A program made the translations under genes and the position numbers. Positions 1 to 64,000 of a DNA stretch of 64,000 bases are shown piece after piece (the first letter of the stretch is position 1; each line of letters starts with the position of its first letter). Source of the stretch: Mycolicibacterium phocaicum. Lineage in GTDB: Bacteria > Actinomycetota > Actinomycetes > Mycobacteriales > Mycobacteriaceae. The stretch is taken from assembly GCF_010731115.1 (NCBI RefSeq), contig NZ_AP022616.1:3348001-3412000 (forward strand). Direction: 5' to 3'. Below the pieces are notes generated by a model. It saw only the letters and a program-made list of their open reading frames with translations, was not told the origin of the DNA and did no database searches.

Positions 1-37
1 GATGCCGCTGCTGTTTGAGTCCGGAAGGATGAGCAGC

Positions 38-2569
38 ATGCCGAAGAAAATCGATCCTGCCTTGCGTGAGCGGGCGGTGCGGCTGGTGACCGAGCATCAG
101 CAGGAGTACTCGTCGTTGACCGCCGCTTCGGAAGCGGTGGCCCGTCAGCTTGGGGTGGGTAAGGAATCGGTGCGGCGCTGGGTGGTGCAGGCCCAGATCG
201 ATGATGGTCAACGACCCGGTGTCACCACGGAGGAGAACGAGGAAATCAAGCGGCTGAGGGCTGAAAACCGAAGGCTACGTGAGGATGTCGCGATTCTGAA
301 AGCGGCGACAACTTTCTTCGCGGGGGAGCTGTGCGCCACGAGGCGCTGGGTATATCGAGAGGCGGTGAGAGACCGTCTCCTTTGGGTCGTCGCAGCGGCC
401 TGAGGAAGCATCGGGGCAGCCGATCGCCGGGAACGACGGTGAGCGGTGGCAAGCGGCCCCGAGAAGGCGAGCCGTGCCGGTACTGCCAGACGGTGCGGGC
501 TTGTCGAGCAAGGTCAGAAGGTGCAGCGCAAGCGAACCAGTGTCAGACGCTCCGTAACCGCGAAGCCGGCTCCAACCTGGTGGATATGGGCCGGTATGCA
601 GTGCACGAACCCGAGCGGGTGGGGTTTGACTCCGAAGCCGTTTAGTTCCAGCGGTGGGGAGGCCACGGTGAAGGCCTGCGGCGTAACCATGGCGATGCTG
701 CCGGAGTAGAGCTGGGCGCCTCCCTGACCAATCGATGACCTGGTGAACGTGGGAACCACCTTGCGGGACCGTTCATTTCGTTTCCGGTAGCCAGCCGGGG
801 CGGGTGTGACGACTCGGGTTCGGAGTCAAGGAACCGCATTCGGGTGGGGCGGAGGCTTCGTAGTAGTCGCGGGCGGTGACGTGCCCGCCGTGGAGACCGA
901 GAAAGGCGGTCACAGGGCGAAGGGGGCCAGCAAGACATGCAGTGCGGAAATTGGAAGATCAGGAGATGACGTTATGTCGCCGGTGAATACCGACGAGCTG
1001 GAGTTGGCGCTGATGCTGGCGCGGCAACGGGTACTGAAGATCCAGACCAAGCTGCACCGTTGGGCACGCGATGATCCTCATCGCCGGTTCGACGATCTGT
1101 TCAACCTCGTCACTGATCCCGCGTTCATGTTGGTGGCGTGGGATCGGGTCAGCGGGAACAAGGGTGCCGCCACGGCCGGGGTCGATCGACGCACCGCGTC
1201 GTCCATCACGGCTGGGCAGGGTATCGAGGCGTTCCTCGATGAACTGCGGTCGCAGGTAAGGGACCGCAGTTTCCGCCCGTTGCCGGTGCGCGAGCGGATG
1301 ATCCCCAAGACCGGTGGTGCGTTGCGCCGCTTGGGGATTCCGACCGTGACCGATCGGGTGGTCCAGGCATCGTTGAAGTTGGTGTTGGAGCCGATCTTCG
1401 AGGCGGATTTCCTGCCGTGTTCCTACGGTTTCCGTCCGAAGCGCCGCGCTCATGATGCGGTGGCCGAAGTGCGTTACCTCGCAACACGTCCCCGGTGTTA
1501 CGACTGGGTTGTTGAGGGAGACATCAAGGCCTGTTTCGATGAGATCGACCACACGGCCCTGATGGGCCGGGTGCGTCGACGCGTCGGGGACAACCGTGTC
1601 CTGGGATTGGTGAAGGCGTTCCTCAAGGCGGGCATCTTCACCGAGGACGGCCTGCTGGCGGACAGCACCGCCGGAACCCCGCAGGGTGGGATTCTTTCGC
1701 CGTTGTTGGCCAATGTGGCGTTGTCGGTGCTCGACGAACACATCGCCGGGTTGTCGGGTGGTCCGGCCACCGGCTCGGTGGAGCGTGCTCGACGACTTCG
1801 TCACGGGCAGCCGAACTTTCGGCTGGTCCGCTACGCCGATGACTGGTGTCTGATGGTGCGGGGCACCAGAGCCCAGGCCGAAGCACTACGGGAGGACATC
1901 GCCGCCGTGTTGGCGACGATGGGGTTGCGTCTGTCGCCGGATAAGACCCTGATCACCCACATCGACGAGGGGCTGGACTTTCTCGGGTGGCACATCCAGC
2001 GTCGCCGCAAACGAGGCACCAGCTGCAGCTACGTCTACGTTCATCCGTCCACGAAGTCCGTGTTGGCGGTCAAACGGAAGATCAAGACGCTGCGCCGAAC
2101 AGTCGAACCCAGCCAGCCGCTCGATGACCTGCTGCGCCGGATCAACTCGACGCTGCAGGGCTGGGCGGGATATTTCCGGGCCGGGGTGTCCTCGGCGACC
2201 TTCTCCTACCTGAGCCACTACACGTGGCAGACGGTGTGGCGTTGGCTGCGCCGAAAACACCGCAAATCGACCTGGAAACAGTTGCGCCGCCGCTACTGCG
2301 GCGGCGGCTGGTGGCCAACCACCGAGGACCGGATGCTGATCGATCTGGAGAAGATCGGCACCACCCGCTACCGCTACCGCGGCGCGGTCATCCCCTCGCC
2401 CTGGCCGACCCCCGAGGAGGACACCACAGCAGCCTGACCGGGTCTTGTGGAGAGCCCGGTGCATTGAAAGGTGCACGCCGGGTTCGGGAAGCGGCCCGGG
2501 AAAACGGAACAGCCCCAACGGTTGTCACCGCGTCCCGGGCCGACTTTCACCGACCCCCGCAACCGGTGA
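38..2569 (+). CDS. IS3-family transposase OrfA (exons 38-330 and 2551-2569, split by a group II intron)
   Basis: OrfA supplies the DNA-binding and regulatory part of the IS3 transposase. The first exon encodes an N-terminal helix-turn-helix (LRERAVRLV, then a GVGKESVRRWV recognition-helix region) followed by a leucine-zipper-like coiled coil (EIKRLRAENRRLREDVAIL). Translation through the unspliced intron would run into junk and stop at 401-403. Joining 330 to 2551 gives the standard family ending FFAGELDPRNR and a stop at 2567-2569, a total of 103 residues. The stop overlaps a GTG of orfB in the sequence GTGA, so orfB may be translated by reinitiation or by -1 frameshifting. Expression of intact OrfA therefore seems to depend on splicing. 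The ATG at 38 was chosen because the product then begins MPKKIDP, like OrfA of element B (MPKKYDE). Confidence 0.85.
974..2437 (+). CDS. ltrA: Group II intron-encoded reverse transcriptase/maturase
   Basis: This 487-residue intron-encoded protein assists splicing and performs target-primed reverse transcription during retrohoming. The RT fingers and palm occupy roughly residues 50-330, with motif A Asp in EGDIKACFD (about 183), the GTPQGG motif at 234-239 and the catalytic YADD at 287-290. A maturase (X) domain follows, with the conserved INSTLQGWAGYFR region. The C terminus has no visible HNH zinc motif (no paired CxxC), so the protein probably lacks the endonuclease domain. The frame is open from 806, but the ATG at 974 is preceded by AGGAG at 961-965 and matches normal family N termini. 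No frameshift or missing RT residue is apparent, so the intron may be active. Confidence 0.93.
   Translation: MSPVNTDELELALMLARQRVLKIQTKLHRWARDDPHRRFDDLFNLVTDPAFMLVAWDRVSGNKGAATAGVDRRTASSITAGQGIEAFLDELRSQVRDRSFRPLPVRERMIPKTGGALRRLGIPTVTDRVVQASLKLVLEPIFEADFLPCSYGFRPKRRAHDAVAEVRYLATRPRCYDWVVEGDIKACFDEIDHTALMGRVRRRVGDNRVLGLVKAFLKAGIFTEDGLLADSTAGTPQGGILSPLLANVALSVLDEHIAGLSGGPATGSVERARRLRHGQPNFRLVRYADDWCLMVRGTRAQAEALREDIAAVLATMGLRLSPDKTLITHIDEGLDFLGWHIQRRRKRGTSCSYVYVHPSTKSVLAVKRKIKTLRRTVEPSQPLDDLLRRINSTLQGWAGYFRAGVSSATFSYLSHYTWQTVWRWLRRKHRKSTWKQLRRRYCGGGWWPTTEDRMLIDLEKIGTTRYRYRGAVIPSPWPTPEEDTTAA
2452..2550 (+). ncRNA. Group II intron domains V and VI
   Basis: Domain V is the 34-base hairpin at 2452-2485. 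It starts GAGCCCGG, has a GAAA tetraloop region (TTGAAAGG) and closes with CCGGGTTC; the catalytic AGC triad is at 2453-2455. Domain VI pairs CGGCCCGGGA (2492-2501) with TCCCGGGCCG (2533-2542). The unpaired A at 2543 lies eight bases from the intron end and is the expected branch-point adenosine. Confidence 0.9.
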
Positions 2570-3540
2570 TCTTCGCGTTCATCGACGATCAACGCGCCGC
2601 TGGGCACGCGGTCGAGTCGATCTGCCGAGTCTTGTGTGAGCAGGGCTGTCAGATCGCCGCGCGCACCTACCGGTCCTGGAAACAACCAGGCCGGACGGTA
2701 GCGGCCCGCACCATCACCGACGCCCAGGTCATCGACGCTGTGCGTGGCCTGGCGTGGACCACCAACGCCGCCGGCAAGCGCGTTCTGGCCCCCGAGGGGC
2801 TCTACGGGCGGCGCAAGATGACGGCCCTGATCCGCCGTGCCGCGCTGCCAGAGGCCTCGGCGGGCTCGGTGCACCGGGCGATGTGCACGTTGGGTCTGCA
2901 GGGCATACGGCGGTCAAAGAAGGTGCGCACCACGATCCCGGACACCGACGGGCGCCGCGCCCCGGATCTGCTCAACCGCAACTTCCATGCGAGCGTCCCG
3001 AACCGGGTATGGGTCACCGACTTCACTTACGTGCGGTCCTGGGCGGGCTTTGTCTACGTGGCCTTCATCGTCGACGTGTTCGCTCAGCGGATCGTGGCCT
3101 GGCACGCGGCCACCACCAAGACCACCGATCTGGTGATGGTCCCGTTGCGGATGGCCGTGTGGCAGCGCCGTCACGAAGGTCATCCCACCGCAGCCGGCGA
3201 GCTCATCCACCACAGCGACGCCGGAAGCCAATACACGTCGGTCCGTTTCACCGAACACCTTGAACTGGAAGGGATTTCACCTTCCATTGGCAGCGTCGGG
3301 GATGCCTACGACAACGCTCTGATGGAAACGATCAACGGCTTGTACAAGACCGAATGCATCCGAACCACAGTGTTCCACCCGGGGCCGTTTAGGACCATCG
3401 CCGACGTCGAGTACGCGACAGCAGCCTGGGTCGAGTGGTACAACAACCGAAGGCTGCACTCCAGTCTCGGCATGGTCAGCCCAACCGAGTACGAGCACGC
3501 CCACTACAGCGCCCTCGACCGAGAGCGTCAACCCGTATAG
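2566..3540 (+). CDS. IS3-family transposase OrfB (DDE integrase)
   Basis: This 324-residue OrfB carries the catalytic core that cuts and joins IS ends. An HTH_21-like N-terminal region (residues 1-130, with VESICRVL and a YGRRKM segment) precedes an rve integrase core. The catalytic acidic residues are D152 (WVTDFTY), D218 (HHSDAGSQYTS) and E254 (NALMETINGLYKTE), giving the D(35)E spacing of the family. The protein looks intact. The start is given as the GTG at 2566 overlapping the orfA stop (GTGA); in IS3 elements a fused OrfAB made by -1 frameshifting is the active transposase, which is also possible here. Upstream reading in this frame runs into the intron and is not coding. Confidence 0.9.
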   Translation: MIFAFIDDQRAAGHAVESICRVLCEQGCQIAARTYRSWKQPGRTVAARTITDAQVIDAVRGLAWTTNAAGKRVLAPEGLYGRRKMTALIRRAALPEASAGSVHRAMCTLGLQGIRRSKKVRTTIPDTDGRRAPDLLNRNFHASVPNRVWVTDFTYVRSWAGFVYVAFIVDVFAQRIVAWHAATTKTTDLVMVPLRMAVWQRRHEGHPTAAGELIHHSDAGSQYTSVRFTEHLELEGISPSIGSVGDAYDNALMETINGLYKTECIRTTVFHPGPFRTIADVEYATAAWVEWYNNRRLHSSLGMVSPTEYEHAHYSALDRERQPV

Positions 3541-3567
3541 CAGCGGCGGAAAACCTGGGGCGGTTCA
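3541..3567 (+). repeat. Right terminal inverted repeat of IS element A
   Basis: Read inward on the minus strand this end begins TGAACCGCCCCAGG. It shares its outer 11 bases with both ends of element B (3930 and 5284) and then diverges, as expected for two related but distinct IS3 elements. Confidence 0.75.
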
Positions 3568-3932
3568 GGGTGCGCCGCGACCTGTTCAACCAAGCACCGA
3601 CACTCAAATACAACCCCACCACAACCGTCCAAACCGGCCAGACCATCACCGGCGACCTCAGCGCAACCGACCCCGAACACGACAAACTCACCTACACCGT
3701 CACCCAAGCGCCCCAGAACGGCACCGTCACCATCGACCAAGCCACCGGCAAGTTCACCTACACCCCGAACGACATCAATTACACTGCAGCACAAACCGAT
3801 TCATTCACCGTATCGGTCAGCGACGGCAACAAACTCAACCTGCTCAACCTGTTCCGGCCCCACAGCGCCAGCACCACGGCCGACCTCACCGTCCTCAACC
3901 CCACCGTCAACCGCGTCATCATGAACCTGTGA
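3568..3932 (+). pseudogene. Interrupted Ig-like/beta-propeller surface protein, 5' fragment
   Basis: The open frame directly after IS element A encodes about 120 residues of a VCBS/cadherin-like Ig fold: an N-terminal RRDLFNQAPT segment, GQTITGDLSATDPEHD, LTYTVTQAPQNGTVTID, and YTPNDINYTA. Mycobacterial proteins of this type are large, secreted, repeat-rich surface proteins. The fragment lacks its own start, and its upstream part lies beyond element A or is lost. At 3926-3929 (CCTG) it is cut by element B. If element B and one CCTG copy are removed, the frame continues without a stop into 5289-6758, so the two pieces were one gene. Confidence 0.85.
3926..3929. repeat. Target-site duplication of IS element B (CCTG; second copy 5285-5288)
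   Basis: CCTG directly precedes the left terminal repeat and the same four bases directly follow the right terminal repeat. A 3-4 bp duplication is usual for IS3-family insertion, so this copy arrived by simple transposition. Confidence 0.85.
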
Positions 3933-3959
3933 ACCGCCCCGAGTTTGATGCACACCGGT

Positions 3960-4922
3960 TTATGGGTGTGCAGCCGCGGATTGGGCTGTGTTCGTAGCGT
4001 AGTAGACGGCCTCGTACTCGACGGGTGGGATGCGGCCCAGGCGATGCATGAGCCGGTCGGTGTTGTACCAGTTCACCCAGTCGGCGGTGAGCAGTTCCAC
4101 GTCGGTCAGCCGGTGCAGCGGGCCATGCCGGAACGGGGAGTCATCGCGGATGGCTTCGTGCTTGTAGAGCCCGATCGTGGTTTCGGCCAGAGCGTTATCG
4201 TAGGCGTCGCCGACCGATCCGATCGATGCCACCAACCCCGATAGTGCGAGGGTTTCCCCGAACTTCACCGACGTGTATTGAGACCCCGCATCGGAGTGGT
4301 GAATAGTTCTGCCGGACAACGGATTACCTTCACGACGCCGGAGTTCGGCGGCGTGGCGGATCGCCCGCCGAACGAATGCATCGCTCTTGCCGGCCGAGCA
4401 GGTCCAGCCCACGATCCGCCCGGCGTACGCGTCGATGGCGAACGCGGTGTAAACGAACACTCCTGACGACAATCGGACGTAGGTGAAATCGGCCACCAGC
4501 AGTTTGTTGGGTGCCGGTACGCGGAACTGGCGGTCCACCAAGTCCGGTGCCCGCCCGGCCGCCGGGTCAGCGATGGTGGTGCGGACCCTCTTGCGCCGGG
4601 TGACCCCACGCCACCCGTTGGCCCGCATCAACCGTTCGACGGTGCAACGGGCCACTTCGATGCCCTGGCGCTGCAGGTGAGCCCACATCTTGACCGCGCC
4701 GTACAACGACTCCGGTTTACGCCGGCCCGCCCGGTCAGGTTCGTAGTAGCCGGCCAGCACCTGCGTGATCACGGTGTCCCACAAGGCCCGCGCGGACGGG
4801 GGCCTGGTGAGCCAGGCGTAGAAGGTTCTCGGGGCGATCTGGCAGCCATGCTCGGACAGCACGCGGCAGATCGAAGCGACCCCGAACCGAGCACGATGCT
4901 CGGCGATGAACGCACAGATCAG
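3960..4922 (-). CDS. IS3-family transposase OrfB (DDE integrase), element B
   Basis: This frame of about 320 residues is the catalytic subunit of element B's transposase. The integrase core shows the DDE set in LLVADFTYVRL, IHHSDAGSQYTS and NALAETTIGLYKHE. The frame begins at a CTG overlapping the orfA stop (CTGA), exactly where element A has GTGA. The first ATG is only at 4862, inside the conserved N terminus (MLSEHGCQIAPRT). Production as an OrfAB frameshift fusion is therefore more likely than independent initiation. No disabling change is seen. Confidence 0.88.
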   Translation of the reverse strand: MICAFIAEHRARFGVASICRVLSEHGCQIAPRTFYAWLTRPPSARALWDTVITQVLAGYYEPDRAGRRKPESLYGAVKMWAHLQRQGIEVARCTVERLMRANGWRGVTRRKRVRTTIADPAAGRAPDLVDRQFRVPAPNKLLVADFTYVRLSSGVFVYTAFAIDAYAGRIVGWTCSAGKSDAFVRRAIRHAAELRRREGNPLSGRTIHHSDAGSQYTSVKFGETLALSGLVASIGSVGDAYDNALAETTIGLYKHEAIRDDSPFRHGPLHRLTDVELLTADWVNWYNTDRLMHRLGRIPPVEYEAVYYATNTAQSAAAHP

Positions 4923-5230
4923 CGGCGTCGCGGGTCGCTCTCCCGCGCGAAGAAACTTGTTGCCGCCTTGAGGATTTCGATCGTTTCCTCAAGCTCCTTG
5001 TTCTTGCGTTTGAGCTCGCGCAACTCCCGTGCGGTATCGCTGGGCACCCCGGCACGATCCCCGGCATCGACCTCGCCCTGGGCGACCCATCGTCGCAGCG
5101 ATTCGTACGAAACTCCCAACCGCTTGGCGACCGCAGTGATGCAGGCCGTGCGGGTGTCGTATTCGTCGGCATGGTCAGCGACCAACCGCACCGCCCGGGC
5201 CTTGAACTCCTCGTCGTACTTCTTCGGCAT
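4919..5230 (-). CDS. IS3-family transposase OrfA, element B
   Basis: This 103-residue DNA-binding subunit starts MPKKYDEEFKARAVRL and contains a helix-turn-helix (GVSYESLRRWV) and a coiled coil rich in Glu and Lys (ELKRKNKELEETIEIL). It ends FFARESDPRRR, the same architecture and length as spliced OrfA of element A. It overlaps orfB by four bases. The ATG at 5230 was chosen over an upstream in-frame ATG (5269) that would extend into the terminal repeat. Confidence 0.9.
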   Translation of the reverse strand: MPKKYDEEFKARAVRLVADHADEYDTRTACITAVAKRLGVSYESLRRWVAQGEVDAGDRAGVPSDTARELRELKRKNKELEETIEILKAATSFFARESDPRRR

Positions 5231-5284
5231 GATGCGAATTACCTTCCCTCGAAAGAAGGTGTGCATCAAACCCGGGGCGGTTCA

Positions 5285-6758
5285 CCTGCCCGCCGGCATG
5301 AGGCCGAATACGCCGCGCTTCTCCGGTGACGGCAAGACCATCTTCTTCGCGGCCACACCGCCCACCGGTGGCCGCCAGGAGATCTACCAGATCAAGGTCG
5401 ACGGCACCGGCCTCGACTGCATGACGTGTGGCGCATCGCCCGAAATCACTGCAGGCTTGTCCAGAGTTGTTCCCTTCCAGGATGATTCAGGCCGTCTCAT
5501 GATTCAGGTCGGGACCACTCCCAACGGCTACGCCGTGTTCGAAAGCGATGCGAACGGCAAGCGGTTGGTGCCCGTGGTCGCGCCACCCTCAGCCGCGCGG
5601 GCACTCGACCCGCTGCGCGAGATGCGAATCTCACCCGACGGAAAGCAGGTACTGTTCAGCCAGATTCAATTGGGCCAGGGCGGCAATATCACTGCCGTAC
5701 CGATCGTCGGGACGTTGACTCGCACGACGAATGCGACAACCGGCGCGGCCGAGTATCACGTCGACAACGCCCAGGTGGTCTATCCCGTAGGCGAGGGCAA
5801 ACAGTGGACCCCGGACGGCAAGAGCGTGATCATCATCGGCGGCACCTATGAGGCCGGCAATGTCGACGACATCGCCGTCAACCTGGCCACTGGCGCCGTG
5901 TCCCGCATCACCGCCAACCTCGAATACGACGAAGACATCGACATGTCCCCCAATGGGCAGTGGATCGCGGTCGGCAGTACCCGCGGCTACCACGCATTGT
6001 CTCCGATGGACCGGATCGAACGACCGGCATTCCTGCCGGCGTACATCCAGGGCAGCGTCTATCAAGCGTATGCAGGAACCTCCGACGGAGTGAACGTCAG
6101 CAACCAGGAGTGGGCCATCGCGCTGGAGGATGAACTCAAGGGCGAGAACGGGATTCCCTTGTTCGTCAACAATGACGGCTACACGGCGCGCAGCATGGCG
6201 AGCTGGAACGCCGATGGCACCGCCGTGACGTTCTGGGAAGCAAATCCCACCGACTCCCGGATCGTGGTGGCCAATCTCCAGTACACGACAAGCGTCGGTC
6301 CGGTGGCCGCAGACCGGTCCACGCCCGATCCGGCGCAGTACACCTGGGCCCACCCGCTCGCCACCTACGTGCCCAGCGCAGCCCCGCTGCCGAGCACCGG
6401 AAGCTACGCGGGCCCCGGCGGGGGCACCGCGGTGGTCAGCGAGACTCCTGGTGCCACCGGTCACACCATCCGCACCGTGACGTACACCAACTACGTCAAC
6501 AGCCAGGGAATGGTTCTCAACGGCACCGAATCAACGGACTCGACCGCGAGCCAATCCACCATCCGCTACGTCGCCGACATCACCGTCACGGGCACACATA
6601 CCGGATATCTGACCGGCGATGTGAACATCAACAAGCTCACCCGCACCATCACTTCAACCGATCCGACCAACCCCACGCCCATCACCTCATCGCTCGACGG
6701 CGACAAGCAGGTGCTGCTCGACCCCACCGACATCGCCGACGCACGCGCCAACATGTAA
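5285..6758 (+). pseudogene. Interrupted Ig-like/beta-propeller surface protein, 3' fragment
   Basis: This is the C-terminal 489 codons of the gene cut by IS element B; the frame joins 3929 to 5289 as NRVIMNL-PAGMRPN. It holds at least five PD40/TolB-like propeller blades: FSGDGKTIFFA, ISPDGKQVLFS, WTPDGKSVIIIGG, MSPNGQWIAVGS and WNADGTAVTFW. A linker follows and then a C-terminal region rich in Thr/Ser. Such propellers usually bind proteins or glycans outside the cell. The fragment has no proper start; the open frame upstream of it is antisense IS DNA. It may be silent or transcribed from outward IS promoters. The exact function is unknown. Confidence 0.85.
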
Positions 6759-6805
6759 CTCCAGCGGAGCGACGGTAGCGGTGAGTCCACTGCTACCGTC
6801 GCCCC

Positions 6806-7546
6806 GTGGATCTGACGGACTCGTATACCCGCGTGCTGCCGCCGCACATCCGCGACCGGTACGAGTTCATCGAGACCCGCAACGCCGCCGCGATTCTGGC
6901 CGCCACCAACCCGCAGCGGTTCGACGAACTCCTCGCCGCCCTGCACGAATTCCAGCTCCGTACCGACGATCTCGTCCAACCCGGCGGCCAGGAGACCGAA
7001 CTGGCGGCGCGGCTCAACACCGCGTTCCGCAACAAGGGATGGCGCGAGGCGCGCGTCGACACCCGAATCCGCCTGGAGCTGCGCAAGATGCCGCACAAGC
7101 CGGCCGGTGAACTGCACCCGATCCTCGAGGACACCGAGGTCTTCAACGAGGGCTACAAGGTCGACAACTTCGTCGACCGGCTGGCCCTCGACGTGGAGTG
7201 GAACGCCAAGGACGGCAACCTCGATCGCGATCTGAGCGCCTACCGCGCGCTGTACGACGCGGCACTGATCGACGTCGCCGTGATCATCACGCGCACCCAG
7301 ACCGACCTGCGCACCCTGGGCTACCGGCTCGGCATCGAGGCCGGCATGGACGACGAGCGCGCCCGCCGCATCCTGGCCACCACAACCACCACCAACACCG
7401 AGAAGTTGCGGCCCCGCATGCAGCGCGGTGACAGCGGCGGCTGCCCGCTGCTGGCCGTCGCGATCTGCGCCCGCACCTGGGCCGACCACGCCCCGGCTCA
7501 GGGCGAGCAGGAACCCACAGACGACATCGGCCTCTGGGAGGCCTGA
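6806..7546 (+). CDS. BglII-family type II restriction endonuclease
   Basis: This 246-residue protein resembles the BglII/BstYI restriction endonuclease family, which cleaves AGATCT or related sites. The likely catalytic region is KVDNFVDRLALDVEWNAKDG (about residues 118-137), with D120/D124 and E131-x-N133. BglII itself uses E-x-Q in place of the usual E-x-K, so E-x-N is a similar variant. RDL at 141-143 follows, as is usual in the family. GTG at 6806 is preceded by TACCGT at 6794-6799, a -10 hexamer placed for a leaderless transcript. A methyltransferase gene follows after 79 bases, completing a restriction-modification pair. Specificity for AGATCT is inferred from the family and from two such sites in the intergenic leader. 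Confidence 0.75.
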   Translation: MDLTDSYTRVLPPHIRDRYEFIETRNAAAILAATNPQRFDELLAALHEFQLRTDDLVQPGGQETELAARLNTAFRNKGWREARVDTRIRLELRKMPHKPAGELHPILEDTEVFNEGYKVDNFVDRLALDVEWNAKDGNLDRDLSAYRALYDAALIDVAVIITRTQTDLRTLGYRLGIEAGMDDERARRILATTTTTNTEKLRPRMQRGDSGGCPLLAVAICARTWADHAPAQGEQEPTDDIGLWEA

Positions 7547-7563
7547 CCTGTCGGTGCCATCGC

Positions 7564-7618
7564 CTACGATTCCGTGAAGATCTTCTCCGTTCGAAAAGAT
7601 CTAATTCGAAAGTAGGAG
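7564..7618 (+). promoter_or_regulatory. R-M intergenic leader with two AGATCT sites and paired TTCGAA boxes
   Basis: Two AGATCT hexamers lie at 7578-7583 (inside the 10-bp palindrome GAAGATCTTC) and 7597-7602, 19 bp apart. Two TTCGAA palindromes lie at 7590-7595 and 7605-7610, 15 bp apart. TACGAT at 7565-7570 could be a -10 box and AGGAG at 7614-7618 is the ribosome-binding site for the GTG at 7626. The interleaved repeats suggest an operator; methylation or HTH binding here could set methyltransferase expression. This role is inferred. Confidence 0.55.
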
Positions 7619-7625
7619 TGACACC

Positions 7626-8489
7626 GTGGCGAAACGCAGCGACCAGGCCGGCGCCGAGTCGAAGGCCGCCCCCCTGCGCGATATCGCCGCGCCGCCGCCG
7701 CTGCCCACCGTCGACGGCGGCTGGAAGACCGTATTGGCCGATCCCCCTTGGCGTTTCACCAACCGGACCGGCAAGGTCGCGCCCGAGCACCGGCGCCTGG
7801 ACCGCTACTCCACACTCGATCTCGACGCCATCTGCGACATCCCGGTGTCCACCGTCGCGGCGCGCGACTCACATCTGTACCTGTGGGTGCCCAACGCGCT
7901 CCTGCCCGAGGGGCTGCGCGTCATGGAGGCGTGGGGGTACCGCTACGTCTCCAACGTCATCTGGGCCAAGCGGCGCAAGGACGGCGGGCCCGACGGCCGC
8001 GGTGTCGGCTTCTACTTCCGCAACGTCACCGAGATCATCCTGTTCGGAGTGCGCGGCAGTATGCGCACGCTGCCGCACGCGCGCAGCCAGGTCAACATGA
8101 TCGAGACCCGCAAGCGCGAGCATTCCCGCAAGCCCGACGAGCAGTACGGGTTCATCGAGGCCTGCTCGCCCGGACCGTACCTGGAACTGTTCGCGCGCCA
8201 TCCGCAGCCGGGTTGGACCGCGTGGGGCGACGAGTCGGCCGCCGACGTCACGCCGCGCGGCCAGGTCCACAAGGGCTATGCCGGCGGGGCGATCGACGTG
8301 CCGCCCGTGACCAAGCACGTCCGGCTCGACCCGACGACGGCCGAACGCATCGGCAAGGAACTGCGCATCCGGTACGAGAACGGCGAGAGCATCCGCCAGC
8401 TCGCCGAGGAGACCGGCTACGGCATCACCCGGGTGCGTGGGCTGTTGGAGCGGGCCGGCACGACATTCCGCGGCCGCGGACCGCAATAA
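7626..8489 (+). CDS. MT-A70 family adenine-N6 DNA methyltransferase with C-terminal helix-turn-helix
   Basis: The 287-residue protein has the MT-A70 catalytic motif DPPW at residues 39-42 and the family pattern LYLWVPNALLPEGLRVM, followed by YVSNVIWAK. It should transfer methyl groups from S-adenosylmethionine to adenine. The last 50 residues (ELRIRYENGESIRQLAEE, then GYGITRVRGLL) form a helix-turn-helix of a type found as stand-alone mycobacterial regulators. The enzyme may therefore bind DNA as a regulator as well as modify it. It follows the BglII-family nuclease and presumably protects its sites. BglII's own partner is an N4-cytosine enzyme, so an N6-adenine partner would be a switch of chemistry. 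GTG at 7626 has a good Shine-Dalgarno (AGGAG). Confidence 0.82.
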   Translation: MAKRSDQAGAESKAAPLRDIAAPPPLPTVDGGWKTVLADPPWRFTNRTGKVAPEHRRLDRYSTLDLDAICDIPVSTVAARDSHLYLWVPNALLPEGLRVMEAWGYRYVSNVIWAKRRKDGGPDGRGVGFYFRNVTEIILFGVRGSMRTLPHARSQVNMIETRKREHSRKPDEQYGFIEACSPGPYLELFARHPQPGWTAWGDESAADVTPRGQVHKGYAGGAIDVPPVTKHVRLDPTTAERIGKELRIRYENGESIRQLAEETGYGITRVRGLLERAGTTFRGRGPQ

Positions 8490-8503
8490 CGGGCCCCAAT
8501 GAG

Positions 8504-8531
8504 AATGGGCCCCGCCGAAGCGGGGCCCATT
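8504..8531. terminator. Bidirectional hairpin between convergent genes
   Basis: AATGGGCCCCGC pairs perfectly with GCGGGGCCCATT around a CGAA tetraloop, a 12-bp stem between the convergent methyltransferase and GH16 genes. There is no long T tract on either side. Confidence 0.75.
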
Positions 8532-8547
8532 GACAGTTGTCGGAGGT

Positions 8548-9396
8548 TTACCAGACTCGCACGTAGTCGACGAGCATCTCGGCCGGGTAGCTGCCACCCT
8601 TGGGGTCGCCGCCACCGGAACCGGACACCGCCAGGTTCAGGACCGGGAACACCGAGTAGCCGGGCAGGTTGAACGGCCAGTCGTCCAGCGAGTTGGCAGG
8701 CACGTAGAAGTAGGGCTGCATGCCCTCGGTGTAGTCCTGCCAGAACGACATACCGGCGTCGTTCCAGGTGACGCGCCAGGTGTGCCAGCCACCGTCGATC
8801 GGGTGCGGGTGCGTGTCGAACGACGTGCCGTCCGACCGGGCGTGCACCGTGGTGCCCGACGGCCATTCACCGTTGCCGTACCACTCGGCCAGGTCGATCT
8901 CGCCGCCGACGACGGGGTGGTCGTTGGACAGCCACCAGGCCGGCCAGCAACCGTTGGTCAGGCAGTTGAACTTGATCCGGGCTTCCCAGGTGGTGTTGAT
9001 GCCACCCCAGAAGGTGCCGAAGACCTTGCCACTGGTGTATTTCCCGTTGCCGTCGCGCGTGGCGCGGATGACGAGGTTGCCCTTGCCGTCCAGAAAGACG
9101 TGTTCCCGGTCGTCGCGGTACTGGCCCATGTTCTCCGGGCGGTCCCAGAACACCGGGTTCTTGATGGTCTCGCGCTGCGGGGAGATGTTCCACTTGGCCG
9201 GGTCGGGCCGCGAACCGGCAGGGCCGTCGAACTCGTCGTGGAAGATGTAGGACTGTGTTTGCGCAGCCGGCTGGGGAGCCAGCGGCGGAGTGGGCGAGCT
9301 GCCCGGTTGGGAATCCGCGAGAGCGGCGGGGGACGGCATCGCGGCGGCGGCCAGCAGGCCCAGCCCCGACGCGCGCATCATGTTTCGACGATCCAT
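8548..9396 (-). CDS. Secreted glycoside hydrolase family 16 (beta-glucanase-like)
   Basis: This 282-residue exported glycosidase carries the GH16 signature GGEIDLAEW. Nucleophile E166, D168 and acid/base E171 are all present. The N terminus (MDRRNMMRASGLGLLAAAAM) has twin arginines followed by a hydrophobic run, so export by Tat is possible. A short Pro/Gln/Ser-rich linker precedes the catalytic jelly-roll (FHDEFDG to MLVDYVRVW). GH16 enzymes cut beta-1,3 or beta-1,3-1,4 glucans or related galactans; the substrate here cannot be read from sequence. The ATG at 9396 was chosen because it places the signal sequence at the N terminus; the open frame extends 30 codons further upstream without a signal. 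Confidence 0.9.
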   Translation of the reverse strand: MDRRNMMRASGLGLLAAAAMPSPAALADSQPGSSPTPPLAPQPAAQTQSYIFHDEFDGPAGSRPDPAKWNISPQRETIKNPVFWDRPENMGQYRDDREHVFLDGKGNLVIRATRDGNGKYTSGKVFGTFWGGINTTWEARIKFNCLTNGCWPAWWLSNDHPVVGGEIDLAEWYGNGEWPSGTTVHARSDGTSFDTHPHPIDGGWHTWRVTWNDAGMSFWQDYTEGMQPYFYVPANSLDDWPFNLPGYSVFPVLNLAVSGSGGGDPKGGSYPAEMLVDYVRVW

Positions 9397-9667
9397 TTCC
9401 GGCACAGTGCCATATACAAGCCGCTCAGACAGACTTGGCGCAACTTGCGACACGCTTGAAATCACCTGCAAGAGCGGCATTCTCATCGTCGGCGGGCAAC
9501 CACGAATCAGCGGTCAGCAAAACCCGATGTCAGCCAGATATCGGCGCCAGCCAGCGAATCCCGACCAAAAAGCCAAGATCAGCAATACCGAATACCCAGA
9601 CCTGCGGACAGCCGGGTATTCGACACCGCCGAAAAACCGAAACCGCCCAGTAACAACCGGTTCCGGC

Positions 9668-10138
9668 TCAGCGTCCGGAGTTCTGGCCCTCCCAGACCTG
9701 GCCCGCATCGGCAGCCTCAGCCGCCTCAGCTGCGGCGGACGCCGACGCGGAAGCCGCTGCGGCCGAGGCCGATGCCGACGTGTAGGCCTGCGAGCCCGCC
9801 GGGCTGCCCAGCGAGTTGCCAGGGCTGCCGGGGGTCGCGAACGCGGCCTCACAGTTCAGCGACAGCAAAACCTGGCTGCTGCTCGAACCGCCACTGTTGG
9901 CCGGCGCCGAGACCGTGCGGGCGACCTGGTTGGTCACCACGCAGTTCGGCCACTGGAGCTGGTCGCCCACAGTCGTCGACACCAACGGCTTGAAACCGGC
10001 GTTGGCCAGTGCCGATCGCGCGTCACTGAACTTCTGGCCGACCACATTGGGTGCGCTACCAGCGGAAGCCACACCACTGCAGATCAAAGCCACAGCACCC
10101 AGCGAAGTTGCCGCAGCAACACCCCATGCAGTCTTCAT
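9668..10138 (-). CDS. Small secreted PASTA-like protein with Ala/Ser/Glu-rich tail
   Basis: The 156-residue product starts with a signal peptide (MKTAWGVAAATSLGAVALIC, cleavage near ASA-GSA). A single PASTA-like segment follows, APNVVGQKFSDARSALANAG, with two Cys in the rest of the fold (PNCVV, LNCEA). The C-terminal 50 residues are low-complexity Ala/Ser/Glu. PASTA modules in Ser/Thr kinases and penicillin-binding proteins bind muropeptides or beta-lactams, so a cell-wall role is plausible but not shown. The gene lies six bases downstream of another small secreted protein gene and the two probably form one operon. Confidence 0.7.
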   Translation of the reverse strand: MKTAWGVAAATSLGAVALICSGVASAGSAPNVVGQKFSDARSALANAGFKPLVSTTVGDQLQWPNCVVTNQVARTVSAPANSGGSSSSQVLLSLNCEAAFATPGSPGNSLGSPAGSQAYTSASASAAAASASASAAAEAAEAADAGQVWEGQNSGR

Positions 10139-10144
10139 GGGGCC

Positions 10145-10393
10145 CTATCCTGCCTTAACTCCCGGCGCTGCGCTCATCGTTGACGCCGTTGATGCCGCCG
10201 GAGACCAGGTCTGCGTGGCGCCGTTGTTGAAATCGGGCACCTGAGGGCTGTTGAAAACGGTGTTGGTCGGGGCGTGGTCCGAGCCGGCGACGGCGCCGCC
10301 ATCGGTCACTCCAGCGGAGATCGCCCCCAGAATGCCCAGCGCAACGATGGCCGCAGCGGCCGCCAACCCGACGCGTGTTCTTGTCGAATTCAT
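10145..10393 (-). CDS. Small secreted protein of unknown function
   Basis: This 82-residue product (MNSTRTRVGLAAAAAIVALG) has a signal peptide or single membrane anchor followed by about 55 polar residues rich in Ala, Ser, Thr and Asn. No known domain is recognised. The ATG at 10393 was chosen over an in-frame ATG six codons upstream because basic residues then directly precede the hydrophobic stretch. The stop codon lies six bases before the PASTA-like gene, so the two are likely co-transcribed and may act together at the envelope. Confidence 0.6.
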   Translation of the reverse strand: MNSTRTRVGLAAAAAIVALGILGAISAGVTDGGAVAGSDHAPTNTVFNSPQVPDFNNGATQTWSPAASTASTMSAAPGVKAG

Positions 10394-10518
10394 AGAACAA
10401 GATTGCCGCATCTGTGGTATGCGATCAAGTTAATTTCCAGTTCACAATGATGCTGTGACGCCCACGTCAATAGACATTTTTGGGTTTAAATCAGCCAGTT
10501 CGTATGCAATTCCGCTTA

Positions 10519-12459
10519 TCAATAGGGGTATTGCTGCGGATATTGCTGTGGATACTGCCCGTACGGGTACTGCTGCTGTCCGGGGTAGTACGGATTGGCC
10601 GGCGGCTGGGATTCCACCGGTTGATCCGGGCCCTTCGGCACCTGAATCGGAATCGGCACCGGGACGAACGGCAGCCGGATGTAGCTCGTCGTCATGGTCG
10701 GCGTCGTGGACGTCGGCGTCTCCGTCGTAGGTGGTGGCGGAGGCGGCGGTGGCGGCTCGGTCGTGGTGGCGGTGGTGGTCGCCGGCGGCGGAGTCGTCGT
10801 CTGGGCGTGCGTCGTGGTGGTGTGCGTCGGCGCCGGTGTGTGGGTGACCGGCGGTTGGTACGTCGGGCTCGGCTGCGGGGGCGGCGGCGCGGGCACCTCG
10901 TTGGTGACGGTGACGGTGCTGGGTGGCGGCGGTGGTTCGGCCGGCGACGGCGGTGGTGGCGTCGGTGATTCGCTCGTCGCCGGCGGCGGCGGTGTGGTCG
11001 ACGGCGCCGCGGGTTTGCGGTCGCCGGTCAGCGCGATGGTCACGCCGCCCACGGCCGCGATGACGGCGAAGATCGCGACGCCGAACACCACCAGCGGGAG
11101 TCGCTGCCAGGCCTTGGAGGGCTCGGGGGCCACCGCTGCGGCCGGAGGCACATACTGCGCGATGGCGCGGGTGGTCGTGGTGTCACCGAAGACGTCCTCG
11201 CCGGTGTAGGGCAGCAGATCGCCGCCCCCGTCGGAGTCCTCGGACCAGGCCAGTGACGGGCCGGTGGCCTTCACCACGCGGGCGGCGGCGGTGTCGGTGA
11301 GCACGTCGAGGTCGGAGACCGGGGCGGGTTCGGTGGCCGACCCGCCGTCGACCGCAGCGGTCGGCGCGGTCCCGGTCAGCAGCACGGCGGGAGCCATGCC
11401 GGTCTTGGCTGCCGAGTCGGCGCCGTACACCGCGAACAGCGCCGCGCCCACGGCGGCATCCAGCGCCGGCTGCGGGGTCGTCACCAGCACGCCCGCCGCG
11501 CCACGCGCCTCGAGGTGTTCGGCCAGCCGCGCGCTGATCATCGGGATGCGGGCGCCGCCACCGACCGCGACGACCGAGCTGACGGACCGCCACGCAATGT
11601 CGTTGCGCTGCAACAGCTCGTCGAGCTCTGCCAGTACGCCGGTCAGCGGTTCGTCGAGAAGATCGGACAACTCGGCGCGGGTGACCTCGACGTCACCCTG
11701 GTGACCCGGAATATCCACCGGCACCGTCGCTGTTTCGGACTCTGACAGTTGTTCCTTTGCCGCAGAGCAGAATTCACGGAGTTTCTCCAGCGAACTCACA
11801 GCGGCAGTGCCCGCGGTGTCCACTCCGCCGGCGCCACCGACCCGGTCGAGCACGTGCGACAGCAGGGCCTGATCGACGGCCTCGCCGGAGAACTCGGCGT
11901 ACCGCACGGTCTCGATGGGCTCGAACGACGCGTCCGCCGCGGCGATCGTGATACTGGTGCCGCCACCACCGAAATCGAGCAGCGCGGCAGTACCGGTGGC
12001 AGGCAGACCCGGATTGGCGTGCAGTGCGGTCAGGGCCGCCACCGCATCGGACACCAGCCGCGCCGGGACCCCGTTGGGCGCCAGACTGGGGTTTGATCGC
12101 ATCACGGTCCGCATGGCGCGCAGCGTCGCGGTATCCCAATGCGCCGGAACGGAAATCGCCAGCTGCCCGGTCGGCGGCTCACCGCCGGCCGCCTCGATCA
12201 GGGCGTCCAGCGCCTCGGCCACCAACTGATCGGCGTGATATGCGGTGCCGTCGGGCGCCACCATCGGCACCGGGTCACCGACCCGTTCGACGAAACCGCG
12301 CAGCGTCACACCGTCGTCGACGACATCCGCGGACAACCCGATCTCGGGCGCGCGGTCACGGAACAGGCGCAACACCGCCCGCCGCACCATGGGTGGTTCA
12401 CCGACACGCGCTGCGACCAGGTTGGTCGTCCCGATCGACAACCCCAGCTGGTGGCTCAT
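10519..12459 (-). CDS. Hsp70-like ATPase domain protein with membrane anchor and proline-rich exterior
   Basis: The 646-residue protein starts with an actin-fold nucleotide-binding domain of Hsp70 type: GLSIGTTNLVA phosphate-1 motif, LLDFGGGGTSITIA phosphate-2 motif near residue 165, and VVAVGGGARIPMIS adenosine motif near 320. The peptide-binding domain of DnaK is absent. After an acidic linker one transmembrane helix (about 445-467, LPLVVFGVAIFAVIAAVGG) leads to about 170 residues dominated by Pro, Thr and Ser, ending in Tyr/Gln/Pro repeats. An ATPase facing the cytoplasm with an extended outside tail is the likely topology. Mycobacteria carry several such proteins near envelope genes; their function is not established. 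TAACGCG/CGCGTTA (12473-12490) just upstream could be an operator. Confidence 0.75.
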   Translation of the reverse strand: MSHQLGLSIGTTNLVAARVGEPPMVRRAVLRLFRDRAPEIGLSADVVDDGVTLRGFVERVGDPVPMVAPDGTAYHADQLVAEALDALIEAAGGEPPTGQLAISVPAHWDTATLRAMRTVMRSNPSLAPNGVPARLVSDAVAALTALHANPGLPATGTAALLDFGGGGTSITIAAADASFEPIETVRYAEFSGEAVDQALLSHVLDRVGGAGGVDTAGTAAVSSLEKLREFCSAAKEQLSESETATVPVDIPGHQGDVEVTRAELSDLLDEPLTGVLAELDELLQRNDIAWRSVSSVVAVGGGARIPMISARLAEHLEARGAAGVLVTTPQPALDAAVGAALFAVYGADSAAKTGMAPAVLLTGTAPTAAVDGGSATEPAPVSDLDVLTDTAAARVVKATGPSLAWSEDSDGGGDLLPYTGEDVFGDTTTTRAIAQYVPPAAAVAPEPSKAWQRLPLVVFGVAIFAVIAAVGGVTIALTGDRKPAAPSTTPPPPATSESPTPPPPSPAEPPPPPSTVTVTNEVPAPPPPQPSPTYQPPVTHTPAPTHTTTTHAQTTTPPPATTTATTTEPPPPPPPPPTTETPTSTTPTMTTSYIRLPFVPVPIPIQVPKGPDQPVESQPPANPYYPGQQQYPYGQYPQQYPQQYPY

Positions 12460-12623
12460 AACCCAACCACCCTAACGCGCGAACGCGTTACCGCAGCTCG
12501 GGACACGTACGAACTGCGTTCTCGCAGATACCTTTTCGTCCGCTGTGTCCGCGCTGTGGAAGAAAACGGGCCGGCGTTCAGTCCGGCTCCGCGGTTAAAC
12601 CCGTTGCTGCCCTTCATATCTGA

Positions 12624-13274
12624 TTACTTGGCAACGGCGATCAGCGCTCCCGGTTGCAGCCATCGCATGATTTTCACCAGGGTGCCCTCGTCGATGGCCA
12701 CGCACCCGGCCGTCGGGCCGTCACCGATGTGGACGAAGAAGGCGCCGCCGTTACCGGGCGTCCGTTGCGGGTTGACGCCCATCACGACGGCGTACTTGTA
12801 GGCCGTGATGTCGAGATTCTCGGTGCCACTTGCGGGATCGGTGTCGAAGCGGCACTGCGCCTTCTTGCACACCTGCATGGTGTTGTAGGTGGGGCTCTTC
12901 ATGTCGCCGTCCCACCAGTGATCGGGTGTGGTCTGGACGTATTGCAGACCCGTCCCGGGATTGGCGGCGGTGCCGAACGCGAACGGCAGTGTGAAGATGC
13001 CCATCGGGGTCTGCAGGTTGCCGTCGTGACTCTGCGGGACCATGCCCCTCGAGCCGACATGTGCCGGGATACCGACAGCGACGGCGTCCCACCCCGCGGG
13101 CCCACGCTGGTACACGTCCATCTTGGCCGACGAACCACCAACGCCCACAACCGAAATCACCTGCGTGGCCGATCCAACCGAGTTGGCGAACCAGGGCGTG
13201 ACCACCGCATTGCCGACGGGCGCCAGTGCCACCGCCAGCGCGGCAGCACACAGCAAAGCGAACAGTCGGCGCAC
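12624..13274 (-). CDS. Secreted L,D-transpeptidase (YkuD)-family protein
   Basis: This 216-residue exported protein has an N-terminal signal sequence (RRLFALLCAAALAVALAP) and a YkuD-like domain ending in the active-site signature FFVHIGDGPTAGCVAI, with H182 and nucleophile C191. The family forms 3-3 crosslinks in peptidoglycan or attaches proteins; this short version lacks the Ig-like domains of the main mycobacterial Ldt enzymes. No ATG exists in frame near the signal sequence. The GTG at 13274 was chosen because it starts the signal; the open frame upstream overlaps the PAP2 gene. The Shine-Dalgarno is weak. Confidence 0.8.
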   Translation of the reverse strand: MRRLFALLCAAALAVALAPVGNAVVTPWFANSVGSATQVISVVGVGGSSAKMDVYQRGPAGWDAVAVGIPAHVGSRGMVPQSHDGNLQTPMGIFTLPFAFGTAANPGTGLQYVQTTPDHWWDGDMKSPTYNTMQVCKKAQCRFDTDPASGTENLDITAYKYAVVMGVNPQRTPGNGGAFFVHIGDGPTAGCVAIDEGTLVKIMRWLQPGALIAVAK

Positions 13275-13321
13275 CCGTCCATGGTCGAGAACCGCCCTCT
13301 GGAAGGTCAAGCCAGGGCGGG

Positions 13322-13969
13322 TCAAGGTTTGGGCACGATAACGCTTCGGCTTCGAGACCCGCTGTGACTCAGTAGTGGTAGGCACACCAGGAACCACAGG
13401 CTGCCCAGCAACCAACCCGCGAGCACATCGGTCGGGTTGTGCACGTTGAGCACCACACGGCTCACGCCGACGAACACCACGATCACCGCGCAGAGCACCT
13501 CGATCAGCCGGGCGCGCGCCACCTGAGCCATCCGGAACACCGCACACAAACCGAGTGCACCGGCCATCGTGCCGAGTGCATGCCCCGACGGGAACGACCA
13601 TGACGGTTCGTGCGCCAGCGCGGTCAATGGCCGCGCCCGTTGGGCGATGTCCTTGGCGACCTCGGTGACCAGGCCCGACGACACGACCCCGACCAAGAGG
13701 AAGAGCGCGGTGCGCCGCTGCCGCCGGGCGAGCGCGACGAAGGCGACCACCACGGCGGTGATCTGAAAGGTCCACGGGCCGAAAACGAACGACAGCCAGC
13801 GCCAGCCCACGACCCAGCCGGGGTGTGCGACGCCGTACCGGTGGGCGGGCGCGAGCAGCGACGTATCGAGCGTCGTCACCCAGGACCACTGTGCGACCCA
13901 GCCCACCCACAGCAGGGCGTAACCGATCGCGGCCGCGGCTCCCAACAGCCAGCGGTTGCGGTTCGTCAC
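13322..13969 (-). CDS. PAP2-family membrane phosphatase
   Basis: The 215-residue integral membrane protein has about six hydrophobic helices and the three phosphatidic-acid phosphatase motifs: KDIAQRARP, PSGH (in WSFPSGHALG) and SRVVLNVHNPTDV. Relatives remove phosphate from lipid carriers such as decaprenyl diphosphate or from phosphatidate, with the active site facing outwards. It lies 47 bases upstream of the transpeptidase-like gene on the same strand, so the two may be co-expressed in envelope synthesis. The exact substrate is unknown. Confidence 0.85.
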   Translation of the reverse strand: MTNRNRWLLGAAAAIGYALLWVGWVAQWSWVTTLDTSLLAPAHRYGVAHPGWVVGWRWLSFVFGPWTFQITAVVVAFVALARRQRRTALFLLVGVVSSGLVTEVAKDIAQRARPLTALAHEPSWSFPSGHALGTMAGALGLCAVFRMAQVARARLIEVLCAVIVVFVGVSRVVLNVHNPTDVLAGWLLGSLWFLVCLPLLSHSGSRSRSVIVPKP

Positions 13970-14068
13970 CGGTCTCCTTTCGGGGTACGCTCGCGCGCCA
14001 GAAATTCGCTACCGCCCGGAACATAACTGTCACGGGCACGAAACAAACTGACCATAGCTTCGCTAACC

Positions 14069-15730
14069 ATGACCCAAGACCTCAGCCAGGAGCCGCTGTC
14101 GCCTGCAGTGGCACCGGATGATCAGGACCGGTTGACCGCGACGCGAGAAACCCTGGAGGACTACACCCTCCGCTTCGCGCCACGCAGTTACCGGAAATGG
14201 TCGACGCGCGTGGTCGGTATCTCGGCATTGGGCGGCATCGCCTACCTGGCCGATTTCGCGATCGGCGCGAACATCGGCATCTCGTACGGCACCACCAACG
14301 CGCTGGCGGGCATCGCGATCTTCGCGGTCGTCATCCTGCTGACCGGGTTTCCGGTGGCGTACTACTCGGCCCGGTACAACATCGACCTCGACCTGGTGAC
14401 CCGCGGCAGCGGCTTCGGTTACTACGGCTCGGTGGTCACGAACGTCATCTTCGCGACGTTCACGTTCATCTTCTTCGCACTGGAGGGGTCGATCATGGCC
14501 CAGGGCCTCAAATTGGGCCTGGGCCTGCCGCTATGGCTCGGCTACGCGGTGTCGACGCTCATCATCTTCCCGCTGGTCATCTACGGCATGAAGGTGCTCT
14601 CGACGCTGCAGGTCTGGACGACGCCGCTGTGGCTGATCCTGATGGTCGCGCCGTTCGTCTATCTGCTGATCAGCCATCCCGAATCAGTCGGCCAGTTCTT
14701 CGCCTACCAGGGCAAAGACCACATCCAGGGCTTCGACATGGGCTCGACTCTGCTGGCCGCCGGCGTGTGTCTGTCACTGATCGCGCAGATCGCCGAGCAG
14801 AACGACTACCTGCGGTTCATGCCGCCGAAGACGCCGGAGAACAAGCGCTCCTGGTGGACCTGGATGTTCCTGGCCGGCCCGGGCTGGGTGTTCTTCGGCG
14901 CGATCAAGCAGGTCGTCGGCCTGTTCCTCGCCGTCTACCTGATCGCCAATGTCGCCGACAGCGCGGGCATCGCCAACCAGCCGGTGCACCAGTTCCTGTC
15001 GATCTACGAGAACTTCCTGCCGGGCTGGCTCGCGATGACCTTGGCCGTGGTGCTCGTGGTGATCAGCCAGATCAAGATCAACGTCACCAACGCCTATTCG
15101 GGCTCGCTGGCCTGGACCAACTCCTACACCCGCGTCACCAACCACTACCCCGGCCGCCTGGTGTTCCTCGGCGTGAACCTACTGATCGCGCTGATCCTGA
15201 TGGAAGCCAACATGTTCGACTTCCTCAGCACCATCCTGGGTTTCTACGCCAACTGCGGCATGGCCTGGGTTGTGGTGGTGGCGAGCGACATCGTCTTCAA
15301 CAAGTACCTGCTGAAGCTGTCGCCCAAGGAGCCCGAGTTCCGTCGCGGCATGCTGTACGCCTTCAATCCGGTGGGCTTCGGCTCCATGCTGATCGCGGCG
15401 GGCCTGTCGGTGATCGCGTTCTTCGGTGGGCTCGGCTCGGCGCTCACGCCCTACTCGCCGCTGGTGGCGATCGGGCTCGGCGTGGTGCTGCCGCCCATCA
15501 TCGCCATCGCGACCAAGGGCAAGTACTACCTGCGCCGCACCGACGACGGCATCGACCTGCCGATGTACGACGAGTACGGCAACCCGTCCGACGCGCACCT
15601 GCTGTGCCGGAAGTGCCACCACGAGTACGAGCGGCCGGACATGCTGGCCTCGGCCGAGGGCGGCTACATCTGCTCGCTGTGCCTGGCGACGGACAAGACC
15701 GGCGAGCACGTCCTGCCCGCACAGAACTGA
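14069..15730 (+). CDS. NCS1-type purine/cytosine permease with C-terminal Cys-rich (zinc-ribbon-like) tail
   Basis: This 553-residue protein has 12 predicted transmembrane segments and the look of purine-cytosine permeases (YTLRFAPRSYRKW start, GISYGTTNALAG, QIKINVTNAYSGSLAW). The first 470 residues cover the transporter. The last 60 residues are cytoplasmic and contain CRKC at 513-516, HH at 517-518 and CSLC at 535-538, a four-Cys arrangement able to hold zinc. Ordinary NCS1 permeases lack such a tail, so this may be a regulated transporter or a transporter-sensor. It is transcribed alone and followed by a strong terminator. The ATG at 14069 has no clear Shine-Dalgarno. The substrate is unproven. 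Confidence 0.78.
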   Translation: MTQDLSQEPLSPAVAPDDQDRLTATRETLEDYTLRFAPRSYRKWSTRVVGISALGGIAYLADFAIGANIGISYGTTNALAGIAIFAVVILLTGFPVAYYSARYNIDLDLVTRGSGFGYYGSVVTNVIFATFTFIFFALEGSIMAQGLKLGLGLPLWLGYAVSTLIIFPLVIYGMKVLSTLQVWTTPLWLILMVAPFVYLLISHPESVGQFFAYQGKDHIQGFDMGSTLLAAGVCLSLIAQIAEQNDYLRFMPPKTPENKRSWWTWMFLAGPGWVFFGAIKQVVGLFLAVYLIANVADSAGIANQPVHQFLSIYENFLPGWLAMTLAVVLVVISQIKINVTNAYSGSLAWTNSYTRVTNHYPGRLVFLGVNLLIALILMEANMFDFLSTILGFYANCGMAWVVVVASDIVFNKYLLKLSPKEPEFRRGMLYAFNPVGFGSMLIAAGLSVIAFFGGLGSALTPYSPLVAIGLGVVLPPIIAIATKGKYYLRRTDDGIDLPMYDEYGNPSDAHLLCRKCHHEYERPDMLASAEGGYICSLCLATDKTGEHVLPAQN

Positions 15731-15736
15731 CAGCAG

Positions 15737-15780
15737 ACGGCGCCGGGTGTGACACCACAGTCACACTCGGCGCCGTTTTT
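15737..15780 (+). terminator. Rho-independent terminator after the permease gene
   Basis: ACGGCGCCGGGTGTGAC pairs with GTCACACTCGGCGCCGT (one G-T pair) around a short loop and is followed by TTTTT. Confidence 0.9.
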
Positions 15781-15815
15781 GTGGTGCATCCACACTCGGG
15801 GCCTACGCTGAGGGC

Positions 15816-16301
15816 ATGGCTGTTCTGCTGCGCAAGCTGCTCGGCATCGGCAACCTGCCCGATGACATCCGCGAGCAGCTCCAGGCCGAAGGGCTGCTGC
15901 ACGTGGCCGAGTTCGTCCCGGTGACGTTCCGGTTCTCCGGCCACGTACCCGGCAAGGTCGCCAAAGGCACCCTCCGCAGCCTCGTCGGCGCCCTGGTGAT
16001 CACCGAAAAGCGGCTCATCGGGACGCTGTCGTCGGTGCCGAAGAAGGGCGCCAAGACCGTCAACCACATGTGGGACGAGCCCGACGGCACCATGGTGCGC
16101 GCCGAGCTGGACGAGTCCGGTCTGCTGCTGGACGCCCCCGACCTCTCCGCCGTCGACCCGAGCTTCGAGGGCTCGATGTCGCTGCGCTACAAGACGCCGC
16201 TGCCCGCCGACCTGCTGGCCGCGCTGCCGGCCCGGGCCTTCACCTTCGACGTCCCCAACAAATACGTGTATCTGGCCTGTGGGATGCCCCCCACCACCTG
16301 A
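15816..16301 (+). CDS. Conserved protein of unknown function
   Basis: The 161-residue soluble protein (MAVLLRKLLGIGNLPDDIRE) has no recognised motif, signal or membrane segment. The sequence ALVITEKRLIGTL suggests a small PH-like beta barrel of the sort that displays a 'test-case' strand, but this is only a visual similarity. Codon use and GC fit the neighbours. It stands 26 bases upstream of the NUDIX gene and could be co-transcribed, although TAGCGT upstream of the NUDIX start suggests that gene has its own promoter. Confidence 0.6.
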   Translation: MAVLLRKLLGIGNLPDDIREQLQAEGLLHVAEFVPVTFRFSGHVPGKVAKGTLRSLVGALVITEKRLIGTLSSVPKKGAKTVNHMWDEPDGTMVRAELDESGLLLDAPDLSAVDPSFEGSMSLRYKTPLPADLLAALPARAFTFDVPNKYVYLACGMPPTT

Positions 16302-16327
16302 CTCCGCCGGGGCGTAGCGTCGGCCCG

Positions 16328-17047
16328 ATGACGATCCCGTACGACGAAACCCTGCGCGCGCAGATCGGGACGCACCTGGCCGGTCATCGCCGCCGGGTGG
16401 TCGACGACCCGAGCAAGCGGCACGCCGCGGTGGCCATCGTGCTGGTGGACTCGGAGCGCGGCGAAGATCGCATCGATCCGGCCCCGGTCGACGAATGGAT
16501 CGGCGGGCGACCGCTGCCCGACCAGAATCTTGACGGCCGCATGGTCGACGTCGCCGGCGGCGCCGCGTTCCTGCTGTGCCGCCGGACGTCCCGGCTGAAC
16601 TCGCATGCCGCGCAGTGGGCACTGCCCGGCGGGCGCCTCGATCCCGGCGAGACCGTCGTGGATGCCGCGCTGCGCGAACTGCACGAGGAGGTCGGCATCA
16701 AGTTGCCCGACGAGTCGGTGCTGGGCCTGCTCGACGACTACGCGACGCGCTCCGGATACGTCATCACACCGGTGGTGATGTGGGGCGGCGGCCGGCTCGA
16801 CCCGCAGCCGTCGCCCGACGAGGTGCTGGCCGTGTACCGCGTCGGGCTGCACCAGTTGCAGCGGCCGGACTCGCCGCGGTTCATCTCGATTCCCGAGAGT
16901 GACCGTCCGGTGGTCCAGATTCCGCTGGGCAACGACCTCATCCACGCGCCCACGGGTGCGGTCCTGCTTCAGATGCGCTGGCTCGGACTGGAGGGCCGGC
17001 CGGACCCCGTCGACGAACTGGAGCAGCCGGTTTTCGCGTGGCGGTGA
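16328..17047 (+). CDS. NUDIX hydrolase
   Basis: This 239-residue enzyme contains a full NUDIX box, GGRLDPGETVVDAALREL then HEEVGI (G-x5-E-x7-REL-x-EE-x-GI), at about residues 98-121. NUDIX enzymes cleave nucleoside diphosphates linked to another group, including CoA and NADH; the N-terminal region and box resemble CoA-pyrophosphatase-like proteins, but the diagnostic UPF0035 motif was not verified. The ATG at 16328 is preceded by TAGCGT at 16316-16321, positioned as a -10 box for a leaderless mRNA. The longer open frame upstream overlaps the preceding gene and is not coding. Confidence 0.85.
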   Translation: MTIPYDETLRAQIGTHLAGHRRRVVDDPSKRHAAVAIVLVDSERGEDRIDPAPVDEWIGGRPLPDQNLDGRMVDVAGGAAFLLCRRTSRLNSHAAQWALPGGRLDPGETVVDAALRELHEEVGIKLPDESVLGLLDDYATRSGYVITPVVMWGGGRLDPQPSPDEVLAVYRVGLHQLQRPDSPRFISIPESDRPVVQIPLGNDLIHAPTGAVLLQMRWLGLEGRPDPVDELEQPVFAWR

Positions 17048-17147
17048 GGCGGGCACGAATCATGACGCACGAAACCGTTGAAGAGTAAGGCAATTCGCGG
17101 TTTCATGGCTGATTTCGTGACCATGACCGCCAGGAGGTAGCCGACCC

Positions 17148-18521
17148 ATGCCCCACACGCCGGGCCAGAACGTGCTGTTCGTGCACTGGCACGACCTCGG
17201 GCGCTACCTCGGGGCGTACGGCCACCGCGACGTCCGCAGTCCCCGGCTGGACCAGCTGGCCGCCGAAGGCACCCTGTTCACCCGGGCACACGCCACCGCC
17301 CCGCTGTGCTCGCCGTCGCGCGGTTCGATCTTCACCGGGCGCTACCCGCAGAGCAACGGGCTCGTCGGGCTGGCGCACCACGGCTGGGAGTACCACGCCG
17401 GCGTGCAGACGCTTCCCCAGCTGCTCTCCGAATCCGGTTGGCACACCGCACTGTTCGGTATGCAGCACGAGACGTCGTTCCCGTCCCGGCTGGGGTTCGA
17501 CGAATACGACGTCTCGAACTCCTACTGTGAATACGTCGTCGAGCAGGCCCTGCGGTGGCTCGAGGAACCACCACAGAAGCCGTTCCTGCTCACCACTGGA
17601 TTCTTCGAGACGCACCGGCCGTACCCGCGGGAACGCTACGAACCCGCCGCCGGCGAGACCGTCACCGTCCCCGATTACCTGCCTGACACCGACTCCGTAC
17701 GGGAAGACCTGGCGGAGTTCTACGGGTCCATCGCGGTCGCCGATGCGGCGGTGGGGCAGCTGCTGGACGCGCTGGAAGCCCGTGGGCTGGACCGCAACAC
17801 GTGGGTGGTGTTCCTCACCGATCACGGACCGGCCCTGCCACGGGCGAAGTCGACGCTGTACGACGCCGGCACGGGCATCGCGATGGTCGTGCGGCCACCA
17901 CGCGACGCCGGGATCGAGCCACACGTGTACGACGAACTCTTCAGCGGGGTGGACCTGCTGCCGACGCTGTTGGAGTTGCTCGGGGTGCCCGTTCCAGTTG
18001 AGGTGGAGGGTTTTTCGCACGCGCAGGCTCTGACGCGCAGCGAGGCGGGGTCCGCGGTACGCGAGGAGGTCTACACCGCGAAGACCTATCACGACTCGTT
18101 CGACCCTATTCGCGCAGTGCGAACAAAAGACTTCAGTTACATCGAGAACTATGCTTCGCGCCCGCTGCTGGACCTGCCATGGGACATCGCCGACAGCCCG
18201 CCCGGCCGGGCCGTGCAGCCGGCCATCAGTGACCCACGCCCGGCCCGCGAACTCTATGACCTGCACGCCGACCCCACCGAGCGGCACAATCTCCTGCTCG
18301 ACGTGCAACCCGAATACCATGCAGTGGCAGCACAATTGGCGCTCAAGCTCAACACCTGGCGGCAGCAGACGGGCGATGTCATACCGTCGGACTTCACCGG
18401 GACGCAGATCTCCGACCGCTATACCCGGACATATCTGAGCATCCACGGACGCCCTGCGACGAGCCGCTCAGCGGTGGCCTCCGACCGCGGAATCAACCCG
18501 GATTCGACGTCGCAAGACTAA
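17148..18521 (+). CDS. Sulfatase (formylglycine-dependent, alkaline-phosphatase superfamily)
   Basis: The 457-residue enzyme hydrolyses sulfate esters. The activation motif [14 protein letters not shown] places the Cys that becomes formylglycine at residue 54, so a formylglycine-generating enzyme is needed elsewhere in the genome. Metal ligands are visible near the N terminus ([10 protein letters not shown], replacing the common DDxR) and in FLTDHGP (about residue 224). There is no signal peptide, so it should act in the cytoplasm. AGGAGG at 17132-17137 sets the ATG at 17148. It precedes the sulfotransferase and PAPS-synthesis genes on the same strand, matching the Rv0296c-Rv0295c pair of M. 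tuberculosis. Confidence 0.88.
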
Positions 18522-18583
18522 TACTCATTGTGCGAAAAATCCCCTTCTGCAAGGGATTTCAGCGCAGGCTAGGCTCTTGCGCC

Positions 18584-19384
18584 ATGACAGCACGGACGGC
18601 CTATCTGGTCCTCGCATCACAGCGCAGCGGCAGCACGCTTCTCGTCGAGTCGCTGCGCGCCACCGGTGTGGCCGGCGAACCCCAGGAGTTCTTCCAGTAC
18701 CTGCCACACACCAGCATGTCCCCGCAGCCGCGCGAATGGTTCGCCGACACGGAAGACGAATCGATCCTGCGGCTGCTGGACCCGCTGATCGACGGCAGGC
18801 CCGAGCTGGCCCCGGCCACCATCTGGCGCGACTACATCCAGACCGCCGGACGCACGCCCAACGGCATCTGGGGCGGCAAGCTCATGTGGAACCAGACCGC
18901 GCAGTTGCAGCGCCGGGCCCAGGGCCTGCCGGACCGCTCCGGTGACGGACTGCTGGCCGCCATCCGCGACGTCATCGGCTCCGATCCGGTGCTCATCCAC
19001 ATTCACCGGCCCGACGTGGTGTCACAAGCGGTTTCGTTCTGGCGCGCGGTGCAGACCCGCGTGTGGCGGGGCCGTCCGGACCCGGTGCGCGACGCCCGCG
19101 CCGAGTACCACGCCGGCGCCATCGCACATGTCGTGCGGATGCTGCGGGCCCAGGAGGAGGGCTGGCAGAAGTGGTTCCTCGACGAGAACGTCAACCGGAT
19201 CGAAGTGCCGTATCCGGTGTTGTGGCGCAACCTGACCGAGGTCGTCGGCGATGTGCTCGAGGCGCTCGGTCAGGACCGCAGGTTGGCACCGACGCCGGTG
19301 CTGGAGCGGCAGGCCGATCAGCGTTCGGACGAATGGGTGGAGCGCTACCGCGCCGAAGCCGAAAAGGAAGGGCTGCCGGTATGA
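18584..19384 (+). CDS. stf0: Stf0-type trehalose 2-sulfotransferase
   Basis: The 266-residue cytosolic enzyme transfers sulfate from PAPS; the mycobacterial Stf0 family makes trehalose-2-sulfate, the core of sulfolipids. The 5'-phosphosulfate loop SQRSGSTLL is at residues 12-20, the Glu expected as general base lies in GEPQEFF (about residue 35), and the 3'-phosphate site is [17 protein letters not shown]. The ATG at 18584 is preceded at eight bases by TAGGCT (18570-18575), consistent with leaderless transcription, so the longer upstream frame was not used. Its stop overlaps the cysD start (ATGA), tying sulfation directly to PAPS supply. Confidence 0.9.
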
Positions 19385-20283
19385 GTATTCACGTCGACGA
19401 GCTCCGGCTGCTCGAAGCCGAAGCCGTGCACATCATCCGCGAGGTCGTGGCCGAGCTGGAGCGCCCGGTCCTGCTGTTCTCCGCGGGCAAGGACTCGATA
19501 GTGCTACTTCGGTTGGCCGAGAAGGCTTTCCGGCCCGGACCATTGCCGTTCCCGGTACTGCATGTCGACACCGGCCACAACTTCCCCGAGGTCATCGACT
19601 TCCGGGATCGCCGCACCACCGGCGTCGGGCACAAGCTGCTCGTCGGGTCGGTGCAGGAGAGCATCGACACCGGCCGGGTGGCCGACCCGGGTCCGGGGGC
19701 GTCGCGCAACAGGCAGCAGACCCGCACCCTGCTCGATGCCTTGGAGGCCGGCGGCTTCGACGCAGCGTTCGGCGGCGCCCGCCGCGACGAGGAACGCGCC
19801 CGCGCCAAAGAACGCATCCTGAGCTTCCGCGACGAGTTCGGCCAGTGGGACCCGCGCGCCCAGCGGCCCGAGCCCTGGTCGCTCTACAACGGCCGCATCC
19901 GCAAGGGCGAACAGGTGCGCGTGTTCCCGTTGTCCAACTGGACCGAACTGGACATCTGGCGCTACATCGAGCTGGAAAACCTTGAGCTGCCGTCGATTTA
20001 CTTCGCGCATGAGCGCGAGGTGTTCGAACGCGATGGCATCCTGCTCGCCGTGTCGGAGTACACCCAGCCGGGTCCTGGCGAATCGGCCGCGGTGGAGTGG
20101 GTGCGCTACCGCACCGTCGGCGACCTGACCATCACCGGTGCGGTGCGCTCGAAGGCCGTCGACATCGCGAGCGTCATCGCCGAGATCTCCGCTGCCACCG
20201 TGTCGGAACGCGGCGAGACCCGCGCCGACGACCGCACGTCGGTGGCGGCGATGGAAGACCGCAAGCGAGAGGGTTACTTCTGA
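19381..20283 (+). CDS. cysD: Sulfate adenylyltransferase subunit 2
   Basis: CysD is the ATP pyrophosphatase subunit of ATP sulfurylase and makes APS from sulfate and ATP with CysN. The 300-residue protein shows the PP-loop variant SAGKDS (34-39), [16 protein letters not shown] and the [17 protein letters not shown] segment. It overlaps stf0 by four bases and lies 31 bases upstream of cysNC. This stf0-linked copy may be a dedicated one, since mycobacteria usually carry cysDN in a sulfur-assimilation operon as well. Ends with the family-typical DRKREGYF. Confidence 0.95.
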
Positions 20284-20314
20284 TGGGGCGAGCGAAGCGA
20301 CGGGGAAAATCGGC

Positions 20315-22165
20315 ATGAGCACCAGACAACTGCTGCGAATCGCGACGGCAGGATCGGTCGACGACGGAAAGAGCACGCTGATCGGCCGGCTGCTGCACGA
20401 CACCGACAGCCTGCCCCTGGACCACCTCGACGCCGTCACCGACGACGACGGGGTGGCCGACCTGGCGGCGCTGTCCGACGGCCTGCGCGAACAGGGCATC
20501 ACCATCGACGTGGCCTACCGCTTCTTCTCCACCGAGGCCCGCAGCTACATCCTGGCCGACACCCCGGGGCATGAGCGCTACACCCGCAACATGTTCACCG
20601 GCGCCTCCAACGCGCACGTGGCCATCCTGCTGGTCGATGCCCGCGCCGGCGTGCTGCGGCAGACGCTGCGCCACGCGCGGATCGCAAAGCTGCTGGGTAT
20701 CAAGCACTTCGCGGCCGCGGTCAACAAGATCGATCTCGTCGACTTCGACCAGGCCAGGTTCGACGCGGTGCACGACGAGCTCGGCCAGGTCGCGGCCCGG
20801 CTCGGTGCCGTCGACCTGACGGTGATCCCGCTGGCGGCCAAGCTCGGCGACAACGTCGTGCACCGGTCCGAGAACACGCCGTGGTACGAGGGGCCGACTC
20901 TGCTGGAATACCTGGAGGGCATCGAACTCGGTGCGCCACAGGCCGAACCGGCCAAGCTGCGGTTGCCCATCCAGTGGGTGTCCCGCCCCACCGCAGAACA
21001 GCGGCGCCGCTACACCGGCCGGCTGACCGCCGGCACCCTGCAGGTCGGCGACACCGTCCTCAGCCTCCCGGCGGGCACCAGCTCGACCGTCACCGCCGTC
21101 GACACCCTCGACGACGATCGCACCACAGCCGTTGCGCCCCTGTCGGTTTCGATCGAGCTGGCCGACGACATCGACGTCGGCCGCGGTGACGTGCTCGTCA
21201 GCAGCGCCGAGAACGCGTCGGTCCCGGTATTGGCCCGCGAACTCGACGCGACGGTCTGCTGGTTCGCCGAGACCCCGCTGCGGGCCGGTGACCGGCTGGC
21301 ACTCAAGCAGGGCACCCGCACCGTCCGCGCCACGGTGCAGGCGCTGCACACGCGGCTCGATCCCGAGACGCTGGACGACATCGATCAGCCGGTCGAGTTG
21401 GTACTCAACGACATCGGCGCCGTCACGCTGCGCACCAGTTCCACCGTGATCGCCGACCCCTACCGCGACAACCGGGAGAGCGGCGCCTTCATCCTGATCG
21501 ATGAGACGTCCAACGACACCGTCGGCGCCGGCACCATCACCGAGCCGCGCGAGGTCAAGCTCGGCACTCACTCGCGCAGTGATATCCGTTGGCACCATTC
21601 GTCATTGGACCGCTCGTACCGCTGGGCCCGGACCGGGCAGCGGGGCGCCACCATCTGGTTCACCGGGCTGCCGGCGTCGGGCAAGTCGACGCTGGCCGTC
21701 GCGGTCGAGCGCGCGCTGGTCGAGACCGGGCAGGTGGCGTATCTGCTGGACGGCGACAACATCCGGCACGGGCTGTCCGACGACCTGGGGTTCTCCGCGG
21801 GAGACCGGGCCGAGAACATCCGCCGGGTGGGCCACCTGGCACGCCTGTTGGCCGACTCGGGTGTGGTGGCACTGGCGTCGCTGGTGTCGCCGCTGAAGTC
21901 GGACCGCGACACCGCACGCGAGCTGAGCACCGTCGCCAAGTTGCCGTTCATCGAGGTCTACGTGTCCACCCCGCGCAGCGAGTGCGAGCGCCGCGACCCC
22001 AAGGGCCTGTACGCCCGGGCCAAGGCCGGTGAGCTGCGCGGCCTGACCGGCGTGGACGCCCCCTACGAGCCGCCGGAGAACCCGGATCTCGTGGTCGACA
22101 CCACCGGCGCCGACATCGACACCCTGGTGGCCCAGGTGCTGGGCGCTCTCAACACCCTCCGCTGA
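20315..22165 (+). CDS. cysNC: Bifunctional sulfate adenylyltransferase subunit 1 / APS kinase
   Basis: This 616-residue fusion completes PAPS synthesis. The N-terminal GTPase (CysN) has P-loop GSVDDGKST at 13-21, DTPGHE and NKID, and drives APS formation with CysD. The C-terminal APS kinase (CysC) begins near residue 445, with P-loop GLPASGKST at about 451-459 and DGDNIRHGL. It phosphorylates APS to PAPS, the donor for Stf0. The ATG at 20315 follows GGGGA; the open frame upstream belongs to the cysD shadow. Fusion of CysN and CysC is usual in mycobacteria. Confidence 0.95.
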   Translation: MSTRQLLRIATAGSVDDGKSTLIGRLLHDTDSLPLDHLDAVTDDDGVADLAALSDGLREQGITIDVAYRFFSTEARSYILADTPGHERYTRNMFTGASNAHVAILLVDARAGVLRQTLRHARIAKLLGIKHFAAAVNKIDLVDFDQARFDAVHDELGQVAARLGAVDLTVIPLAAKLGDNVVHRSENTPWYEGPTLLEYLEGIELGAPQAEPAKLRLPIQWVSRPTAEQRRRYTGRLTAGTLQVGDTVLSLPAGTSSTVTAVDTLDDDRTTAVAPLSVSIELADDIDVGRGDVLVSSAENASVPVLARELDATVCWFAETPLRAGDRLALKQGTRTVRATVQALHTRLDPETLDDIDQPVELVLNDIGAVTLRTSSTVIADPYRDNRESGAFILIDETSNDTVGAGTITEPREVKLGTHSRSDIRWHHSSLDRSYRWARTGQRGATIWFTGLPASGKSTLAVAVERALVETGQVAYLLDGDNIRHGLSDDLGFSAGDRAENIRRVGHLARLLADSGVVALASLVSPLKSDRDTARELSTVAKLPFIEVYVSTPRSECERRDPKGLYARAKAGELRGLTGVDAPYEPPENPDLVVDTTGADIDTLVAQVLGALNTLR

Positions 22166-22168
22166 CCA

Positions 22169-22221
22169 GGGATTTGTGCACGTTTTTCCGCGGTCGGCGC
22201 GGAAAATCGTGCACAAATCCC
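22169..22221. terminator. Long near-perfect inverted repeat after cysNC
   Basis: Two 24-base arms (22169-22192 and 22198-22221) match at 23 of 24 positions around a 5-base spacer. Each arm begins GGGATTTGTGCACG and contains TTTTCCGCG. It starts four bases after the cysNC stop and could end transcription, but it has no T tract and is much longer than the other terminators here. Confidence 0.6.
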
Positions 22222-22374
22222 CGTGTCGGTGTCCCCCAATCGGGGGACAGTGAATTCATCCTGTTGGGGGCCCGGCTGGTGGACAGACACCGCGGGCGTG
22301 CTGCGGGACTCTTGAGTCAACACCGGATCACTCCGGACCCGACATCAAAAGCCCACAGCAGCAGGAGAATTCAA

Positions 22375-22581
22375 ATGAGCATCGTCACCCGCTGGGTCAG
22401 CTACTTCATCATCGTCGTCGGCCTGACCGTCGCGCCCGGACTGATCGCGATCGGCCTGGCGACGTCCGCCCACGCCGCGCCGAACACCGGCTCGATCTCG
22501 GTGCACCAGATCGTCGCGCACCAGAACAGCGCGCCCCAGCCCGGGACCCCGGTTCAGCACCAGTACCAGCAGCTCCACTGA
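22375..22581 (+). CDS. Small secreted protein of unknown function
   Basis: The 68-residue product (MSIVTRWVSYFIIVVGLTV) carries a signal peptide with a likely cut after SAHAA and leaves a mature peptide of about 33 residues rich in His and Gln (APNTGSISVHQIVAHQNSA). GCAGGAG lies eight bases before the ATG at 22375. No domain is recognised. The His content could allow metal binding, which is only a suggestion. It converges with tam, with one base between the stops. Confidence 0.65.
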   Translation: MSIVTRWVSYFIIVVGLTVAPGLIAIGLATSAHAAPNTGSISVHQIVAHQNSAPQPGTPVQHQYQQLH

Positions 22582-22582
22582 T

Positions 22583-23344
22583 TCACGTCTGGGCGACCAC
22601 GAAAATCCGGCGGAACGGGAAGAACGTCGTCCCGTCGGGCTGGGGTGGATAGGCCTGCGCCAACAACGGGATGATCGCCTGGCGGTACCGCTCCCAGGCG
22701 TCGTCGGTGAGCCGGGAGCGGACGTCGGTCAGCGCGGTACCGGTGATCCAGTCCAGCACCGGGGTCTCTCCGGTCAACTGGTGCAGATACGTGGTCTCCC
22801 AGGCGTCGACGGTGCAGCCGGCGGCGGTCAGCAGCGCGGCGTATCCCGCCGGGTCGTCGACGACGTTCGTCTCCCGGAACCGGATGTCGGCCAGCGCTTC
22901 GGCGAACTCCGGATACCGAGCCACCTCCCGCACCGCCTGGTGTGACGGCGAGTCGAAGTTGCCGGGTACCTGGAACGCCAGCCAGGCGCCCTTCGGCAAC
23001 TGACCGACCCACCGACGCAGCAGTTCCCGGTGCTCCGGAACCCATTGCAGCACAGCGTTGCTCACCATCACGTCGGTGTCCGGCGCGGGCGACCAGTCGG
23101 CGGCGGCGACCACCCGGGCATCGACACCGCGGGCACGTGCCGCCTCGACCATCTCCGGTGAGTTGTCCACCGCTTCGATCACGGCGTCGGGCCAGCGCTC
23201 CGACAGCGTGACGGTCAGATTGCCGGGGCCGCAGCCGACGTCCGCCACCCGTCTGGGCGTCTGGGCACCGACCCGCGCGAGCAGGTCGTAGAAGGGCCGG
23301 CCGCGGTGGTCAGCGAAGGCGAGATAGGTGTCGGGATTCCACAC
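22583..23344 (-). CDS. tam: Trans-aconitate 2-methyltransferase
   Basis: This 253-residue SAM-dependent enzyme methylates trans-aconitate, a damaging by-product of the citric acid cycle. It has the class I methyltransferase glycine loop [15 protein letters not shown] (motif I), an acidic post-I residue in [10 protein letters not shown], and the Tam-specific start [20 protein letters not shown]. The position between the amidohydrolase/hydrolase genes and the stf0 module matches Rv0294. It is divergent from the amidohydrolase with only about 50 bases between starts. Confidence 0.92.
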
Positions 23345-23395
23345 ATCCCCATCCTGCCGCCGGAGCCTGATACGTGCCTGACATTCTGTTGGGTG

Positions 23396-24295
23396 ATGGA
23401 CGAGTCAGTACGCGACCTCTGGCAGTCGCTGGGCCTTCCCGGCCTGATCGATGTGCACACCCATTTCATGCCCAAGAACGTGATGGACAAGGTGTGGAAG
23501 TACTTCGACAGCGCCGGGCCGCTGACGGGCCGCACCTGGCCGATCATGTACCGCACCGAGGAGCAGCACCGGCTGGAGACGCTGCGCGGTTTCGGGGTGC
23601 TGGCGTTCACCTCGCTGGTGTATCCGCACAAACCCGACATGGCGGCCTGGCTGAACCAGTGGGCCGCGCAGTTCGCCGCGCAGACCCCCGACTGCCTGTC
23701 CACCGCGACGTTCTACCCCGAGCCCGGCGCACCTGACTACGTCGCCGACGCCATCGCCGGCGGCACCCGGGTTTTCAAGGCGCATGTTCAGGTGGGCGCC
23801 TACCACCCGGCTGACCCGCTGCTCGACGACGTGTGGGGCACGATCGCCGACGCCGGCGTCCCGGTGATCATCCACTGCGGTTCCGGCCCGACGCCGGGCG
23901 TGCACACGGGCCCCGACCAGGTCCGCACCGTGCTGGACCGCCACCCGAGCCTCAAGCTGATCATCGCGCACCTGGGTATGCCCGAGTACCGCGAATTCCT
24001 GGACCTCTGCGAACAATTCGACGGCGTGCACCTGGACACCACCATGGCGTTCACCCCGTTCATCGAGGAAACCATGCCGTTCCCGCCTGCCGAATTGCCG
24101 CGCCTCGCCGAACTCGGCGACCGGGTCCTGTTCGGCAGCGATTTTCCCAACATCCCGTACCGGTACGCCGAGTCCCTCGAAGTCCTCACCAAGGTCGCCC
24201 CCGACGACGACTGGCTGCGAAAAGTGCTGTACCACAACGCCGCCAGGCTGTTCGATATCGACGATCGGCGGACGGGCGCCGAGAATCGGGGTTAG
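23396..24295 (+). CDS. Amidohydrolase-superfamily (TIM-barrel) metal-dependent hydrolase
   Basis: The 299-residue protein is an Amidohydro_2-type enzyme. Metal ligands are visible in order: DVHTHF (HxH), [22 protein letters not shown] and FGSDFPN. Relatives include decarboxylases and lactonases of aromatic breakdown; the substrate here is unknown. GTG at 23393 and ATG at 23396 are adjacent possible starts; the 30-codon extension upstream overlaps the start of divergent tam. The next gene begins ten bases after the stop, but TAGCAT near that junction suggests an additional promoter. Confidence 0.82.
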
Positions 24296-24304
24296 CATCC
24301 GAAT

Positions 24305-25540
24305 GTGAACAGTCCGCACGGCGATGCGTTCAACCCGCCCGTCCCGGTCCCCGACGTGCCGGGCGCGGATGCCACCGCCCGCGGACTGCCGCGCCGGGCC
24401 GACCTGACCTGGCAACAGAAGCTGATCGTCGACTCCTCAGCGGTGGCTGACCTGGGCCTTCGCACGGCGCTGGCCTCGGTGATCGGCGCCGGCATGATTC
24501 CGCGAATGGCGGCATCGGCGGTGCGCAGCCGCGCCGGCGACGACCCTGACGCCCTGCGGTTCTACGCCGAGCTCGCGACCACCAAGGACCCGCAGCAGTG
24601 CTTTCCGGCGCCCAGCCGTCCGCCGCGGGTGTCCACTCGTCCCGCCGGCCAGGTCGCGCAGTGGGTCGCGCGGGGCCGGGTGGAGAACATCTGGTTCCAG
24701 AGCAGTTACGACGCCGTGTATCCCGGCCTCCGGGACCGTCGAAGTGGCTATACCCGCAACAACGTCGTGCATGCCCAGCACTGGCGGCACGACGACGGTC
24801 CGCGCCCCACGCTGTGCGTGATCCACGGGTTCATGGGCTCGCCCTACCTGTTCAACGGCTTGTTCTTCTCGCTGCCGTGGTTCTTCCGGTCCGGGTATGA
24901 CGTCCTGCTCTACACCCTCCCGTTCCACGGGCCGCGGGCCGAGAAGGGCTCTCCCTACAGCGGCTACGGCTTCTTCATGGACGGCGTCCCCGGCTTCGCC
25001 GAGGCCATGGCGCAGGCGGTGCACGACTTCCGTTCCGTGCTCGACCATCTGGAGCACACCGGCGTCGATCGCGTTGCCCTGACCGGGATGTCGCTGGGCG
25101 GCTACACGTCGTCGCTGATCGCCTCGGTCGACGACCGCATCCAGGCCGTCATCCCGAACGTTCCGGTGGTGACACCGGACCGCACGGTCGACGAATGGTT
25201 CCCGGCCAACCTGCTGGTCAAGCTGAGCAACCGGCTGGCCCACACCGACGAGGACCTGATCGCCACAGCCGGGCTTTACCACTCACCGCTGAACTACAAG
25301 CCGCTGGTGCCGAAGGATCGACGGCTGATCATCGCCGGTCTGGGCGACCGCCTGGCGCCGCCGCAGCAGGCCGAAATGCTGTGGGAACACTGGGATCGCT
25401 GCGCGTTCCACTGGTTCCCCGGCAATCACATCCTGCACGTCAGCCAACCTGACTACCTGCGCCGGATGACCAAGTTCATGAGCCCGTTCATGTTCGACAG
25501 CAGCGAGCGTCAGGACGGCCGGGCACGCCCCGCCCGCTGA
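24305..25540 (+). CDS. Alpha/beta hydrolase (ABHD18-like)
   Basis: This 411-residue enzyme corresponds in position and type to Rv0293c. It has the nucleophile elbow GMSLGGY (about residue 263), an oxyanion-hole region CVIHGFMGSPYL, and a late His in GNHILHVSQ. No signal peptide or membrane segment is evident. The substrate is probably an ester or lipid, but nothing in the sequence settles it. The GTG at 24305 follows TAGCAT (24293-24298) at leaderless distance. It converges on eccE3. Confidence 0.82.
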   Translation: MNSPHGDAFNPPVPVPDVPGADATARGLPRRADLTWQQKLIVDSSAVADLGLRTALASVIGAGMIPRMAASAVRSRAGDDPDALRFYAELATTKDPQQCFPAPSRPPRVSTRPAGQVAQWVARGRVENIWFQSSYDAVYPGLRDRRSGYTRNNVVHAQHWRHDDGPRPTLCVIHGFMGSPYLFNGLFFSLPWFFRSGYDVLLYTLPFHGPRAEKGSPYSGYGFFMDGVPGFAEAMAQAVHDFRSVLDHLEHTGVDRVALTGMSLGGYTSSLIASVDDRIQAVIPNVPVVTPDRTVDEWFPANLLVKLSNRLAHTDEDLIATAGLYHSPLNYKPLVPKDRRLIIAGLGDRLAPPQQAEMLWEHWDRCAFHWFPGNHILHVSQPDYLRRMTKFMSPFMFDSSERQDGRARPAR

Positions 25541-25549
25541 CTCTGCCGG

Positions 25550-25666
25550 CAGGGCCCTCCCTACTCGGCCTTTCAGGCCCTGGTCGCAGACTCAACACCG
25601 TCCCCCGTTGACCCTGCGCGCAGGGCCCTCCCTACTCGGCCTTTTAAGCCCTCGCCGCAGACTCAA
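25550..25666. repeat. Direct duplication at the eccE3 3' end
   Basis: About 46 bases beginning CAGGGCCCTCCCTACTCGG occur at 25550-25596 and again at 25621-25666, with a period of 71. The second copy contains the last codons and stop of eccE3. Read on the minus strand, the first copy would encode VESATRA and a stop, nearly the same as the real ending VESAARA, so it is a leftover of a tandem duplication. Confidence 0.8.
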
Positions 25667-26549
25667 CGGCAGTGCCGGCGCCGAGTCCGGACAGCTCCTC
25701 GAGCAACTCCGTGGTCAGCACACCCGGGCGCGTACCGAGGCCGCCGGCCGAAGCCGGGGCCATCGCCGCGAGCAGCGGCCCCTGCCGGCCCGACTCGCGT
25801 GCCAGACCCGCGACCGCCGCCGCTGCGGGAGCGTTGGCCGTGCGCACCGCACAGGCCGCGGAAATGGTTGTGCCAGGGGAAAACTCGAGCACCGTCCACA
25901 GCTCGGTCGTCGCTGCCAGCTCGGCCAGGCATTCCGGCAGCCGCTGATCGGCCGGCAGCCCGTAGGCGGTCAGGTAGCCGTCGTCGTCGACGACGGCGCG
26001 CCACTTCTCGCGCGCGTCGGCCGACATGGGGGCAGCCGCATCCTCGGTAACCGTGACGGGGACGCCGGCCTCGCGAAGCTGGTCGGCAAGCCGGCGGGCC
26101 ACCTTCTCCGCAGTGTCCGCGAGCGGCAACTCCGACGACCGCGCCTGCAGCGCAGCAAGATTCGACGCGGCCGCCACCGTGACGCTGACCCACGCGCTGC
26201 GCGCGCCGTCGAGCCGCCGTTCCGTGACGCGCACCGAGTCGCACCGCACGCCGTAACGGTCCACATAGGAAGCGACGAGAGGCAGTGCCTCGTAAGGAAA
26301 TTCATCGGCTTCCAGCACCACGGTGACCTGACCGGCCGTCGGCCGTGCGGCCCCGCGCCGGTTCCGGCGCCACACCGCGAAGCGACGGGACACCATCGTG
26401 GTGAAGAACAGTCCGCGCCACCAGGCGAACACCAGCAGCACCACGGCGACCGCGATGCCCAGGATCCACTTCTGCGGCGTCGTGTGCCACGGGTACGTCA
26501 TGGCCGCCGGGATGATCGCCAGCAATGCCAACGTGATTCGGGCCGTCAT
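25644..26549 (-). CDS. eccE3: ESX-3 membrane component EccE3
   Basis: EccE3 sits at the periphery of the ESX-3 membrane complex with EccB3, EccC3 and EccD3. The 301-residue protein has two N-terminal transmembrane helices (about 5-22 and 28-45, ending WWRGLFFTTM) and a cytoplasmic domain of about 250 residues with no catalytic motif. It overlaps mycP3 by four bases (ATGA) and is the last gene of the operon, equivalent to Rv0292. Its 3' end lies in a local direct duplication. Confidence 0.92.
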   Translation of the reverse strand: MTARITLALLAIIPAAMTYPWHTTPQKWILGIAVAVVLLVFAWWRGLFFTTMVSRRFAVWRRNRRGAARPTAGQVTVVLEADEFPYEALPLVASYVDRYGVRCDSVRVTERRLDGARSAWVSVTVAAASNLAALQARSSELPLADTAEKVARRLADQLREAGVPVTVTEDAAAPMSADAREKWRAVVDDDGYLTAYGLPADQRLPECLAELAATTELWTVLEFSPGTTISAACAVRTANAPAAAAVAGLARESGRQGPLLAAMAPASAGGLGTRPGVLTTELLEELSGLGAGTAVESAARA

Positions 26550-27925
26550 CGGGCGCCGTCCTTTCTTCGGTACGCGACCAGGGCGATCAGCGCGGCGACC
26601 GCCAGCACTGCCGCACCGGTGAACGCGATGGTCCGGGGCGTGGTGTCCTTCGGCGCCGGCTCGGGCGGCATCGCCACGGCAACGGATTTCGGCGCCGGGG
26701 CAATCGCCGGCAGGTCCCAGGTCAGGGCCGCAACCGGGTCGACGACGCCGGCACCCACGAGGTTCGACGGCGAGCGCGCGGCACCGTGCGCGGTGGCGGT
26801 CAGCCGGTGCGTGACGTCAGCTGCGTTCAGCGCGGGAAATCGGCTGCGTACCAAGGCGGCAACGCCGGCAACGTAGGCCGCCGCGTAGCTGCTGCTACGC
26901 AACGGGAACAGGTCGCCGCGTTCGTTGGGCAGCGCGTTGGCCAGACCGTTCGCTCCGGTCGACGCGACGTTCTCACCTGGTGCCGCGATGCCGACCCAGG
27001 GCCCGGGGGTGGTGAAGTCCGACGGTTGTCCAGCGGCGTCGAGTGATCCGACCGACAGCACGTACGGCTGCCACCAGGACGGAATGGACACCGACTTGAC
27101 CCCGGCCCAGTTGCGCGGGTCGGCCGCGTTGCCGGGGTTGTCCAGGGGGTTCGCCTCGCACGACGGGCCGCCGGCCAGGCCGGCCCGATCATTGCCGGCG
27201 GCGGCGACGATCACCGCATCCTTCTCCTGCGCAGCGTATTTCAGTGCCGCGCCCAGTTCGGTCTGGTCGACCGGCCGGTCGGCGGGCAGGCAGGTGACGG
27301 CCGTGATGGCGATGACCTTGGCGCCGCGGTCGGCGGCATGCACCACGGCCCGGGCCAGTGACGCGACGGCGATGGTCGCGTACGCCGCGGCCGGGTCGCC
27401 CCCGTTGCCGCGGGGCGCGTACCGCTCGGAGGTCTGACGGATCGCGAGGATGCGGGCGCCCGGCGCGACGCCGGAGAACCCGTCCGCGCCCGGCTGACCC
27501 GCGATCAGTCCGGCGACGAGCGTGCCGTGGCCATCGCAATCGGTGAGTCCGTCGGTGTTCTCCACGAAGTCGCCGCCGGCCTCCACATTCGGCAACCGCG
27601 GACCGGGACGCACGCCGGTGTCGATGACCGCCACCGTCTGTCCGTCACCGCGGCTGAAGGCCCAGGCGCCCGGCACGTTGAGCAGGGTGTGACCCGGACC
27701 CGGTGCGCCCGGATCGGTGCCGGGCAGCACGCCGGCGGTGACGCACTGTCCGCGCTGGCCCATCGCCGCGACGGGGCCGACGCTGCCCGACGGCGGCGCC
27801 GCATGTTCATCGACGTGTGGCGGCACGATGGCACCGGCGGCCGGTACCAGTACCGTCGGCACGACTGCGGCGGTGGCGGCGAAAGCGGCCGTCAGGACGG
27901 AGATTCCGCGCCGGATGGCCACCAT
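26546..27925 (-). CDS. mycP3: ESX-3 mycosin protease MycP3
   Basis: MycP3 is the subtilisin-like protease required for stable type VII secretion. The 459-residue precursor has a signal peptide, a propeptide-like linker with Cys61, and a subtilase core with D102 (VIDTGVRP), H133 (DGHGTLVAG), oxyanion N245 (AAGNDRAG) and S346 (RSSSYAAAYVAG). A C-terminal transmembrane helix (TIAFTGAAVLAVAALIALVA) anchors it facing the periplasm. The ATG at 27925 overlaps the eccD3 stop (ATGA); the longer frame upstream is antisense-free shadow of eccD3 and was rejected. Confidence 0.94.
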   Translation of the reverse strand: MVAIRRGISVLTAAFAATAAVVPTVLVPAAGAIVPPHVDEHAAPPSGSVGPVAAMGQRGQCVTAGVLPGTDPGAPGPGHTLLNVPGAWAFSRGDGQTVAVIDTGVRPGPRLPNVEAGGDFVENTDGLTDCDGHGTLVAGLIAGQPGADGFSGVAPGARILAIRQTSERYAPRGNGGDPAAAYATIAVASLARAVVHAADRGAKVIAITAVTCLPADRPVDQTELGAALKYAAQEKDAVIVAAAGNDRAGLAGGPSCEANPLDNPGNAADPRNWAGVKSVSIPSWWQPYVLSVGSLDAAGQPSDFTTPGPWVGIAAPGENVASTGANGLANALPNERGDLFPLRSSSYAAAYVAGVAALVRSRFPALNAADVTHRLTATAHGAARSPSNLVGAGVVDPVAALTWDLPAIAPAPKSVAVAMPPEPAPKDTTPRTIAFTGAAVLAVAALIALVAYRRKDGAR

Positions 27926-29334
27926 CACCGGTTGATGACCCAGGCGAACAGACCCACCAGGTAGGCCAGCACCGGGATCAGCGAAGCGTCCAACGCCGTC
28001 GCCGCGAAGCCGACCAGGCGACGCATCGGCAGCGAGTAGGTCTGCGGGTCGGCCACCTGGGGATTCAGGGCAGCCACCACACCGACCGCCACGAGCGCCG
28101 CGAGCGCCGCGAGCGACCACCAGGCGTTGGTGTAGTGACCGCCGCAGGCGAACAGCGTGAGCAGCACGGCCGCAAGCAGATACGGCTGGCTCAGCAGCCA
28201 CACCTTGCACGGCACCGAGTCCCAGATGCGGGCTCGCAACGCCGTCGCCAGCGCGGCGGCCACGACCACGTACCACGCCCACGGCGACGGGTGCGCCGCC
28301 GCCACGAGAACCACCGAACCGGCGGTCAGGGTCAGCACCGCACCGGCGAGGAAGCCGGTCTGGTGCGCGTCACACACGCGCACCCGGCGCGGCAGATCGG
28401 CCAGCACGGACCGCGGCAGGGCCGACGGCGTCGGGTCGCCCGGCGCCGGGATGTTCGGCACCGGGAAGCGCGCCCACAGCGTCGACAGCTGCGCGGCCTG
28501 GACCATGACGAGCAGTGCGAAAACGATGAGCACAGCACCGATCACGGCGTTGTTCAGTTGCCAGAGCGATGCGGCCGCACCGACGATCACGCCCGCGATG
28601 CCGAGGACCGTCGTGGCGGTGAAGGCCGCGATGGCCTGTCCGCCGACGGTGATGCTGACGATCGACCACGCCGCGACCGCCGCCGCACCGAGCAGCAAGC
28701 TGGCCGGGCCGGACGGACCGGGCACTGCCAGCGCGAAAGCCGCGCCGACCGGCAGCAGCGCCACCAGGCTCAAGGCTGTCGCCAGCCGCGGCATGGCGGG
28801 CCGGGTCAGCAGAGCCGCGGCGACGGCCAGCACCGCAACACCCACGACGGTGAACAGTCCGGCGGGCTGACCGGTGCGGACCCGCACCAGCGTCGCCAGC
28901 GCGGTGGCGAGCACCGTCAAGGCCACGACGCCCCACGCCGCGAGACGCCGGATATGCGCATTGCCCCAGGGGTTTTCGCGGGCCGCGGAGAAGATGGCGG
29001 CGGCATCGGCGATGTCCTCGACGATGCGCGGGGCCGGCGGACCGGCGGGCACCGGCTGCAGCGCCAGCAGGTCACCGTCGACCACACCCACCGTGTCGAG
29101 GGTCGCGTCGAGGCTGTACGCCGCACCGCCGAGCGGGGCGAGTGACAGCTCGGCGGCGGAGGCGGCCTCTGGTGCGATGATGCGCCGCACCGCGGGCACG
29201 ATCTCGCGCAGGGGCAGGCCCGCCGGCAGGGCGACGTCGGTGAGTCGCCCGCGACCACCCTGCTCGTCGCCCGCGGCGAGCACCGCGACCCGCACAATCG
29301 GCATCGCAGTACTACCAGACGTGTTGGGGGACAT
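27925..29334 (-). CDS. eccD3: ESX-3 membrane channel component EccD3
   Basis: EccD3 forms the bulk of the ESX-3 inner-membrane scaffold as dimers. The 469-residue protein starts with a ubiquitin-like domain (residues 11-100) and continues with about 11 transmembrane helices. The ATG at 29334 is used because GGAGAACGGAAAG lies just upstream; an internal ATG at 29304 (MPIVRV) is possible. It overlaps espG3 by 23 bases and mycP3 by three, indicating translational coupling. Equivalent to Rv0290. Confidence 0.93.
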   Translation of the reverse strand: MSPNTSGSTAMPIVRVAVLAAGDEQGGRGRLTDVALPAGLPLREIVPAVRRIIAPEAASAAELSLAPLGGAAYSLDATLDTVGVVDGDLLALQPVPAGPPAPRIVEDIADAAAIFSAARENPWGNAHIRRLAAWGVVALTVLATALATLVRVRTGQPAGLFTVVGVAVLAVAAALLTRPAMPRLATALSLVALLPVGAAFALAVPGPSGPASLLLGAAAVAAWSIVSITVGGQAIAAFTATTVLGIAGVIVGAAASLWQLNNAVIGAVLIVFALLVMVQAAQLSTLWARFPVPNIPAPGDPTPSALPRSVLADLPRRVRVCDAHQTGFLAGAVLTLTAGSVVLVAAAHPSPWAWYVVVAAALATALRARIWDSVPCKVWLLSQPYLLAAVLLTLFACGGHYTNAWWSLAALAALVAVGVVAALNPQVADPQTYSLPMRRLVGFAATALDASLIPVLAYLVGLFAWVINR

Positions 29335-30211
29335 GTTCTTTCCGTTCTCCAGTCGAGGTCTCGAAGTCTCGGGTCAGGTTCGCCGTGGGGAACCAGGGAC
29401 CGTCGGGCAGCGTCGCGGTCAACCGCTGCACCGCAGCGGTGACGGCGAGGTCGGTGCCCGGGGTGAAGTTTGAAATCCAGGTGCCGTCAGCGGCTTTCAC
29501 CGGCGCCACGACGACGCGGCCCGCAGCGGTGTCGACGATGCTGACGCCCACGTCGGTGCTGATCCGGTGACCGTCGCGATGATCGCCCGCGACGATCTCC
29601 ACGTAACTGCGGCCGGGCGCGAACGCAGCCCGCACGACGGTATGCGCCGAAGGCGGGACGCCGAGGTGGTCCATCACGTCGTCCAGCGAGTCGCCGCGGC
29701 GCAGCCGTTCGTCGGCCTTGGCTCCGATGTGCGCGGGCATGGCGAATTCGTCGAACCGAGCGGGCGCGCGGCCGGACAAGCCTGCCGTGAGCACCGGCAC
29801 CAGCGCATCGGGGGACGCGACGGTCAGCGCGGAGCAGGTCATCAGGTGCTCGCTGCGCAGGACCGCGACGGTGAGGTCGCCGCTGCGCACGAGAATCCCG
29901 CGCAGCATGGCGCCCGATCCGGACACCCATCGCAGTTCCAGCCAGCGCCGGGGCCGGCACACGGCCCGAATCCATTGCGCGACAGCGGGATGCACGGAGC
30001 CGTCGGCGGACAGCACCCCCATCCGCGTCAGCGCGGTGACCTGGTCGGCATCGAAGCCGTTCTTGGCGGCGGGGTCGCTGTAGGGCTGCGTGATGGCCAG
30101 CACCCACGGAAAACCCCCGGCGCCCAGACGGTCCGCGAGGAACCAGGCTTGCTCCGCGGTGAGTTCGACCGCGGAGACCGGGACTCCGGCGCGTTCCGTG
30201 TCATGCGACAC
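29312..30211 (-). CDS. espG3: ESX-3 chaperone EspG3
   Basis: EspG3 binds PE5-PPE4-type heterodimers in the cytoplasm and keeps PPE tips soluble before export. The protein shows the family start AVELTAEQAWFLADRLGAG, then FPWVLAITQPYSD and the C-terminal LPDGPWFP. The start is uncertain. GTG at 30211 gives 299 residues, near the usual 295, but lies inside a perfect 18-bp hairpin. GTG at 30244 overlaps the esxH stop, has GAAGG upstream, and adds 11 residues. No ATG is available before AVELT. Confidence 0.88.
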   Translation of the reverse strand: MSHDTERAGVPVSAVELTAEQAWFLADRLGAGGFPWVLAITQPYSDPAAKNGFDADQVTALTRMGVLSADGSVHPAVAQWIRAVCRPRRWLELRWVSGSGAMLRGILVRSGDLTVAVLRSEHLMTCSALTVASPDALVPVLTAGLSGRAPARFDEFAMPAHIGAKADERLRRGDSLDDVMDHLGVPPSAHTVVRAAFAPGRSYVEIVAGDHRDGHRISTDVGVSIVDTAAGRVVVAPVKAADGTWISNFTPGTDLAVTAAVQRLTATLPDGPWFPTANLTRDFETSTGERKEHVPQHVW

Positions 30212-30224
30212 GGAACGCGCCGGA
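30185..30224 (-). promoter_or_regulatory. Perfect 18-bp hairpin at the esxH/espG3 junction
   Basis: TCCGGCGCGTTCCGTGTC (30185-30202) and GACACGGAACGCGCCGGA (30207-30224) are exact inverse complements around the loop ATGC. The hairpin lies 11 bases beyond the esxH stop and covers the start region of espG3. It could stabilise the esxGH message at its 3' end, attenuate downstream transcription, or mask the espG3 start. Confidence 0.7.
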
Positions 30225-30234
30225 ACCGTTGGAC

Positions 30235-30522
30235 CTAAACCCACTTGGCGCCTTCGGCGCTGTCGCGCGCACTCATCGAGAGCGTGTTGGTCTCGTGGGT
30301 GCTCGCCATCGCGCGGTAGGCGTGGACGAGTTCTTCCATCGCGGTGTTCCACTGGGCCTGCCACGCCTGGTAGCTGGTTCCGGTGTCACCCTGCCAGGCG
30401 CCGGCCAGGGCGGCCTGCTCGCTGGCGATGTCGAGGCCGACGGCGTGCAGGGCGCCCGCGTAGGCGGTCATCTCGCCGGCGTGCGCCAGCATCGCCGGGT
30501 AGTTGTACATGATCTGGGACAT
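30235..30522 (-). CDS. esxH: ESX-3 secreted WXG100 protein EsxH
   Basis: The 95-residue protein (TB10.4 family) is a helical hairpin with the turn motif AWQGDTG near residue 42. It forms a 1:1 dimer with EsxG and is exported by ESX-3; EsxGH is involved in iron/zinc acquisition and, in pathogens, in blocking ESCRT-dependent trafficking. The ATG at 30522 has AGGAGATCCC upstream. esxG ends 42 bases before it, so the pair is co-transcribed. Confidence 0.96.
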
Positions 30523-30564
30523 GGGATCTCCTCGCTGCTGGGTGTCTGGATCGGGGTGCGGCGG

Positions 30565-30858
30565 CTAGACCGAGGTGTAGGTGCCGGCCGCGGCGGTGTC
30601 CTGCGCGACGTAGGTGCCGGCCGCGTCGCCCAGGTTGGCCTGTGCGATGTCCAGCAGGGCGTTGACCTTGGCAGCGACCGCCATGAAGCGGACGTGTGCA
30701 GCCTGGAAGGCGGCCGCCGAGTCACCCTGGTGGAAGCCCTGGGCCGACTGCGCGGCCTGCTCGGCCTGGCCGATGGTGCTGCGCATCAGTGCGGCCTTGG
30801 CGGAGAAGGTCGACTCGGAAGCGATCAGCTGGGGGATGTGTGCGTCGAGCATGCTCAT
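30565..30858 (-). CDS. esxG: ESX-3 secreted WXG100-like protein EsxG
   Basis: This 97-residue partner of EsxH has the hairpin turn as FHQGDS, with His in place of the usual Trp, which is normal for EsxG. The C-terminal type VII export signal YxxxD is present as YVAQD (about residues 83-87). The ATG at 30858 has AGAGGT upstream. It lies 61 bases from PPE4 and begins the esxGH part of the operon. Confidence 0.96.
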   Translation of the reverse strand: MSMLDAHIPQLIASESTFSAKAALMRSTIGQAEQAAQSAQGFHQGDSAAAFQAAHVRFMAVAAKVNALLDIAQANLGDAAGTYVAQDTAAAGTYTSV

Positions 30859-30919
30859 GGTGATACCTCTCAGGGTTCGTCCGGATTCTCTTGGTGGTCA
30901 AATCTCTTGGTCCACAGGC

Positions 30920-32500
30920 TCAGCGGTTGGCACCGCCTTCCGCGTCCCAGCTGCCGGGCAGCATGGGTTCGGTGACACCGCCCCCGAAACCGTTGCCGGT
31001 CAGGCGGTTCAGGCCCGTCGCCTGCTGGTCCTGGCGGGTCAGCGTGCCGCTGAAGCCGATCGGGCCGGCGCCGCGGGCCGAGGCGAGCACATCGGCGCGT
31101 GGCGTCCTGTCCGCGCCGGCGCCGTCCCCGAAGTCCGGATCGACCTCGGAGTTCATGTCCATGTACTCGTCCCGGACACCACGCTCTTTCGCCGCCCGAC
31201 GGCGACGGGCACGCCGCCGCTCGGTCGCGGCCGCTGCGGCAGCCGCCGCTGCGGCGGCAGCGATCCCGGATGCCGGCGCCGGCGCGGTCGCGCCGTCCCG
31301 CAGGGTCGGGGTGAACCCCGGGCCCGGATCGTCGACGGCCACCGCGTACGCCATCAGCGGGGCCGGCGCCGCCGGGGCGGGGGCCGCGACCGAAGTCGGT
31401 GCGGGCGCAGGCGCGCTTGCCGGGGAGGCCGGGGTGGCCGGCACCGTCGGGGCGACGCTGACGACCGGCATCTGGTGGTCGACAGCCTGCAACTGCGGCG
31501 GCGGCGGGAATGCATCTGCGACTTCGGGATCCGGCACGTAGTCGGGCTCCAGCAGCGCCAGCAGGCCCAGGCTGGACAGACCGACGGCGATCAGTGCCGG
31601 CCCCCACAACGGTGCCGACAGCATCGCGCCCCAGGTGCCCCAGCCGACGGGCTGGAAGAACGCCTGATAGCCCAGCGCGAAAAGCAAAGGGCCCCAGGTG
31701 GTCAACGCTTGCGAAGGGTTGGTCAGGAAGTCGAAGATCATCTGCTGGATCTGGCCCAGCGGATCCTGCAGGAACTTCCAGATCAGATCGCCACCGGGCA
31801 GCGTCTTGATGTAGTTGTACAGATAGTCGGTGATCGCGTTCGACGCGTCGAGCGACGAACCGGCATCCGCGGCCTGCAGCTGAGCGCCGGCCTGCGTCGC
31901 ACTCGCCGACGCGGTGCCCGCCTCGCCGACGCCCGCCGCCAGCATCATCGGTGCCGGCGTGGTCGTCGGGGCCGCCGCCACCGCAGCGCCCGACACCGCC
32001 TGGTACGTACCCATCACGGTCGCGGCCTGCAGCCACATGCGGGCGTAGTCGGCTTCGTTCAACGCGATCGGAATAGTGTTGATACCGAAGAAATTCGTTG
32101 CGACCAGAGCCGCGTTCACCACGTGGTTGAGAGCCAGTTCGGGAAGCGTCGGCATCGCGGCCAGGGCGGTGCTGTAGGCGGCCGCGGCCGTCTCGTGCTG
32201 CACCGCATTGGCAGCGCTGTTGGCGCTGGCCTGGGCCAGCCAGGTCAGATACGGCGCGTGGGAGGCGAGGTACTGCTCTGCGCTCGGCCCCTCCCACGCC
32301 CCCGCCTGGACCTCACCCAACAACGCGGTGAGTTCGGCTGCGGCCGAGGCATATTCGGTGCTCAGCGACTGCCAGGCAGCCGCCGCGGCCAGCAGGGAGC
32401 CCGGACCGGGTCCACTGGACAGCAGCGTCGAATGGACTTCGGGCGGCAGCGCCGCCCAGATGGGGGCGGTTGGCAGGCCTATCCCCATGGGGGCGGTCAT
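30920..32500 (-). CDS. PPE4: PPE-family protein PPE4
   Basis: PPE4 pairs with PE5 and is exported by ESX-3; in slow growers the pair is needed for siderophore-dependent iron uptake. The 526-residue protein has PPE at residues 19-21 (ALPPEVH) and [11 protein letters not shown] in the N-terminal PPE domain (1-180). A hydrophobic Ala/Pro-rich middle follows, then an Arg-rich segment ([14 protein letters not shown]), and the C terminus ends in GFGGG plus PMLPGSW (PxxPxxW), placing it in the PPE-PPW subfamily. PE5 lies one base upstream, and EspG3 should recognise the PPE tip. Confidence 0.94.
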
Positions 32501-32501
32501 G

Positions 32502-32810
32502 TCAGCCCAGGACCGTCACGTACGTGGCGGCGGCCTCGGCGTCGCCCGTCGCGTAGCTGATGCCGGCTTCGGTGACACCGCCACCGGCACGGCCCAGTTC
32601 GGTGACGCCCTGTGCCGCGACCGCCTCGTGCTCGGCGCCGTGGGCGCTCAGGCTGATCGCCGTCTGCAGCGAAACAGGATCCGCGGCAGGCGGGATCACC
32701 GCGGTGACCGCGGGCGCGGCCGCGGCGTGGGCCGCGGCGAGCCGAGCGGTGAGCGCCTCGACGGCGGCACCGGCTGCCGTCAGTCCTTCGGGAACGACGC
32801 GCAAGGTCAT
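32502..32810 (-). CDS. PE5: PE-family protein PE5
   Basis: The 102-residue protein consists of a single PE domain: PE at residues 7-8 (RVVPEGL), two helices, and the secretion signal YATGD (YxxxD) near the C terminus. It forms a heterodimer with PPE4, encoded one base downstream. It overlaps eccC3 by one base in ATGA; the ATG at 32810 begins MTLRVVPEG, the standard PE5 start. Confidence 0.94.
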
Positions 32811-35800
32811 CAGTGGAACTCCCCTCGTTGTGTTCCGGTGGGCCGGCCCGTGATCGGGTCGGCCACCAGCGGATTGATCAACTGGACGTACGTGGCCTCG
32901 TCGCTGTCGCCGAGCACCATGGCCCGACCGGCCGGCAGCCGGTTGAACCGGTGGCCGCGGATGCGGCCGCTGTCCTGCGGGTTGCCGGACAGCATGACGG
33001 TGGTGGCCTGCAGCTCGTTGAGCCTGCGCAGCAACGGAGCCGTCATCACCGCATGGGCGGAGCCGGCGGCCCGGGCGGTGACGATCACGCGCAGACCCAG
33101 CTCGGACGCCTGGGACAGCAGCCCCAGCAGTGCCGTCCAGGGCCGCTGGCCGACGAACGGACCACTGACCGCCGGGGCGTCCGGGATCTGGTCGACGTCG
33201 TCGATGATCAGGTAGTGCAGGTGGTTGCCCTGACCGTTCCGGTAGGTCCACCCGCTGAGTTCGGCGGCCGTCAGACCAGCTGGGGGCCTGCGCTTTTCGA
33301 GCAGTGCCGCCAGACCGAGCATCGCCGGGGTGACCCTGTCGACGTTGGGCGTGTACTCGTTGTCCGGGAACAACGGCTCGTCCACCAGGTGCAGCCTGCG
33401 GTCGATCACGGTGAACGCCACCGACTCCGGCGTCGAGTTGTCCCGCACCGTGCGGATCAGGTGCCGCAGCAACGTGGTCTTGCCGGACTTGGCATCGCCC
33501 AGCACCATCAGCAGCGGGTTGGCCGCGAAGTCGACCGTGACCGGTGCCAGGTCCTGCTCGCGCTGACCGATGACGACCGTCTCGGGGCTGTGATACAGGG
33601 GCGCAAGGGTTTCCGGGGCCAGGTCCGTCGGCAGCAGGCGCACGGGCGGCGCCGTCTGCCCGGGGTACCGGGCGTTGATGGCGGCGATCGCACCGAGATC
33701 CGGTTCGGCGAACAGGAAGTGCTCGGCTGCCATGGTCAGGCCGCGGCCCGGCTGGTCGGCGGGGACGCCGTCGGCGGGGCGAGTCAGTGCCGCCACGCCC
33801 GGGGTTCCCGTGGACCGCACATTGCTGTCGCGCGAGTCGGCCAGCTTGAGCTCGAGCCGCAGACCCAGGCCGTCGCGCATCGCCAGCGGCACCTCGAGCC
33901 AGTTCGGCGTCGTGATGACCACGTGGATGCCGTAGGCCATACCGGTGTTGACCAGTTCGGTCATCTTGGACAGCAACGGGTTGCGGGTGTTGAACATGTC
34001 GGTGTTGTCCCGGCTGAACGCATACAGGTTGTCGATCACCAGGAACACGTCGCCGTAGCCGTCGTCGCGCAGATCGCCGTCACCGGCGGCGGCGCGGGCC
34101 TGACGCGACGCCAGCAGCTGCTCCAGTTCACCGAAGGTGCGACGGATGCGCTCGGGCTCCAGCGGCGAGGCGACACTGCCGACGTGGGCCAGCGGTTTGA
34201 GCGAGCGCAGCCCGCCGCCGCCGTAGTCGAGGCAGTAGAACGTGACCGCACGCGGCGAGTGCGTCGCGGCCGCCGACAGTACGAACGTCTGCAGCGCAGT
34301 CGATTTCCCGGACTTCGGCCCACCGTGGATCACCAGGTTGGCGGCCGCCGACGTGGCGTCGAAGACCAGCGGATCGCGGCGCATCTGGAACGGCCGGTCG
34401 ATCTCGCCCAGCGGCCACCGGCCGTGTCCGGCGGGAATCTCGGTGCCGGCCAACAGCTCCGGCAGCGCGATCGGCTCGTCCAGCGGGGCCAGCCAGAGGC
34501 GCGGCGCCTGCGGGCCGTACTGCGCCAGCTGCTCGCCGATGGTGGCGACAAGCTTGCGGGGCGGACGCAGATCCGGCGCCGTATCGGTGACGATCACCGT
34601 GTCGGGAGCCGGGGTGACGTGGCCCGCCGGGAACAGCTGCGGCTGCGGAACCGCATGCACGACAACCGCTTTCTCCGCACGTGGCGGGTCATAGATACCG
34701 TCCACGTAGGTGCTGCGGAACTTGACCGGCACCGCGCCCGGCGTGGGGACCAGGAAGCCTTCGCCCTTGTGCTCCGGACCGGCCTCGATGTGGTACGCGT
34801 CCTCGACGCCGATGATCTGCCGGCTGATCGACGGGCTTGCGACCTTCAGACCGATGCGGTAGGAGGTGTTCTTGTCGATGTCCTTGATCCGGCCGACGTC
34901 CAGCGTCTGCGACGCGAACAGGATGTGGATGCGGAACGAACGGCCCTTGCGGGCAACGTAATCGAACAGCTCGGCGTACTCGGGATGGTCGGCGAGCATC
35001 AGGGAGAACTCGTCGGCGACCACCAGCAGCGTCGGGATCGGCGGCAGGTCGTGCCCGGCAGCCTGCGCCGCCTCGTACTCGAGGACCGAGTTGAAGGCGC
35101 TGCCCTGCACGCGGCGGCCGGCCTCCATCAGCAGCTGCTCACGCCGGGCCACCTCACCGCGGAGGGTGTCGGCGAACCGGTCGGCCAGCGAGCGCTTCTC
35201 GGCCATGTTCGAGATGACGGCGACAACCTGTGGGAAGCCCCGGAAGATGTCGGCGCCGGCCTCACCCTTGAAGTCGGCGTAGATGACGATGAGACGGTCG
35301 GCCGAGTGCGTCGTCAACAGCGACAACAGGATCGACATCAGGGTCTGCGACTTGCCCGAGCCCGTCATACCGATCATCAGACCGTGCGGGCCCATGCCGC
35401 CCTCGGCCTCGTCCTTCAGGTCGAACATCAGCGGCTCACCGGTGGCGGTGACGCCGATGGGCACCCGGAGCTCCTCGGCGCGTGAGCGCGGCGCCCACAG
35501 GCCGGCGACGTCGAGCGCCGCCGCATCCGGAATCCCCAGCAGTGTGCCGAAGGTGGCCAGGCCGGCGCCCGTGCTCCGGGCCCGGTTCGGGTTGGAGTCC
35601 CAGCGGGCGAGGCCGCGGGCCAGGTGGGCTGCGGCGTGCGGCGAAAGGTCGTCGGCGACATCGAAGTACGACTGCCAGCCGGCCGCCGCCCACCGCTCGA
35701 TGCGGCGGTCGGACACGCGCAGCACCGGGCGATCGGGATCGGGGTACTCCGGCTGTTCCGTGCCGCGCTGCAGCACCGTGACTCCAGCCAGGCCGGCCCG

Positions 35801-36799
35801 CGGCAGCAGCTCACCGAGGTCGGCGTCCGGGTCGTCGACGACGATCAGCAGGTGCCGCTGCGGCGTGGTGTCGGCGGCACCGAACGGTTGCCGGTCGCCG
35901 AGCTCGGCGGACAGCAGACCGGCGAGCTCGGGGACGTCGGCGGACAGGTAGCGGGCCGGGCCGACACCGTCGATCTGGCCCGGAATGTCGCTGTGCGGCA
36001 GCCACTTCAGCCAGGACCAGGACTCCGATTCCAGCGTCTCGGCATCCGCAGTCGCCAGGCCGATCCCCAGCAGCGCCGGGTCGTGCCACGTCACCGCTTG
36101 CGCAATCCAGGCCCGCAGCGCGCCGCGCACCTCGTTGGCATCGCCGAGCACGGTGATGCGCGAAACCTTGGTCAGGTCGATACCGCCGGGCACGGCGGGC
36201 ACCGTCCGCTGCACGTCGAGCAGCCCGCGCAATGCGCTGTGCGACACCGGCTCCAGATCGATCTCGGCCGCGGTGTCCTTGACCTGCAGCACCGTCTCCA
36301 GGCGTGCGTCGTGCAGCCCGGCACGCACCACCAGGTAGTCGGCGTCGTGCGGGTCGCGCTCCCACTGGCGGCGGGTGCCCGCGATGGCGGCCAGCTGGTC
36401 GGGGGCGGGGTGGGACCACTCGAGCGCGGCGCGCTGCTCGGCAGCCTGGGCCCGCACGTTGTCCCGCACCACCGACAGGTAGCGCAGGTAGTCGGCGCGT
36501 TCCGCGTCGACCTCTTCGGTCCGGGTCTTGTTGTCCGAACCGCGGTAGAAAGCGGTGGCGGCCAACAGGAGTACGAAGGGGAAGAACAGCGTCTGCGGCG
36601 AGATGACGCGCATGCCGGTGGCCACCAGGGCCACGACCATGCCGACGATCAGGATGACGATGAGGTAGGGCAGCACCCGGCGCAGCAACGACGGCGGCAC
36701 CAGCCGCGGCAGCTCCGGCGGCGGCTCGATGGTGATGACGCTCGCACGGGTTGCCGGGACGGGCAGCCGGCGCCGCGCTTCGAAGATCAGACGGCTCAC
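32810..36799 (-). CDS. eccC3: ESX-3 FtsK/SpoIIIE ATPase EccC3
   Basis: EccC3 is the motor and substrate receptor of ESX-3. The 1329-residue protein has two N-terminal transmembrane helices (about 40-90), a DUF/stalk region and three tandem ATPase domains with Walker A motifs [10 protein letters not shown] (about 475), [10 protein letters not shown] (about 825) and [10 protein letters not shown] (about 1098). The first domain usually provides force, while the third binds Esx signal tails. It starts at a GTG overlapping the eccB3 stop (GTGA). Unlike ESX-1, EccC is a single chain here, as in all ESX-3 loci. Confidence 0.96.
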
Positions 36800-38379
36800 G
36801 GGTTCTCCCTCACGGCGATTTCGACTGCCGGGCTCGTCCGGGTGGGCACGAGCGCCGGGATCTGCAACGCGTCACTCCGCGACAACGTCGGGCCGGGCGC
36901 GAACTGGCTGAGGATCGACCACGGCACCGGCAGCGGTGCTGCGGTGAGTCCCAGCGCGGCAGGGGTTTTCCGGTCGGCATTGGTGGCATCACCTTCGGTG
37001 GAGATGCCGTAGCGGACGCCGGTGTCGCTGATCCAGTAGCCGGACAGCGCCGGGGTACCGCCCTGGCCGGTGGCCTGGACGTAGTACCCGGTGCCCGGGG
37101 TCACGGCGACGCGCTGCGCGGTGCCGGCCGGTCCGGCCAGGGCCACGGTGTGCTCGTCGGCGGGCAGCGGCAGCGTGGCTCCCGCCAGTAGGGTGAGCGA
37201 ATTGGTCGTGGCGCCATCGTGTTTGGTCCAGCGAGCACACGTCAGCGGCGCCTTGGTGGCATCGACGACGGCCAGCGGGCGCTCCGGGTATGCCGCGGTG
37301 TTGATCGCCGTGGAGACCGGGATGCGGGCGACCTGGTCGGCCGACAGGCGCGGTGGCTGCTCCAGACCGTACGAGTCGGTGTTGCGCAGGATCGCCGCGA
37401 CAACCTGTGAAATCGGTTGCAGGCCATCATCGAGCACCGCGTAGTAGCGCACGGCGTTATCGGTGGCGGCCTCCGTGGTGACCGCGGTGACCACGGCGCC
37501 GACAGGGGCCGCGACCGGCATGGGGTACGGCGTGGGCTGGCCCGCGTTGACGATCGGCGGCGCGGCCAGCGGGGCCGACTCCGGGATCGCGTTGAACAGG
37601 CCGTCGGCGACTGCGCGGGGCGTGGGCAGGGCAGTTCCGTTGGCGCCCAAGCCGAGTGCGGCCGTCACCGCCCGGTTGTTCAGGTCGACCGCACTGCGTC
37701 TGCCGTCCCACAGCAGCCAGCTGCCCCCGTTGACGCCGGCCGAGCCGACGCCATCGTTGCGCACCAGCACCGCGTCGTGGGCACCGAGCGCGCCCGCGCG
37801 GGAGCCGCCTTCGGCCAGCGGACCGGTGATCACGGTGACCCCGACGACCTCGCCGGTGGCCGCGTCGCACACGGTCCAGTCGGCATCCCGAGAAGAGTTG
37901 GGCACCATACGTTCCGGGGCACCCGGGATGCCGATGAGACTGCCGCGCGCGAACTTGTCCAGCTCCGCGCTCGGGACCATGGTGGGGTTGTCCGGGCGCC
38001 CGGCGATGAGCCGGGCCGAAGTCAGATTCAGGACGGGGTGCAGTTGGTCGCCCACCCGGGCGTACAGCGCGGACGTCTCCCGGTCGGCCAGGATCACGTC
38101 GTTACCCGCGACGCCGGCGGGCCGGATCAGGGAGAAGACGAAGCAGCCCGCCAGCGCGGTGACGAGCACCAGCCCACCGACCAGAACGGAGCGGCTCTGG
38201 GTTCGCAACGGGTCGACCAGCATCCGGGTGTCGTGCATGGCCACGCCAGATGCGATGCGCCGCATGAGGAATCGCCAACCCGACACCTGGTGCCGCGTGA
38301 CGAATCCGCGGCGGTAATGGATCTGATCCGGGTTCTCGTTGACCGGGGTACGCGAACTGAAGCTCTTACGGTCGGTCAC
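36796..38379 (-). CDS. eccB3: ESX-3 membrane component EccB3
   Basis: EccB3 has a short cytoplasmic N terminus, one transmembrane helix (about residues 66-88, [19 protein letters not shown]) and a large periplasmic domain with four repeat segments that dimerises across the complex. The 527-residue length and [21 protein letters not shown] start are typical. The first residues ([20 protein letters not shown]) are unusually polar but the ATG overlaps the eccA3 stop, which supports it. Equivalent to Rv0283. Confidence 0.95.
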
Positions 38380-40274
38380 TGGGGCACCACCAGTCCGAGG
38401 CCCCGCAGCAGTGGCGCGGCCGAGTTGCTGACGTCACTCGCGGTGATCGTCATGAGTTCGTCGTCGGTGAAGTCATGCGCGGCAAGGTGATCCAGCCGAT
38501 ACTCACGTTCTTCTTCGGAGCGCTCCACGAGGTTGCGGACGAAGCGGCCGTTACCCGCGATGTCCAGGCTACGGCGCGCGACACCCGCCGCGTCGGGCGT
38601 CGTCGCCGTCGCGAGGTGTCCGAACAGCTGCTCCATCTCCTGCTGCGCAGCGGGTTCGAAGACGCTGTCGCGTTTTTCGGCCATGCGCATCGCGATCTCG
38701 GTGAGTTCGGTCGCCGAGTAGGACGGGAAGTCGATGCTGCGGGTGAAGCGCGAGCGCAGACCTTCGTTGGTGTCCAGGAACATGTCCAGGTCTTTGCGGT
38801 AGCCGGCGATGATCACGACCAGACGGCTGCGGTCGTTCTCCATGCGGGCCAACAGAGTGTCGATGGCGACCAGACCGAAGTCGTTCTTTGCGCCGGTGGA
38901 CACCAGCGCGTAGGCCTCGTCGAGGAACAGCACGCCGTCGAGCGCGCTGTCGATGATCGCGTTGGTCTTGGCTTCGGTTTCACCGATGTGCTGGCCGATC
39001 AGGTCGGCACGATGCACTTCGCGCACCGTCTCTTTGCGCAGCAGGCCGAGGCCGCAGTAGATCTTGGCGACAACGCGGGCGATGGTCGTCTTACCGGTTC
39101 CGGGAGGTCCGGCGAAGACCAGGTGATTGGTGCGCTGGGCCACGGCCAGGCCGCGCTCCTGGCGCCGAATCGACATCGCCACAGAGCTTTTCAGCCGGGC
39201 CACCTGGTACTTGACCTCTTCCAGGCCGATGAACTCGGCCAGCTCGGCCTCCGCTTCGACGAGCAGATGAGCCTTGCGCGACTTGGCATCCGGGTCGACG
39301 AAGTCGGCCTCGGTCGGCTCGGTCTCGGGATCCCACGGATTGTGCCGGGCCTCGATCCGGGCCGCGGTCGTCGGATCGATACCGAAGCTGGTGTCGGTCA
39401 ACGCATGCTCGGCGTCAGTGTTGTCGGGGTGGGCGGCGTACAGCTCGGCCAGCACGTCGGTGGCTTCGTCGTCCTCGCCCTGCGCCCGCAGCGACAGCGC
39501 CTTGACGAACGTGCCGTCCACGGCGGCAACCGCGACCGGCCCCTCCGGGTCCTCGAGGTGCGACAGCGCAGGCGCGAACATCCCCAGGTGGGCCAGGGCG
39601 ATACCCAGCGCCACCCGCGCGGCGTGCGCGTAGTTCGGATCCAGGTTGGGGTCGTTGACGATCGGGGTCAGCTGCCGGACCACGTCGGACCAACGGCGGG
39701 TGCGGTGGTGCATCCCCACTCGCACCCAGCGCGCCGGCAGCCAGCCCGGCTTGCGATCGAGCAACTCGCCCACCAGCTGATCGGCACCTTCGTACGCGCC
39801 GGCGCCGGCAAGTGTTGCGGCGTAGGCGAGTTGGAAGCCGTCCCGGTCGGCGGCGCGGAACTGCAGGTACAGACCACTGTCGTAGGTGAAGCCCAGGTCG
39901 CCGTCGGCGAGGTCGAGCGCCCGCTGCAACACGCCGGCCGACGCCACCGTCCGCCAGATCGCCTCCACCACGTCGGGCGTTGCCGCGCCTGCGGCAGCCA
40001 ACCCGGTCCAGGCGTCGCAGTGCTCGCCGGCGATGCGCGTCAAAGTCAGGAAGCCGCCCAGGGCCGCGTCGAGGTCGGCCGGGCGACGACGACCGTCGAC
40101 GCTCAGGCCGAGCGCCAGGCAGCCGGTGGCGAACCGGGTCAGCACATCACGGTCGACCCGCGATACCCGCTGCGCCGCATCAACATCGGCGACCACTGTG
40201 TTACTGCCCGCGGTGCTCGGTCGCACGTGGGTCCTTTCCGTCGTCGACACGCCAGAGGACGAACCACCGCTCAT
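38376..40274 (-). CDS. eccA3: ESX-3 AAA+ ATPase EccA3
   Basis: EccA3 is the cytosolic ATPase that helps release substrates from EspG3. The 632-residue protein has an N-terminal TPR-like domain (about 40-300) and a CbxX/CfqX-type AAA+ domain with Walker A GPPGTGKT (about 390), Walker B VLFLDEAYAL and the arginine-finger region GLRSRFTRSIDF. It is the first gene of the operon, preceded by IdeR-like boxes, and overlaps eccB3 by four bases. The ATG at 40274 gives 632 residues, near the 631 of M. tuberculosis. Confidence 0.95.
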   Translation of the reverse strand: MSGGSSSGVSTTERTHVRPSTAGSNTVVADVDAAQRVSRVDRDVLTRFATGCLALGLSVDGRRRPADLDAALGGFLTLTRIAGEHCDAWTGLAAAGAATPDVVEAIWRTVASAGVLQRALDLADGDLGFTYDSGLYLQFRAADRDGFQLAYAATLAGAGAYEGADQLVGELLDRKPGWLPARWVRVGMHHRTRRWSDVVRQLTPIVNDPNLDPNYAHAARVALGIALAHLGMFAPALSHLEDPEGPVAVAAVDGTFVKALSLRAQGEDDEATDVLAELYAAHPDNTDAEHALTDTSFGIDPTTAARIEARHNPWDPETEPTEADFVDPDAKSRKAHLLVEAEAELAEFIGLEEVKYQVARLKSSVAMSIRRQERGLAVAQRTNHLVFAGPPGTGKTTIARVVAKIYCGLGLLRKETVREVHRADLIGQHIGETEAKTNAIIDSALDGVLFLDEAYALVSTGAKNDFGLVAIDTLLARMENDRSRLVVIIAGYRKDLDMFLDTNEGLRSRFTRSIDFPSYSATELTEIAMRMAEKRDSVFEPAAQQEMEQLFGHLATATTPDAAGVARRSLDIAGNGRFVRNLVERSEEEREYRLDHLAAHDFTDDELMTITASDVSNSAAPLLRGLGLVVPQ

Positions 40275-40543
40275 CTGGCGGCCGCCCTAAGAAGGAGTCG
40301 GCATCCGGAACGGGTTGGTTCCCGACGGGCCGAGGAACGGGCACTGTGCCGCCGCGCGGACGCGCCTTGCTGGAAGTGCGCCGCGGCGGATACCGCAAAT
40401 GTGTCAGTGCCCATGTTGATGTTCGCGGGATATTAGAGTCCCCGCATATCTCCTTAAGTATGCCTAAGCTAACCCCTGCGAAGTTAGCATTGCATAACTT
40501 AAGTTGTCGAGACGCACCCCTCCGTCGGAGCAGGTGACGACGC
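40275..40543 (-). promoter_or_regulatory. ESX-3 upstream region with two IdeR-like iron boxes (40454-40472, 40484-40502)
   Basis: TTAAGTATGCCTAAGCTAA (40454-40472) and TTAGCATTGCATAACTTAA (40484-40502) each match the IdeR box consensus TTAGGTTAGGCTAACCTAA at 13 of 19 positions, centred 30 bp apart (about three helical turns). ESX-3 is known to be IdeR-controlled in mycobacteria. The boxes lie 180-230 bases upstream of eccA3, leaving a long untranslated leader. No clear Zur box was found. Confidence 0.65.
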
Positions 40544-41431
40544 TCACTCCTTAACGGCAGTGACCAGGGTGTTCGAGGCGATCATGGTCGCGGCTTCCGC
40601 ATTCGTCGGCACCGGACGGCCCACCGAGCGGAAGTAGTCGGCCAGCCCCGTGGCCTCCGCCCGCCAACCGCGCGCGCCGAACCAGTCCGCCGCCGGGGCG
40701 ATCTGCTCGTTGTAGATCAGCTTGAAGAAGCCTTCCGCCATGTCGTCCCCGGCGGCACGCTTGGCCGCGAAGACCTCCGCAGGCATGGGCTTGCCCTCTT
40801 CGACCGCCACCCAACTGCCAGGTGCCGCCAGGGCATCGATACCGGTGAACAAATCGTCCTGTGCCGTCGCGGGCAGATAGATCAGCAGCCCCTCGGCGAT
40901 CCACGCCGACGGGCGGGAGGGATCGAAACCGGCGGCCGTGAGTGCCGTCCGCCAGTCGTCGCGCAGGTCGACGGCGATCTCCCGGCGCTCGACCTTCGGT
41001 TCGGCTTCGTTGCCGGCCAGCACTTCCCGCTTGAACTCGAGCACCTGCGGTTGATCGAGCTCGTAGATGACGGTGCCGTCGGGCCAGTCCAGGCGGTAGG
41101 CGCGCGAGTCGAGCCCTGCGGCCAGCAGCACGATCTGGCGCACACCGGCCGCCGCGGCGCGCTGGAAGTAGGTGTCGAAGTATTTGGTCCGCGAGGCCTG
41201 AAAGTTGATGAACGGTTCGCCGAATTCGGGCGTCGCCAACGGATGTTCCGGCGCCTCACCGTCCAAGACGTCGGCCCAGACACCGCCGACGGCGCGGGTG
41301 AACACCTCCGCATATCGGTCCACCGCAAGCGGATTGGGCTTGGCCGCTTCCAATGCCCGCGCCGCGGCAACCATCACCGCAGTCGATCCAACACTCGAGT
41401 TGATATCCCAGCTGTCATTGTCGGTCCGCAC
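40544..41431 (-). CDS. Class I SAM-dependent methyltransferase (TIGR00027 family)
   Basis: This 295-residue protein belongs to the large mycobacterial family related to leucine carboxyl methyltransferases. Signatures are [15 protein letters not shown] near the start, [18 protein letters not shown] (motif I) and [13 protein letters not shown]. It is the positional equivalent of Rv0281, the gene just upstream of ESX-3. The substrate is unknown; relatives in mycobacteria methylate lipids or polyketides. It is on the same strand as eccA3, but the iron boxes lie between them. Confidence 0.85.
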
Positions 41432-41477
41432 CCGCGCGAGGGTACGCCGACAACGTGGACGCCGACTGGGACGAGCC

Positions 41478-42356
41478 TCAGACCAGCGGGCGCCCGGTGC
41501 GGATGCGCCAGTTCAGATCCATGAGCATCCAATTGAAGGGGAACCGCCGCAGCGGCCCGGGCAGCACGCGGTTGACCGCTTTCACGAGTTTCATCACCGC
41601 GTTGAAGCGCTTCTGCCGCTTGGTATCCCACGGCAGCTGCATCTCGTCGCGGAAGCGCTGCGGCAGGAAGCCGGTGGTGAGCAGCAGGGCAAACGCCTCG
41701 GACCAGCGCTGCAGCGGGCCAGGAAGCTGCAGCCCCTTCAACCGCGCCGCCGCAATCGGAAACAGGTACTCGCGCACCGTGTCGTCGATGTGCACCTGGT
41801 CCAGCGACTCTTGCCAGTACTTGTCGAAGGCGGCCCGGTCGGCCGGCCACATCTCCGGCGTCACCTGCAAGGTGGTGCCCATCGTCATGCCCTGCCGATA
41901 GAACTCCTCGGCAGTCTCGTCGTCCAACTCGCCGACCACCAGGCGGTACACGTCGAGCGCGCCCTTGAACAGGCACGCCGCCACCCACAGCTGCAGGTTC
42001 TTGTCCATGGCGCTGTACTTCACCGGGCTGTCCGCGGTGGAGTACACCTGCCGGTGCGCCGTGTTCACCGCGCTGCGGTACGCCGCCTTCTGTTCGTCGG
42101 ATCCCAGGATTGCGACCGCGAGGTACGTGAACGTGGTCCGGGCGCGCTTGATCGGGTGCAGGTCGGTGCGGCCACTTTCCACCCGGCTCTCGACGACGCC
42201 GTAGCCGACGCCCGGACGCGCCAGCTGCATGATCACGTTGGCCGGGCCCGCCAGTAGTGCCGCACCAACCAATCCGTCGGCGTACTGGACATCACGACGC
42301 ACCCGACGGCCGGGCGCGCACGCGTTGACCGGCATCTCGACGAGATCGACCGTCAT
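41478..42356 (-). CDS. MpaB-family (DUF2236) oxygenase-like protein
   Basis: The 292-residue protein resembles the mycophenolic-acid-pathway oxygenase MpaB and rubber oxygenase-like DUF2236 proteins, heme-binding enzymes that oxidise double bonds. Visible conservation includes [34 protein letters not shown] and VPFDKYW-like DKYWQESL. It has no signal peptide. The start at 42356 is divergent from a TetR gene 77 bases away that probably controls it. The substrate is not known. Confidence 0.78.
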
Positions 42357-42433
42357 TGGTCACTCCTAGCAAAAGTGAGAACGATTGATTCCTGATATTG
42401 CCCGCGGCACGGTGCGGGTGTCAAGATGGCGGG

Positions 42434-43051
42434 GTGCCTCAGGTACGCCCGTACCGCGGGATCGACGCGGCAGAACGCCTGGCCCAACGACGGGCCCGGC
42501 TGATCGACGCCGGGCTGGAGATTGTGGGTGCCGCGCCGCCGGCACCGGAACTCACGGTGCGGACCATCTGCGGCGGAGCCGGCGTGGCGATGCGCTACTT
42601 CTACGAAAGCTTCTCCGACAAGGACGTTTTCGTCGAGGCGGTGTTCGACCACGTGATCGCCGGCCTGGCCACCACGACGCAGGCGGCGGTCGCCGCCGCG
42701 CCGATCGATGAGCAGAGCCGCGCCGGTATGGCCAACATCGTGCACACCATCGCGAACGACCCCAGGGTCGGCCGGCTGCTGTTCAGCGCGCAACTGTCCA
42801 ACGAAGTGGTGGCACGCAAGCGCAACGAATCGACCGTCTTCTTCGCCATGCTGCTCGGCCAGCACGCGGGCGACGCCCTTCAACTACCCGCCGGCGATCG
42901 TCGCCGGGCCAGCACCCATTTCGCGGTCGGCGGCGTCGGACAGACGCTGAGCGCCTGGCTGTCGGGCGAAATCACTTTCACCCCAGACGAATTGATCGAT
43001 CATCTGGCGTTGCTGCTGGACACGCTCGGCAAGCGGGCCGTCCGCCGGTGA
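42434..43051 (+). CDS. TetR-family transcriptional regulator
   Basis: This 205-residue regulator has a TetR-type N-terminal helix-turn-helix (VRTICGGAGVAMRYFYESF) and a helical ligand-binding domain. It is divergent from the MpaB-like gene and overlaps an AraC-family gene by four bases (GTGA), so it may control both. The GTG at 42434 (VPQVRPYRGI) was used; an upstream in-frame start would add 12 residues without a Shine-Dalgarno. Confidence 0.82.
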   Translation: MPQVRPYRGIDAAERLAQRRARLIDAGLEIVGAAPPAPELTVRTICGGAGVAMRYFYESFSDKDVFVEAVFDHVIAGLATTTQAAVAAAPIDEQSRAGMANIVHTIANDPRVGRLLFSAQLSNEVVARKRNESTVFFAMLLGQHAGDALQLPAGDRRRASTHFAVGGVGQTLSAWLSGEITFTPDELIDHLALLLDTLGKRAVRR

Positions 43052-43857
43052 ACGGACCCCGGCTGCGCCGGCCCCGGTCGCCGCTGCACCAGCACATCGA
43101 CTTCTTCGGCTACTGGGCGCACGGTGGCGTGGCCACCGACCGGAGCCGAGCACTGCCGCGCGGCGCCGCGACCGTGGTCATCGACGTGGGCGGCCGGGAT
43201 CGCGTCGACATCTTCTCCGCCGACGGCGCCACCCGGATGCCGGTGGAGCCGGCATTCCTCACCGGGCCGGGCACGCTGTCGTACGTCACCCGGATCGATC
43301 CGGGCGAAGCGGTGCTCACCATTCATTTCCGGCCCGGCGGCGCACTGCCATTCTTCGGAATTCCGTTGGCGGACCTGGAGAATTCCTGCGCCAACCTCAC
43401 CGACCTCTGGGGCGCCGACGCCGCCCTGCTGCGCGAGCAACTGATCGCGACACCGGACTGGCCCCGACGCATCGAGATCGTCGAGGACTTCCTCATCGCC
43501 CGGTTGCGGCCGATTTCCCACACCCTCATGCCGGTACTGCACACCGCCGAACGCCAACCGTCAGTCCGGGTTTCCGAGGCCGCCGAGCTGACGGGCCTGT
43601 CCCCCAAGCGCTTGATCGCGACGTTCCGCAACGAGATCGGACTCACCCCGAAGGCCTATCTGCGCGTGCGACGGCTCCAGGCGGCACTGCGTCTGCTCGA
43701 TGCCGGCAGCCGCGACGGCGCCGACGTCGCGGCCACTCTCGGGTACTTCGATCAACCGCACTTCGTGCGCGAGTTCCGCGGCTTCACCTCGGTCACGCCG
43801 ACCCAATATGCCCAGCGGCGCAGCGCGCTGCCCAGCCATGTGGGGCTGCCGGGGTAA
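43048..43857 (+). CDS. AraC-family transcriptional regulator
   Basis: The 269-residue protein has an N-terminal sensor region, possibly a DUF6597-like cupin (residues 1-130), and a C-terminal AraC domain with two helix-turn-helices: VSEAAELTGLSPKRLIATF and VAATLGYFDQPHFVREFRGF, followed by TPTQY. The start overlaps the TetR stop, so the two regulators are made together, an uncommon pairing. Its targets are not evident beyond the neighbouring MpaB-like gene. Confidence 0.85.
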   Translation: MNGPRLRRPRSPLHQHIDFFGYWAHGGVATDRSRALPRGAATVVIDVGGRDRVDIFSADGATRMPVEPAFLTGPGTLSYVTRIDPGEAVLTIHFRPGGALPFFGIPLADLENSCANLTDLWGADAALLREQLIATPDWPRRIEIVEDFLIARLRPISHTLMPVLHTAERQPSVRVSEAAELTGLSPKRLIATFRNEIGLTPKAYLRVRRLQAALRLLDAGSRDGADVAATLGYFDQPHFVREFRGFTSVTPTQYAQRRSALPSHVGLPG

Positions 43858-43915
43858 TCAGTCAACGGGCAAAAATATCCAAGCGTCGCGCGCATCAGAC
43901 CGGCACCATGGGGAC

Positions 43916-44739
43916 ATGCACCAAGGAGCACAGGCCGTCGCGAACACCGGCCTTCTGGTCGCCGCCATCCGCGCCGACGAATCACGCCGCCCTGACCGCC
44001 TTTTCACCGATCCGTTCGCCGACCGCCTTGCCGGAGAGACGGGCCGCCGGCTGCTCGCCGAAGCCGTCGCCGAAGCCGGGGACCGCCCGACCCGGCAGAT
44101 CGTGGTGCGCACCCGGTTCTGGGACGAGGCCCTGCTGCGCGCGCCACCCGGTCCGTCCGCCAGGTCGTGATTCTCGCCGCGGGTATGGATGCCCGCGCCT
44201 ACCGGCTGTCCTGGCCGGACGGCACCACGGTGTACGAATTGGACCAGCCCGAGGTGATCGCCGCCAAGGCCGCGGCGCTGGAGGGCGAGCAGGCGTTGTG
44301 CACGCGGGTGGCGGTCGGCGTCGACCTCACCGGCGACTGGACAGCAGCTTTGCGCGCCAACGGCTTTGACGACCGCCGACCTACGGCGTGGTTGGCCGAG
44401 GGACTACTGCAGTACCTCGACGAAGCCGCGGTCGGCACGGTCTTCGAGCGCGTCGACGCCCTTTCCGCGACTGGTTCGGTGCTGCTGTACGACGTCGTCG
44501 GCAAGACGCTGCTCGCCGCGCAGCTGTTGGCGGCGGTGCGCCAGTCGATGGCGCGCAACGGGGCACCGTGGCTGTTCGGCACCGACCAGCCCGCTGAACT
44601 CGCGGAGCGCCACGGCTGGTCTGCGGTGGTCACCGACGTCGCCGTGCCGGGAAATGAGTGGGGCCGTTGGTTCGCCCCCGCGGTGCCGATGGACGTGCCC
44701 GATGTCCCGCGCGGCTACTTCGTCGAAGCGACGAAATAG
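43916..44739 (+). pseudogene. SAM-dependent methyltransferase (TIGR00027 family), frameshifted
   Basis: The first frame (from ATG 43916) encodes the family N terminus: [20 protein letters not shown], then [10 protein letters not shown] and [11 protein letters not shown]. It derails at 44144. The second frame (44167-44739) resumes with the motif I sequence [17 protein letters not shown] and runs to a proper end. Inserting one G at 44144 (GCG-GCC-ACC) restores [13 protein letters not shown], the family pattern. The gene is either a recent pseudogene or contains a sequencing error. The second frame alone could start at GTG 44167 but would lack the N-terminal part of the SAM fold. It is a paralogue of the methyltransferase at 40544-41431. 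Confidence 0.8.
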
Positions 44740-45101
44740 GTTGGCGCCGAGCTTGGCGCGTCTTGATCCTGCACTCATGGTCTCGCGCACTCAGCTTTTT
44801 GCGCCGTAGCCGCGGAATCAATGACGGTCTCACGTTGATCCTGCAGCCCGGGTCCCCACGACTCGAGCTTTGTGAGCGTCAGCGCAGGGTCAACGTCCGC
44901 AAGACATTTGCTTGTCAAGTGCCCAGCACGCGGAGGCTTGCGACTGTGCCACCAGATCGTCGATTTCACGGATCCGGCGGTCTGATTGCACACTCGCGAA
45001 GGCGCTGAAACACCTCGCGCCACGACTGTGCATTCAGAGCGCATCAACCGCGAATCTGGCGGTCTGTGCGCACACTCGATATAGACCCGGCATTCCAGCC
45101 G
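44740..45101. other. Intergenic region without a recognisable gene, with an imperfect repeat
   Basis: No open frame here has a family signature or good start. Two similar 26-base segments, both containing GGCGGTCTG and ending CACACTCG, lie at 44971-44996 and 45053-45078, about 82 bases apart. The region lies between a frameshifted gene and the VOC gene and may be decayed sequence. Confidence 0.5.
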
Positions 45102-45680
45102 TCAGGCCGGAGCCACCGCCGGCCGCCGGTCGGCGGCGGTCCGCGGCTCGGTCACGGTGTCGGCCTCGGTGAATTCCTTGGTCCAGCAGGCGAACTCCAG
45201 CGTGATGCCGTCAGGGTCCTGGAAGTAGAACGACCGGACGTACACGCCGGGGTGCACCGTCGGCGACGCCTGCATGGGGCTCTCGTCGTGGTTCAGCACC
45301 GGCCCGACCCGCACGCCCTTTTCCTTGAGCCGCTTGCGGTACTCGTCGAACTTCTCAGCGGGTACGTGAAAGGCCAAGTGGTTCAACGACCCGACGGCGC
45401 TCATGAACTCCCCGATACCGGGCAATGCCGCCGGTTGCGAGATACCGGGCGCTCCGTCGGGAGCCTGGGCGAACCAGAAGAACGCCACGCAGTCGCCGTT
45501 GCCGGCGTCGAAGAAGAAGTGCTGCCCCATGCCGCCTGGCAGGTCCAGCGACTTCACCAGCGGCATGCCCAGCACGCCCGAGTAGAAGTCGACGGTCCGC
45601 GCCATGTCCGCACAGACCAGGGCGACGTGGTTGATGCCGCCCAGCTCGAATTCGGCGTTGCGGTTGTCGGGCTTGATCAT
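45102..45680 (-). CDS. VOC-superfamily (glyoxalase/dioxygenase-like) protein
   Basis: The 192-residue protein contains two paired beta-alpha-beta modules of the vicinal-oxygen-chelate fold: GINHVALVCADMARTVDFYS at the start and LNHLAFHVPAEKFDEY in the second half, ending DPDGITLEFACW. Candidate metal ligands are His in INHVAL, His in LNHLAF and Glu in TLEFAC. It corresponds to Rv0274. AGGAG precedes the ATG at 45680. CTGAA/TTCAG arms around 45722-45743 in its promoter resemble a TetR operator, and the likely regulator (47377) is now separated from it by an IS110 element. The substrate is unknown. Confidence 0.82.
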   Translation of the reverse strand: MIKPDNRNAEFELGGINHVALVCADMARTVDFYSGVLGMPLVKSLDLPGGMGQHFFFDAGNGDCVAFFWFAQAPDGAPGISQPAALPGIGEFMSAVGSLNHLAFHVPAEKFDEYRKRLKEKGVRVGPVLNHDESPMQASPTVHPGVYVRSFYFQDPDGITLEFACWTKEFTEADTVTEPRTAADRRPAVAPA

Positions 45681-45786
45681 CGTGCCACTCCTGACGACAG
45701 GGTCTGGTCAATCACCTAATCTGAATCTAACATCAGGTTCAGGTTTGATCAATGACACCTCGAAAGACATCTCACGAAGTTAAAAG

Positions 45787-47014
45787 TCAAGCCGCGGCCG
45801 GGAGTGGAGGTGGAAACGCTTGATGTTCGTTGTAGAGCTGGCCGGTGTGCAGGCAGTGATGCAGTTGGCCGAGGAATTTGTTGAACAGGTGCCGTTGGGC
45901 TTGGTGGTTCCAGTCTCCGGCGGCGCGGCGGGCGTCGAAGTGCCGGCGGGCTCCTGGGGAGGCGCGCAGCGAGGCCAGGGCCCAGATCGGCCCGACGGCG
46001 TTGAGTCGCCGGTTTTTGATATGACGGTGCAGGACAACGGTTTTCTTGCCGCTGGCTCGTGTGATCGGCGCCGATCCGGCGAACGCTTTCAAGCCGCGGG
46101 CGTCGGGGAACCGGGTGCGGTCATCACCGATCTCGGCGAGCACCCGGGCACCGGCGAGCATCCCCAGCCCGGGAAGCTGGTGATGATCGCGGCGTCCGGG
46201 TGCTGATCAAAATGGGCGGTCGCCGCCTCGGTCAACGCATCGGTCGCGGCGCAGGCCGCGTCGAACTGGCCCAGCAGCGCCGTCAGGTGAATGCCCATCG
46301 CGTTTTCCACCACCGCCGGCTGGTGCAGGTAGGTGTCGCCGAACACCTCACGCAGGCGTGTCACGTCGCGGTCGAGGTAGCGCTGGCGGCCAGCTTTGAT
46401 CAGCAGCCGGCGCAACCTGGCGGGGGTCAGCTTGGCGGCCTGGGCCGGGGTCGGCGCCGCGGTCAGGATGGCCCGGGCATCGGGGCGGGCCAGCCCGCCG
46501 TCGAGGCCGTCGAACGCCACCAGCGCGGCGGGTAGAACTCTTTGAGCAGATCACGGATCTGGTTGCCGACCTGCCCGCGGGCCCACACCGCGTCCTGCTG
46601 GGCGCGGGCCAGGACCCGGATCGCTTGGGCCAGTTCGGTATCGGCCGGCAACGCGCGATGCGCGGTGGGATCGGTGCGGATGATGTTGGCCAGCAGCACC
46701 GCGTCGGTGGCATCGGATTTGGCGCCCGACACCGAGTACCGGGCCCGGTAGCGGGACGCGGCCAGCGGGTTGATCGGGTAGATCACCCGGCCGGTTTCCC
46801 GCAGCGCTGCCACGAACAGGCCGCGGTCGGTTTCGATACCGACCGGGATCGGATGCTCAGCGCTGTCACCGACCTCGGCCAGCAGGGCCAGCAGGGCGGT
46901 GAACCCGGCGGCGTCGTTGTTGACCCGGCCGCGGGCCACCACCTTGCCCTCATCGTTGATCACCGCGACATCGTGATGGGCTGTGGCCCAATCGATTCCG
47001 CAATACAAACCCAA
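45787..47014 (-). pseudogene. IS110-family transposase (DEDD), two frameshifts
   Basis: IS110 transposases recombine DNA with an RNA guide. The three pieces in order are: TTG start at 47014 with GLYCGIDWA (first Asp), VGIETDRG (Glu) and KSDATDAVLLA (Asp pair) of the RuvC-like domain; a middle piece from about 46520 with AAFDGLDGG-type sequence; and a C-terminal Tnp20 piece from about 46161 with GMLAGARVLAEIG-type sequence and GSAPITRASGKK. Each break is a missing G: at about 46527 (CCGGCC read as CCGCC) and about 46169 (GGGG read as GGG). AAGGAG lies before the TTG. The gene would be intact if both G residues were present. Confidence 0.85.
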
Positions 47015-47340
47015 TGTTGTCTCACTCCTTCGATCTGTGGTCGTGCCGTTACCGGTGGACTCACGCGGCGCCCTAATCGTGGGACTCAAAGGTCCGTCAT
47101 CTCACTAGCCGTCCGTGACTCCAGCGCACCGCAGGACTTCGTTCTATCGAAGAGCTCAAAGCTCGGGAACCATCATCGGGAAGTCAACCCTGCGGCAGGC
47201 TCGGGCAACGGAATCCCACCACCACCGAACAGGGTCTGCTGCCAGGCGCGCCGTTCTTTCGTAAGTCGTCGAACGACGGGACACATCAGGCATCACCTGG
47301 CAACAGACCCCGTCAGGAACAAACCCCGGTCATCAGGACC
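47015..47340 (-). ncRNA. Candidate IS110 bridge RNA region
   Basis: The noncoding stretch upstream of the transposase can fold. Arms 47232-47246 (GGGTCTGCTGCCAGG) and 47296-47310 match as inverse complements at 14 of 15 positions and enclose a smaller hairpin GTCGT-CGA-ACGAC at 47265-47277. A further small hairpin (GAGC-TCAAA-GCTC) is near 47151-47163. In the IS110 family a bridge RNA encoded on this side of the transposase pairs with target and donor DNA. Position and folding fit; the loops were not matched to flanking DNA. Confidence 0.5.
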
Positions 47341-47376
47341 GGTAATCCATCCCTACTAAACGATTAGGACGCCACT

Positions 47377-48006
47377 GTGACCGTCGCGCCCCGCGAGCAG
47401 CTGCCCACCGTGCGGGGGCGCCAGACGCAAGCGGCGATCGACAGCGCCGCCCGCGCCGTCATTGCCCGCAAAGGCATTCTGGCGACCACCATTTCGGACA
47501 TCGCAGCCGAGGCCGGCCGGTCCACGGCGTCGTTCTACAACTACTACGACTCCAAGGAGGCGATGGTCCATGAATGGGCGCAACGCTTCCGCGACGAAGC
47601 CGGGGAGCGGGCCCTGCCGGCCATCAGCGCCGAGCTGACCAACTGGGAGCGCTCCCACCAGGCCGCCGCCGCGCACTGGGAGACCTACCGGCACCGGCTT
47701 GCCGAGGTCATCGCCATTTCCCAGTTGGCAATGATCAACGACGATTTCGCGCAGTATTGGTCCGAAATCTGCGAGCTACCGATCTCACTGATCGTGTCGA
47801 TGGTCAAACACGCTCAGCAGCAAGGCTTCTGCCCGGATGACAATCCACGGCTAGTTGCCGTGGCATTGGTATCGATGCTGAACCAGTTCTGCTATACCCA
47901 ATTGTCAGGTGATGGCGCCACCACCGCAGACGACGACGCCTGCGTCACCACCCTGGCCAACATCTTCTACCGGACCATCTACCACGAGGGGAATCCGCGT
48001 ACATGA
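47377..48006 (+). CDS. TetR-family transcriptional regulator
   Basis: The 209-residue repressor-like protein has a TetR helix-turn-helix at about residues 30-60 (TTISDIAAEAGRSTASFYNY, then YDSKEAM). CTAAACGATTAG at 47356-47367 in its own promoter is a near-palindrome that could be its operator. It overlaps the hydrolase gene by four bases and leads an operon with it and the dehydrogenase. The GTG at 47377 begins MTVAPREQLPTVRG. Confidence 0.85.
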   Translation: MTVAPREQLPTVRGRQTQAAIDSAARAVIARKGILATTISDIAAEAGRSTASFYNYYDSKEAMVHEWAQRFRDEAGERALPAISAELTNWERSHQAAAAHWETYRHRLAEVIAISQLAMINDDFAQYWSEICELPISLIVSMVKHAQQQGFCPDDNPRLVAVALVSMLNQFCYTQLSGDGATTADDDACVTTLANIFYRTIYHEGNPRT

Positions 48007-49022
48007 ATAGACCTGGAAGTTCGTCTGCCGCGGGAGTCACCCGAGAGTTCATCGGGATGGACTCGCCGACCGCGCTGCGTGCCGGGTCTGGTGGTCACCC
48101 CTGCCAGGGCATCTACTACCGCGGCATGGGCCGGAAGCCCAAGGTGGCGATGATCGCCACGCACTACCAGATCGATTTCGCCGAGCACTATCTCGCCGAC
48201 TACATGGCAACCCGCGGTATCGGGTTCCTCGGCTGGAACACCCGATTCCGCGGTTACGAATCCAGCTTTCTGCTCGATCACGCGCTCGTGGACATCGGCG
48301 TCGGGGTGCGCTGGCTGCGCGAGGTCGCCGGTGTGGAAACCGTTATTCTGCTGGGCAATTCGGGGGGCGGCTCCCTGATGGCCGCCTACCAGGCCCAGGC
48401 GCTGTCACCAAATATCACGCCGCTGGAAGGGATGCGCCCGGCGGCCGGTGTCTACGACCTGCTCCCGGCGGACGGCTACGTCTCCAGCGCCGCCCACCCG
48501 GGCCGACCGGATGTGCTGACCAATTGGATGGACGGCTCGGTGACCGATGAAACCGACGCACTGGCAACCGAATATGCGCGCGTCCGTGCCGCGGGCTTCC
48601 GGGACCGCCCGTTCACCGTCATGCGCACCTGGGCCGACCTGCGCATGATCGACCCCACGCTCGAACCCACCAAGCGCCCCGCCAATCAGTGCTATGCAGG
48701 ATCCCCCGTGCAGGCCAACCGCTCGGCCAACGGCATTGCCGCGGCCTGCACACTGCGCAGCTGGCTGACGATGTGGAGCCTGCGGCACGCCCAGACCCGT
48801 GCCGAGCCGCACCTGGCCCTCATCGAAAACCCGGCGCTGGTGATCAACGCCGAGCAGGATTCGGGCGTGTATCCGTCTGACGCGCAACGCATCTACGACG
48901 CGCTGGCCACCACCGACAAGACGCTGCACGCCATCGACTCCGACCACTACTTCACCACCCCGGGCGCCCGCAGCGAGCAGGCCGATCTGATCGCCAAATG
49001 GATCGCCAAGCGGTGGCGATGA
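48003..49022 (+). CDS. Alpha/beta hydrolase-fold protein
   Basis: This 339-residue protein has an alpha/beta hydrolase elbow in LLGNSGGGSLMAAYQ (nucleophile Ser near residue 120), a late acidic residue in NAEQDSGVYPSDAQ and a His in IDSDHYFTTPG. It resembles Rv0272c in position. It overlaps both the TetR gene upstream and the dehydrogenase downstream by four bases (ATGA), so the three proteins are translationally coupled and probably act on one pathway, possibly hydrolysis of an ester or thioester. Confidence 0.78.
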   Translation: MNRPGSSSAAGVTREFIGMDSPTALRAGSGGHPCQGIYYRGMGRKPKVAMIATHYQIDFAEHYLADYMATRGIGFLGWNTRFRGYESSFLLDHALVDIGVGVRWLREVAGVETVILLGNSGGGSLMAAYQAQALSPNITPLEGMRPAAGVYDLLPADGYVSSAAHPGRPDVLTNWMDGSVTDETDALATEYARVRAAGFRDRPFTVMRTWADLRMIDPTLEPTKRPANQCYAGSPVQANRSANGIAAACTLRSWLTMWSLRHAQTRAEPHLALIENPALVINAEQDSGVYPSDAQRIYDALATTDKTLHAIDSDHYFTTPGARSEQADLIAKWIAKRWR

Positions 49023-49981
49023 ATCAGCCCGTACGGGTGTTGGCGCACTTCACGCCCGGCCCGCGCGTCACGGAATTCCTTGCTCCGCTGGACAATCTGG
49101 TCGACGTCCGGTTCTGCGCGGCGGACGACGACACGACGTTCTACCGGGAGCTGCCGGACGCCGAGGTGCTGTGGCACGTCCTGCGCCCGGTCAGCGCCGC
49201 GGATCTGGAATTGGGCGGGCGCCTCAAGCTGGTCCACAAGATGGGCGCGGGCGTCAACACCATCGACGTCGGCGCGGCGACCCGTCTCGGCATCGCGGTC
49301 GCCAACATGCCGGGCGCCAACGCACCTTCGGTCGCCGAAGGCGCGGTCATGCTGATGCTGGCCGCGCTACGACGGCTGCCTGAACTCGACCGCGCCACCC
49401 GCGCCGGCGCCGGCTGGCCCACCGACCCGACGCTCGGCGAGACGGTCCGGGACATCGGCAGCTGCACCGTCGGCCTCATCGGTTACGGCAACATCGCCAA
49501 GCGGGTCGAGACCATCGTCACCGCCATGGGCGCGACCGTCGTGCACACCAATACCCGTGGCGCGCAGGGCCACCCCGGCTGGCGGACGCTCCCCGACCTG
49601 CTGGCCGTCAGCGATGTCGTCTCGCTACACCTGCCGCTCACCGAACACACCGAAGGACTGCTCGACGCCGCGGCGCTGTCGCGGATGAAACCGGGTGCGG
49701 TCCTGGTCAACACCTCACGCGGCGCCGTCATCGACGAACCCGCGCTGGTCTCCGCACTACAGCACGGGCCCCTGCAGGCCGCGGGCCTCGACGTCTTCGC
49801 CACCGAGCCCGTCGACGCCGCCAATCCACTGCTCAAGCTCGACAACGTCGTCGTCAGCCCGCACACCACGTGGTACACCGCCGACACCATGCACCGCTAC
49901 CTGGCCGAAGCGGTCGGTAACTGCGAGCGACTCGCCGCTGGACAGCAGCTGGCCAACGTAGTGAACGAAGTGAACCTCTAA
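49019..49981 (+). CDS. D-isomer-specific 2-hydroxyacid dehydrogenase
   Basis: The 320-residue NAD-dependent enzyme has the Rossmann motif GLIGYGNIAKRVE (about residues 150-162), the catalytic Arg region NTSRGAVIDEPAL and the His motif VSPHTTWYT in place of the common H-x-x-G. It would reduce a 2-keto acid or oxidise a D-2-hydroxy acid. The ATG at 49019 overlaps the hydrolase stop. The next gene, a fused acyl-CoA dehydrogenase, has its own Shine-Dalgarno and a palindrome before it. Confidence 0.88.
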   Translation: MNQPVRVLAHFTPGPRVTEFLAPLDNLVDVRFCAADDDTTFYRELPDAEVLWHVLRPVSAADLELGGRLKLVHKMGAGVNTIDVGAATRLGIAVANMPGANAPSVAEGAVMLMLAALRRLPELDRATRAGAGWPTDPTLGETVRDIGSCTVGLIGYGNIAKRVETIVTAMGATVVHTNTRGAQGHPGWRTLPDLLAVSDVVSLHLPLTEHTEGLLDAAALSRMKPGAVLVNTSRGAVIDEPALVSALQHGPLQAAGLDVFATEPVDAANPLLKLDNVVVSPHTTWYTADTMHRYLAEAVGNCERLAAGQQLANVVNEVNL

Positions 49982-50007
49982 ACACCCGTCAAGTGGGTTA
50001 CTCTCGG

Positions 50008-50033
50008 AACCAACCGACCAGTTATTTGGTTGG
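50008..50033. promoter_or_regulatory. Candidate operator upstream of the acyl-CoA dehydrogenase
   Basis: CCAACC (50010-50015) and GGTTGG (50028-50033) are inverse complements 12 bases apart, with a nested ACCA/TGGT pair between them. The location 40-65 bases before the start suits a TetR-type operator; which regulator binds is unknown. Confidence 0.45.
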
Positions 50034-50074
50034 GTGCGCCCTGCACAGCCCACAGCCGGTCACAGGAGGCAACG

Positions 50075-52255
50075 ATGCCCATCGCGATCACGTCCGAGCA
50101 CAACGATCTGGCCGATTCGGTCCGATCCCTGGTGGCGCGGGTCGCGCCGTCCGAGGTCTTGCACGAGGCCCTCGAGACCCCGATCAGCAACCCGCCGCCG
50201 TATTGGGCCGCGGCCGCCGACCAAGGCCTGCAGGGCCTGCACCTGTCGGAAGCCGTTGGCGGACAAGGCTTCGGCATCCTCGAACTCGCGATCACCCTGG
50301 CCGAGTTCGGCTACGGCGCCGTCCCCGGCCCGTTCGTCCCGTCGGCCATCGCCAGTGCGCTGATCGCCGCGCACGACCCCAAGTCGGCCCTGCTGCCCGG
50401 CCTGGCCTCCGGCGAGATCATCGCCGCGTACGCCTTGAACTCGGGCCTGACCGCCACCACCCAGGGCGACGGACTCGTCGTCAGCGGTGAGATCCGCGCC
50501 GTCCCCGCGGCCGCGCAAGCCGAGCTCCTGGTGGTGCCCGTCGACGGCCGGTGGGTGGCCCTCGACACCGCGAGCCTGCAGATCGACCCAGTCCAGAGCG
50601 TCGACCCGCTGCACCCCGTCGCCCACGTCCGCGCCGACGCCGTACCGGTCGCCGCCGACCGCATCCTCACCGGCCTGGACCAGTCGCACGCCCGGGCCCT
50701 GATCACGACGCTGCTGTCGGCCGCATGTGTCGGCGTCGCGCGGTGGGCCACCGACACCGCCGCCGCGTACGCCAAGATCCGGGAGCAGTTCGGCCGCCCC
50801 ATCGGTCAGTTCCAGGCCATCAAGCACAAGTGCGCCAACATGATTGCCGAGACCGAGCGGGCCACGGGCGCCGTCTGGGATGCCGCCCGCGCGCTCGACG
50901 AGCACGCGTCCGGTGACGCCGAATCCGACTACCTGTTCGCCGCCGCGGTGGCCGCGACCCTGGCGCCCGTCGCCGCGCAGCACTGTGCGCAGGACTGCAT
51001 CCAGGTGCACGGCGGCATCGGCTTCACCTGGGAACACGACACCAACGTGTACTACCGGCACGCCATCGCGCTGGTCGCCGGATTCGGCCGGGCCGCGGAC
51101 CACCCGCGCCAGGTCGTGGACCTCGCCACGACCTCCGGCATGCGGTCCATCGACATCGACCTGGACCCGGACACCGAGAAGCTGCGCGCCGAGATCCGGG
51201 CGGAAGTGACTGCGCTGAAAGCACTTCCGAGCGGACCGGAGCGCAACGCCGCGATCGCCGAAGGCGGCTGGGTGCAGCCGCACCTGCCGACGCCCTGGGG
51301 CCGGGCCGCAGAGCCGATCGAGCAGATCATCATCGCTCAGGAGTTCAGCACCGGAAAGGTGCGCAGGCCACAGATGGGCATCGCGGCGTGGATCATCCCG
51401 TCGATCGTCGCGTTCGGCACCCACAAGCAGCAGCAGGACTTCCTGCCGCCGACGTTCCGCGGCGACATGATCTGGTGCCAGCTGTTCTCCGAGCCCGGTG
51501 CCGGCAGCGACCTCGCCAGCCTGACCACCAAGGCCGTCAAGGTCGACGGCGGCTGGCGCATCACCGGCCAGAAGATCTGGACGACGGGAGCCCAGTTCTC
51601 CGCGTGGGGTGCGCTCCTGGCCCGGACCGACCCCAACGCGCCGAAACATCAAGGCATCACGTATTTCCTGCTCGACATGAAGAGCCCCGGCGTCGAGGTG
51701 AAACCGCTGCGCGAGCTCACCGGCAACGCGATGTTCAACACCGTCTTCATCGACGACGTCTTCGTCCCCGACGACATGGTGCTCGGCGAGGTGAACCGCG
51801 GCTGGGAGGTCAGCCGCAACACCCTGACCAACGAGCGGGTATCGATCGGCAGCAGCGAGCCGCCGTTCCTGGCCAGCCTCGATCAGTTCGTGGAGTTCCT
51901 GCGGGACGGCGAATTCGACGAACTGCAGCGCCACGAGGCCGGCAAGCTGATCGCCGAGGGCCACGCCGCGAAGCTGCTCAACATGCGCTCGACGCTGCTG
52001 ACCCTCGCCGGTGGCGACGCGATGCCGGCCGCCGCGATCTCCAAGCTGTTGTCCATGAAGACCGGCCAGGGCTATGCCGAATTCGGGGTCGCGTCGTTCG
52101 GCAGCGACGCGGTTGTCGGTGACCCGCAACAACCCTCCGGCCGGTGGGACGAATACCTGTTGGCCGGCCGCGCGACGACCATCTACGGCGGCACCTCCGA
52201 GGTGCAGCTGAACATCATCGCCGAGCGGCTGCTGGGCCTGCCCCGCGACCCGTAA
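50075..52255 (+). CDS. fadE6: Fused double-domain acyl-CoA dehydrogenase (FadE6-like)
   Basis: This 726-residue protein contains two acyl-CoA dehydrogenase units joined head to tail. The first (1-345) ends QVHGGIGFTWEHDTNVYYRH; the second (350-726) has WCQLFSEPGAGSDLASL, ITGQKIWTTGAQ and YGGTSEVQLNIIAERLLG. Each unit has FAD- and substrate-binding segments. In mycobacteria such fusions replace two-gene alpha2beta2 FadE enzymes that act on bulky substrates such as sterol side chains. Length and synteny with fadD2 and polD2 fit Rv0271c (FadE6). AGGAGG at 50064-50069 fixes the ATG at 50075. Confidence 0.85.
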   Translation: MPIAITSEHNDLADSVRSLVARVAPSEVLHEALETPISNPPPYWAAAADQGLQGLHLSEAVGGQGFGILELAITLAEFGYGAVPGPFVPSAIASALIAAHDPKSALLPGLASGEIIAAYALNSGLTATTQGDGLVVSGEIRAVPAAAQAELLVVPVDGRWVALDTASLQIDPVQSVDPLHPVAHVRADAVPVAADRILTGLDQSHARALITTLLSAACVGVARWATDTAAAYAKIREQFGRPIGQFQAIKHKCANMIAETERATGAVWDAARALDEHASGDAESDYLFAAAVAATLAPVAAQHCAQDCIQVHGGIGFTWEHDTNVYYRHAIALVAGFGRAADHPRQVVDLATTSGMRSIDIDLDPDTEKLRAEIRAEVTALKALPSGPERNAAIAEGGWVQPHLPTPWGRAAEPIEQIIIAQEFSTGKVRRPQMGIAAWIIPSIVAFGTHKQQQDFLPPTFRGDMIWCQLFSEPGAGSDLASLTTKAVKVDGGWRITGQKIWTTGAQFSAWGALLARTDPNAPKHQGITYFLLDMKSPGVEVKPLRELTGNAMFNTVFIDDVFVPDDMVLGEVNRGWEVSRNTLTNERVSIGSSEPPFLASLDQFVEFLRDGEFDELQRHEAGKLIAEGHAAKLLNMRSTLLTLAGGDAMPAAAISKLLSMKTGQGYAEFGVASFGSDAVVGDPQQPSGRWDEYLLAGRATTIYGGTSEVQLNIIAERLLGLPRDP

Positions 52256-52274
52256 CCGCTGCCCACCAACGGCC

Positions 52275-52313
52275 GGGAAACCCTCATTTCAGTGCAGAAA
52301 TGGGGGTTTTCCC
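52275..52313 (+). terminator. Hairpin after the acyl-CoA dehydrogenase gene
   Basis: GGGAAACCCTCATTTC pairs with GAAATGGGGGTTTTCCC around AGTGCA, a 16-bp stem with one bulged T and one G-T pair, 20 bases beyond the stop codon. Confidence 0.75.
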
Positions 52314-52381
52314 TATTGTCCGCGGCTGGTCGGCCAGGTGTACCGTTGACGTAGGCGGAAACATGTTTGGTGGTGATGGTC

Positions 52382-52678
52382 ATGACCACGACAGAGCCGG
52401 CCACACGCGCGTCACGCATCCTGCGGCCGGTCTTGATAGCAGCCGTTGCGCTCGCGTTCACGATCCTGCCGACGGCCCTGCGCAGCCCGACCGTCACGCT
52501 GCAGGCGACCGGCGATCCGTGCGTCAACGGCATCGTCCCGTGGAACCCCTACGTCGTGAACTGCAACCTGCCCGATCGCAATACGCCCAGGGTGCGCGGC
52601 GCGGCTCCCGACGCCGGCGCCATCATCGCGTGCCGCGGCAGGCCGGCCTGCCTGTCCTGGTACGTCAACGGGTACTAG
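52382..52678 (+). CDS. Small exported Cys-containing protein of unknown function
   Basis: The 98-residue product has a signal peptide or anchor (RILRPVLIAAVALAFTILP) and a mature part with four Cys (DPCVNG, NCNLPD, IACRG, PACLSW) that could form two disulfides outside the cell. No family is recognised. Three in-frame or nearby ATG/GTG codons lie between 52367 and 52382; the ATG at 52382 gives the shortest basic leader before the hydrophobic run. It overlaps the convergent fadD2 stop by three bases. Confidence 0.6.
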   Translation: MTTTEPATRASRILRPVLIAAVALAFTILPTALRSPTVTLQATGDPCVNGIVPWNPYVVNCNLPDRNTPRVRGAAPDAGAIIACRGRPACLSWYVNGY

Positions 52679-54387
52679 AGGTCCATCTCCCGTAGCGCGC
52701 GCTTGAGGATCTTGCCCGTGGGGTTACGCGGCAGCTCGTCGAGGAACACGACCTCGCGCGGAACCTTGTAGCGCGCCAAGTGATCTCGCACGTAAGACTT
52801 GATGTCGTCCTCGCTGACCGTCGCCCCCTCGGTTCTCACGACGAAGGCCCGCAACCGCGCGCCGAAGTCCTTGTCGTCGACACCGATCGCGGTCGCCTCC
52901 ACCACCTCGGGGTGTCCGCTGATCAGGTCCTCGACCTCGGCGGGGAAGACGTTCTCGCCGCCGGAGACGATCATCTCGTCGTCACGGCCACTGACGTACA
53001 GCAATCCGCGCTCGTCGAAGTAGCCGACGTCGCCCGACGACAGCATGCCGTCGATGATCTCCTTGCCACCGCCGCCGGTGTACCCCTCGAACGGGAAAGT
53101 GGTGCCGACGAAGATGCGCCCGACGCTGCCCTGCGGCAGTTCCTTGCCGTTGTCGTCGAAGATCTTCACGCGGACGCCCTTGACCACCGGGCCGACCGTC
53201 GCCGGGTTGATCGACAGGTCCTGCGGACGGGCGATGGTGGCGAACGAGATCTCGGTCGACCCGTACAGGTTGTAGATCACCGGGCCCAGATCCTTGAGCG
53301 CCCGTGTCGCCAGTTCGGATCCCAACTGCGAACCCGACACGAAGACGATCCGCAGGCTCGACAGGTTCGGCTTCGGTGACGCCTTGTCCAGCTCGTCGAG
53401 GATGCGCGACAACATCACCGGCACCACCACCATGGCGGTGACCCGGTGCCGCTCGATGTCGGCGAGCACGGTGGCCGGCTTGAACCGGCGCCGCAGCACC
53501 AGCGTGCTGCCGAGCAGCATGGCGATGGTCGAGTGCAGGTACCCCAGCGCGTGGAACATCGGCGCGGGCAGGCTGGTCACCTCACCGGATTTGAACGGCA
53601 CCGACGACAGCACGCCACCCACCGGGGCCAGCGACGGCGGGGCACTTCGGTTGGCGCCCTTGGGAGTTCCCGTGGTGCCGCTGGTCAAGATGATGATGGA
53701 CGCCGATTTGGCGGCCTTCGGCGGCGCCAGGCTGCTGGTCCGGGCGATGACCTCTGCCAGCGATTCGTCGGTGCTGTCCGACGGTTCCGGCTTGTCCGGG
53801 TTGTGCCCCAGTGCCCGCAGCTTGCCCAAGGGTGGCTCGGACAGCGCGACGGCGTCGGCGTATTCGTCGTCGTAGATGATGAGCTGCGCGCCCTCGCGCT
53901 CAGAGACCTCTTTGATCTGTGGACCCGAGAATTCGGTGTTCATCAGGATGATGCGCGCGCCCACCCGCGCCGCGCCGTATACCGAGATCAGGAACCACCG
54001 GTGGTTGCGGGCCAGGATCGCCACGCCTTCCCCGGCCTGAACCCCCTTGGCCCGCAACGCGTTGGCCGTGGCGTTCACGGCGTCGTCGAACTCCTGGAAG
54101 GTGATGTCGCCGTCGTCGTCGATGACGGCGGTGCGGTGCGGGGTACGACGCGCGTTGAGCGCCGGGACCATGCCGATCTCACCCCAGCGGGCGATGTCGG
54201 CCAGCATCGCCGCGATGTGCTGTGGCGACTCGAGTTTGAGCGCGCCCGCCTCGAACATCTTCTTGGCGTAGTGCAGTTCGGCGGCGCCGCGGTCAGCCAA
54301 TTTGGTGACCGATTTGCCGCCCAATTTTTCCAAAGTTTCCTGAACCTTGTTTGCCACCTGCGACGGGAGGTCAGTCAGCTTCGCCAT
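52675..54387 (-). CDS. fadD2: Long-chain fatty-acyl-CoA synthetase (FadD2-like)
   Basis: The 570-residue adenylate-forming enzyme activates a fatty acid to its CoA ester. The AMP-binding loop is ILTSGTTGTPKGA, followed by YGSTEISFATIARP (motif A5), GDVGYFDERGLLYVSGRDDE and the C-terminal Lys in NPTGKILKR. Its N terminus (MAKLTDLPSQVANKVQ) and neighbourhood (fused FadE, LigD-type polymerase) match FadD2, Rv0270. It is divergent from the polymerase gene with 65 bases between starts. Confidence 0.9.
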   Translation of the reverse strand: MAKLTDLPSQVANKVQETLEKLGGKSVTKLADRGAAELHYAKKMFEAGALKLESPQHIAAMLADIARWGEIGMVPALNARRTPHRTAVIDDDGDITFQEFDDAVNATANALRAKGVQAGEGVAILARNHRWFLISVYGAARVGARIILMNTEFSGPQIKEVSEREGAQLIIYDDEYADAVALSEPPLGKLRALGHNPDKPEPSDSTDESLAEVIARTSSLAPPKAAKSASIIILTSGTTGTPKGANRSAPPSLAPVGGVLSSVPFKSGEVTSLPAPMFHALGYLHSTIAMLLGSTLVLRRRFKPATVLADIERHRVTAMVVVPVMLSRILDELDKASPKPNLSSLRIVFVSGSQLGSELATRALKDLGPVIYNLYGSTEISFATIARPQDLSINPATVGPVVKGVRVKIFDDNGKELPQGSVGRIFVGTTFPFEGYTGGGGKEIIDGMLSSGDVGYFDERGLLYVSGRDDEMIVSGGENVFPAEVEDLISGHPEVVEATAIGVDDKDFGARLRAFVVRTEGATVSEDDIKSYVRDHLARYKVPREVVFLDELPRNPTGKILKRALREMDL

Positions 54388-54452
54388 GAGCCAACCATAG
54401 GTGACACCACGGGTAACGCGGCCGGAACTCTCGCGCCAATTACGATGACTTC

Positions 54453-55691
54453 ATGGGTGACTCGCGGTCCCTCGAGGTGGGCGGGCGCGAGGTTGTCGTG
54501 AGCAACCCGGACAAGGTGATCTTTCCCGAACCGGGCGTGACCAAGCTGGACCTGGTCAACTACTACCTCGCCGTCGCCGACGGCGCGCTGCGCGGCGTGG
54601 CACGACGGCCCATGATCCTGAAGCGGTTCGTGAAAGGCATTGCCCAGGAGGCGATATTTCAGAAGCGGGCGCCGGAGAAACGCCCGGACTGGATCGACGT
54701 CGCCGAGCTGAAGTACGCCTCGGGCACCTCCGCGAAGGAAGCCGTCATCGGCGAGGCCGCCGGGCTGGTGTGGGCGGTGAGCCTGGGCTGCATCGACTTC
54801 AATCCACATCCGGTCCGGGCCGACGACCTGGAACATCCGGATGAACTGCGCGTGGACCTCGATCCGATGCCGGGTGTCGAGTGGCCGCAGATCGTCGACG
54901 TCGCCATCGTGGTGCGGGACGTGCTCACCGACTACGGGCTGACGGCCTGGCCCAAGACGTCCGGCTCGCGGGGTTTCCACATCTACGCCCGGATCGAGCG
55001 GAACTGGCCGTACACGCAGGTGCGGCTGGCCGCCCAGACCGTGGCCCGCGAGGTGGAGCGGCGCGCACCGGAGTTGGCGACCAGCCGCTGGTGGAAAGAG
55101 GAACGCCAGGGCGTCTTCGTCGACTTCAACCAGAACGCCAAGGACCGGACGGTGGCATCGGCCTACTCGGTACGGTCACGGCCCGACGCCCGGGTCTCGA
55201 CACCGCTGTTCTGGGACGAGGTCCCGGGCTGCCGTCCCGAGGAATTCACGGTGGCGACGGTGCCCGCCCGGTACGCGCGATTCGGCGACCCGTGGGCCGG
55301 GATGGACGACGCCGCGGGTGGCTTGGAGGGGTTGCTGGCACTGGCCGAAGAACTGGGCCCGATGCCCAAGGCGGAGAAACCCGGGGGCGGCGCGGCCGCC
55401 GACGGCCGGCGGGCGTCACAGATGCCGCTCATCGAGATTGCCCGCACGAAGACGCGCGACGAGGCGATGGCCGCCCTCGACGAGTGGCGATCGAAGCATC
55501 CGGAGGCGGCGTCTGCCCTGGAAGCCATAGATGTTCTGGTCGACGGCATGCGCGGGCCCAGTTCGATCTGGTACCGCATCCGGATCAATTTGCAGCACGT
55601 GCCGGAGGAATTGCGGCCGCCGCAGGAGCCTCTCATCGCCGACTATTCGCCGTGGGTGGGGTATCAGGGCCATCAGGGCCGCCGTCCGTGA
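54453..55691 (+). CDS. polD2: Stand-alone LigD-type DNA polymerase/primase (PolD2-like)
   Basis: The 412-residue protein is an archaeo-eukaryotic primase-type polymerase like the POL domain of LigD, without ligase or nuclease domains. The metal-binding DLDP motif lies in RVDLDPMPG (about residue 136), with the template-binding start SNPDKVIFPE and the SGSRGFHIYARIE segment (catalytic His) around residue 170. Such enzymes can prime and fill gaps in DNA repair. Synteny with fadD2 supports Rv0269c/PolD2. TACGAT eight bases upstream of the ATG suggests a leaderless transcript. Confidence 0.88.
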   Translation: MGDSRSLEVGGREVVVSNPDKVIFPEPGVTKLDLVNYYLAVADGALRGVARRPMILKRFVKGIAQEAIFQKRAPEKRPDWIDVAELKYASGTSAKEAVIGEAAGLVWAVSLGCIDFNPHPVRADDLEHPDELRVDLDPMPGVEWPQIVDVAIVVRDVLTDYGLTAWPKTSGSRGFHIYARIERNWPYTQVRLAAQTVAREVERRAPELATSRWWKEERQGVFVDFNQNAKDRTVASAYSVRSRPDARVSTPLFWDEVPGCRPEEFTVATVPARYARFGDPWAGMDDAAGGLEGLLALAEELGPMPKAEKPGGGAAADGRRASQMPLIEIARTKTRDEAMAALDEWRSKHPEAASALEAIDVLVDGMRGPSSIWYRIRINLQHVPEELRPPQEPLIADYSPWVGYQGHQGRRP

Positions 55692-55856
55692 CCGTTACCC
55701 CGCTGAGACCATGTTTGCTAGCTGGAGCTATCACACTTCTTAGCGATGATTTAGGACTTACTCCCCGGTACCTTAACTTGGCCACATAACTTCGATCTCG
55801 AGCCGGAGAAACGACACAGCTGTCGGGCGTTCGGCAACATCGAAGGGAGGCATCAC

Positions 55857-56315
55857 ATGGCTATGGTCACCAGCGACTCAGCTCCGACCACCGCTTTCCG
55901 CTATGGCAATCCGGCGGTCGCCTGCGGCGACGCCGAGGTGCGCGCCCAGTGCCGCCAACTGGCGACGGTACTCACCGTCACCGGAGTCATCGACGAAACC
56001 GATGTGGACCTGGTTGCAGCGCAGGCACGGCGCTGCGTCCTTCCCGAGAAGCCGTTCATCCTGGACCTGAGCGGGGTCACCTCGTTCGCAGTGTCCTGCG
56101 TCGAACTGCTCGACAAGGTCAACGACAGCTGCATCGCAGCAGGTAACGAGTGGTCTCTCATCGCATCCCAGCCGGTTTCGACCGCACTGCTGGCGTGCGG
56201 CGCAGAGTCCGCCTTCCCGACCGCAACCTCCGTCTCCGAAGCGCTGCACCACTTCTCGGACAGCATGTACGAGCGCCGTCGGTTGCTGCCGTTCCTCACC
56301 AAGAAGTCCGCGTAA
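55857..56315 (+). CDS. STAS-domain protein
   Basis: This 152-residue protein has a STAS-like fold: TVLTVTGVIDETDVDLVAAQ, FILDLSGVTSFAVSCVELLD and a C-terminal helix-strand region. STAS proteins include anti-anti-sigma factors; the phosphorylatable Ser normally in the DLSGV-x-x-x-DSSG loop is represented by SFAVSC, so whether it is switched by phosphorylation is unclear. GGGAGG precedes the ATG at 55857. Its operon includes a possible 25-residue peptide before a strong terminator. The 165 bases upstream are AT-richer than the surroundings and hold the promoter. Confidence 0.75.
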   Translation: MAMVTSDSAPTTAFRYGNPAVACGDAEVRAQCRQLATVLTVTGVIDETDVDLVAAQARRCVLPEKPFILDLSGVTSFAVSCVELLDKVNDSCIAAGNEWSLIASQPVSTALLACGAESAFPTATSVSEALHHFSDSMYERRRLLPFLTKKSA

Positions 56316-56329
56316 GACAGGAACTGAAC

Positions 56330-56407
56330 ATGTTGATCGATCTCCGCTGGCTGAGTGCCCTGCTCCACCACCGTCGTAAGACGCATCTGGCGACGCCGGC
56401 TTTCTGA
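56330..56407 (+). CDS. Possible 25-residue peptide downstream of the STAS gene
   Basis: ATG at 56330 follows AGGAAC and opens a 25-codon frame, MLIDLRWLSALLHHRRKTHL plus five residues, ending 18 bases before a perfect terminator. The peptide is basic with an amphipathic N-terminal half. It lies 14 bases after the STAS gene, so it would be co-translated. No relative is known to me; chance is possible at this length. Confidence 0.4.
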   Translation: MLIDLRWLSALLHHRRKTHLATPAF

Positions 56408-56424
56408 CCATCTACAACCTCCAA

Positions 56425-56464
56425 CACGGTGCCGACACCAATCTGGTGTCGGCACCGTGCTTTT
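56425..56464 (+). terminator. Rho-independent terminator after the STAS operon
   Basis: CACGGTGCCGACACC and GGTGTCGGCACCGTG form a perfect 15-bp stem around AATCT and are followed by CTTTT. Confidence 0.9.
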
Positions 56465-56479
56465 GTTTGACGTCGAACG

Positions 56480-56941
56480 TCAAGAGCTGAAGTCGATGCG
56501 CACGATGGCGCTGTCGTCCCAGACATCACGGTTCCGCGCCTTGTGCCACTTCTCGCGCCACGGCAGCCCGGCGTGCACCTGGGTCACGCCCGGAATCCTG
56601 ATCAGCGGCACCAGATTCCACTGCCACCCGTAGCGCCGGTGCAACACGCGGTTGGCATCGGTCGCGGCGACACCCTCGAGAATCGTCGCCGTGCCCGTGA
56701 ATAGGGTTGCGCCGCTTAGTTTTCGGCCGCGGTAATCACACGCCGTCAGTTCGACTCGCGGATGTGCCCGCATCCGTGCGGTTTTCGGACCGCGCTTGGT
56801 CCGGAACACGATCGAATCCGGCTCGACGGCGAACCAGATCGGGGTATCGACCGGCCGGCCGTCGCGCCGGTAGCTCCGGAGCAGCGCGTAGCGGGTCCGG
56901 CTCAGTTCACTGATATCTGATCGCTGTGTGTTGGTAGCCAT
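56480..56941 (-). CDS. PPOX-class split-barrel flavin/F420-binding protein
   Basis: The 153-residue protein belongs to the pyridoxamine-phosphate-oxidase-like fold. ALLRSYRRDGRPVDTPIWFA is the typical N-terminal strand pair and FRTKRGPKTARMRAHPRVEL carries the phosphate-binding Lys/Arg residues. In mycobacteria this pattern often indicates F420-dependent reductases, though FMN cannot be excluded. It is divergent from a MerR regulator whose candidate operator lies between the two starts. The ATG at 56941 was preferred to one four codons upstream that would overlap the operator more. Confidence 0.8.
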   Translation of the reverse strand: MATNTQRSDISELSRTRYALLRSYRRDGRPVDTPIWFAVEPDSIVFRTKRGPKTARMRAHPRVELTACDYRGRKLSGATLFTGTATILEGVAATDANRVLHRRYGWQWNLVPLIRIPGVTQVHAGLPWREKWHKARNRDVWDDSAIVRIDFSS

Positions 56942-56954
56942 GCGTACAGTCAAC

Positions 56955-56976
56955 GACTTAGAGTTGGCTTCAAGTC
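56955..56976. promoter_or_regulatory. Candidate MerR operator between divergent genes
   Basis: GACTT (56955-56959) and AAGTC (56972-56976) bound a 22-bp dyad with seven of eleven pairs matching. It lies 14 bases from the PPOX start and 20 from the merR start, the usual site for a MerR protein that controls both. Confidence 0.5.
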
Positions 56977-56996
56977 AAGGCCGAATCAGGAGTGTC

Positions 56997-57398
56997 ATGG
57001 GCACGTTCACCATCGGCGAAGTGTCGGCGCGCACCGACGTCGCCGCGACGACCCTGCGGTACTACGAGCAGATCGGCCTCATCCCGGCACCGGCCCGCGT
57101 CGGTGGCCAGCGCCGCTACGACGACACCGTCATCGATCGCCTCAACGTCATCCGGGTATGCAAGACCGCCGGATTCTCTCTCGATGAGATCCAGCTGCTG
57201 TTCGCCGACGATGCCCCCGGCCGCAGCGCCACCCGCGCGCTGGCTCAGACCAAGCTCGACGAGATCGACGCCAAGATCGCCGAACTGCACCTCGCGCGCG
57301 CGATCGTCGAGTGGGGCATGCAATGCACGTGCCCGTCGATAAGCGCATGCAGCTGCGGTATCCATCCTCCCAAGCCCGGGGACACCCAGACGGCCTGA
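56997..57398 (+). CDS. MerR-family regulator with C-terminal CxC...CxC
   Basis: The 133-residue protein has a standard MerR winged helix (TIGEVSARTDVAATTLRYYE, then IGLIPAPARVGGQRRYD), a dimerising coiled coil (residues 85-108) and a Cys-rich end with C110, C112, C118 and C120 (CTCPSISACSC). The spacing differs from SoxR (CxxCxC...C), so an iron-sulfur cluster or a bound metal ion are both possible. CAGGAG precedes the ATG at 56997. It probably controls itself and the divergent PPOX gene. Confidence 0.85.
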   Translation: MGTFTIGEVSARTDVAATTLRYYEQIGLIPAPARVGGQRRYDDTVIDRLNVIRVCKTAGFSLDEIQLLFADDAPGRSATRALAQTKLDEIDAKIAELHLARAIVEWGMQCTCPSISACSCGIHPPKPGDTQTA

Positions 57399-57419
57399 CC
57401 GCCGGCCCGTCGCCTGCTG

Positions 57420-57986
57420 TCAGTGCCCGCCCTGACGGGCCCCGCCGACCTCTGCCGGCAAGGGTGGCGGCAGCGGCGTGGTCGGTACGGGCGCGGGAGC
57501 TCCGGTGACCGGTGTCGACGGCGTGCCCGTCGGTCCCGCAGCAGGCGCCGGTGTTGCGGCCGCCGTTCCGGACAACGGCCCGCCGCTGCGGAAGAAGGTC
57601 ATGGGCTCGGACCGGATGGGCTGCGAACCCGCGCTGATGTCAAGCGATTTCGCGCTGACGGTATAGGTGATGCCGTCGCTCGTCGCGGTGTAGCCGCCCT
57701 GGCCGTCCGCGCCGGCGGCGACGATCAGCTTCGCGCCGTCGCTGATCCGGACGCCGCGATACTGATAGGCACCCCCGGCGCTCTTGCAGATCGCGACCCG
57801 CGACGAGGCGGTGCTGCCGAAGGCCACCGCGGTATCGCCGGTCGGGCAGCGCGCCGTCGAGTCGACGAACCCCTGGGCGTCCGTCGCGGGATCGGCCGCG
57901 GCCGGCCAGCTTCCGGCCAGGGCCAGCCCCGCACCCGTCAGGGTTGCAGCCGCCAGCCGTGCCGCACGGAATGTGAAGTCGGACAT
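57420..57986 (-). CDS. Secreted protein of unknown function with Pro-rich tail
   Basis: The 188-residue exported protein has a signal peptide (FRAARLAAATLTGAGLALAG, cut near AAADP), a core of about 110 residues with a Cys pair (ARCPTG, AICKSAG) and a C-terminal stretch dominated by Pro, Ala and Thr. A similar core is common in mycobacterial secreted proteins of unknown role. The ATG at 57986 was chosen over one 20 codons upstream because it begins directly before the signal. It converges on merR. Confidence 0.7.
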   Translation of the reverse strand: MSDFTFRAARLAAATLTGAGLALAGSWPAAADPATDAQGFVDSTARCPTGDTAVAFGSTASSRVAICKSAGGAYQYRGVRISDGAKLIVAAGADGQGGYTATSDGITYTVSAKSLDISAGSQPIRSEPMTFFRSGGPLSGTAAATPAPAAGPTGTPSTPVTGAPAPVPTTPLPPPLPAEVGGARQGGH

Positions 57987-58250
57987 CGTCACCACCACAT
58001 CACACCGCGACCGGTTCGGCGAGCGCCCACACCGCACCCCTGGCAAATCGTCCGGACATCACAGCCGCCGGTCCGTGGATGAATTCTTGGAAAACTTCAG
58101 CTTGATTTATTTACCCGGGCAGGGAAATTGTGCACGTATCGCCTGGTCAGGCGGCCGATGGGCGATTTTGCTCAGCTAGAGGCACCTGGCGGTTTCCGCT
58201 ACTTTCAGACCGCCTAATTCCGCTCTGCCTCACTGAATCCGGGGTCCATC

Positions 58251-59564
58251 ATGCAAATCGCTGTTCGGCACAACGCACTGCCCTCGTCTCTCGTTGCCGG
58301 AATGTGCTCGGTGTGCGTCGTCGCCTCGGTAGGAGCCGCCGCACCGTTGCCCGCGCCGCACTCCGTGCAAGCGGCACATTCCGCCGTGGCCACCGTGTCC
58401 ACCTATGCGGAGAAGTACTACCTGACGGCCTTCCCGGAGGATCTGCTCCAGCTGGTCTCACTGCCGTTCACGGCGTACCAGACCTTCCTGAACAACCTCA
58501 TCGCCGGCCCCAATGAGTTCATCAAGGCCATCAACTCGCTCAACGCCGCCATCTACGCCCAGACCGTCGGGCCGTTCGTCGCGCAGTTGATCCAGGGTCC
58601 GAACGCGATCATCACGGGCCTGAACAACATCAACAAGGCGATCTACAACCAGACGCTGTTGCCGATCGTGAACACGCTCATCGCGGCGCCGAACGCCATC
58701 ATCAAGGGCATCAACGCCATCAACGCCTCGTTCTTCAACGGCGCGACGGCGACCATCCCCACGCTCATCAACACCGCGATCAAGACCGCGATCGCGGCGT
58801 TGCAGAACCTCAGCACACTGCCGGCCACCATCATCAGCGGAATCAGCGCCCTGCCGGGTGCACTGATCGCCGGACTGCAGGCCCTGCCGGGCGCGATCCT
58901 GTCCGGATTCCCGCTGGCCGCAACGCCGTTGGCCGCCACCACGTCGCTGAAGACACTGGCCTCGGCCACGACGCTGCCGACCACCCAGACGCTGTCGCTG
59001 ACGGCCAAGCCCGCCGCCGCCACGGAGACGGATACGCCGAAGGCCGCCGGTGCGACGTCGCCCGAATCCGGTACGACAGGCACGACGCCCACCGCCACCG
59101 ACTCGGGGAAGACGACCGAGAGCACCAGCGCCACCACGGCCGGCCAGACCGACGCCAAGGACACCAGCACACCCGCCGGCAAGACCGACGAGAAGGCCGC
59201 GACCAAGGACGCCGACACCAAGGCCACCGCCGAGACGAAGGCCACCGACGCCAAGGACTCGAGCACCAAGAGCACCGACGCCAAGGACTCGGGCGCCAAG
59301 GACTCCGAGACCAAGAGCTCCGACAAGCCGGACACCAAGTCCAGCAGCAAGTCTGACGACAAGGCCGGTGCCGACAAGTCGACGAAGGCGGAGTCGGGCA
59401 AGTCCACGAAGGCCGACAAGCCCGCCAAGAGCGGCAAGCACAGCGCTCCCGACGGCGCCCGCGGTTCGGTCTCCGTGCCCGCGGGTTCGACCGGCGGCAA
59501 GCACCGCGCGCCCGAGGGCGGCGGCGCGTCGCACGCCTCGAGCAGCAGCAGCCACGACAGCTGA
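58251..59564 (+). CDS. Exported repeat protein with Lys/Asp/Ser/Thr-rich tail
   Basis: The 437-residue protein has a signal-like N terminus, then three degenerate repeats of about 38 residues between residues 75 and 185, each with a core like LIAGPNxxIxxIN followed by IN-A and a T-x-x-P turn (LIAGPNEFIKAIN, LIQGPNAIITGLN, LIAAPNAIIKGIN). The second half is low-complexity Thr/Lys/Asp/Ser (TKATDAKDSSTKSTDAKDSG type). The repeats are amphipathic and may associate with membrane or lipid; the charged tail may span the cell wall. A perfect hairpin follows the gene. Function unknown. Confidence 0.75.
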   Translation: MQIAVRHNALPSSLVAGMCSVCVVASVGAAAPLPAPHSVQAAHSAVATVSTYAEKYYLTAFPEDLLQLVSLPFTAYQTFLNNLIAGPNEFIKAINSLNAAIYAQTVGPFVAQLIQGPNAIITGLNNINKAIYNQTLLPIVNTLIAAPNAIIKGINAINASFFNGATATIPTLINTAIKTAIAALQNLSTLPATIISGISALPGALIAGLQALPGAILSGFPLAATPLAATTSLKTLASATTLPTTQTLSLTAKPAAATETDTPKAAGATSPESGTTGTTPTATDSGKTTESTSATTAGQTDAKDTSTPAGKTDEKAATKDADTKATAETKATDAKDSSTKSTDAKDSGAKDSETKSSDKPDTKSSSKSDDKAGADKSTKAESGKSTKADKPAKSGKHSAPDGARGSVSVPAGSTGGKHRAPEGGGASHASSSSSHDS

Positions 59565-59579
59565 CGAGTAGCGCAACAA

Positions 59580-59619
59580 CATTGAGGGCTGTGGCTTCGA
59601 AAAGCCACAGCCCTCAATG
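59580..59619. terminator. Perfect 18-bp hairpin between convergent genes
   Basis: CATTGAGGGCTGTGGCTT and AAGCCACAGCCCTCAATG are exact inverse complements around a CGAA tetraloop, between the convergent genes at 58251 and 59656. It has no T tract but is otherwise strong. Confidence 0.85.
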
Positions 59620-59655
59620 CATTCCCGCCCACGTTCGCTGGGCGAGGTTCATACC

Positions 59656-60477
59656 TCAGTAGCCGGGAATCGCCGGCACAACCGGGGAGGAAGCCAGCTG
59701 CAACGGCGCCTGCGCCGCAGGCGCCAGCAGACCTGGCGCAGGCACCCCGGCCGACGGCACCGTAAGGCCTGGCGTCGTAGCCAATGGCGCGGTCGCCGCA
59801 CCGAGCACACCGGGAACCGGAGCCGTCGCGGCCCCCAGCGTGCCGGGCAACGGCGCCGTCACCGCACCCAACGTGCCGGGAACCGGAGCCGTCGCCGCAC
59901 CCAGGACGCTCGACACGGGGGTCGTAGCGGCGCCCAGCGTGCCCGGCACCGCGCCGGTGACGCCCGACAGGTTCGGCACCCCGACTGACGGCACAGAAGG
60001 CAGCCCCGGCGTCACCGGCAGGCCGCCGTTCATCAGGGCCGGGATGTTCCCGTTGGCGAGTGCCGTCATGAAGGCGGGGCACTGCGTCTGGATCGCGACC
60101 TGCGTGGCGAACCCGGCCAGCGGCGGCGCAATGCCGCCGTTGCCGCTCATCTGCGTTGCCGTGCTGGCCATCTGGCTGCCCGGCTGCACCAGCAGCGGGC
60201 AGATAGAGGTACCCACCTCGGCGATGGCGCTGCTGACGGGCCCGTTGTTGCCGATACCGACATCATTGAGCGCGTCATGGACGACGTCGGCCTGGGCGCG
60301 CGGTCCCCACATGAGGGCGGCGGCCACGATGGCCCCGGCCACCACGACAGGTCGCAGCACCGCGGCGGATGTAGCGATGACATCCACCGAGCCCACCTGT
60401 GTCCTTCCGGTCTTGGGCCGGCCCGGGCGAGCGGCCACCGGTCGTCTGCGGTACGTCACTTCAGTAGTTGCGGTCAT
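59656..60477 (-). CDS. Exported protein with DUF732-like domain and 11-residue tandem repeats
   Basis: The 273-residue product has a basic N terminus and a signal or anchor (VVVAGAIVAAALMWGP, cut near AQAD). A helical domain with two Cys (TSICPLL, TQCPAFM) resembles mycobacterial DUF732. The next 70 residues hold at least five degenerate 11-residue repeats of the type VPGTLGAATAP. The C terminus is Ala/Pro/Leu-rich. AGGGAG precedes the ATG at 60477. The role is unknown, probably in the envelope. Confidence 0.72.
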   Translation of the reverse strand: MTATTEVTYRRRPVAARPGRPKTGRTQVGSVDVIATSAAVLRPVVVAGAIVAAALMWGPRAQADVVHDALNDVGIGNNGPVSSAIAEVGTSICPLLVQPGSQMASTATQMSGNGGIAPPLAGFATQVAIQTQCPAFMTALANGNIPALMNGGLPVTPGLPSVPSVGVPNLSGVTGAVPGTLGAATTPVSSVLGAATAPVPGTLGAVTAPLPGTLGAATAPVPGVLGAATAPLATTPGLTVPSAGVPAPGLLAPAAQAPLQLASSPVVPAIPGY

Positions 60478-60905
60478 CAGCACGCTCCCTGTTCCTGAGT
60501 GCTCGGCGCCACACTGGGCACTGATTTCACTTGGGTAACGGTGGGCTACAAAAGTCACAAATACAACACGGAGCGATAACCGTTCGAACCCTATGCGAGT
60601 CGCTATCTTGATCTCTGAGACCGGACTGAAATTCTGTCTCTTTTTCTTACGGGAGCTTCAACTCAATAACACTACTAGTCACATTTGCCCCATTAACACC
60701 TTGCGACACAATTGGGAAGAGGCGTCAATATCTGGTCGATTTCCGGCCGTTTTCAAGGTGCGCCGCGGCCGGCTCCACCCGCCGGCGAGCCCCGACCAAG
60801 TCCCCCATCAATTGACGCCGGAGTAGGCCTTCCGTTGTTCATAGCTAATGGTCAGACGGGTGTGACATACTGCACTTTGGTCAGAAAAGGGGAGGTGATC
60901 TCCGC
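60478..60905. promoter_or_regulatory. Divergent intergenic region with an AT-richer pocket
   Basis: These 428 bases separate two divergent exported-protein genes. The part from about 60600 to 60730 is clearly richer in A and T than its surroundings. GTGACATACT near 60865-60874 could be an extended -10 element for the gene at 60906. No credible gene is seen. Confidence 0.45.
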
Positions 60906-62072
60906 GTGATGCCCCACGCGCGGCTCCTCGCCGCCTCCAGCCTCGTCACAGCAGGCTTGCTGGTGCTGGGCCCCGAAGCCGTCGTGGCGTTGGCCGACAC
61001 CGACACCGGCAGTTCCAGCACAGGCACCTCGGGCGGCTCGACCACTGGCACCTCGGGCACCACAGGAACCACGACGGGTACGACGACCGGTGGCACGACC
61101 ACGGGCTCGGACACGTCGACCACCACCGGCGGCAGCACCACCACCGGCTCCACGACCACCGGATCATCGACCACCACCGGTTCGACCACGGGCAGTTCGT
61201 CACCGAACTTGCAGACCACCCTCGGGGGCATGGTCGGCCAGTTCACCCGCATCATCCAGCACCCGACCAGCATCATCGGTGGCGCACCGCTGACCGGCCT
61301 CGTTCCGGGCGTCAAACCCAACCAGGGCGTCCCCGCGCTCATCCCCGGCGCCGCACCGACATTCACCGGATCGGCACCCGCCCCCGTCAAGAGCACAGCG
61401 CCGCAGCCGTCGGCTGCCGTGACGCCGGACTCGACGGTGACCACCCCGGGCCCCGCCGCCGCGGCCGCGCCGAAACCCCCGCTGGCGCAGCTCCCGCTGG
61501 CCGTGGCCCAGGTTCCGCTGACCGCGCTGGACCTCGTCAAGACCACGATCCCGACGGTCGTCGAAGCGGTGCCGATCCCGGGTCTCGCCGCACTGCCCGT
61601 CTTCGCCGACGCCCTGATCAACCCCATCGAGACCACCGTCCGGGATTTGGCGACGGCCGCCTCCAACCTGCCGTTCCTCCACTACACGCCGGGTATGCCC
61701 GCCATCGCGTTGCCACCGGACAACCGGGCCCTGCAGCTGAACGCTCCCCAGCTGCCGAAAACCTTTGGCGCAAGCACTGATTCGATGCCGCGGGACATCT
61801 CGCCGGGCGCTCCGGGCACCCCCGACAAGCCGGTCCCGCCGGTCCGGCCCCGGGACGTCTTCGCCGCCGAGACGCTTCTCGTCGCCTCGAAGGACTTCCG
61901 GCCGGGCTATCCGGACTACCTGCGGGCCGCCGGCCTCCGCGAGGTCGCCGCGGTCGCCGTCCCCGGATTTGCCGGCATCATCACCCTCACCGCCGCCGGC
62001 GGGCTGATCGGATTCCGGCAGGCGCGGGCCACCTCGTCGGCACCCACGCGCGCCCGACGATTCGTCAACTAG
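60906..62072 (+). CDS. Exported Thr/Ser/Gly-rich and Pro/Ala-rich envelope protein
   Basis: The 388-residue protein starts with a signal peptide (LLAASSLVTAGLLVLGPEAV), followed by about 70 residues of almost pure Thr, Ser and Gly (TTTGSTTTGSSTTTG type), a region likely to be glycosylated. A Pro/Ala-rich middle and a C-terminal hydrophobic helix (VAVPGFAGIITLTAAGGLIG) end in a basic tail, so it may be anchored at the C terminus. GGGGAGGTGATC is an unusually complete anti-16S match before adjacent GTG (60906) and ATG (60909) starts. Function unknown. Confidence 0.72.
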   Translation: MMPHARLLAASSLVTAGLLVLGPEAVVALADTDTGSSSTGTSGGSTTGTSGTTGTTTGTTTGGTTTGSDTSTTTGGSTTTGSTTTGSSTTTGSTTGSSSPNLQTTLGGMVGQFTRIIQHPTSIIGGAPLTGLVPGVKPNQGVPALIPGAAPTFTGSAPAPVKSTAPQPSAAVTPDSTVTTPGPAAAAAPKPPLAQLPLAVAQVPLTALDLVKTTIPTVVEAVPIPGLAALPVFADALINPIETTVRDLATAASNLPFLHYTPGMPAIALPPDNRALQLNAPQLPKTFGASTDSMPRDISPGAPGTPDKPVPPVRPRDVFAAETLLVASKDFRPGYPDYLRAAGLREVAAVAVPGFAGIITLTAAGGLIGFRQARATSSAPTRARRFVN

Positions 62073-62189
62073 GTCTGTACCTGCCGGCAGCACAAGATTT
62101 CGGCCGAGCGCTCCCCCGGATGGCCGCCGAACGGGAAGAATTGGGCTCGACCGGAATAACCCGGCTTCCTCAATCCGTTGGGAATCGAC

Positions 62190-62609
62190 GTGACCGAACA
62201 TGAACTGAGCCCCACCGACTGGGTGCGCAAGCAGACCGAACAGATTCTGGCGCAGGGCACCACCGATGGTGTGCAGATCCTCGATCGGCCGGTGGTCCTG
62301 TTCACCACCACCGGAGCCAAGTCCGGCAAGAAGCGTCTCGTGCCGCTGATGCGCGTCGAGCACAACGGTCGTTACGCCCTGGTGGCCTCCAAGGGCGGTG
62401 CCCCCGAGCACCCGTCGTGGTACCACAACGTCAAGGCCAACCCGCAGATCACAGCGCAGGATGGCGACAAGGTCATGGAGCTGACGACACGTGAGCTCGA
62501 GGGTGACGAACGGCAGGAGTGGTGGGACCGGGCCGTCGAGGCCTACCCGCCCTACGCCGAATACCAGACCAAGACCGACCGCCTGATCCCGGTCTTCATC
62601 GCCGAATAG
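62190..62609 (+). CDS. Deazaflavin (F420)-dependent nitroreductase-family protein
   Basis: This 139-residue protein is of the Ddn type, F420-binding split-barrel proteins of mycobacteria. It shows VLFTTTGAKSGKKRLVPLM, ALVASKGGAPEHPSWYHNV and the YPPYAEYQTKT segment near the end. Relatives reduce quinones and activate nitroimidazoles. GTG at 62190 and TTG at 62178 are both possible starts; GTG was chosen as the commoner codon. It overlaps the convergent TetR gene by 14 bases at their stops. Confidence 0.85.
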   Translation: MTEHELSPTDWVRKQTEQILAQGTTDGVQILDRPVVLFTTTGAKSGKKRLVPLMRVEHNGRYALVASKGGAPEHPSWYHNVKANPQITAQDGDKVMELTTRELEGDERQEWWDRAVEAYPPYAEYQTKTDRLIPVFIAE

Positions 62610-63177
62610 CGTCCGGCTCCACCGCCGGAAGCAGCCGCCGCGCGGACTGCAACAAGATGCGGTGGAGTTCGCCGTCGGGGATGTCCTGTAGGTCGGGATC
62701 CATCGCGCTGCCGTAGACGCCCGAGGTGACCAGCGACATGGTCACCCGGGTTTCGGTATCTGCGCCGTCCATTCCGAGCACCCGGCGCAGGCGCTGGTTG
62801 ATGGCGCTGCACTCTTCGTGCGAGTTCACCAGGGTGTCGATGGCCGGGTCGCGATAGAACACCGCCGTCACCCGCCGGTGCCGAACCGCGAGCTCGACGA
62901 ACCCGGCGATCGCGGCTTCCTGGCGGGCCGGCCCGCTCCCCTCGGCCTCGATCGCGGTGGCCAGCTGATCGAGGTCTGCGAACACCGGCCGGATCACGGC
63001 CAGGACGATGTCGTCCTTCGAGTGGAACTGGTAGTACACGGAAGCCTTGCTGACCCCGAGATGATCGGCGATCATCTGCAGCGATGTGCCGTTCACGCCG
63101 TGGTCCGCAAACAACGCCAGGGCGGCGTCGATCACCCGCGCACGCGCCGATCCGCGTGGCCCCACCGATTTGGCCAA
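62596..63177 (-). CDS. TetR-family transcriptional regulator
   Basis: The 193-residue regulator has a canonical TetR helix-turn-helix (TSLQMIADHLGVSKASVYYQ, then FHSKDDIV) at about residues 30-55. It is divergent from an mmpS-mmpL operon and separated from it by about 300 bases containing two palindromes, the usual arrangement for a repressor of a lipid or drug exporter. Confidence 0.87.
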   Translation of the reverse strand: MAKSVGPRGSARARVIDAALALFADHGVNGTSLQMIADHLGVSKASVYYQFHSKDDIVLAVIRPVFADLDQLATAIEAEGSGPARQEAAIAGFVELAVRHRRVTAVFYRDPAIDTLVNSHEECSAINQRLRRVLGMDGADTETRVTMSLVTSGVYGSAMDPDLQDIPDGELHRILLQSARRLLPAVEPDAIRR

Positions 63178-63306
63178 TCCTCGCTCCCTGTTCGCCGACC
63201 ACCCCTGGCGGTCGTCGTGTAGCCGCGGTCACCGCTGTCGCAGCGACGTCACGTGCGTCACAGGCAAGGCCCCGATGTGGGCACCGACCTGCATCAATCA
63301 ATTCGC

Positions 63307-63359
63307 TTAACTTGTCTAAGTTTACCTTGGTGGATACGCTGAGTCTGCCGATCGGCAGA
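63307..63359. promoter_or_regulatory. Two palindromes between tetR and mmpS
   Basis: TTAACTTGTCTAAGTTTA (63307-63324) is a near-palindrome with AACTT/AAGTT arms, and TCTGCCGATCGGCAGA (63344-63359) is a perfect 16-bp palindrome. Both lie in the divergent spacer and are candidate operators for the adjacent TetR protein. Confidence 0.55.
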
Positions 63360-63461
63360 TTGAAATGTGACACCTGTGGGCGCCGCACAAACGGTACGCA
63401 GCGTCCCAGGTCACAGGGTCCGCCGAGGTATGTCGAGCAATCGAAGGACGGGGAGGTCAGC

Positions 63462-63485
63462 ATGACCAAGGAGATCGCCGCGTGA
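63462..63485 (+). CDS. Seven-residue leader peptide coupled to mmpS
   Basis: GGGGAGGTC precedes an ATG at 63462 that opens MTKEIAA and stops in the bases overlapping the mmpS start (GTGA). The good ribosome-binding site belongs to this short frame rather than to mmpS, which suggests mmpS is translated by coupling. It may have no function of its own. Confidence 0.45.
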   Translation: MTKEIAA

Positions 63486-63916
63486 TCGGCAATGCGATCA
63501 AGAAGGCGTGGATCCCGTTGCTGATCCTCGCCGTGGCCCTCGTCGCCGGTTTCACCGTGCAGCGCGTGCGCACCTACTTCGGCCAGAACCCCGTCATCGT
63601 CACCCCGCGCAACTTCGCCGACGACGCCAAACCGTTCAAGCCCAAGGTCGTCACCTACGAGATCACCGGCGAACCCGGCGCCTACGCCGACATCAACTAC
63701 CTCGACCTGGACGCCAAGCCCCAGCGCGTCGATCACGCGATGCTGCCCTGGAAACTCGTCCTGTCCACCACCGCGCCGGCGGCTTCCCCCAACATCGTCG
63801 CCCAGGGCGACGGTGACTCCATCACCTGCACCGTCCACGTCGACGACGAACTCAAAGACACCCGAACCTCCACGGGCGTCCACGCCCAGACCTTCTGCCT
63901 GGTGAAATCTGCATGA
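63482..63916 (+). CDS. mmpS: MmpS-family membrane accessory protein
   Basis: The 144-residue protein has one N-terminal transmembrane helix (KKAWIPLLILAVALVAGFTV) and a periplasmic beta-sandwich with a Cys pair (ITCTV, TFCLV), the MmpS layout. MmpS proteins work with MmpL transporters in exporting siderophores, glycopeptidolipids or drugs. The C-terminal pattern EPGAYADINYLD resembles the MmpS4/5 group. The GTG at 63482 overlaps a tiny upstream frame, and the stop overlaps the mmpL start (ATGA). Confidence 0.9.
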   Translation: MIGNAIKKAWIPLLILAVALVAGFTVQRVRTYFGQNPVIVTPRNFADDAKPFKPKVVTYEITGEPGAYADINYLDLDAKPQRVDHAMLPWKLVLSTTAPAASPNIVAQGDGDSITCTVHVDDELKDTRTSTGVHAQTFCLVKSA

Positions 63917-64000
63917 GCAACCACAGCCTCGACACTCCGACGGACTCGTTCCCCAAGGCCGGGCAGCCGCCGCACCGGCCGCTGATCCCCCGTCTGATCC
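63913..64000 (+). CDS. mmpL: MmpL-family RND transporter, N-terminal fragment (cut by window end)
   Basis: Only the first 29 codons are present: MSNHSLDTPTDSFPKAGQPP, then HRPLIPRLI, the polar N terminus that precedes the first transmembrane helix of MmpL proteins. The ATG overlaps the mmpS stop in ATGA. Identification rests on this start and on the mmpS neighbour. Confidence 0.75.
   Translation, partial: MSNHSLDTPTDSFPKAGQPPHRPLIPRLI

Follow-up and report, generated by a model that had tools for sequence, protein, structure and literature searches.

Paired RGATCY sites before an HTH-fused MT-A70 methyltransferase gene as a candidate autoregulatory operator

Two AGATCT hexamers in the leader of the methyltransferase (M) gene of an R-M system from Mycolicibacterium phocaicum probably constitute an autoregulatory operator of that gene, made of the sequence that the enzyme itself recognizes, RGATCY being the likeliest candidate; we place the probability of this reading at roughly 60%. 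Its basis lies in the position of the sites, their conservation across phyla, their phased spacing, the restriction of their variation to RGATCY and their co-occurrence with an HTH domain fused to M. From these observations we infer that the sites are the system's own and that M would bind them, methylate them and repress its own synthesis. In R-M systems the methyltransferase must come first and then stay low. Section 10 of a recent review describes promoter self-methylation as "apparently rarely used", giving three examples (PMC12707154). A similar sequence logic was found here in three bacterial phyla, on plasmids and in viral contigs, alongside the fused HTH; because of this recurrence, the reading, if true, would amount to a common solution to the control of M and would offer a compact test case for an enzyme that both reads and writes its own control site.

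The R-M locus and the leader of M

The window analyzed here is a stretch of 64,000 nt from a host genome of 5.85 Mb assembled as one contig. The features of the R-M locus, in which R denotes the endonuclease gene, are as follows.

6806..7546, + strand: R gene, BglII/BstYI-family type II restriction endonuclease, 246 aa, GTG start (PF09195, E=4.1e-27; several database relatives are so named)
7543..7548, + strand: putative -35 CTGACC, 16 bp upstream of the -10 (from a script scan)
7565..7570, + strand: putative -10 TACGAT (from the scan; TACGAT precedes site 1 in mycobacterial loci L002-L011, with TACCAT in L008)
7578..7583, + strand: site 1, AGATCT (RGATCY), near the expected transcription start (from the sequence; kept in 10/10 mycobacterial loci L002-L011)
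7590..7595, + strand: TTCGAA box 1, lineage-specific (from the sequence and mycobacterial comparison)
7597..7602, + strand: site 2, AGATCT (RGATCY), 19 bp downstream of site 1 (from the sequence)
7605..7610, + strand: TTCGAA box 2, lineage-specific (from the sequence and mycobacterial comparison)
7614..7618, + strand: AGGAG, likely ribosome-binding site, 7 nt upstream of the GTG of M (from the sequence)
7626..8489, + strand: M gene, MT-A70 adenine methyltransferase with a C-terminal HTH, 287 aa, GTG start at 7626 (PF05063, E=4.7e-27)
8310..8480, + strand: HTH_58 domain of M, codons 229-285 (PF19575, E=4.5e-11)

Judged by sequence, the locus has the composition of a type II R-M system of the BglII/BstYI type, with a PF09195 nuclease and an adjacent DNA adenine methyltransferase. 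M also matched the PADLOC model for type II methyltransferases (E=2.4e-122), and its DPPW was invariant across 35 aligned sequences. The AlphaFold2 model of M, poor as a whole (mean pLDDT 66) and with a low-confidence linker before the HTH, predicted three helices within HTH_58 (residues 236-251, 256-263 and 267-276) in a block with pLDDT values of 78-90. A separate small C-protein gene was ruled out in the gaps before R (47 nt), between R and M (79 nt) and after M (58 nt), all of which are too short to hold one. The system is sporadic within the genus, since a close M was found in only 2 of the 148 genomes searched, the window's genome counted among them. Group II intron reverse transcriptase/maturase and transposase genes (integrase-core, HTH_Tnp_1) lie upstream of the R-M genes at positions 806-2437, 2224-3540 and 3960-5269, which suggests a mobile or defence island, and a glycosyl hydrolase family 16 gene (8548-9486) directly follows M on the opposite strand.

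The initial annotation had reported two AGATCT and two TTCGAA hexamers between a BglII-family nuclease gene and its methyltransferase gene, and all four were found in their places in the 79-nt gap. Their number is ordinary: the window contains nine AGATCT versus 5.4 in shuffled sequences (sd 2.9; 15 of 100 shuffles reach nine) and eight TTCGAA versus 7.2. Genome-wide (5.85 Mb), AGATCTN{4,24}AGATCT occurs nine times and RGATCY pairs with a gap of 6-20 bp occur 56 times. The rarity of the AGATCT pair was thus dropped as sole evidence and counts as modest evidence, the comparative data being what decides. By count alone the paired AGATCT is unusual only to a moderate degree; its location and its conservation put it far outside what chance would give. 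Between positions 6000 and 9500, RGATCY is confined to the two AGATCT of the M leader and a GGATCT at 6808-6813, which overlaps the start codon of R. The TTCGAA boxes, which had been described as interleaved with the sites, were not borne out as part of the element: they are common only to the nearest mycobacterial loci, remoter mycobacteria retaining just TTCG, and were rejected as lineage-specific.

The sites had also been placed directly before the methyltransferase start, and they appear to lie on or adjoining the predicted M promoter. The predicted -10 TACGAT ends 7 nt upstream of site 1 and recurs in L002-L011, so that the mycobacterial pair would sit about the start site and the early transcribed region. 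The mycobacterial -35 is weak, and inconsistent in L009-L011; a stricter sigma-70 scan of the window stretch returned no promoter and no terminator. In four Propionibacteriaceae loci (L016, L017, L018 and L029), a TTGACA-like -35 falls between the sites, site 2 lies in the spacer of 17-18 bp, and the -10 that follows reads TANNNT. These were the only four of 15 leaders scanned to display a near-canonical -35/-10, the other 11 being weaker or inconsistent, and the position of the pair relative to the predicted promoter varies among clades.

Paired sites among relatives of M

The comparative set consisted of the window and the best 80 of 283 M relatives from genome contigs, and RGATCY pairs were counted in the 230 nt that precede the aligned M start. 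In this set, the pair preceded M in 46 of the 50 HTH-fused loci versus 3 of the 31 loci without a fused HTH (Fisher p 3e-14, a value that ignores kinship). Within 150 nt, the latter count was 2 of 31. Among the three pair-bearing loci without a fused HTH, L052 seems genuine (19 bp, in the leader); the pair of L055 lies ~200 nt upstream of M, and that of L068 is inside a 24-bp tandem repeat. HTH-fused loci with the pair belong to Actinomycetota, Pseudomonadota and Chloroflexota and include mycobacteria, Propionibacteriaceae, Bifidobacteriaceae, Rhizobiales, Paracoccus, Rhodanobacter, Thiobacillus and a Chloroflexia MAG. The spacings in HTH-fused leaders were 12 bp (17 cases), 19 bp (16), 20 bp (6), 23-25 bp (7), 14 bp (1) and 31 bp (1), in a tally that L008, with three sites in range, enters three times. 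The four HTH-fused loci devoid of a pair were L031, which has a single AGATCT within a long palindrome, L038, with no AGATCT in its leader, and L047 and L049, each with one AGATCT and a partner AGACCC.

Enrichment in the leader was pronounced. At spacings of 12, 19, 20, 23, 24 or 25 bp, the 50 HTH-fused loci had 46 pairs in 7,500 nt of leader (150 nt each) versus none in 305,478 nt elsewhere, a contrast that is partly circular because the spacing set was taken from the same leaders; at any spacing of 7-40 bp, the figures were 48 pairs in leaders versus 5 elsewhere. Single RGATCY sites in these loci numbered 13.3 per kb of leader, compared with 0.27-1.15 per kb in the remaining bins. AGATCT was present in 41 of 43 non-redundant HTH-fused leaders (150 nt), 28 of which had at least two copies; after Markov randomization of the same 43, a mean of 2.0 leaders had AGATCT and 0.06 had two or more. 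No uniform dyad or direct-repeat architecture was found, the mycobacterial units resembling direct repeats and some 12-bp pairs lying in larger palindromes (L035, L165). Such longer palindromes enclose sites in L031 (the single site), L035 and L165.

Among relatives fetched after this first survey, the pair was present in 9/9 HTH-fused loci (L116-L120, L123, L124, L125 and L165) and in 0/19 testable HTH-less loci (L114, L121, L122, L126, L127, L129, L130, L132-L135 and L166-L173). Nine plasmid records matched at least 80% of M, six of which were fetched (L116-L120 and L123; H42, H45 and H47 were left out), and all six encode an HTH-fused M preceded by the pair; in L118, the sites are 14 bp apart and just past the annotated M start, which may be misplaced. 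The remaining HTH-fused loci are two viral contigs, one with the pair at 19 bp (L124) and one with GGATCT-N6-AGATCC and a divergent R (L125), and a sampled genome with a 12-bp pair (L165). L113 was excluded because it does not differ from L009 in the stretch compared. Five loci were dropped from the HTH-less group, namely L115 (identical to L114), L128 (contig ending where the HTH would start), L131 (69 nt upstream only), L174 (masked leader) and L175 (alignment from residue 79, with the leader outside); no pair was seen in the sequence available for them, which in L175 does not cover the leader. In some of the 19 loci, the M promoter may lie elsewhere because M follows R closely. One of 28 remoter viral relatives (L136-L163), L146, had RGATCY sites 30 bp apart; L164, whose match is confined to the HTH, was not counted.

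The pair had been presented as belonging to the leader between a nuclease and its methyltransferase. It is indeed conserved and tied to the M leader, but its companion is an M with a C-terminal HTH, not the nuclease. The pair is kept in L015, L032, L033, L046 and L053, in which no BglII-type R was found within ~3 kb, and in plasmid loci L117-L120, in which none was found within 2.5 kb; it is also present in L022, where no R was seen on a contig that ends soon after M. R-linked M genes without a fused HTH lack the pair in 21 of 22 cases. A check of the whole locus in the 31 cases without a fused HTH revealed no HTH in 13 and a separate HTH ORF after M in 18. These 18 Pseudonocardiaceae loci (L050, L054, L057 and L062-L076) have their HTH as a small unfused ORF, and none of them has a genuine pair upstream of M. 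On a catalytic-domain tree of 88 rows, the HTH changes six times and the pair eight times. The tree-corrected association between the two was not significant, with 2 independent comparisons on supported branches (6 on all branches), the sign test being unable to reach significance because independent events are few on the M tree. We regard the association of the pair with the HTH as suggestive.

The sequence targeted by M

The initial annotation had entertained the sites as the system's own, with AGATCT as the recognition sequence. They are very probably M's own substrate, but the target is probably RGATCY rather than exact AGATCT, because variants in the leaders stay inside RGATCY and because M shares 63% identity, across 197 residues (30-225), with a methyltransferase of proven RGATCY specificity, M.Nph3I of phage NrS-3. 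In 48 HTH-fused loci, the best partner of an AGATCT at the fixed spacings was AGATCT (33), AGATCC (9), GGATCT (3) or a two-mismatch sequence (3). All 12 single-mismatch partners were accordingly AGATCC or GGATCT, which lie within RGATCY and represent 2 of 18 possible neighbours; the 12 include duplicates, L034 and L037 having one common leader. L039 has two AGATCC, 14 bp apart. The base adjoining the hexamer was A or T in ~94% of the collected sites. M.Nph3I is described in PMC10734518 as methylating RG(6mA)TCY, and its PF09195 nuclease as cutting RGATCY. AGATCT as the exact target is weakened by this specificity and by the AGATCC and GGATCT variants. The proposed search for avoidance found AGATCT at 124 per Mb, the lowest value in a comparison of 54 genomes from the genus (mean 167, sd 21), a weak signal in that the densities are raw and uncorrected for base composition and the other genome sizes were rounded; avoidance was therefore demoted from proof of specificity to weak support.

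Candidate mechanism, alternatives and precedents

If M acts on its own leader, the sites would be free upon arrival of the R-M genes in an unmodified cell, the promoter would fire and M would be the first product. Rising M would then occupy the phased pair, its C-terminal HTH anchoring or dimerizing it on the DNA, and would methylate both leader sites. The pair, once occupied and methylated, would block RNA polymerase or promoter escape, M synthesis dropping to a maintenance level, and repression would be lifted once free M declines or replication renders the sites hemimethylated. Direct binding by M comes into play because the pair goes with the HTH-bearing M rather than with the nuclease, and it appears no less likely than a switch that works by methylation alone. 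More tentatively, and a little short of even odds in our estimation, the scheme may extend to a widespread MT-A70 family in which M is its own repressor and a phased pair of substrate sites its operator, the HTH holding the DNA and the catalytic domain marking it, so that a single switch, carried along with M by plasmids and viral contigs, would join occupancy to methylation memory. Counting against the operator reading are the few independent events on the M tree, the uneven promoter predictions, the 18 Pseudonocardiaceae loci with a separate HTH ORF and no genuine pair, L052, which has a pair but no HTH, L031, L038, L047 and L049, which have an HTH but no pair, and NrS-3, the closest relative of proven specificity, which has neither.

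A switch of the CfrBI/LlaDII type, in which methylation of the sites alone weakens the promoter and the HTH serves some other purpose (target search or dimerization, for example), is a realistic but minority possibility. Sites of the enzyme's own type overlap or adjoin promoter-like elements, and section 10 of PMC12707154 provides precedents in CfrBI, AhdI and LlaDII; yet HTH-less relatives, NrS-3 with its proven RGATCY included, are mostly without sites (in a count that ignores kinship), the phased spacings point to a protein complex that engages several sites, and the mycobacterial sites are downstream of the predicted -10. The conserved flanking A/T could belong to another factor, in which case AGATCT would be the operator of a host or element-encoded regulator other than M. 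We consider this improbable, since the element accompanies the HTH-fused M in three phyla, plasmids and viral contigs, and since its variation is confined to RGATCY, the known target of the family. The location of the sites between R and M in the window would suit a safety device whereby R cuts the M leader should methylation fail, but this is very doubtful given that pairs are kept beside M genes with no BglII-type R nearby, that R is convergent and downstream of M in L020, L021, L027 and L045, and that cutting needs no two tightly phased sites. As to a chance pair of hexamers, the nine such AGATCT pairs in the genome lend it some plausibility, but conservation and leader enrichment argue so strongly against it that we give it almost no credence.

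Autoregulation by M would have partial precedents. The M promoter of LlaDII harbors two of the system's own recognition sites. Control of M through methylation of a site that M itself recognizes, located in the M promoter, is described for CfrBI, AhdI and LlaDII in section 10 of PMC12707154 and, for LlaDII and CfrBI, in PMC3978073 and PMC4824078. The window system would resemble these three in having what is probably the methyltransferase's own type of site in or beside the predicted M promoter, with negative feedback on M expected, and differs from them in its MT-A70 enzyme with a BglII/BstYI nuclease, in a phased pair that recurs in three phyla and in the HTH fused to M. Regulatory methyltransferases of the SsoII/Ecl18kI/EcoRII type are presented in PMC3978073 and in section 10 of PMC12707154 as m5C enzymes that carry their HTH at the N-terminus and whose regulatory and methylation sites differ. 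They too are HTH-fused and have an element at their own promoter; here, in contrast, an MT-A70 enzyme bears the HTH at its C-terminus (residues 229-285), and the conserved element, a presumed operator, is an RGATCY pair that is apparently the methylation site itself. The window system appears to unite features of the promoter-methylation and the HTH-fused regulatory precedents.

HTH control of such an M is plausible in light of Acinetobacter baumannii A118, for which PMC10287943 reports a BglII/BstYI-type nuclease, m6A at RGATCY and a separate HTH regulator whose deletion raised the M transcript ~50-fold. A118 and the window have in common the nuclease type, RGATCY (methylated there, the probable target here) and HTH control of M (reported there, proposed here), but the A118 regulator is a separate gene. 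Nph3I (Nitratiruptor phage NrS-3, locus L114) likewise combines a PF09195 nuclease with an M related to that of the window, but has no fused HTH, an annotated transcriptional regulator gene after M and no paired sites upstream. RptR, the subject of PMC12255303, is a repressor of R-M systems. Among openly licensed PMC papers, no title among the matches listed describes an HTH-fused M with paired sites of its own. M. smegmatis MSMEG_3213 was considered and set aside; the gene appears in papers that deal with MamA and with an Mrr-like enzyme. In plasmid loci L117-L120, the paired sites and the HTH-fused M are found beside an AAA ATPase gene, and the ATPase of L119 weakly matches type II REase models.
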